Of a DNA stretch of 21,385 nucleotides, positions 1-21,385 are shown one piece after another. Both the position numbers and the translations under genes were made by a program. Within the stretch, counting starts at the first letter, position 1. Every line of letters begins with the position of its first letter. The DNA lies in the IMG/VR virus record IMGVR_UViG_3300022690_001983, positions 1 through 21,385 of that record; one strand, 5' to 3'. The notes beneath the pieces are model-generated. The model made no database searches. It was not told the origin of the DNA and worked only from the letters and a program-made list of their open reading frames with translations. The stretch comes from a virus.

Positions 1-960
1 CGTCATATATTTATAAAATCCCTTCTTATCGTTTTCGTTTACTTCAAAGCCGGAAATCGTTTTTGAGTTATTAATGAAAGTATGGACACCTGATTTCCAG
101 TTTTCATATCTTTGAATATCGGTTGCCCTTCTTTGTTCTTTCTCCTGCGTTAAAAAAACCTTCTTTTCCCCTGATAATCTTTTTAATTCATCCAATCCAT
201 CTTTAGCATCTTCTTCCAATTGCTCAGTTTCTACCAATTTCTCGATCTTTTCTGCTCTTTTAGTTGCATCCCATGTAGGATTTTTAGCTTTAAATAATAA
301 ATCCATAATGGTTTTTTGAGCAACCTCACTATCGGCCTTCATATTTTCATAATCAGGATCACCATACATTACATCCCAAAAGTGCTTAGGGTCACCTCCG
401 CCTTTCACATAATCATCAAATTCCTTAGTTGCGTTAGAGGAGTATTGGGGGCGGGAATTGGATTCTATGATATTCCTGATATGATCAACGAAGCCGTCAA
501 TACTATTTTCAGGACGATCTTCTTCTTTTAGATCATCATATCCCATATTCTTATGTAGAAGATCATAAAAAGGGTTAAAATCCAACCCTTCCTTACCATC
601 TTCCTCCTGCTTTAACTCCTTGTTTATTTCGGAAATAACATCTTCTTTGCTTTTTCCTGCTTTTGTGCGGACCTCAATCTCCTGATCAATTATTGTGTTT
701 ATTTCGGTTTCATCAGTTTTTCCTTTGATTAGCTCTTTGATAGGTTTACTTTCAGTAGTAGGTTCCTCTGTTTTATCGGCAGGTTTATCGGAAGTTGTTG
801 TATCGGCAGGTTTGGTATCGGTAGTAGATTCTCCGGCTGGATTCTCCGTTTTGGCAGTATCCTCTTTACCATTCTCTTTGGGGGATTCAGGTACAGGGGG
901 AGTTGCTTTCTTATCCCATAAAAAACCATCCAATGTCCATTTTGCTTCTTCTGCTGCCAT
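1..960 (-). CDS. Putative scaffold or structural protein downstream of portal (partial)
   Basis: The frame is open for 320 codons from ATG at 958-960 to the window edge, so the C-terminus is missing. The start MAAEEAKWTLDGFLWDKK is followed by a low-complexity Thr/Pro/Lys/Asp/Glu stretch (about residues 20-75) with repeated KPAD and TTSDKP units, then a highly charged, probably helical region with coiled-coil character (around residues 245-290). No cysteines are visible. Acidic, helical proteins with a disordered N-terminus encoded between portal and major capsid protein are typically scaffolds or internal head proteins. Position right after the portal supports that role, but it is inferred; no family motif was recognised. 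It is separated from the portal by 125 bp holding GTTA...TAAC palindromes and a possible promoter. Confidence 0.75.
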   Translation of the reverse strand, partial: MAAEEAKWTLDGFLWDKKATPPVPESPKENGKEDTAKTENPAGESTTDTKPADTTTSDKPADKTEEPTTESKPIKELIKGKTDETEINTIIDQEIEVRTKAGKSKEDVISEINKELKQEEDGKEGLDFNPFYDLLHKNMGYDDLKEEDRPENSIDGFVDHIRNIIESNSRPQYSSNATKEFDDYVKGGGDPKHFWDVMYGDPDYENMKADSEVAQKTIMDLLFKAKNPTWDATKRAEKIEKLVETEQLEEDAKDGLDELKRLSGEKKVFLTQEKEQRRATDIQRYENWKSGVHTFINNSKTISGFEVNENDKKGFYKYMT

Positions 961-976
961 AATTTTAGATTTGCCT

Positions 977-1071
977 CAAAAGTACACTAATAGAACTGTT
1001 AAAATATAACAAAGGTTACGTTATTTTTAACAATAAGCGGTAATACATAGCCAAAACGTTAAATATTTAAC
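977..1071 (-). promoter_or_regulatory. Palindrome cluster and weak promoter before the scaffold-like gene
   Basis: The portal to scaffold gap contains three related inverted sequences: GTTAAAATATAAC (998-1010), GTTATTTTTAAC (1020-1031) and a perfect 14-bp palindrome GTTAAATATTTAAC (1058-1071). Read on the minus strand, TACTTTTG (984-977) fits the Bacteroidota -7 form TAnnTTTG, but no TTTG lies at the correct -33 distance. Together they could be an operator-promoter for strong late expression of head proteins. AT-richness alone could produce such palindromes. Confidence 0.35.
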
Positions 1072-1085
1072 ATTGTGTGAAATTA

Positions 1086-3368
1086 TCAACTTGCCTTTTT
1101 CACCTCTCGGTCTTTTTCTTTCTGCTCTTTGGTAACATCAATTTGTTTTTCTTTCAAGCGCATGCCTTCGCTTATTTGGGTTTGTAATAACCCTATCTTC
1201 TCTGCTGCCATACTGGCCTTCACTCCTTCTTCCTCCATCTGTTTTACCACCAACTTGGTTTGATTATCCCTTTTGTTCATTTCATCTTTCAAGCCAAGTT
1301 CTCTTTCTCTGAACTCAATTTCCATCTGCTTTGACTGAACAGTAGCCTGATTTTGAGATTCTGCTAATTGTTGTTCTCTTTGAAGTTTTTCTTCTTCACT
1401 CTTTCTCAATTCGCCTTTCACATTGGCAATACTATCACTTTCAAGAACAGAGAGCACATCGGCAAAACTCGCAGTACCTTGTTGCATAGCGAATTGCATT
1501 AACTGGCGAGCTGTCTCAAGAACTTTCCAATCTTTTGAAGAATTAGAGACAAATACTGCATGGTCGCTATCTAAAAATAGTTCTGGTTCTATGGTGAAAT
1601 AAATAGTTGTCAGATCATCCATAACATATTGACCTTTCTTTCCTGAAACCCAGGCGAGTTTAGCATCTTCCAATAAATTAGTCAAAACTCTTTCTTTGAC
1701 AGTATTATGTGCTTCAAAATAAGGTTCTGTTATATGAGAACTCTGAGTTACTGATCGTTCTACATTCCCCACTAATTCTCGTTGTTGTATCTGGCCTTGC
1801 CGTTGTTCACTAACCCCGCTAATCTGGCCCACCATACTTTCCAGTTTCTCAAGTATGCCTATATACTGATTAATTGTATTGGAGATAGTAAGATCGAATT
1901 CTTTGAATTGATTGAATGTTGGCTTTTGACCCTTCTTGCCTTCTTCCATTGAATTTATGAAGGCTATACCCATAACATCCATATAGTACAACCATTTTTC
2001 AACATCAAATCCCTCTGATCGGGGTATCTTTGCCCGGGCTATTGCCAATTCCAACCGGTACATGACGATATTATAAAGATATTGGTGGGGCTTCATCACA
2101 TCCACTAAGGAATAACTCTCACTATTTCTTTGGTTGTAGATTATTCCTGTATATCCCAGGCGACACTTGGAAGGATTATCCATTGACCTGAATTGGTTGG
2201 GCTTAGGACGTATCTGTACGTATATTCCATCGCCAGTTGTTCCATCCCCGATCTTAGTAGCTTCCCAAACTTCATTAATCCATATCCATTCAACTTCTTC
2301 GCCTTCTTCTTTGTTAGCTTTATAATCTTCCGGTACTAATTTTTGCCTTACCTGGCCTTCTTCATCAAAATAAGTGAGGAAACCCATTTTTCTTAAACTT
2401 TTCCATTCGAATCTAATAACACGAACTATAGTTGATGAGTACTGTTCATAAGTATTTGAGAAGTAACCTGTATCTCTATCAACATAAATAAAAGGGATTC
2501 TACCTCTATCATATACTGCATTTTGGTGCTGGTAACCTTTCATTTCTTCGATTTCATCTACTTGGTCTTGGCTTAACACATCATGGTATTCATCATAAAC
2601 CTGTGAAGCGGTTAGAAACCTCCATTCCATAGCCCATGATGCCTCATCTATGTATTCTATATCTTCATTCCTGTCAAAATCAAAGAACATAGGATTCACT
2701 ACTCTACAAACAGGCTCACCATTTATTATACCGGTCCAGTAAACTTCCTCTGCTGCAACCAGGGAATCAAACCATCCTTTATTAAATTTGTCCTGAAGTC
2801 TTTGTTCTTTGGTCAAATATTCAAGGGCATCCTGTCCCAACTTAGCTCGCATATCCTTGTAGGATTTATCAATATAGTTATTGATCTCCTTCAGGCTCAT
2901 CATCTGACCTTCTTCTGATTCCGGGTCCACGCCCTGATCAGCCAATTTATTAGAGATACGTTGTTGTATCATCTGCATAATCAGATTCTTCCTTTCTTTT
3001 TCCCTATCCGTGAATGTTTGTGAACCGGTGGAGTTTACCATCCAGTTGAAGGGGCGCTTTATTTCCTCACCCCTGAGAAGATTAAGTTTAGGAGTTATAA
3101 TGTCATAGTGGGTCATTGTGGCTGGGAACACATAATCTTTGATTCCATAGGGGCTTTCCACGTAATCAAGATCACTTTTATTGAATTTTCCTGCAGCCAG
3201 GTCGTAGTTGGTTTTTTTTCGGTAGGTATTGCTTTGCCTATTATATGCACCTTGCCCTGAGAAGGCAAGGATGCTTTCAATAGTTTCTTCGCCCCATTTT
3301 TCAATAGAGCCATGCTTACTGATTTTCTCAGCGCGCGTTAAACGTTGATTTGGAAATTGTGTCGCCAC
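1086..3368 (-). CDS. Portal protein
   Basis: This 760-residue protein is the likely dodecameric portal at the capsid vertex, through which DNA is packaged and to which the tail attaches. Length, position two genes after TerL, and features such as LRGEEIKRPFNW (about residues 98-109), a charged helical insert (about 125-190) and a long C-terminal coiled coil rich in Glu, Lys, Gln and Arg (about 650-760) fit crAss-like portals. The only plausible start in frame is GTG at 3366-3368; an ATG at 3371-3373 is out of frame and no internal Met occurs for the first 80 or so residues. The start lies in a GC-rich leader with a hairpin, and a promoter -7 box sits about 60 bp upstream. The portal call is a family judgement by eye, not an alignment. 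Confidence 0.85.
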   Translation of the reverse strand: MATQFPNQRLTRAEKISKHGSIEKWGEETIESILAFSGQGAYNRQSNTYRKKTNYDLAAGKFNKSDLDYVESPYGIKDYVFPATMTHYDIITPKLNLLRGEEIKRPFNWMVNSTGSQTFTDREKERKNLIMQMIQQRISNKLADQGVDPESEEGQMMSLKEINNYIDKSYKDMRAKLGQDALEYLTKEQRLQDKFNKGWFDSLVAAEEVYWTGIINGEPVCRVVNPMFFDFDRNEDIEYIDEASWAMEWRFLTASQVYDEYHDVLSQDQVDEIEEMKGYQHQNAVYDRGRIPFIYVDRDTGYFSNTYEQYSSTIVRVIRFEWKSLRKMGFLTYFDEEGQVRQKLVPEDYKANKEEGEEVEWIWINEVWEATKIGDGTTGDGIYVQIRPKPNQFRSMDNPSKCRLGYTGIIYNQRNSESYSLVDVMKPHQYLYNIVMYRLELAIARAKIPRSEGFDVEKWLYYMDVMGIAFINSMEEGKKGQKPTFNQFKEFDLTISNTINQYIGILEKLESMVGQISGVSEQRQGQIQQRELVGNVERSVTQSSHITEPYFEAHNTVKERVLTNLLEDAKLAWVSGKKGQYVMDDLTTIYFTIEPELFLDSDHAVFVSNSSKDWKVLETARQLMQFAMQQGTASFADVLSVLESDSIANVKGELRKSEEEKLQREQQLAESQNQATVQSKQMEIEFRERELGLKDEMNKRDNQTKLVVKQMEEEGVKASMAAEKIGLLQTQISEGMRLKEKQIDVTKEQKEKDREVKKAS

Positions 3369-3392
3369 GGCATTTCGGTTTATGTTGGCGAC
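3361..3392 (-). promoter_or_regulatory. Hairpin over the portal GTG start codon
   Basis: On the minus strand GTCGCC (3392-3387) pairs perfectly with GGCGAC (3366-3361), which includes the first base-pair of the start codon region GTGGCGAC. The leader 3381-3420 is about 63% G+C by count (25 of 40), far above its surroundings. The 20-nt loop holds an out-of-frame ATG. A stem at a GTG start could lower or time portal translation; this role is inferred. Confidence 0.4.
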
Positions 3393-3426
3393 CGAAGACA
3401 GGCGGGGCGAACCGGAGGTAGATGTG

Positions 3427-3434
3427 CAAAGGTA
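3427..3434 (-). promoter_or_regulatory. Promoter -7 box for portal transcription
   Basis: The minus strand reads TAATTACCTTTG, containing an exact TAnnTTTG (TACCTTTG, 3434-3427). The same extended TAATTACCTTT core occurs in the two promoters of the divergent region (13849 and 14670). No clear TTTG is seen about 20 bp upstream. Transcription would start near 3420, about 50 nt before the portal start. Confidence 0.45.
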
Positions 3435-3465
3435 ATTAGATTATTCTATAAACTACATTTTTCAA

Positions 3466-3894
3466 TTATTTTATTTGAATTATATGATTATCCAGTTTTG
3501 GCTTATATGGTCCCATTAATACGCCATTTTCATCAAACCATTTTTTTAACCCGTAATAATATCCCTTCATTTTCATTTCTTTATGTTGTATCAGTATCCC
3601 TTCTTTACACATTACTGATAGATTGCCGGAAATTGTATTGTATGTTTTACCTTGATCTAATTCTGGTTCTCTATCTAATATTAGGTTCAAAATCTCCTTT
3701 GTTGTTTTTACTTGATTGATGTCCAACAATACTATCTGAATCTTATTCCTATATATGTTTTGTGGATCATAGAATATTTTACTTAAGATATTCGTATCGC
3801 TACATGCGTCTATTGCTAATCTTACCTTATTCAATTCTGATTGTAATTCTTTTTCCTTTTCAATCAAACAATTCAAAATAACAGAGTTTTTCAT
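3466..3894 (-). CDS. Winged-helix-like protein inserted between TerL and portal
   Basis: The protein has 142 residues if it starts at the ATG at 3892-3894; a GTG at 3909 would overlap the end of terL and is less likely in this ATG-rich host. The N-terminus (LIEKEKELQSELNKVRLAID) is a short coiled coil. The C-terminal half, from VKTTKEILNLIL through YNTISGNLSVMCKEGIL to KGYYYGLKKWFDENG, reads like a winged helix of the HARE-HTH/restriction-associated type: helices, a recognition helix (TISGNLSVMCKEG) and a wing ending in GYYYGL. DNA binding is inferred. It sits 5 bp after terL and is more AT-rich than its neighbours, in a place where portal normally follows terminase closely, so it may be a later insertion (moron). 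Confidence 0.7.
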   Translation of the reverse strand: MKNSVILNCLIEKEKELQSELNKVRLAIDACSDTNILSKIFYDPQNIYRNKIQIVLLDINQVKTTKEILNLILDREPELDQGKTYNTISGNLSVMCKEGILIQHKEMKMKGYYYGLKKWFDENGVLMGPYKPKLDNHIIQIK

Positions 3895-3899
3895 AATCT

Positions 3900-5876
3900 T
3901 TAGGCCCACATAATTTTACCACCGATTCGCTTATATCCTTTTGTAAAAAACATATCCCTTTCAATAGTTTCATGTTCTTCTACTTGTACTTTGTGCAAAT
4001 CCTGATCATGTAGTAAACACAGCATAAAAGCAATGACCCTATCAAAATTACCCTTATTATAATACTTCAAAAGTTCATTTAGTAACGGCAACGAATATAT
4101 TTTACGTACATTATGCTTCCCGGGTTCATATTCTTCCATAAGCCAGTCTGCAGTCATCCGCTCGGCATACAACTTGATCTTATCTACCATGTGTATCCCA
4201 TAAGCCCTATGAACTTTAGAATCGGGAACTATTTCGTCCAGGATCGAGGGTTGTTCCTTTAAAAGATGTAGTGTTGCCTTCAATTGAAAATATTGCTTCA
4301 TGCCGGTGATCATATTTTCATATAAAGATTTGCAGTTATAATAGGTCAGCAGCTTCCTTATCGTTTCATAATACTGGTGCATATTTTGGGGCCTACCAGT
4401 ATATTCGGCCACTACCGTGTCAAATGATTGGTTTGCACTGACAAATCTTTTATAAATAAATGTAGAGGCAAGAGATGAGGTTAATGATTCATCGTGATCC
4501 ACAGGATCGGTACCGGCCACATACATTCCATAGGGTATATCATTTGGCGGGTGTTCCCATATCACTATACAACCCTCGGTATCATCTTTGCTTTTAATTG
4601 GGAACTCCAAAGGGCGTAGTATCTCACTTGGCTCCCATTTAACACCACCATTGAAAGCCCAATCTAACTGACCTGGTTGCCCTAAATATTCTACATCCTT
4701 ACTGCTTAACACAAATTCTATCTGATCCTGTATGAGTGCTGTTGGGAATATATTGCCGGTTTTTAGCAGAAAGGCTTCTTTGGGTTCGAATGGTTGGTAT
4801 TGTAATTCTTGGTAATAGGCGCTTAGATCAGAGCTTTTCTTTTTCTTTTCTCTACGCTCTATATAATACTCTGTGGCCTTTTCTACATCAGAAACTCCGT
4901 TTTCGTCTTTAAACTGATTTGAGCCTTTTACATTCGGTATAAAATAAGCGATCTTATCAGAACGCTGGTCATAAGTATTCTCAAAAGAAATAAGATTATA
5001 GGCTTCGGGTTCGTAAAACATTTTCTCTACATCTACTGTTCCCTTATCCATTTCACCGCCAGTTCCGAGCAAAAAAGGTGACCCGAATTGTATAGAGCCA
5101 TTCATCCAACATTCGTAAGAAGAATTATAGGATTCCATCAAATTTTGAAAAATCCCAACTTCCTCGAAAATATGCAATGAAGGGCGTAAACCGTTACAGG
5201 CAAGAGGATTATCCATGAATACTCTATGAAGCACCTTTGATCTATACCCTTTTTCATAATCTACTCCGTTTTCCCTTTTTACATAACCGCTTTTCACCTC
5301 TGAATTAAAGTTGTTTTTCAACCTCCTATGAGTGAAGGGTGCCGGGAATTTCACGCCACCAAATTCAGATGCACCGTCAATATTATTTAAACCGATTTTT
5401 ACTTTATTAAGAAGGGGTTTACTGTAAGCTGTTTCATAAGCAGATATTATAGTTTCTGAATTCGGGTAGAAGGTGTACTCATGCCCTGCTATTCCTGCGG
5501 CCCAAAAGCTCTTTCCTGGTCCGCGGTTGCCTATTACCAAAATTCCTTTAGCATCATTCTCATACAAAGGCTTTTTATTCTTATCAAATCCGCTAAACCC
5601 TCTGGCCTTTTCAAATTCAGGGAAAAATTCCCACTCAATGTCTCTCAGGAAAGGGTGCCCGATCTTGGGGTGTTTGGCTGTGCCTTCCTTAATTTCGATC
5701 TTCCAGAAATTCACATACCAATATAATCTCCCGGGCATCCAGGTATCACCAACCCAATATCCGTTAATGCACCGATCTTTCTGCTCTTTCCACCAATCAA
5801 TATATTCAACAGATTCCGGTATCATGTCTGGGATACCTTTCTTGGCTACTTCTAAAAAATACTCATTGTTGACCAT
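3900..5876 (-). CDS. terL: Terminase large subunit (packaging ATPase and nuclease)
   Basis: 658 residues. This is the motor that pumps DNA into the prohead and cuts it. The ATPase domain shows Walker A GNRGPGKS (116-123), a Walker B-like segment LHIFEEVG (234-241, likely catalytic E239) and a coupling motif LLGTGG (269-274). The C-terminal RNase H-like nuclease shows AGTDPVD (D457), SLYENM (E520) and FDRVIAF (D612), a plausible metal-binding acidic triad. The N-terminus is aromatic-rich (about residues 25-60), including a WVGDTWMPGRLYWY segment, as in crAss-like terminases. It starts at ATG 5874-5876, overlapping the upstream IHF-like gene by 14 bp, which suggests coupled translation. No separate small terminase was recognised. 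Family is clear; catalytic residue assignment is by eye. Confidence 0.93.
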   Translation of the reverse strand: MVNNEYFLEVAKKGIPDMIPESVEYIDWWKEQKDRCINGYWVGDTWMPGRLYWYVNFWKIEIKEGTAKHPKIGHPFLRDIEWEFFPEFEKARGFSGFDKNKKPLYENDAKGILVIGNRGPGKSFWAAGIAGHEYTFYPNSETIISAYETAYSKPLLNKVKIGLNNIDGASEFGGVKFPAPFTHRRLKNNFNSEVKSGYVKRENGVDYEKGYRSKVLHRVFMDNPLACNGLRPSLHIFEEVGIFQNLMESYNSSYECWMNGSIQFGSPFLLGTGGEMDKGTVDVEKMFYEPEAYNLISFENTYDQRSDKIAYFIPNVKGSNQFKDENGVSDVEKATEYYIERREKKKKSSDLSAYYQELQYQPFEPKEAFLLKTGNIFPTALIQDQIEFVLSSKDVEYLGQPGQLDWAFNGGVKWEPSEILRPLEFPIKSKDDTEGCIVIWEHPPNDIPYGMYVAGTDPVDHDESLTSSLASTFIYKRFVSANQSFDTVVAEYTGRPQNMHQYYETIRKLLTYYNCKSLYENMITGMKQYFQLKATLHLLKEQPSILDEIVPDSKVHRAYGIHMVDKIKLYAERMTADWLMEEYEPGKHNVRKIYSLPLLNELLKYYNKGNFDRVIAFMLCLLHDQDLHKVQVEEHETIERDMFFTKGYKRIGGKIMWA

Positions 5877-6177
5877 GTTTCTTTTCGAACTCCTTCTTTT
5901 TTTCTTCCTGGTACCGCCTGTAATAAGCCTCTTTTTCTGCTTGCGTAACCTCAGTAAAATCCTTACCGAACATTTTCTGATATTTGTTGTTCAGATATTT
6001 CAATCTCCCGGGTTTAACAACAAAACGACCCAATCCTCTTAGCAGTACGTTTTTAAGCCTACCTTGTTCTATGATGCTTTTTACAAACCGGAATTGTGAA
6101 CGCACAACGCTTTCGATTATTCGCTTGTCAAGCCCAAATTCTTTTGCTATTTTTTCGTATGCGTCTTCTGGGAACAT
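5863..6177 (-). CDS. IHF/HU-like DNA-bending protein
   Basis: 104 residues. The first 60 follow the HU/IHF pattern: two N-terminal helices (AYEKIAKEFGLDKRIIESVV and FRFVKSIIEQG) and the conserved turn LLRGLGRFVVKPG, which corresponds to the GFGTFxV motif of HU. The usual long DNA-gripping beta arms appear truncated and are replaced by a charged Tyr/Lys/Glu-rich helix tail (about 65-104). crAss-like phages are known to carry IHF-like genes near their head module, and this one overlaps terL. It may help shape DNA for packaging or replication; that role is inferred. The start ATG at 6175-6177 directly abuts the preceding stop codon with no gap. Confidence 0.72.
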   Translation of the reverse strand: MFPEDAYEKIAKEFGLDKRIIESVVRSQFRFVKSIIEQGRLKNVLLRGLGRFVVKPGRLKYLNNKYQKMFGKDFTEVTQAEKEAYYRRYQEEKKKEFEKKHGQQ

Positions 6178-6543
6178 TTAATTAGTAATTAGTTTTAGTG
6201 CTGCTTGTAAACCTTTTCCAAGGGCTTGTTCATAAGTTTTAAATCCACTTTTCCAATCCTTATGACAATTTATTGCATAAGTAAAATTATTACCATTAAA
6301 AAAAGAATCTGAATGAATATTATGTTTCACTCTCAACCATTTCTGTAATAGTGATTGAGTGGGGGCACTTATTATTAGTGCTGCATTTTTAGAAGTCTGT
6401 AAACTTATAACATTTGGATTGTCATCATACATGTGAATTTTTAGAGTTTTGGTTTTAATATTGTAATAATAAGCACAGAACTCTTCAAATCCTTTCTCTT
6501 TAGCTAATTTTGCCGTTTTAAAAGATATTAGTTGTTCTTTCAC
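6178..6543 (-). CDS. Small phage protein with PTQSLLQKWLR motif, GTG start
   Basis: 121 residues. The segment PTQSLLQKWLRVKHNIHSD and the C-terminal YEQALGKGLQAALKLI match a protein often seen in Bacteroidota phages and prophages, of unknown function. The start is GTG at 6541-6543; it is supported because the first 13 residues (KEQLISFKTAKL) closely resemble the ATG-initiated N-terminus of the gene at 21152-21358. The remainder of the two proteins is unrelated. The stop abuts the start of the IHF-like gene. Confidence 0.75.
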   Translation of the reverse strand: MKEQLISFKTAKLAKEKGFEEFCAYYYNIKTKTLKIHMYDDNPNVISLQTSKNAALIISAPTQSLLQKWLRVKHNIHSDSFFNGNNFTYAINCHKDWKSGFKTYEQALGKGLQAALKLITN

Positions 6544-6567
6544 GGTATATATAAATTCGTGGGATTA

Positions 6568-6753
6568 TCAATCATTGAATATCAACGCTTTATGTTTTAC
6601 TTTCCTATTATACTTGAATGGACTACATAAATTGCAACTACATGGCTTCCCCGAAGTTTTATAACAATAACCCTCCTCCGGCTTTAAACCAAAAAATTGA
6701 AGTCTCCTTTTCCATTTCGTTATCGTTATTTCATTTCTTCGGCCTTTGTCCAT
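6568..6753 (-). CDS. Small cysteine-motif protein (CSCxxCSPxKYNR)
   Basis: 61 residues starting at ATG 6751-6753 (MDKGRRNEI), which overlaps the end of the upstream gene by 23 bp; a longer upstream extension is less likely. The protein is basic and contains KPCSCNLCSPFKYNRK, a compact Cys-x-Cys-x-x-Cys cluster that could hold a metal. Short proteins of this type are common in Bacteroidota genomes and their phages, function unknown. Confidence 0.65.
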   Translation of the reverse strand: MDKGRRNEITITKWKRRLQFFGLKPEEGYCYKTSGKPCSCNLCSPFKYNRKVKHKALIFND

Positions 6754-6940
6754 GTTGTTTTTTTCCAATATAACGCCTATATGTATTTGAATCAACAAAT
6801 ATTCTCTTTTCAACCTTATAGTTCTTTTGCAAATCTTCGATAAATTGTTTCACGACTTTTTCTAATTCCTCATCTGTTAGTGTTGTATATACGCGATTAC
6901 TTTCCCGTATTTGCTCCAATATTCCTTTACCATGTTTCAT
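6731..6940 (-). CDS. Hypothetical small charged protein
   Basis: 69 residues, starting at ATG 6938-6940, three bases after the stop of the upstream gene. It is rich in Lys, Glu and Arg with a likely amphipathic helix (DEELEKVVKQFIEDLQKNY) and a basic C-terminus (YRRYIGKKQHGQRPKK). The basic tail could bind nucleic acid. Not recognised as a known family. Confidence 0.65.
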   Translation of the reverse strand: MKHGKGILEQIRESNRVYTTLTDEELEKVVKQFIEDLQKNYKVEKRIFVDSNTYRRYIGKKQHGQRPKK

Positions 6941-6943
6941 GCT

Positions 6944-7474
6944 TTATATTGATTCTTGTTCAAGTATTGACAACTTTCCCCCGCTCCGCAATCCATGCTT
7001 ATTTTTTTCTTCTTCCTTTTTCTTAACACGCTCATCTATGTAATCCTTTTGCTTTATCAGTTTATCACACATCAAAAGATGTTCACCCATTTCTTTGATG
7101 TTTTTCATTGTTATTTTTGTGGTTTGTACACAATCTAAAAATTCATCAACCTTACTATTCCAAAGATCCAAGTAGCGCCTTTCGCTGTCTGTATCCATTT
7201 CTTTATAGCGCTTAATCGCACTTTCTACTATTGCTCTTTCCCGGGGGTTAAATTCAGGTTTTTTGCTAAACAAATCTGTATTTACTACCCTTATGCGATC
7301 TTTGATCGGGTAATTATAGTATTTGCTTTCATAGTCATAAATCAATGCTATCATCCACATGAGCTTGCTGTGATCCTTGAAATTGTTTTGAACCTTGGTA
7401 AAAGCAGCGACTTTGGATAAATCGGGGTTTATCTTCCAGAAATCAGATTGTATTTCAAATGAGTTTACTAACAT
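6944..7474 (-). CDS. Hypothetical protein upstream of the packaging block
   Basis: 176 residues, starting MLVNSFEIQSDFWKINPDL at ATG 7472-7474. It contains KDHSKLMWMIALIYDYESKYYNYP, a run of charged helices, and a Lys/Glu-rich C-terminus (VKKKEEEKNKHG). No catalytic motif is evident. Its position just before the IHF/TerL/portal block, among mid-size well-packed genes, is compatible with a virion or assembly protein, but that is only context. Confidence 0.7.
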   Translation of the reverse strand: MLVNSFEIQSDFWKINPDLSKVAAFTKVQNNFKDHSKLMWMIALIYDYESKYYNYPIKDRIRVVNTDLFSKKPEFNPRERAIVESAIKRYKEMDTDSERRYLDLWNSKVDEFLDCVQTTKITMKNIKEMGEHLLMCDKLIKQKDYIDERVKKKEEEKNKHGLRSGGKLSILEQESI

Positions 7475-7486
7475 AGTTTTATTTTT

Positions 7487-7753
7487 TCATCTCATTATCA
7501 CTTTAGGATCAATAACCGCATCGTAGTCCTCAACCTTAAATTCCTTGATTCCTACGACTAATCCACCGAAATATTTAATGATGGTCTTATCCCCGTATAT
7601 GGTTAAATCCTGGCTAAACCCAAAACGTTTAATATCAAGAGCGAAGGTTTCATCTAAATCCCAATCATAGAACTTTTTGTTCTTCGAGCAATAAACCTCC
7701 CTGCCATCTTCAAGGATGAACTTAATCCGGTAAGGTTTATGCTTTTTTTTCAT
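7487..7753 (-). CDS. Hypothetical small beta-rich protein
   Basis: 88 residues from ATG 7751-7753 (MKKKHKPYRIKF); a GTG six bases upstream is possible. It overlaps the end of the preceding gene by 17 bp. Alternating hydrophobic residues (RIKFILEDGREVYCS, DLTIYGDKTIIKYFGGLVVGIKEF) indicate a small beta-sheet fold. Unknown family. Confidence 0.65.
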   Translation of the reverse strand: MKKKHKPYRIKFILEDGREVYCSKNKKFYDWDLDETFALDIKRFGFSQDLTIYGDKTIIKYFGGLVVGIKEFKVEDYDAVIDPKVIMR

Positions 7754-7979
7754 TAACACACTTTATCTTCGATACTAAATCATCAATAGCCTCTTTGGCA
7801 GTTTCAAACCCTTCCCAATTTTCATCATCCGATAATTCAACCAAGTCATTGCGATCAGCTTCCCAACAAACTTTAATAACCCAAGCTCTCCCACCACCAC
7901 CAGGAGGACTTATTCTTTTCAGTTGATTGTATATTTTTATACTCCAACCATTGTCAATTAATCCTAATAATTTTTCCAT
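7737..7979 (-). CDS. Hypothetical small acidic protein
   Basis: 80 residues beginning MEKLLGLIDNGWSIKIYNQ. It has a glycine-rich turn (SPPGGGGRAWVIKV) and an acidic C-terminal half with a helix (TAKEAIDDLVSKIK). The pattern of two strands and a C-terminal helix resembles small phage proteins of unknown function. It overlaps the downstream gene, consistent with one transcript. Confidence 0.65.
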   Translation of the reverse strand: MEKLLGLIDNGWSIKIYNQLKRISPPGGGGRAWVIKVCWEADRNDLVELSDDENWEGFETAKEAIDDLVSKIKCVNEKKA

Positions 7980-7991
7980 AATTAAATGATG

Positions 7992-8270
7992 TTAGATAAT
8001 TTCCAAATACTCGTCAAGTTCATATTTGAGGCCGGTCCATGATGTTTCTTCGCTAAATATTAATACCTTATAACCGTTGCTTTCGAGTTGTTTTTTAAAT
8101 GCCCTTTGGCGTTTTTTGGTTTGTGGCATATCCTTTATGAGAATCAATCCATGATACCGCACCATTTCATCTACTACTTTGGCCTGCAAGATGAAAGAAC
8201 AATATCCCTCATTGTAAAAACTACAAGGAACATTAACTTCCAGATATTTGAATAATTTTTTAATATCCAT
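7992..8270 (-). CDS. Hypothetical protein
   Basis: 92 residues, ATG 8268-8270, three bases after the upstream stop. The C-terminal half alternates a basic segment (QTKKRQRAFKKQLESNGYKVLIF) with an acidic tail (YELDEYLEII). The order strand (HGLILIKD), basic helix, strand (YKVLIF) hints at a small alpha/beta fold. No recognisable active site; function unknown. Confidence 0.65.
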   Translation of the reverse strand: MDIKKLFKYLEVNVPCSFYNEGYCSFILQAKVVDEMVRYHGLILIKDMPQTKKRQRAFKKQLESNGYKVLIFSEETSWTGLKYELDEYLEII

Positions 8271-8273
8271 AAT

Positions 8274-8486
8274 TCAAAACAATTCAATCTCTTTGTGTTC
8301 CGGCATTTCAATTACACCACCCGGGCCATTACTGGTTGTCATTGTTGACATTACCTTTTCATGATTACAGCCCTTGCATCGCAAAACTACTTGCCTTCCG
8401 TCTGCAGCATCTCTGGTGATCGTTTCTGTTCTGCTCATGGCCCCGCAGGATGAGCATTTATATTTTGTTTCAATGTAAACGGACAT
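8274..8486 (-). CDS. Small zinc-ribbon protein
   Basis: 70 residues. C11-x2-C14 and C37-x2-C40 are spaced by 22 residues with strand-forming sequence between, the layout of a two-knuckle zinc ribbon. Such phage proteins often bind nucleic acid or host transcription factors; no more specific assignment is possible. The C-terminus (from about residue 45) is Ser/Thr-rich and then acidic. Start ATG 8484-8486. Confidence 0.75.
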   Translation of the reverse strand: MSVYIETKYKCSSCGAMSRTETITRDAADGRQVVLRCKGCNHEKVMSTMTTSNGPGGVIEMPEHKEIELF

Positions 8487-8497
8487 AACTTAATTTT

Positions 8498-8878
8498 TTA
8501 TTCATTGCCCATATCGGGAATTCTATCTTCCACCTCATCTCGGGCATCTCTCCTGTCTTCATCCTCTTTGCCGGTATATTGGAATGACCAATCCAATTCC
8601 CAATCTCTATAGTTTATCCATCCACCTGTGTCAAATACTATTCCGCACATCCCCAAATAATTTACTACTTCATGCACTTTCGTAGCTTGACTCTTATTTA
8701 CCATCTTCAAAGTAACGTGAAACCATTTATCGGGCGGCATTCTTTCTGTGTGATTATATTTTTCAACCAGTTCTTTATTGTTTCGGCAATTAGAAGGCTT
8801 CATTATTACTTCAATGCCTGCATCTTTTAATTCTTCGATTTTTTCGAGCGTAAACCCGTATGCTTCTATTAATGTCAT
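8498..8878 (-). CDS. Hypothetical protein with acidic C-terminus
   Basis: 126 residues from ATG 8876-8878 (MTLIEAYGFTLEKIEEL). This start is preferred over a 20-codon longer version because that extension lies over a separate small membrane-protein gene, and the two genes share an ATGA overlap. Features: WFHVTLKM, a GMCGIVFDTGGWINYRDWELDW segment, and a strongly acidic tail (KEDEDRRDARDEVEDRIPD). A single HxT occurs, not the pair needed for a 2H phosphoesterase. Unknown function. Confidence 0.65.
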   Translation of the reverse strand: MTLIEAYGFTLEKIEELKDAGIEVIMKPSNCRNNKELVEKYNHTERMPPDKWFHVTLKMVNKSQATKVHEVVNYLGMCGIVFDTGGWINYRDWELDWSFQYTGKEDEDRRDARDEVEDRIPDMGNE

Positions 8879-8997
8879 AATGTAATTTGTATAAGAAAAA
8901 AAATAATTAATATTACCCATGCTATAAACATACCCCAATAATGCTTTTTCCAGAACTTAACTTGTCTTTCGAGTTCCTTTTCTTCTTTTTCTGTCAT
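8875..8997 (-). CDS. Tiny single-pass membrane protein (40 aa)
   Basis: Translation from ATG 8995-8997 gives a charged N-terminal helix (MTEKEEKELERQVKFWKK) followed by one membrane span (about residues 21-40, WGMFIAWVILIIFFLIQITL), ending at TGA with an ATGA overlap to the next start. Such a charged head plus hydrophobic tail suggests a tail-anchored inner-membrane peptide. Roles seen for such phage proteins include holin-like lysis functions and superinfection exclusion; neither is shown here. Confidence 0.6.
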   Translation of the reverse strand: MTEKEEKELERQVKFWKKHYWGMFIAWVILIIFFLIQITL

Positions 8998-9000
8998 AAT

Positions 9001-9216
9001 TTATTCTTCAAGTAAACAGATTTTAGAGTTCGTCAAAAATTCAATGAGATTATCAATGTCTTTTGCGGTTTTGATTGTTGCTTCCAATTGGATTTTATCC
9101 AATGTATATCCGATACAACCATAGACTAAGTTAGCACTTCTCATTACTTCTTTCTTCAACTTTATTTCTCCTTTGTAAGAAGCCTCTACCCTAAATTGTT
9201 TTTTTCTTTCTGACAT
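9001..9216 (-). CDS. Hypothetical small basic protein
   Basis: 71 residues from ATG 9214-9216 (MSERKKQFRVEASYKGE); a TTG 15 bases upstream is less likely. The N-terminal half is basic, the C-terminal half has a helix (TIKTAKDIDNLIEFLTNSK). It starts 7 bp after the upstream stop. Not recognised. Confidence 0.65.
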   Translation of the reverse strand: MSERKKQFRVEASYKGEIKLKKEVMRSANLVYGCIGYTLDKIQLEATIKTAKDIDNLIEFLTNSKICLLEE

Positions 9217-9223
9217 CTTCGCT

Positions 9224-9850
9224 TTAGTCAAACAAATAATCGTTGGTTTCAGTATCGGTCTTTGTCTCTACCTGGCCCCCGGATTCTAAGGGTTCCTTTT
9301 CATCAGCTTTATCCTTACCTTCATCGCCTGCCTCTCCGTCCTTAATTACATCGGTTGTTTCTTCATCCAGGCTTACAACTTCTATATTTGGTTCGCCAAA
9401 ACCACCTGTGTTCTCAGTTGAAGTTTCCAGCCCTGTCTGCTCCTCAATATTATCTTCGTCAGCCTCTAACTTATCTTCTTTTTCAGTTATAGCCTCATTG
9501 CCCTTATCTTCACCATTTTCTTTTATAAGTTTTTTAATGACGAAGGTGATCTCAACATTCTCCATATTGTCAAGAAGGAATGCCTTGTTAAGATAATAAT
9601 TCTCATCATAATGTATTACCGCCTTTTTTTTCAGCACAGTGATGGTGTTATTAACTTGCTGCTTACTGGTACCGGTTAAGGCGGTTATTAATGACCGATC
9701 GTCTTTAGAAAACAATATTTCATCCTTTGAAAGCTCTACGGCTTTAGCAAGAACTTCCAGTTCCCTTTTTGTAAGTTTAAAAATTACATTAAGGACATTG
9801 AAGTATTCGAAGACAAAATCTTCTGTTGTGATTTTTAGTGGTTCTTTCAT
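9224..9850 (-). CDS. Winged-helix protein with long acidic tail
   Basis: 208 residues. Residues 1-115 resemble a winged-helix DNA-binding fold: LTKRELEVLAKAVEL, then SLITALTGTSKQQVNNTITVLKKKAVI (helix-turn-helix with recognition helix SKQQVNNTITVLKK) and a wing (YDENYYLNKAFL). Residues about 115-208 are a disordered, very acidic Glu/Asp/Thr/Gly tail. An acidic tail on a DNA-binding head could modulate binding or recruit host polymerase or replication factors. Likely a phage regulator or replication accessory protein; inference from fold only. Confidence 0.72.
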   Translation of the reverse strand: MKEPLKITTEDFVFEYFNVLNVIFKLTKRELEVLAKAVELSKDEILFSKDDRSLITALTGTSKQQVNNTITVLKKKAVIHYDENYYLNKAFLLDNMENVEITFVIKKLIKENGEDKGNEAITEKEDKLEADEDNIEEQTGLETSTENTGGFGEPNIEVVSLDEETTDVIKDGEAGDEGKDKADEKEPLESGGQVETKTDTETNDYLFD

Positions 9851-9865
9851 AAGTTTATTTGTTAT

Positions 9866-10252
9866 TTAATTACAGTTGATTCGTTTGCGCTCAAAGATTT
9901 CTTTTTCAAAACAAGTCATTCGTTCCTGTGGTATAAATTCAGGTTCGTATTGCCTTTCATATTTTATCTTACGTAGCCCCGGCATTCTCACTCCAAATAA
10001 TTCCAAGCCTTCTTCTTTGCTAACCCTGATTGTCCTCCATACGTCTTCATAATCCCCTGCGGATAAATGCTGATTTGTAGCCCTAATGGTTTCTTTAATC
10101 CACTCCCTTGCTACTGGCATAATGGAATCCGGCACATAATATTCAACAGCATATTCGTATTTGGGATATGTTTCTTGCTCACCACAACCAGCTAACACAA
10201 TTGCAAACAATATTGGGCAAAGCAAATTCAAAAAAGTTTTTTGTGTTTTCAT
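9866..10252 (-). CDS. Phage-encoded lipoprotein
   Basis: 128 residues with a lipoprotein signal peptide: basic MKTQK, hydrophobic core NLLCPILFAIV and lipobox LAGC (C23). The mature part (YPKYEYAVEYYV, EWIKETIRATNQHLSAGDYEDVWRTI) is soluble and helical. Proteins with this YPKYEYAVEYY start are seen in other Bacteroidota phages, with no known role. Candidate jobs are superinfection exclusion at the envelope or a spanin-type lysis step; neither is shown. C-terminus ends CN with a further two Cys nearby. Confidence 0.78.
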   Translation of the reverse strand: MKTQKTFLNLLCPILFAIVLAGCGEQETYPKYEYAVEYYVPDSIMPVAREWIKETIRATNQHLSAGDYEDVWRTIRVSKEEGLELFGVRMPGLRKIKYERQYEPEFIPQERMTCFEKEIFERKRINCN

Positions 10253-10270
10253 AATATTTTTAGTTATAAG

Positions 10271-10477
10271 TTAAATTAATTCCTTTTTAATTGCCAGGGT
10301 ATCCGATATGGTGAATGTTTGTTTCTCAGGGTCGTGGTCCATGGCTGATTTAGGTATCCATACTGCAGGAGTTATCCCGTCACCGTAAATGTCAAACATG
10401 ATCGCATCATCCGTTTCCGTTACGATGCTTTCATAATTAAATTCAGTACGTCCATTATTTTGTTGTTCCGGTTCCAT
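10271..10477 (-). CDS. Small phage protein with VWIPKS motif
   Basis: 68 residues, ATG 10475-10477. The pattern ESIVTETDDAIMFDI ... AVWIPKSAM recurs in many small phage proteins, where the WIPKS segment follows a strand; function unknown. The predicted fold is a short beta sheet. Its start lies inside the end of the upstream membrane-protein gene (23-bp overlap), suggesting translational coupling. Confidence 0.7.
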   Translation of the reverse strand: MEPEQQNNGRTEFNYESIVTETDDAIMFDIYGDGITPAVWIPKSAMDHDPEKQTFTISDTLAIKKELI

Positions 10478-10601
10478 TTTCAGTTTTATTCATCTCTTTA
10501 ATAATCTCTAATGTCATCCGTACTGACTTCCCAATTAAATATATAGCCCAAATACTATACACTATCACGATCCATTGTAATATTTCATTTACAAGCTCCA
10601 T
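10455..10601 (-). CDS. Tiny single-pass membrane protein (48 aa)
   Basis: From ATG 10599-10601 the frame reads MELVNEILQW, one membrane span (IVIVYSIWAIYLIG) and a basic-to-mixed helix (KSVRMTLEIIKEMNK), ending at TAA 10457-10455. It is preceded by the repeated junction TAAATAACTTATG. It is one of three such short membrane proteins in this array; their function is unknown. Confidence 0.6.
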   Translation of the reverse strand: MELVNEILQWIVIVYSIWAIYLIGKSVRMTLEIIKEMNKTENGTGTTK

Positions 10602-10612
10602 AAGTTATTTAA

Positions 10613-11062
10613 TTAAGCATTAAGATTGGCTTGGGCAAGTCCATTGTCAATCAGCCCAAAGACATCAAATTTCCATTCAAATAGTTTTTCCATATATATC
10701 CATTCTACTTCGTCAATAATTTTATGCTCAATCAAATATTCAATATCATACCTTGTATCTTTTTCATTATTCGGATTTCTACAATCGGTTATTTCATAAA
10801 ACTCACTTAACGGCACAAACTCCCTTCCATGATAATGTATCTTTTTTACAAGATCAGATAAAGGATGGAGTAAAAGGGGACCGATCGCATCCAAATCAAA
10901 TTCATCATATGTTGGTAAATTATCCCACCAAGCTACTACATGCCATTTCTTAATATCATGTTTCAAGCCAACTATAGTCCAAATACTCTTATCAGCTACA
11001 AATTTTAACTTATGAGGCAAGTAAGGAACAATGTGCTTTGGTTCAAGTGTTTTTATATTCAT
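10613..11062 (-). CDS. Phage protein of the PxHIxPYLP / PLSDL type
   Basis: 149 residues. The N-terminus IKTLEPKHIVPYLPHKLKF and the central LLLHPLSDLVKKIHYHGREFVPLSEF match the pattern of a family common in Bacteroidota phages and prophages, usually annotated only as hypothetical. The protein is rich in aromatic and charged residues and has no membrane segment. A role in the phage is unknown. Start ATG 11060-11062 follows the repeated stop-start junction. Confidence 0.75.
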   Translation of the reverse strand: MNIKTLEPKHIVPYLPHKLKFVADKSIWTIVGLKHDIKKWHVVAWWDNLPTYDEFDLDAIGPLLLHPLSDLVKKIHYHGREFVPLSEFYEITDCRNPNNEKDTRYDIEYLIEHKIIDEVEWIYMEKLFEWKFDVFGLIDNGLAQANLNA

Positions 11063-11065
11063 AAG

Positions 11066-11212
11066 TTATTTAGTTAGGACAATGTATAATATTATGACAA
11101 TCTGAATTAACATAAGCACAGCGTTAAGATATATAACAACATTCCATTGTTTACGATTAGCTTTCTTTAATTCTATCTCTAATTTATCGAATTCTTTTAG
11201 TATCTCTTCCAT
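11066..11212 (-). CDS. Tiny single-pass membrane protein (48 aa)
   Basis: From ATG 11210-11212: a charged coiled-coil head (MEEILKEFDKLEIELKKANRK, split here only for description) and one membrane span (about residues 26-46, VVIYLNAVLMLIQIVIILYIV), ending TK and TAA. The layout mirrors the 40-residue protein at 8875-8997. Start and stop are joined to the neighbours by nearly identical junction sequences. Holin-like or exclusion function is possible but unproven. Confidence 0.6.
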   Translation of the reverse strand: MEEILKEFDKLEIELKKANRKQWNVVIYLNAVLMLIQIVIILYIVLTK

Positions 11213-11215
11213 AAG

Positions 11216-11455
11216 TTATTTTGTTATAAGCAGAAATCCGCCTTGGTGCAATATCTGTTTTATTTCTTCGTAGGTTATCCCATAATAGGGTTTACTGCAA
11301 TATTGAAGGCTCCCACCATCACTTGTTTCCACATCTTCAAGAAAGCATATAGTCACTCCCTTTCCATTCTTCCCATGGTATTCTTTTATGGTTTGGGCCT
11401 GGGAGAGATTCACTATCTCCTTATCCCCGGTCACTGCTTCAAGTTCTATAAACAT
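11216..11455 (-). CDS. Small protein resembling FlbD-type fold
   Basis: 79 residues: MFIELEAVTGDKEIVNLSQAQTIKEY, a GKNGKGVTICFLED strand pair, and a C-terminal helix (TYEEIKQILHQGG). The order of strand, NLSQA, strand and helix is reminiscent of small FlbD-like or phage proteins with vNlsxI patterns; this is a weak likeness. Function unknown. Confidence 0.65.
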   Translation of the reverse strand: MFIELEAVTGDKEIVNLSQAQTIKEYHGKNGKGVTICFLEDVETSDGGSLQYCSKPYYGITYEEIKQILHQGGFLLITK

Positions 11456-11458
11456 AGG

Positions 11459-11908
11459 TTATTTAGTTAGGCTTTTTATATATTTATCTATGTAATATTT
11501 AACGTATACCATCATAAGTAAATATTTATACTTAACGAAAAAATACAATTTAATCCGATACATACGTAAATATCCAATATAATTATAAAAGTTATTATCA
11601 TGCTTATTAAAACAGATACCACCAAATATCCTCACAAAATAATATCTTAATGTATTTGGTTTTTTATTACTTTGATTGAATGGATTGACATTATATACCA
11701 CCTTACCCTTGCTCATGTCTTTTATTATTATGTGTGAAAATTTTCGTTGTACTTCCCCGGGGCTTTCATTCCATACTTTTAATAACTTTCCTAAAATCAA
11801 GTCTTTGTGCTTTTGCTCCAGTTCATTTTCTTTAAGGCAGTATTTTCCGCTTACCTCATCACCAATCGTTCCTTTTGTGACTTCGGTAAAGAAAAAAAGA
11901 TTTTCCAT
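11459..11908 (-). CDS. Hypothetical aromatic-rich protein
   Basis: 149 residues. The N-terminal half is mixed and charged (EQKHKDLILGKLLKVWNES). From about residue 88 it becomes very rich in Tyr, Phe, Lys and Ile (NFYNYIGYLRMYRIKLYFFVKYKYLL in two halves), amphipathic rather than a clean membrane span. The coding DNA there is extremely AT-rich. Could be membrane-associated, or the tail may be a poorly constrained extension. Not recognised. Confidence 0.6.
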   Translation of the reverse strand: MENLFFFTEVTKGTIGDEVSGKYCLKENELEQKHKDLILGKLLKVWNESPGEVQRKFSHIIIKDMSKGKVVYNVNPFNQSNKKPNTLRYYFVRIFGGICFNKHDNNFYNYIGYLRMYRIKLYFFVKYKYLLMMVYVKYYIDKYIKSLTK

Positions 11909-11912
11909 AATT

Positions 11913-12179
11913 TTAAACTTTTTTATTGAAGTAATCCTCCCATGTTTGATATGTTGGGTTTCTCCAGTTATATGTTATTTCCGTTTTAGGATGGGAACAC
12001 GGACACATACTTGTAAACGGGCTTAACCCGGCCCCGCACCGGGGACATTTCCACCCAATCATTCCTTGTGACTCATTACACTGGCAAATAAGTTTCTTTG
12101 CTGTGCTCTGACCATCATCCAAATATGGCCTTAAACATACTTTGCACAAGTTCGAATTATCGGTAGTATTTGATTTCAT
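11913..12179 (-). CDS. Zinc-ribbon protein with an AGGAG ribosome site
   Basis: 88 residues with eight cysteines: C12-x2-C15, C32-x-C34, C45-x2-C48 and C59-x-C61. The segment GWKCPRCGAGLSPFTSMCPC is the hallmark of a small zinc ribbon seen in many Bacteroidota phages (CPxCGxxxSPFxxxCPxC). Probable metal binding and protein or nucleic-acid contact. Unusually for this genome the ATG at 12177-12179 is preceded by a perfect AGGAG five bases away (12189-12185), which suggests an independent translation start. Confidence 0.75.
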   Translation of the reverse strand: MKSNTTDNSNLCKVCLRPYLDDGQSTAKKLICQCNESQGMIGWKCPRCGAGLSPFTSMCPCSHPKTEITYNWRNPTYQTWEDYFNKKV

Positions 12180-12182
12180 TTT

Positions 12183-12229
12183 CGCTCCTCTTGAACCTGA
12201 CTTAGCGTTTACCTATTCCGCCACCGGCC
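12183..12229 (-). other. tRNA-Leu-like fragment in an intergenic gap
   Basis: On the minus strand the gap between two genes reads GGCCGGTGGCGGAATAGG then TAAACGC, the usual look of a tRNA-Leu acceptor side and D-arm: stem GCG/CGC and a D-loop with the GG pair. A T-loop-like GGTTCAAG follows after only 8 nt. The anticodon arm and a matching 3' acceptor strand are missing, so it cannot be a normal tRNA. It looks like a shrunken remnant or a reused leader. Confidence 0.4.
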
Positions 12230-12242
12230 AAAGAACCTATGA

Positions 12243-12422
12243 TTATAATCCATATAAGTCATCTAACGCTTCTTCTGCATCTTCTTTAGCAGAATCAAGT
12301 AATCGTTTTGTAGCATCAGCATTAATGTCTCCCTTCACTATGTCTATAGCATCCTTTACTATTGCTACGGGCGTTAAAACTGTTTTTACTGATGCGCTAA
12401 TAATGTTACTAAAAAATCCCAT
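12243..12422 (-). CDS. Small amphipathic phage protein (59 aa)
   Basis: Starting at ATG 12420-12422 the product begins MGFFSNIISASVKTVLTPVA, then IVKDAIDIVKGD and an acidic end (AKEDAEEALDDLYGL). This GFFSxIISAxVKxxLTPVAVVKD pattern is shared by small proteins in many unrelated tailed phages, including T4-like ones; their role is unknown. The N-terminal part is amphipathic and could associate with membrane or with a virion. Confidence 0.75.
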   Translation of the reverse strand: MGFFSNIISASVKTVLTPVAIVKDAIDIVKGDINADATKRLLDSAKEDAEEALDDLYGL

Positions 12423-12439
12423 AATATTTATATTATAAT

Positions 12440-12652
12440 TTAATTACTTATTTTTAAATCCATTGTTATCCTTCTCAATTCTTGACAAAAATCATACATT
12501 TCCGTATCGGAATCGCTAAACGCCAATACATTGCTACCATTTTTATTTTCTATCTGTTTTTGTTTTTTTTCATAAGCAGTTTCAATTCCGTTAATAACAG
12601 ATGTAAGTTGTCTGTTTTCCTTTTTAACACTGTCGCATTCAGAATCTAACAT
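12440..12652 (-). CDS. Hypothetical short coiled-coil protein
   Basis: 70 residues from ATG 12650-12652. The first 40 residues (KKENRQLTSVINGIETAYEK, KKQKQIENKNG) form a likely coiled coil. The rest is short and acidic (FSDSDTEMYDF) then helical (QELRRITMDLK). Not recognised. Confidence 0.6.
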   Translation of the reverse strand: MLDSECDSVKKENRQLTSVINGIETAYEKKQKQIENKNGSNVLAFSDSDTEMYDFCQELRRITMDLKISN

Positions 12653-12659
12653 AATTTAA

Positions 12660-12920
12660 CTATTTCAATATTTCCACCCCAACTCGTAACCAATATTCAT
12701 CATTTCTCATCCATTCTTTTAATTCATTAAGCTGAATACTCTCTATATGGGGTCTATGTAAATCCACTTCTTCTATTGCCCGTTTCTTGGCTTCTTGTCT
12801 TGGAGATACTATTGTATCAATGGTAACCCCTTTTCCGTCTAAATATTTATGAACGAGTTCTTTTGCCTTATCTCTTGCGCTAATTCCATAAATTAAAACA
12901 TCATCCTTATTTTCTTTCAT
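12660..12920 (-). CDS. Hypothetical small charged phage protein
   Basis: 86 residues, ATG 12918-12920. The pattern DKAKELVHKYLDGKG ... AKKRAIEEVDLHRPHI is like other small phage proteins of unknown function. The minus strand carries TATATTTG (12931-12924) just 3 bp before the start, an exact TAnnTTTG but too close for a normal leader and with no -33 match, so a dedicated promoter is doubtful. The gap to the upstream winged-helix gene is 29 bp. Confidence 0.65.
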   Translation of the reverse strand: MKENKDDVLIYGISARDKAKELVHKYLDGKGVTIDTIVSPRQEAKKRAIEEVDLHRPHIESIQLNELKEWMRNDEYWLRVGVEILK

Positions 12921-12949
12921 GAGGCAAATATAGACAATAATTTAATAAC

Positions 12950-13438
12950 TTATCTTTTTAGTAACTTTTTTTTCAGAGGCTCCCCGAAGTATTTGGGTAG
13001 CCCACTCCGGGCTATGGATTTGAGATCGTATTTAATGGTTTCCACCCGGGACTTCTGATCAGACTTCCAAAGGAGGAGAATATTCATCTTATAGGACTTG
13101 TTCCCTAGCTTCTCTATCACGCTTTCTTCTACCAGGGACTTCAGCATCTTGCTCACGGTGCTCCGGTCCATGGAGTTACCAGTGTTATTCTTATACCGGT
13201 CAAGGAACTGCGTCCTTTTCTCCGGGCCGAAGTGGACCAGGTTCTTGTCATCCATTTTCTCAACCATGAAGCATAGCAGGCAGAATTGCCGGATTGACTT
13301 CAGCTTATAGCATAATGAGACCTGGTTCTCTGTCTTGTAAATCTGGAAGAACTCATTGGGTACGTGTAGCCTGTAATGGACATTTTTGATCTCATTGGTT
13401 TGTGCATCGGTAACGATGTCTATGTAATCTTCAGCCAT
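12950..13438 (-). CDS. Winged-helix RepL/MarR-like DNA-binding protein
   Basis: 162 residues. The middle (about 45-115) has helices SIRQFCLLCFMVEKM and a winged helix-turn-helix, MDRSTVSKMLKSLVEESVIEKLG, with a short wing (NKSYKMNILLLWK). Both N- and C-termini are charged, the C-terminus basic (EPLKKKLLKR). This resembles RepL-type plasmid initiators and MarR-type regulators; which role applies cannot be decided by eye. It lies next to repeats and DnaA-box-like sites. The gene is about 50% G+C at 13141-13200 against 35% at 12721-12780, suggesting different origin. Its ATG lies in an 8-bp overlap with the preceding gene. Confidence 0.75.
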   Translation of the reverse strand: MAEDYIDIVTDAQTNEIKNVHYRLHVPNEFFQIYKTENQVSLCYKLKSIRQFCLLCFMVEKMDDKNLVHFGPEKRTQFLDRYKNNTGNSMDRSTVSKMLKSLVEESVIEKLGNKSYKMNILLLWKSDQKSRVETIKYDLKSIARSGLPKYFGEPLKKKLLKR

Positions 13439-13592
13439 CGTTGCGTTCTTTAAAATATGATTCAGGTATGGCCGTAATTTCCCTTAAACGTTTCTTGGCT
13501 TGTCTTAAACTATCCAAGAGAAGTTGTGTCTCTACACTGATTGTAGTGTCAAAAATCTCTTTTTTATTATTCTTTTTTACTCTCATTGGCAT
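13431..13592 (-). CDS. Small basic protein cotranscribed with the winged-helix gene
   Basis: 53 residues from ATG 13590-13592 (MPMRVKKNNKKEIFD), with an alternative in-frame ATG two codons later. The N-terminus is very basic; the centre (TQLLLDSLRQAKKRLREI) is an amphipathic helix. The stop overlaps the ATG of the winged-helix gene as ATGGCTGA, pointing to coupled translation. It is the first gene of the minus-strand array and so may be a partner or regulator of the winged-helix protein. Confidence 0.6.
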   Translation of the reverse strand: MPMRVKKNNKKEIFDTTISVETQLLLDSLRQAKKRLREITAIPESYFKERNDG

Positions 13593-13616
13593 AGTTATTG
13601 ATTGTACACGACATCA

Positions 13617-13624
13617 CAAATATA
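13617..13624 (-). promoter_or_regulatory. Promoter -7 box of the minus-strand array
   Basis: Minus-strand TATATTTG (13624-13617) matches TAnnTTTG exactly and would start RNA near 13610, about 18 nt before the first ATG. No good TTTG is seen near -33; instead the adjacent upstream DNA is the TGTGAATTAAA repeat cluster, as expected for a promoter needing or blocked by a bound regulator. Confidence 0.5.
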
Positions 13625-13628
13625 ACAC

Positions 13629-13698
13629 TTTGTGAATTAAAAGCCTATAAAAGTAGGTCTTTAATTCACAAAACAGGGGGTAAATGTGAATTAAAAGC
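13629..13698. repeat. Direct and inverted TGTGAATTAAA repeats (operator or iterons)
   Basis: TGTGAATTAAAAGC occurs twice in direct orientation (13631-13644 and 13685-13698). A third copy is inverted, so that TTTGTGAATTAAA (13629-13641) pairs with TTTAATTCACAAA (13660-13672); with CCTA/TAGG inside, the arms reach 19 bp with two mismatches around a 6-nt loop. The core TGTGAATTA differs by one base from a DnaA box complement (TGTGNATAA). It sits directly upstream of the winged-helix operon promoter, so it may be an autoregulatory operator or origin iterons. Confidence 0.75.
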
Positions 13699-13824
13699 AT
13701 AGTTTTTTCAAGCAAACCCTTTGCCCTATTAAAACCCCCTTATCTATATAGAGTTATTTTTTGAAGTGATCACCGGGCCAATCCATCAATCAATTAACCA
13801 CCCTCTAAAAAATACTCCCAACCA

Positions 13825-13856
13825 TTTGCGATATTTACTAAAAGTAATTACCTTTA
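13825..13856 (+). promoter_or_regulatory. Consensus Bacteroidota promoter for a short RNA
   Basis: TTTG (13825-13828), a 20-nt spacer, and TACCTTTA (13849-13856) give a near-perfect -33/-7 pair for the primary sigma factor of Bacteroidota; only the last G of TAnnTTTG is changed. The -7 is embedded in TAATTACCTTT, shared with two other promoters in the window. Confidence 0.65.
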
Positions 13857-13862
13857 CAACCA

Positions 13863-13930
13863 AGTTAAGTAATTGGTTTAGGGCTGCAGAACACCTATCG
13901 TACGTGATACTCTATCTGCAGCCCTTTTTT
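13863..13930 (+). ncRNA. Predicted small RNA of about 68 nt
   Basis: A promoter is followed about 70 bp later by a strong intrinsic terminator, with no open frame between. The RNA would contain the end of an AACCAA/TTGGTT hairpin (13858-13863 with 1373-78 of the same block, that is 13873-13878) and a long terminator hairpin whose loop can form an inner stem TATC/GATA (13896-13899 with 13906-13909) capped by UACG. It could be a regulator, an origin-linked RNA or an attenuated leader. The start site is estimated from the promoter only. Confidence 0.5.
13881..13930 (+). terminator. Intrinsic terminator with 10-bp perfect stem
   Basis: GGGCTGCAGA (13881-13890) pairs perfectly with TCTGCAGCCC (13915-13924) and is followed by six T (13925-13930). 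The 24-nt loop has its own short stem. Only the plus orientation has the T-run, so it ends rightward transcription, and no plus-strand gene lies upstream of it. Confidence 0.8.
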
Positions 13931-14504
13931 ATTACCATAGAGTGAGGCACGTACTGTACATCCGTGAGTGGTGTGTGTCGGCTTAGAACGATTGTGTACA
14001 GCAGTTGATAGTACCAGCACACCGCCTTGCTCTTATACCTGGCACCGGTCCAACCTACTACTATCTATTACTATCCTATTGTATCCCATGTATATGTTAT
14101 AGTAGATCACATTATAGTTACTCCCCCTACCCCTAAAGCATTGGAAACCCCTGCACCCCTTTGTTAAACAGGAATTGCATTTACTTTTTTGAGTTTTGAA
14201 TTAATGATCCTGAATTACATATCTCAGCATTCTATTTAACATAATAGATAATTATATGACAAGTAGTGATATGTTAATGTGTTGCTATTTAACCATTTAC
14301 CTATTTGGGAAAAGAAAACAGGGAAGAAAATGGTACTATTCCAGTATTGAGAGGGGATTTGAGCACTTTAATGGCCGCATGCTGGGAGTATTGAAATAAA
14401 TCACTCTCTTATGATATATAGAGGTATGGGAAAACAGCAATACAATTATTTACTAAGAAATAGCAAAAGGGAAAAGACCGGAGACAGGGCAGTTGAATAG
14501 ATAT

Positions 14505-14526
14505 TGTGCATAAGATGTGCATAAGA
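14505..14526 (-). promoter_or_regulatory. Tandem perfect DnaA-box sequences
   Basis: TGTGCATAAGA occurs twice head to tail. On the minus strand each copy contains TTATGCACA, an exact fit to the DnaA box TTATNCACA, with an 11-bp period that puts both on the same face of the helix. A single match in 21 kb could be chance; an exact tandem pair in a divergent gene-free region is much less likely to be. Binding by host DnaA is inferred. Confidence 0.6.
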
Positions 14527-14647
14527 ATATGCTTGGCTCAGACAAGGCCACAAGAACATAAGTAAATAAGCTATAATTATTTTGGTTCTATGAAGTAGTG
14601 ATGTCAAGGCATTTGCAAATAACGCAAATAATACACACAACTAAAGC

Positions 14648-14677
14648 GTTGCATATCCGAAACATTAATTACCTTTG
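14648..14677 (+). promoter_or_regulatory. Promoter of the plus-strand array
   Basis: GTTG (14648-14651), an 18-nt spacer and an exact TACCTTTG (14670-14677) form a good Bacteroidota promoter, one to two bases short of the preferred spacing. It would start RNA near 14684, about 47 nt before the first ATG. The leader carries AAACGAAATT, which recurs before two later genes. Confidence 0.6.
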
Positions 14678-14730
14678 TTCCGTTAAAGGTATTGTAAACG
14701 AAATTTATTATTCACCTAAACACTACTATT

Positions 14731-15003
14731 ATGAAAACACAACACACACAAGGAGAATGGATGGCTAAAGAGGGGCAAATATACCCTCAAGAAACTGGGG
14801 TAACCCTTGCCTTAATTCCTTATTTTGATGATGGAAATAACGAACAACAAGCCAACGCCAAACTAATTGCAGCAGCACCGGAGTTATTGAAGGCGTTACA
14901 AGATATACTTGGCCATGTACCAATCGGCAAGGATTATTTTACTCACGGTGAGGAATTATCAATACACAAAGCAGAGCAAGCCATTATAAAGGCTACTGAA
15001 TAA
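14731..15003 (+). CDS. Small phage protein with ANAKLIAAAPELL motif
   Basis: 90 residues. HTQGEWMAKEG near the N-terminus and EQQANAKLIAAAPELLKAL in the middle are the signature of a very widespread phage protein family (HTPGPW ... EANARLIAAAPELL), whose function is not known. It is first in the plus array, behind its promoter. The long A-rich leader with CTAAAC and no Shine-Dalgarno is typical for Bacteroidota. Confidence 0.8.
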   Translation: MKTQHTQGEWMAKEGQIYPQETGVTLALIPYFDDGNNEQQANAKLIAAAPELLKALQDILGHVPIGKDYFTHGEELSIHKAEQAIIKATE

Positions 15004-15010
15004 AATACAT

Positions 15011-15071
15011 AGCATTGGCATAGTTGCCCGTAAATGATAGCTTACGATTAGGTGCGATTCCTTTTAGTGCT
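15011..15071 (+). ncRNA. Compact tRNA-like cloverleaf (61 nt)
   Basis: The gap folds as a four-way junction: acceptor-like AGCATT/AGTGCT (15011-15016 with 15066-15071, one G-T pair), D-arm-like GGC/GCC (15017-15019, 15026-15028), anticodon-arm-like CGTAA/TTACG (15029-15033, 15042-15046) and T-arm-like AGG/CCT around TGCGATT (15050-15062). The T-loop nearly fits TTCRANN and the 8-nt anticodon-like loop ATGATAGC contains GAT after a T. Short stems, the long loop and absent positions 8-9 argue against a working tRNA; a remnant or tRNA mimic is possible. Confidence 0.45.
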
Positions 15072-15097
15072 ACTCAACTAACTTAAATAATACTACT

Positions 15098-15415
15098 ATG
15101 AAAACTAAAATCAAAACCCTTGACATTACAGCAAAAGAATGGTTTGATAAAGTAAACGGTAATAGTTATTTTTCCTGCACTGTTACAGTAAACTATGGCA
15201 TGAAAGGAGAGCAAACAATTAAACTACCCTTTCAGTACGGGTATGGTGATCTATTCAGGCATAAGGCATTTGAAGCGCTGCAGGATCATAAATTAATCCC
15301 TGGACAAAACAATACTACGGCTCCATGGTGCTACTATGACGATAATAATATTATTGCGCGTCATACTAAATATGAAAATTGCCTTAAAAGGGACTTAAAA
15401 GCCCTTGTATCATAA
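15098..15415 (+). CDS. Phage protein with GNSYFSCTV and FQYGYGD motifs
   Basis: 105 residues. KEWFDKVNGNSYFSCTVTVN and IKLPFQYGYGDLFRHKAFEAL match a widespread small phage and prophage family of unknown function, predicted as a beta-rich fold. Start ATG 15098 after AACTTAAATAATACTACT, a typical leader. Cotranscribed with the flanking genes. Confidence 0.78.
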   Translation: MKTKIKTLDITAKEWFDKVNGNSYFSCTVTVNYGMKGEQTIKLPFQYGYGDLFRHKAFEALQDHKLIPGQNNTTAPWCYYDDNNIIARHTKYENCLKRDLKALVS

Positions 15416-15458
15416 CGGGCAACACAGCCGATCTGTGGAAACTTAAATTCAATTAGTC

Positions 15459-15611
15459 ATGCAAACACTAACGAAATTTACTAAGATGTTGCCGGAAGTA
15501 TCCGGTATCGTAATCCTTACCCTTTACTTTATCATTGAAAGAAAAGAGATAGGGCAATTCTTTAGCACTATGCAGCAGTATGCGGGTGCAGTAATTCAAA
15601 TGATATTTTAA
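15459..15611 (+). CDS. Tiny membrane protein (50 aa)
   Basis: From ATG 15459 the frame encodes MQTLTKFTKMLPEVSG, one hydrophobic span (IVILTLYFII), a charged turn (ERKEIGQF) and a second, weakly hydrophobic helix (AGAVIQMIF). It probably sits in the inner membrane. It is the only such protein in the plus array. The preceding gap carries a small hairpin CACAG/CTGTG (15423-15437). Confidence 0.55.
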   Translation: MQTLTKFTKMLPEVSGIVILTLYFIIERKEIGQFFSTMQQYAGAVIQMIF

Positions 15612-15629
15612 ACCTAAACATTTAAAGCT

Positions 15630-16334
15630 ATGAAAAACACAATAGAATTTTTAGACAAAAACCGTAACAAGGCAAGCGTTAAGATTGAAATTACTGAGCG
15701 CAACGGTTACCCTGAATTATCTTTATCGGGAGAGATAGAGGGAAGTATGGGGCAATGCCAGGACAGTATAAAGCCAGCAAACAGGTTTCAAAGTAAACTA
15801 TTGAAACTGTGGGATAACTACCATCTCAAAAACATTAGTGCTGTAAAGCCAAACATTGAAACACAGATCAATAATATTGTTGAAGGCATTGAGGAGGCTG
15901 AAGACGAAAGGAAAGGCAAGCCCATAAATGTACCTGAAGGACAAGACGGAGCTTTTGACGACACGCTAACTGAAACAACAGGCTTTAAAGACAGAGACTT
16001 AGATTTATGCAAAGCTCTTATTGCAATGTTTGATCTTTGCGAAGACGATTTGCAGGACATTGAAATAGAAGATACAAGGGTATGTGTCCAGGGTACTGGC
16101 TACCTTGCCGGAACCGATAGCGAAATGGATGAGGCATGGGACGAATCCTTACAAAGCTATCTTGATGAGTGTGTATTGCCTGATCTCCCTGAACAAATGC
16201 AACAATACTTTGATGAGGAAAAATGGAAAACTGACGCGCTGCAAGATGGCAGGGCACACAGTCTCAACCGTTATGATGGGGGTGAAGAATCTGTAGAGAT
16301 AAATGGTGAATGGTTTTACGCTTACCAACAATAA
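15630..16334 (+). CDS. Two-domain phage protein: QCQDSI/YHL domain fused to YLxxTD domain
   Basis: 234 residues. Residues 1-80 include GSMGQCQDSIKPA and LLKLWDNYHLKN, the pattern of a phage protein family usually found alone. Residues 81-120 are an acidic linker. Residues 121-234 carry GYLAGTDSEMDEAWDESL, SYLDECVLPDLP, YFDEEKWKTDA, DGRAHSLNRYDG and FYAYQQ, a second widespread phage family, here paralogous to the whole 114-residue protein at 17576-17920. Neither has a known function. The fusion implies that the two act together. Confidence 0.78.
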   Translation: MKNTIEFLDKNRNKASVKIEITERNGYPELSLSGEIEGSMGQCQDSIKPANRFQSKLLKLWDNYHLKNISAVKPNIETQINNIVEGIEEAEDERKGKPINVPEGQDGAFDDTLTETTGFKDRDLDLCKALIAMFDLCEDDLQDIEIEDTRVCVQGTGYLAGTDSEMDEAWDESLQSYLDECVLPDLPEQMQQYFDEEKWKTDALQDGRAHSLNRYDGGEESVEINGEWFYAYQQ

Positions 16335-16355
16335 CTTAACCTAAACAACAAAATC

Positions 16356-16520
16356 ATGAAAAAAATATTTCAACATCTTACCAACCAACAATTAATAAAC
16401 AAAGCTAATGCAGCCCCGGATTTTGGTTGGGATGACGAAGGGCAAGAACTCGCCAGAAGAAAAAAGGAAGAAGGGCTGATGTATAAAATGGTGGGCAATA
16501 CCCTGAAATTAATTAACTAA
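16356..16520 (+). CDS. Small phage protein with DFGWDDEGQELARR motif
   Basis: 54 residues from ATG 16356: MKKIFQHLTNQQLINKAN, then APDFGWDDEGQELARRKKEEG and VGNTLKLIN. The motif DFGYDDExxELxRR with a VGNxL end is common at the C-terminus of many phage hypothetical proteins. Function unknown. The leader is AACCTAAACAACAAAATC, as in the neighbours. Confidence 0.65.
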   Translation: MKKIFQHLTNQQLINKANAAPDFGWDDEGQELARRKKEEGLMYKMVGNTLKLIN

Positions 16521-16528
16521 AGGCCAAA

Positions 16529-16548
16529 CCGGATGCCTTTAAATCCGG
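16529..16548 (+). repeat. Intergenic hairpin
   Basis: CCGGAT pairs with ATCCGG around an 8-nt loop between two small genes. No T-run follows, so it is not an intrinsic terminator; RNA processing or stability is a possible role. Confidence 0.45.
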
Positions 16549-16569
16549 CTAACTTAAACAAACAAAACG

Positions 16570-16701
16570 ATGAGAAGCACACGAAACATTTTTGCAAGAG
16601 AGTTGATCCGGCAGGAGGTACAGGAATTTAACATTCTCTCCTTTACCTTCAAGGATTTGAGAAACTTCCTGATTGATGCCCGTCATTATTACGGGATTTA
16701 A
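16570..16701 (+). CDS. Hypothetical small protein (43 aa)
   Basis: From ATG 16570: MRSTRNIFARELIRQEV, then QEFNILSFTFKDLRNFLID and ARHYYGI. Basic and helical, without Cys or membrane segment. The leader AACTTAAACAAACAAAACG fits the local start pattern. The downstream 92-bp gap (16702-16793) has CCTGTA/TACAGG pairing (16711-16716 with 16757-16762) and no gene. Not a firmly known family. Confidence 0.5.
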   Translation: MRSTRNIFARELIRQEVQEFNILSFTFKDLRNFLIDARHYYGI

Positions 16702-16793
16702 TCGGAACAGCCTGTACCAGCGTAGCGAATATCTGATGCAGGCGCAACAAAAGTGTTACAGGAGTAAAAACCACTATAAACACCTGAATTATT

Positions 16794-17180
16794 ATGGAAA
16801 AACAGAAAGATATGACAAAAATGGCTGACTTTTTCCTCCGTACTAAAAGTGATTTTCTGAAAAGACACCAGCATTTGACTGAAAAAGAATACGATAACAC
16901 AATAAGAGAATTGAATAACTTAGCCTATGGGAGAGCCAGTATAAAAAGCTCAACAGACACATTTTATCAGGTAGAGCCATTAATAGGAATAGATGAATTT
17001 AATGTTCCAGTAGAAATATATGAGGATGCTCTCTGCTTTGAACAAACAGAGAAAGACAATAAAGATATTCTATGCTGGGGGTTGTACCGAAGAAAGCCGG
17101 AGGAGGGAGAAATGGAGCACCTTGCAGACTTCTATAATGAAGACGAAGCAAACGCAATATGTGATCTACTTAATAAATAA
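16794..17180 (+). CDS. Hypothetical phage protein
   Basis: 128 residues. The N-terminus is helical and charged (FFLRTKSDFLKRHQHLTEKE), the C-terminal part CWGLYRRKPEEGEMEHLADFYNEDEANAICDLL in shape resembles short phage domains that end in a strand then ADFxxExEA helix. Function unknown. ATG 16794 follows CACCTGAATTATT. Confidence 0.7.
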   Translation: MEKQKDMTKMADFFLRTKSDFLKRHQHLTEKEYDNTIRELNNLAYGRASIKSSTDTFYQVEPLIGIDEFNVPVEIYEDALCFEQTEKDNKDILCWGLYRRKPEEGEMEHLADFYNEDEANAICDLLNK

Positions 17181-17278
17181 CTTATTAACTTATAATAAAA
17201 GTATCGCAATTATGTAACATTATTGGTTCTAATACGTATAAGGAATCAGCAAACGAAATTCACTACACTTTTAAACTT

Positions 17279-17563
17279 ATGAAAAGCAAGCTGCAAGCTA
17301 AATTGGAAAAACTCATTGCCTATTATGGCAAGAAATTAGCGCGAGCGGATAAAGCCTTATCCCGTATAGAAAAAGATATGGAAGCAGCAAGAATTATAGA
17401 AACAGTAAGGAAATTACCTGACAGGAAAATGCAGGAAATAACATTAAATAATTGCTTCGAAGAGCGCAGAAGACAATGGGCGGTACGTGAAATATACTTT
17501 AATATTTTAATAGACTTGGCAACGCTATTGGTACATTGCGATAAACAAAATGAAACTCACTAA
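17279..17563 (+). CDS. Hypothetical helical protein
   Basis: 94 residues, basic and almost wholly helical: AKLEKLIAYYGKKLARADKAL, then IEKDMEAARIIETVRKL and an Arg-rich turn (FEERRRQWAVREIYF). A coiled coil is likely. The 98-bp gap before it contains a palindrome ATACGTAT (17232-17239) and a copy of AAACGAAATT (17251-17260). Not recognised. Confidence 0.65.
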   Translation: MKSKLQAKLEKLIAYYGKKLARADKALSRIEKDMEAARIIETVRKLPDRKMQEITLNNCFEERRRQWAVREIYFNILIDLATLLVHCDKQNETH

Positions 17564-17575
17564 ACTTTAAAACTT

Positions 17576-17920
17576 ATGAGAAAACTATTGATTAAAGCCC
17601 TTGCAAAGCATTTAGGCTGCGATGAAAACGAAATCACCCTTTCCATTGATGATGATGAAACATTCGATACTAATGAGGGGCAATACCTTGTTGTAACCGA
17701 TTTAAGAGCCAACAAGAAATGGGAGGAAGCATTAGACAACCATATTGAGGAAGTTATCATGCTGGAAATCCCAAGAAAATACCAACCTTATTTCAATGGA
17801 GAGAATTGGAAGGAAAATGAAAGAAAGTATGGCCGGGGGAGCAGGTTAAATTCTTACAATGGGACAGAAGCATGCGTAACCGTTGAGGCTGAAAAATTTT
17901 ACATCTACCGACAAAACTAA
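17576..17920 (+). CDS. Stand-alone copy of the YLxxTD phage domain
   Basis: 114 residues, colinear with residues 121-234 of the protein at 15630-16334: GQYLVVTDLRANKKWEEAL against GYLAGTDSEMDEAWDESL, MLEIPRKYQPYFNGENWK against LPDLPEQMQQYFDEEKWK, GRGSRLNSYNG against GRAHSLNRYDG, and FYIYRQN against FYAYQQ. Overall identity is modest, so duplication is old or the copies came separately. Function unknown. Starts 12 bp after the preceding stop. Confidence 0.78.
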   Translation: MRKLLIKALAKHLGCDENEITLSIDDDETFDTNEGQYLVVTDLRANKKWEEALDNHIEEVIMLEIPRKYQPYFNGENWKENERKYGRGSRLNSYNGTEACVTVEAEKFYIYRQN

Positions 17921-17975
17921 AAAGCGTGGATGGCACATTATCAAAAGACCTTTACTATAACCTAAAAATAAAATT

Positions 17976-18143
17976 ATGGAACGACTAACAAAAAAAACTA
18001 CCAAAGAAAAAGACGGTATTCAGACTTCACAATTTACCGATTTTTATAAAAAATGTCAAAATGTTGATAGTAAAAAATTATTATTGGCTTTTAGAAAAGC
18101 ACAATTAATAGTAGCGCAAGATGCCGTAAAAAAAGCTGAATAA
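17976..18143 (+). CDS. Hypothetical small lysine-rich protein (55 aa)
   Basis: From ATG 17976: MERLTKKTTKEKDGIQTSQF, a middle with TDFYKKCQNVDSKKLLLAF and a helix RKAQLIVAQDAVKKAE. It is basic with one Cys. Leader AACCTAAAAATAAAATT fits the local start pattern. It lies directly before the sliding clamp gene. Not recognised. Confidence 0.55.
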   Translation: MERLTKKTTKEKDGIQTSQFTDFYKKCQNVDSKKLLLAFRKAQLIVAQDAVKKAE

Positions 18144-18178
18144 TTATACCTTTAATTTTCACTAAACAAAACGAAATT

Positions 18179-19234
18179 ATGAAAACCATTGATCTTTCTA
18201 AAAAAGACAGCAGGAAATACCTGCTCAAAGTAGTAAAGATACTGAAAACTTTACTCAAAAATGTTGTAGTCCCTATTTGTGGACGTGTTCTAATCAAAAG
18301 TGACAGGCTCATTGCCACCAATATTGATTTACATATTGTAATGGGTTTGCCTTTTGACCTAAAAAAAACATTTTTAATTGATGTAAGCAATTTTCTCTCC
18401 TTATTGGAGAAAGGCGATGAGCTAACTATCAATGAAGGCTACCTGCAGGCCGGAGGGATGAAATGCCCCATTGAAACAAATGTAAGGGACTTCCCTATCA
18501 TTCCTAATCCTAAAAAAGAAGGAATACGAATTGCGAGCCACGCTTTCATGCCTGACGAATTTAAACAACTTTGTAATGTTGCATCATTTTGTGGTTATTC
18601 TGGCTTTAAACCAGAGATGAGTTGTGTTTTTGTTAATGAAAATAAATTCGTTGCAACCAACGGACATCAACTCCATTGGCAGAATACCGATTTAAAAGCT
18701 AAGGAAATATTAATACACCAAACTTTGATTTTTTTAGCGAAGCAATTAGACAATAAAAGCCCCTATTGTTATAGCTGTTATAAAAAGGGCAAGCTATCCT
18801 ATAGCGAATTTACCAATGATACTTTAGTTATAACGCAATTAAATGTAACCGAAAAATACGTAAATTACAAAGGTGCAATTCCTGATAACTTCACAACCTA
18901 TTTCACAGTTGATAAAAAACAACTGATCAATGAATTAAAGAACTGCGCAAAGATCAATAATAACCGTGTGACATTCACGGTAAAGGATAAACTTGAGATA
19001 GAGACAGATAATCTTGATTTTAACACAGAATATTCAAGTTCATTGGAAATATCCGATGTAGTGAAAGGCCAGGTTTTTGAAATTGGCTTCAATCCGAATA
19101 TGCTATCGGATTGCCTGAAGGTAGCCCCGGATGATAACGTTACTTTCAAGATGATTGCGCCTGACAAGGGAGCTATGATCAACGACAATATATTGATTAT
19201 GCCGGTTATGTTATCGGGTCATATTAAATATTAA
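18179..19234 (+). CDS. dnaN: DNA polymerase III beta-like sliding clamp
   Basis: 351 residues, close to the bacterial beta-clamp length of about 366. Clamp landmarks appear in the right order: FLIDVSNFLSLLEKG (about 65-79), FVATNGHQLHW (157-167, the DGHRL position), YVNYKGAIPD (228-237, FPDYxxxIP), IGFNPNMLSDCLK (302-314, FNxxYLxDxL) and the C-terminal ILIMPVML (338-345, xLIMPMRL), which helps form the pocket for partner motifs. It should form a ring that tethers a polymerase to DNA. No polymerase or clamp loader is in the window, so host Pol III or a distant phage polymerase is the likely partner. ATG 18179 follows AAACGAAATT directly. Confidence 0.9.
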   Translation: MKTIDLSKKDSRKYLLKVVKILKTLLKNVVVPICGRVLIKSDRLIATNIDLHIVMGLPFDLKKTFLIDVSNFLSLLEKGDELTINEGYLQAGGMKCPIETNVRDFPIIPNPKKEGIRIASHAFMPDEFKQLCNVASFCGYSGFKPEMSCVFVNENKFVATNGHQLHWQNTDLKAKEILIHQTLIFLAKQLDNKSPYCYSCYKKGKLSYSEFTNDTLVITQLNVTEKYVNYKGAIPDNFTTYFTVDKKQLINELKNCAKINNNRVTFTVKDKLEIETDNLDFNTEYSSSLEISDVVKGQVFEIGFNPNMLSDCLKVAPDDNVTFKMIAPDKGAMINDNILIMPVMLSGHIKY

Positions 19235-19251
19235 ACTAAACTTTTACTATT

Positions 19252-19581
19252 ATGGGAATCATCATTGAAGGACAAAAACGAGGTCAATTAACTGACCGCA
19301 TCCGAGAAAAAGCCAAAGAGCTACTTGGATATGAAATATCTCAAACTGAATTAAGGCTAATGCCATACGTTCAGTATGTAATGCTAAACGGACAACGAAT
19401 TGAGCCAATTCATATCAATTCTGATGACAGGAAAATACTATCAAAATGGCGTAAAGCGGGGTACATTGAAGGTGGCGTGTCTGGATTGCTAATTACAAAA
19501 GAGTTTTGGGATATTATTAACGAACTTCTTTTTCTTGGATATGTTGATATAACAAAACCCGTACAAATTAATGAAAAATAA
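19252..19581 (+). CDS. Phage protein with LLGYEISQTELRLMPYVQYVM motif
   Basis: 109 residues. KELLGYEISQTELRLMPY, INSDDRKILSKWRKAGYIEGG and LLITKEFWDIINELLFLGYVD recall a family common in Bacteroidota phages. The fold looks winged-helix-like (ILSKWRKAGYIEGG as a helix and turn). Function unknown. It starts 17 bp after the clamp gene and overlaps the next by 11 bp. Confidence 0.78.
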   Translation: MGIIIEGQKRGQLTDRIREKAKELLGYEISQTELRLMPYVQYVMLNGQRIEPIHINSDDRKILSKWRKAGYIEGGVSGLLITKEFWDIINELLFLGYVDITKPVQINEK

Positions 19582-19771
19582 GAAATACATTCTCTCTATC
19601 CTGATGCCTGATGAACCCACCATGGTAAAAGATGCTAACTCAGGGATAGATTATGCGGATATTGGCCGGCCCGGATACGGGAACATAGAATGTTCTGAAG
19701 ATGAAAAAGAAAAGTTGATTGATAAAGTAGAAAAGGCCGGGGGGAAAATTATAGGAACCTATGAAGTTTAA
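19571..19771 (+). CDS. Hypothetical small protein
   Basis: 66 residues beginning MKNKKYILSILMPDEPT, overlapping the preceding gene by 11 bp (ATGAAAAATAA junction). It has an acidic helix (CSEDEKEKLIDKVEKAGGK) and a final strand. Not recognised. Confidence 0.65.
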   Translation: MKNKKYILSILMPDEPTMVKDANSGIDYADIGRPGYGNIECSEDEKEKLIDKVEKAGGKIIGTYEV

Positions 19772-19782
19772 AATATAAAATT

Positions 19783-20028
19783 ATGAAAAACATTATAACA
19801 GAACTTGACTTAGATAATCCTAATGTTGTTGATTGGCTCTATGAATGGGCTAAAAACGCAGAAAACACCATTTTAGATTTTGCTGAATGGATTGATATAA
19901 AAGCCACAAGAGTTGATGCGCATGAATGGAAATATGGCGGCGACAGATATACCAAAAAACATACAACGGCTGATATGCTTAATATATACCAAAGCCATTT
20001 AAGGCGCTCTAAGCCACGAAAAGGATAG
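19783..20028 (+). CDS. Hypothetical small phage protein
   Basis: 81 residues. NVVDWLYEWAKNAENTILDF and HEWKYGGDRYTKKHTTADMLNIY show a helical, Trp-rich protein with a basic end (HLRRSKPRKG). The N-terminus is acidic. It resembles other small phage genes but no family name is certain. Confidence 0.65.
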   Translation: MKNIITELDLDNPNVVDWLYEWAKNAENTILDFAEWIDIKATRVDAHEWKYGGDRYTKKHTTADMLNIYQSHLRRSKPRKG

Positions 20029-20076
20029 GTGGTATTAGAACCACGTTTCAGGGGTAGTTCTCTTAAACACGCCCTG
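20029..20076 (+). repeat. Two hairpins in an intergenic gap
   Basis: GTGGT/ACCAC (20029-20033 with 20040-20044) is followed by CAGGG/CCCTG (20049-20053 with 20072-20076), then only a weak T-rich stretch. The second loop contains AGGGGTAGTTC, a tRNA D-arm-like string. Possible attenuator or RNA-processing signal. Confidence 0.4.
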
Positions 20077-20110
20077 TTTCTGTTAATCGTAACGTATAAA
20101 TTATTAAAAC

Positions 20111-20323
20111 ATGGAAAGCGAGTTTAACAAATGGTACAAAAATAATGAACGCACATTCTATTGCGGACATTATGATGAAAAACAAATAGCTTTTGCAGCT
20201 TGGTTGGAAGGTAAGAAACAACAAGCACAACAAGGGACTGTTAAGAAAAACCCTGATTGTTCCTGTGAAAAAAGCAACGGTTATTGCTGCAATCTACTAT
20301 GTATAAATTATTATCCACAATAA
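20111..20323 (+). CDS. Small Cys-rich protein
   Basis: 70 residues. The N-terminal half (FNKWYKNNERTFYCGHY, AFAAWLEGKKQ) is helical, and FAAWLEGK recalls small phage proteins of unknown role. The C-terminal third has clustered cysteines (DCSCEKSNGYCCNLLC) that could bind metal. A TTATCCACA DnaA-box match at 20311-20319 lies in the coding end and is probably chance. Confidence 0.65.
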   Translation: MESEFNKWYKNNERTFYCGHYDEKQIAFAAWLEGKKQQAQQGTVKKNPDCSCEKSNGYCCNLLCINYYPQ

Positions 20324-20339
20324 CAATTAACAAAAAACT

Positions 20340-20633
20340 ATGGAAACAACTAAACTATACTACACATCTCCTCCTGATGATCAATTTCAGGAGCTTAAAG
20401 AAAAAGCCATCGAAATATGGTCAGGGCATGACAATACTTTTGGTTATGTTGATGAAAAGGTAGGAGCAATCAAAGACATCCAAAATGTTAAGGATAACTT
20501 TATGTACATCGTATCCATGTTCGATCTTTTCAATCAAAAGAAATTGGCGAATAATTTAAGTGATGATACGAGAGAGTCTATCAGGGAACGGATGATTGAC
20601 GGAGGAACCCCTGAACATTTTATAGTTTTTTAA
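20340..20633 (+). CDS. Phage protein with NVKDNFMYIVSMFD motif
   Basis: 97 residues. FQELKEKAIEIWSGHDNTFGYVDEK and IQNVKDNFMYIVSMFDLFNQKKLA with an RERMIDGGTPEHFIVF end fit a widespread family of small phage proteins of unknown function. Helical fold with a conserved MYMVAMFD-like core. Leader AACAATTAACAAAAAACT. Confidence 0.78.
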   Translation: METTKLYYTSPPDDQFQELKEKAIEIWSGHDNTFGYVDEKVGAIKDIQNVKDNFMYIVSMFDLFNQKKLANNLSDDTRESIRERMIDGGTPEHFIVF

Positions 20634-20651
20634 ATAATTAACAACCCAATC

Positions 20652-20867
20652 ATGGATACGTACACAACTGATCAAATAGTTAAAAAAGCCCTCTCTGAAA
20701 GAGACAGCTACAAAAAATTAAAGGTATCGGGAAATAGCGTTAGAACCTGGCGATACAGATTCAACCAAAACACCCTAAGTCTTGAAAAACAAATCCATAT
20801 TGCCGAGCTTGCAGGTTATGAGTTACAAAAGGAAATGGTCTGGGTTAAAAAGGAAGAAAAATTGTAG
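20652..20867 (+). CDS. Small helix-turn-helix-like phage protein
   Basis: 71 residues. SVRTWRYRFNQNTLSLEKQIHIAELAGYEL has the shape of a helix-turn-helix in which WRYRFN follows a helix and LSLEKQxxIAELAGY is a second helix and turn; such short proteins are frequent in Bacteroidota phages. The C-terminus is basic (WVKKEEKL). A DNA-binding role is likely but not proven. Last gene of the plus array. Confidence 0.7.
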   Translation: MDTYTTDQIVKKALSERDSYKKLKVSGNSVRTWRYRFNQNTLSLEKQIHIAELAGYELQKEMVWVKKEEKL

Positions 20868-20917
20868 TCGCTGTTTGATATTTTTTATTAAAAAAGGCAA
20901 TTATGTACTTGGCACAC
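20868..20917. terminator. Convergent gap with AT-rich stem
   Basis: Between the plus and minus arrays lies TTTTTTATTAAAAAA (about 20881-20895), an A/T-only palindrome that could form a weak bidirectional terminator. No GC-rich stem is seen, so termination here is uncertain. Confidence 0.3.
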
Positions 20918-21139
20918 CTAAAATGCAAATATATGAAAAATCAAATCACATTCTCCGTTATTGTATAACTTCACAATCTTTTTTAAAGGTAACCATTTAA
21001 GATCAACCATAAGTTCATTTCTAACTAAATCTCCTTCATGAAAAGTAGTTTTATTAGTATCACAATAAAAACCACCTTCTTTTTCCTTTATTTCACCTTC
21101 AACAGGTAAATATTTCGCTATAACTTTAATTGTTTCCAT
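20918..21139 (-). CDS. Small phage protein with AKYLPVEGEI motif
   Basis: 73 residues, ATG 21137-21139. IKVIAKYLPVEGEIKEKEG is the start of a common Bacteroidota phage family of unknown function, and the rest (LVRNELMVDLKWLPLKKIVKLY) is beta-rich. It is convergent with the plus array, 50 bp from the last gene. Confidence 0.75.
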   Translation of the reverse strand: METIKVIAKYLPVEGEIKEKEGGFYCDTNKTTFHEGDLVRNELMVDLKWLPLKKIVKLYNNGECDLIFHIFAF

Positions 21140-21151
21140 TTTATTTAATGG

Positions 21152-21358
21152 TTAGAATTCCCACGCACCAAATTTCACTAATATTTTCTTTGCTTTATCC
21201 CTCTCTTTGGTAAAAAAATGTTTTTCATGGTCACTCAATTCTTCATATTTTAAACGCCTTACTCTATCATTCCGTAAGTCATTAACTGCCATCAGAATCA
21301 AAACCAATTCATCTTTTGTTAATTTAGCTGTCTCAAATGATATTAATTGTTCTTCCAT
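21152..21358 (-). CDS. Hypothetical protein sharing an N-terminal leader with another gene
   Basis: 68 residues. MEEQLISFETAKLTKDE is near-identical to the N-terminus of the protein at 6178-6543, but the body (LILMAVNDLRNDRVRRLK, EELSDHEKHFFTKERDKAKK) is different and charged. The shared leader may be a short functional tag such as an interaction helix. ATG 21356-21358; the 12-bp gap to the downstream gene suggests one transcript. Confidence 0.68.
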   Translation of the reverse strand: MEEQLISFETAKLTKDELVLILMAVNDLRNDRVRRLKYEELSDHEKHFFTKERDKAKKILVKFGAWEF

Positions 21359-21385
21359 ACTCTAAATGCTTTTACAAAAATACAT

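Follow-up and report, generated by a model that had tools for sequence, protein, structure and literature searches.

Genomic context of the divergent gap

The analysed window, a 21,385-base virus fragment (IMG/VR record IMGVR_UViG_3300022690_001983), is, as judged from its sequence, part of the genome of a crAss-like, gut-type phage of the Crassvirales. Matches to PHROGs 6681 and 6547 identify its terminase and portal, and the window combines a crAss-type terminase and portal with the divergent late and early blocks by which members of this group are recognised. Identity of the terminase to those of named Crassvirales reaches no more than 36%, with Suoliviridae cr118_1 as the top match. A minus-strand block comprising the portal, the terminase and many small genes starts at 13592 and runs leftward, and plus-strand genes, a DNA polymerase sliding clamp among them, are found from 14731 on. 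Between the late and the early/replication blocks lies a divergent gap of 1.1 kb that contains a promoter-hairpin unit (Table 1), and the same divergent layout is seen in other Crassvirales loci (L003, L004 and L006). The GC skew of the window also turns in this gap, a type of turn described for crAss-like phages (PMC10136315). Because the coding strand changes at the same place, the turn alone is no proof of an origin; the first-pass annotation had assigned the unit to a putative origin region, and of this the location in a gap at the skew turn stands, with the same turn equally marking the change of coding strand.

On the late side of the gap, the copies of TGTGAATTAAA(A)G are arranged as a 19-nt inverted repeat (89%) that adjoins and overlaps the probable leftward promoter. 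They are likely operator half-sites over this promoter, and the repeat region as a whole looks like an operator for a late-block repressor. On the early side, about 730 bases (13932-14660) separate the terminator of the unit from the early promoter and bear no convincing gene, and neither strong structure nor iterons were found in this stretch. Further into the early block, a gene at 15098-15415 (+) encodes a 105-aa protein of unknown function (PHROG 6246). Many unrelated phages (Vibrio, Escherichia and IMG/VR contigs) encode relatives of this protein at 40-55% identity, which makes its gene a widely shared early one.

Two observations concern the terminases of other loci. In L006 (17902-19962), the terminase frame is open throughout only if TAG is translated into an amino acid, and a tRNA-Gln is located immediately upstream; TAG recoding of this sort is known for some crAss-like phages, and no sign of it was found in the window. 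A distant crAss-like terminase gene (L086, 30-4313) apparently carries two intein-like insertions (CFGKGTKVLMADGS... and CLTPGEKVLTDKG...).

Table 1. Features of the promoter-hairpin unit and related elements in the window
Feature	Position	Strand	Basis
-33 element TTTG	13825..13828	+	exact TTTG, 20-nt spacer
-7 element within TAATTACCTTTA (TAnnTTTG box 13849-13856)	13845..13856	+	shared 11-mer TAATTACCTTT
Short 5' stem AACCAA/TTGGTT (13858-13863 with 13873-13878)	13858..13878	+	folds of alternative starts
Predicted ~71-nt non-coding RNA (inferred start; end at T tract)	13861..13931	+	fold z -4.4
Intrinsic terminator (11-bp stem 13880-13890/13915-13925, 24-nt loop, T6)	13880..13930	+	
Second element copy TAATTACCTTTG, before first early gene (14731-15003)	14666..14677	+	
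Third element copy, before portal gene (1086-3368)	3428..3438	-	
Probable leftward -7 box TATATTTG, late block (first gene 13431-13592)	13616..13623	-	sequence reading
Three copies (+,-,+) of TGTGAATTAAA(A)G	13629..13706	.	repeat search

Predicted promoter and terminator of the unit

The promoter of the unit (13825-13856, +) reads TTTG-N20-TACCTTTA and agrees with nine of the ten specified bases of the Bacteroides/Flavobacterium consensus, TTTG/TAnnTTTG (PMC7366714; PMC9723704). The -33 element is exact and falls within the usual distance of about 19-21 nt upstream of the -7 element, which is itself a near match to TAnnTTTG (five of six specified bases, with the final G absent). A scan for classical E. 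coli sigma-70 promoters finds nothing at this site, and the promoter claim is therefore limited to the Bacteroidota consensus, which is the appropriate one for a Crassvirales phage. In flavobacteria the TAnnTTTG box occupies -12 to -5 (PMC9723704), which places the predicted start of transcription near 13861. A promoter site of this type stands 15-60 nt before the hairpin in 1% of 2000 dinucleotide shuffles of 13593-13879.

The hairpin that follows has the G+C-rich stem (seven G-C pairs in 11 bp) and subsequent T tract (T6 at 13925-13930) of an intrinsic terminator. Its stem is perfect, and its loop, within which TATC pairs with GATA, is longer than usual; an automatic terminator scan with a loop maximum of 8 missed it. 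At -22.8 kcal/mol it nonetheless exceeds every other terminator-like site of the window in strength, on neither strand is there another perfect stem of at least 7 bp with at least four G/C and a T tract, and a stem of at least 10 bp followed by T5 arises in one of 100 shuffles of the whole window. The segment 13860-13932 folds at -25 kcal/mol (z -4.4), and of 2132 tiles, each compared with 30 shuffles, none has a lower folding z-score than the 80-nt tile at 13861 (-5.9 on the minus strand and -4.5 on the plus strand). The short 5' stem would be complete only if transcription began a few bases before the predicted start. One half of the terminator loop (GTACGTGATACTCTAT, 13901-13916) is imperfectly complementary to ATAGAGTGAGGCACGTAC (13938-13955), just past the T tract, a match reached by 77 of 5000 shuffles; this complementarity is weak and without obvious use.

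These results largely bear out the anatomy proposed in the first-pass annotation. The near-consensus promoter with its 20-nt spacer and the lack of a plus-strand gene on the upstream side are both confirmed, the former for the Bacteroidota consensus only. The terminator, described as a perfect 10-bp stem with T6, is indeed perfect and does carry T6, but its stem is 11 bp long. The statement that no reading frame separates promoter and terminator holds in that no coding frame fits inside the predicted transcript, with the qualification that a mechanically called 59-aa ORF (13766-13945, +), which starts upstream of the promoter and has no family match, spans the unit.

A recurring probable promoter element

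The strongest single evidence for the unit is its promoter context. The 11-mer TAATTACCTTT, the -7 context of the unit, is present in three copies in the window against 0.06 expected from shuffles. As the 11-mer was chosen after two copies had been seen in a repeat search, independent support comes from the third copy and from the positions of the copies, not from the count alone. Beyond the unit itself, one copy has its box end 54 bases before the first early gene, and the minus-strand copy lies 70 bases ahead of the portal start. The resemblance of the unit and early promoters extends further: TTGCATAT, upstream of the early copy, resembles TTGCGATAT of the unit promoter, both share TTGC(g)ATAT near -33, and the score of their alignment is reached by 20 of 5000 shuffles. 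From this recurrence, TAATTACCTTT looks like a real promoter element of the phage. It occurs eight times in 1.27 Mb of distant Crassvirales loci, where roughly 3.6 occurrences are expected from scaled window shuffles, and because this is little above expectation, the element is at most one that belongs to the lineage of the window.

Comparison with other phages and known small RNAs

No close relative of the window was found in the IMG/VR, phage and genome collections searched, from which very near records were possibly omitted. Rfam gives no gathering match in the window, relaxing E to 5 brings up nothing at 13825-13931, and a tRNA/tmRNA search found none. About 30 distant Crassvirales loci lack a like unit in their corresponding gaps, in which convincing early-facing hairpins are limited to Cellulophaga phage phi14:2 and L049, the latter following a small reading frame. 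The exact stem pattern has no copy with a similar loop in IMG/VR and genomes; the best copy, from a Saprospiraceae locus (L089), falls within the beginning of a coding gene and is regarded as coincidental. The combined promoter pattern matches 13 stretches in IMG/VR, none with a similar hairpin in the next 110 nt. Within Crassvirales loci, a promoter-like site stands upstream of 16 of 364 strong terminator-like sites, a count that weighs against a small-RNA gene. A duplex-energy target search of the loop and the 5' part against the gene starts of the window did not rise above shuffled probes, 90% (loop) and 40% (5' part) of which paired equally well.

A start site and an intrinsic terminator in an intergenic position are the marks of high-confidence small RNAs in Bacteroides thetaiotaomicron (PMC7366714). 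The unit resembles such intergenic RNAs of Bacteroides, for example GibS of B. thetaiotaomicron, in having its own promoter of the sigma-ABfr type, an intergenic location, an intrinsic terminator and no coding frame, and differs from them in belonging to a phage genome and in matching no Rfam family. Whereas GibS has a single-stranded 5' region of 38 nt, the RNA predicted here would have hardly any.

Among phages, the lambda OOP RNA is a 77-nt transcript antisense to cII, and lambda 6S is a leader RNA. Both share with the unit the arrangement of a short, terminated RNA with its own promoter in a regulatory or origin region; in contrast, the unit is antisense to no gene, has no known antiterminator and belongs to an unrelated phage.

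Alternative interpretations

The lambda comparison raises the possibility of a leader that restrains the early block in the manner of p'R-6S-tR', in which transcription would begin at 13861 and usually stop at 13931 unless an antiterminator let the polymerase through the 800-nt gap to the genes from 14731. The strand and the order are right for such an arrangement, only apparently non-coding sequence intervenes between the terminator and the first early gene, and the loop half has its imperfect complement just downstream. That complementary arm, however, lies past the T tract and would be made too late for competition with the terminator, no antiterminator gene was recognised, and the separate promoter copy directly ahead of the first early gene makes a leader unnecessary, such that this interpretation is quite unlikely. 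An orphan terminator shielding the early block against antisense read-through of the late block, with the promoter-like site being weak or fortuitous, has a precedent of sorts in phi14:2, whose matching divergent gap holds a T9 hairpin facing the early genes, behind which a promoter could fit only within the neighbouring gene. It is still rather unlikely, given that the promoter site at such spacing has about a 1% probability of arising by chance and that TAATTACCTTT is common to it and to two other promoter positions.

The hairpin might also act as DNA, in the form of a cruciform serving as an origin element or as a promoter for a virion RNA polymerase like those of coliphage N4. Its location in the divergent gap at the GC-skew turn and the fold of the single-stranded DNA (z -3.9) agree with this, as does the placement of an inverted repeat ahead of the early genes in a phage group that has a virion RNA polymerase. 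This enzyme is reported to read crAss-like early genes, in a programme that has been compared with that of N4 (PMC10136315). In the N4 promoters, however, the stem is short (7 bp in the solved complex) and the loop has 3 bases (PMC4496689), to which neither the 11-bp stem nor the 24-nt loop corresponds. The one-sided T tract is characteristic of a terminator and would serve no purpose in a cruciform, and the repeat search found no iterons around the hairpin, all of which renders a DNA-level function very improbable.

A free-standing gene for an RNA of about 71 nt, mostly one hairpin, is the reading to be favoured, because neither the promoter nor the terminator is likely to have arisen by chance, because the two are correctly ordered and spaced, and because TAATTACCTTT recurs at two other promoter positions and nowhere else in the window. 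It is held with slightly better than even confidence, and the self-contained small RNA gene between divergent operons postulated in the first-pass annotation accordingly remains the best-supported reading of the anatomy, at that same strength. The further proposal that it controls replication or the early promoter is unsupported, the pairing with gene starts being no better than that of shuffled probes.

The predicted small RNA and its significance

From the match to TTTG/TAnnTTTG, a polymerase of the host sigma-A type would recognise the promoter, start near 13861 and stop at the T tract near 13931 after the 11-bp hairpin, to yield an RNA of about 71 nt consisting almost entirely of hairpin. 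The shared promoter element suggests that this RNA would be made together with the early block. It may act through pairing of its 24-nt loop with a host or phage RNA encoded outside the fragment, or perhaps through protein binding. A virion RNA polymerase is reported to read the early genes of crAss-like phages, with the late genes probably read by the host polymerase (PMC10136315), and the use of a host-type promoter here is for that reason an inference; neither simple polymerase scheme accommodates a host-type element that the early gap and the portal gene have in common. That the product is a regulatory small RNA made early in crAss-like infection, from a divergent early/late control region, is a tentative and rather doubtful proposition.

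A small-RNA gene is an ordinary kind of element, here in a poorly known phage group, and none was found described for crAss-like phages or Crassvirales in the open literature searched. The control of transcription and the promoters of this order are hardly known, and TAATTACCTTT offers a specific sequence whose promoter activity can be tested in a crAss-like lineage. If transcribed, the unit would be the source of a small RNA encoded by a phage whose order is among the most abundant in the human gut.
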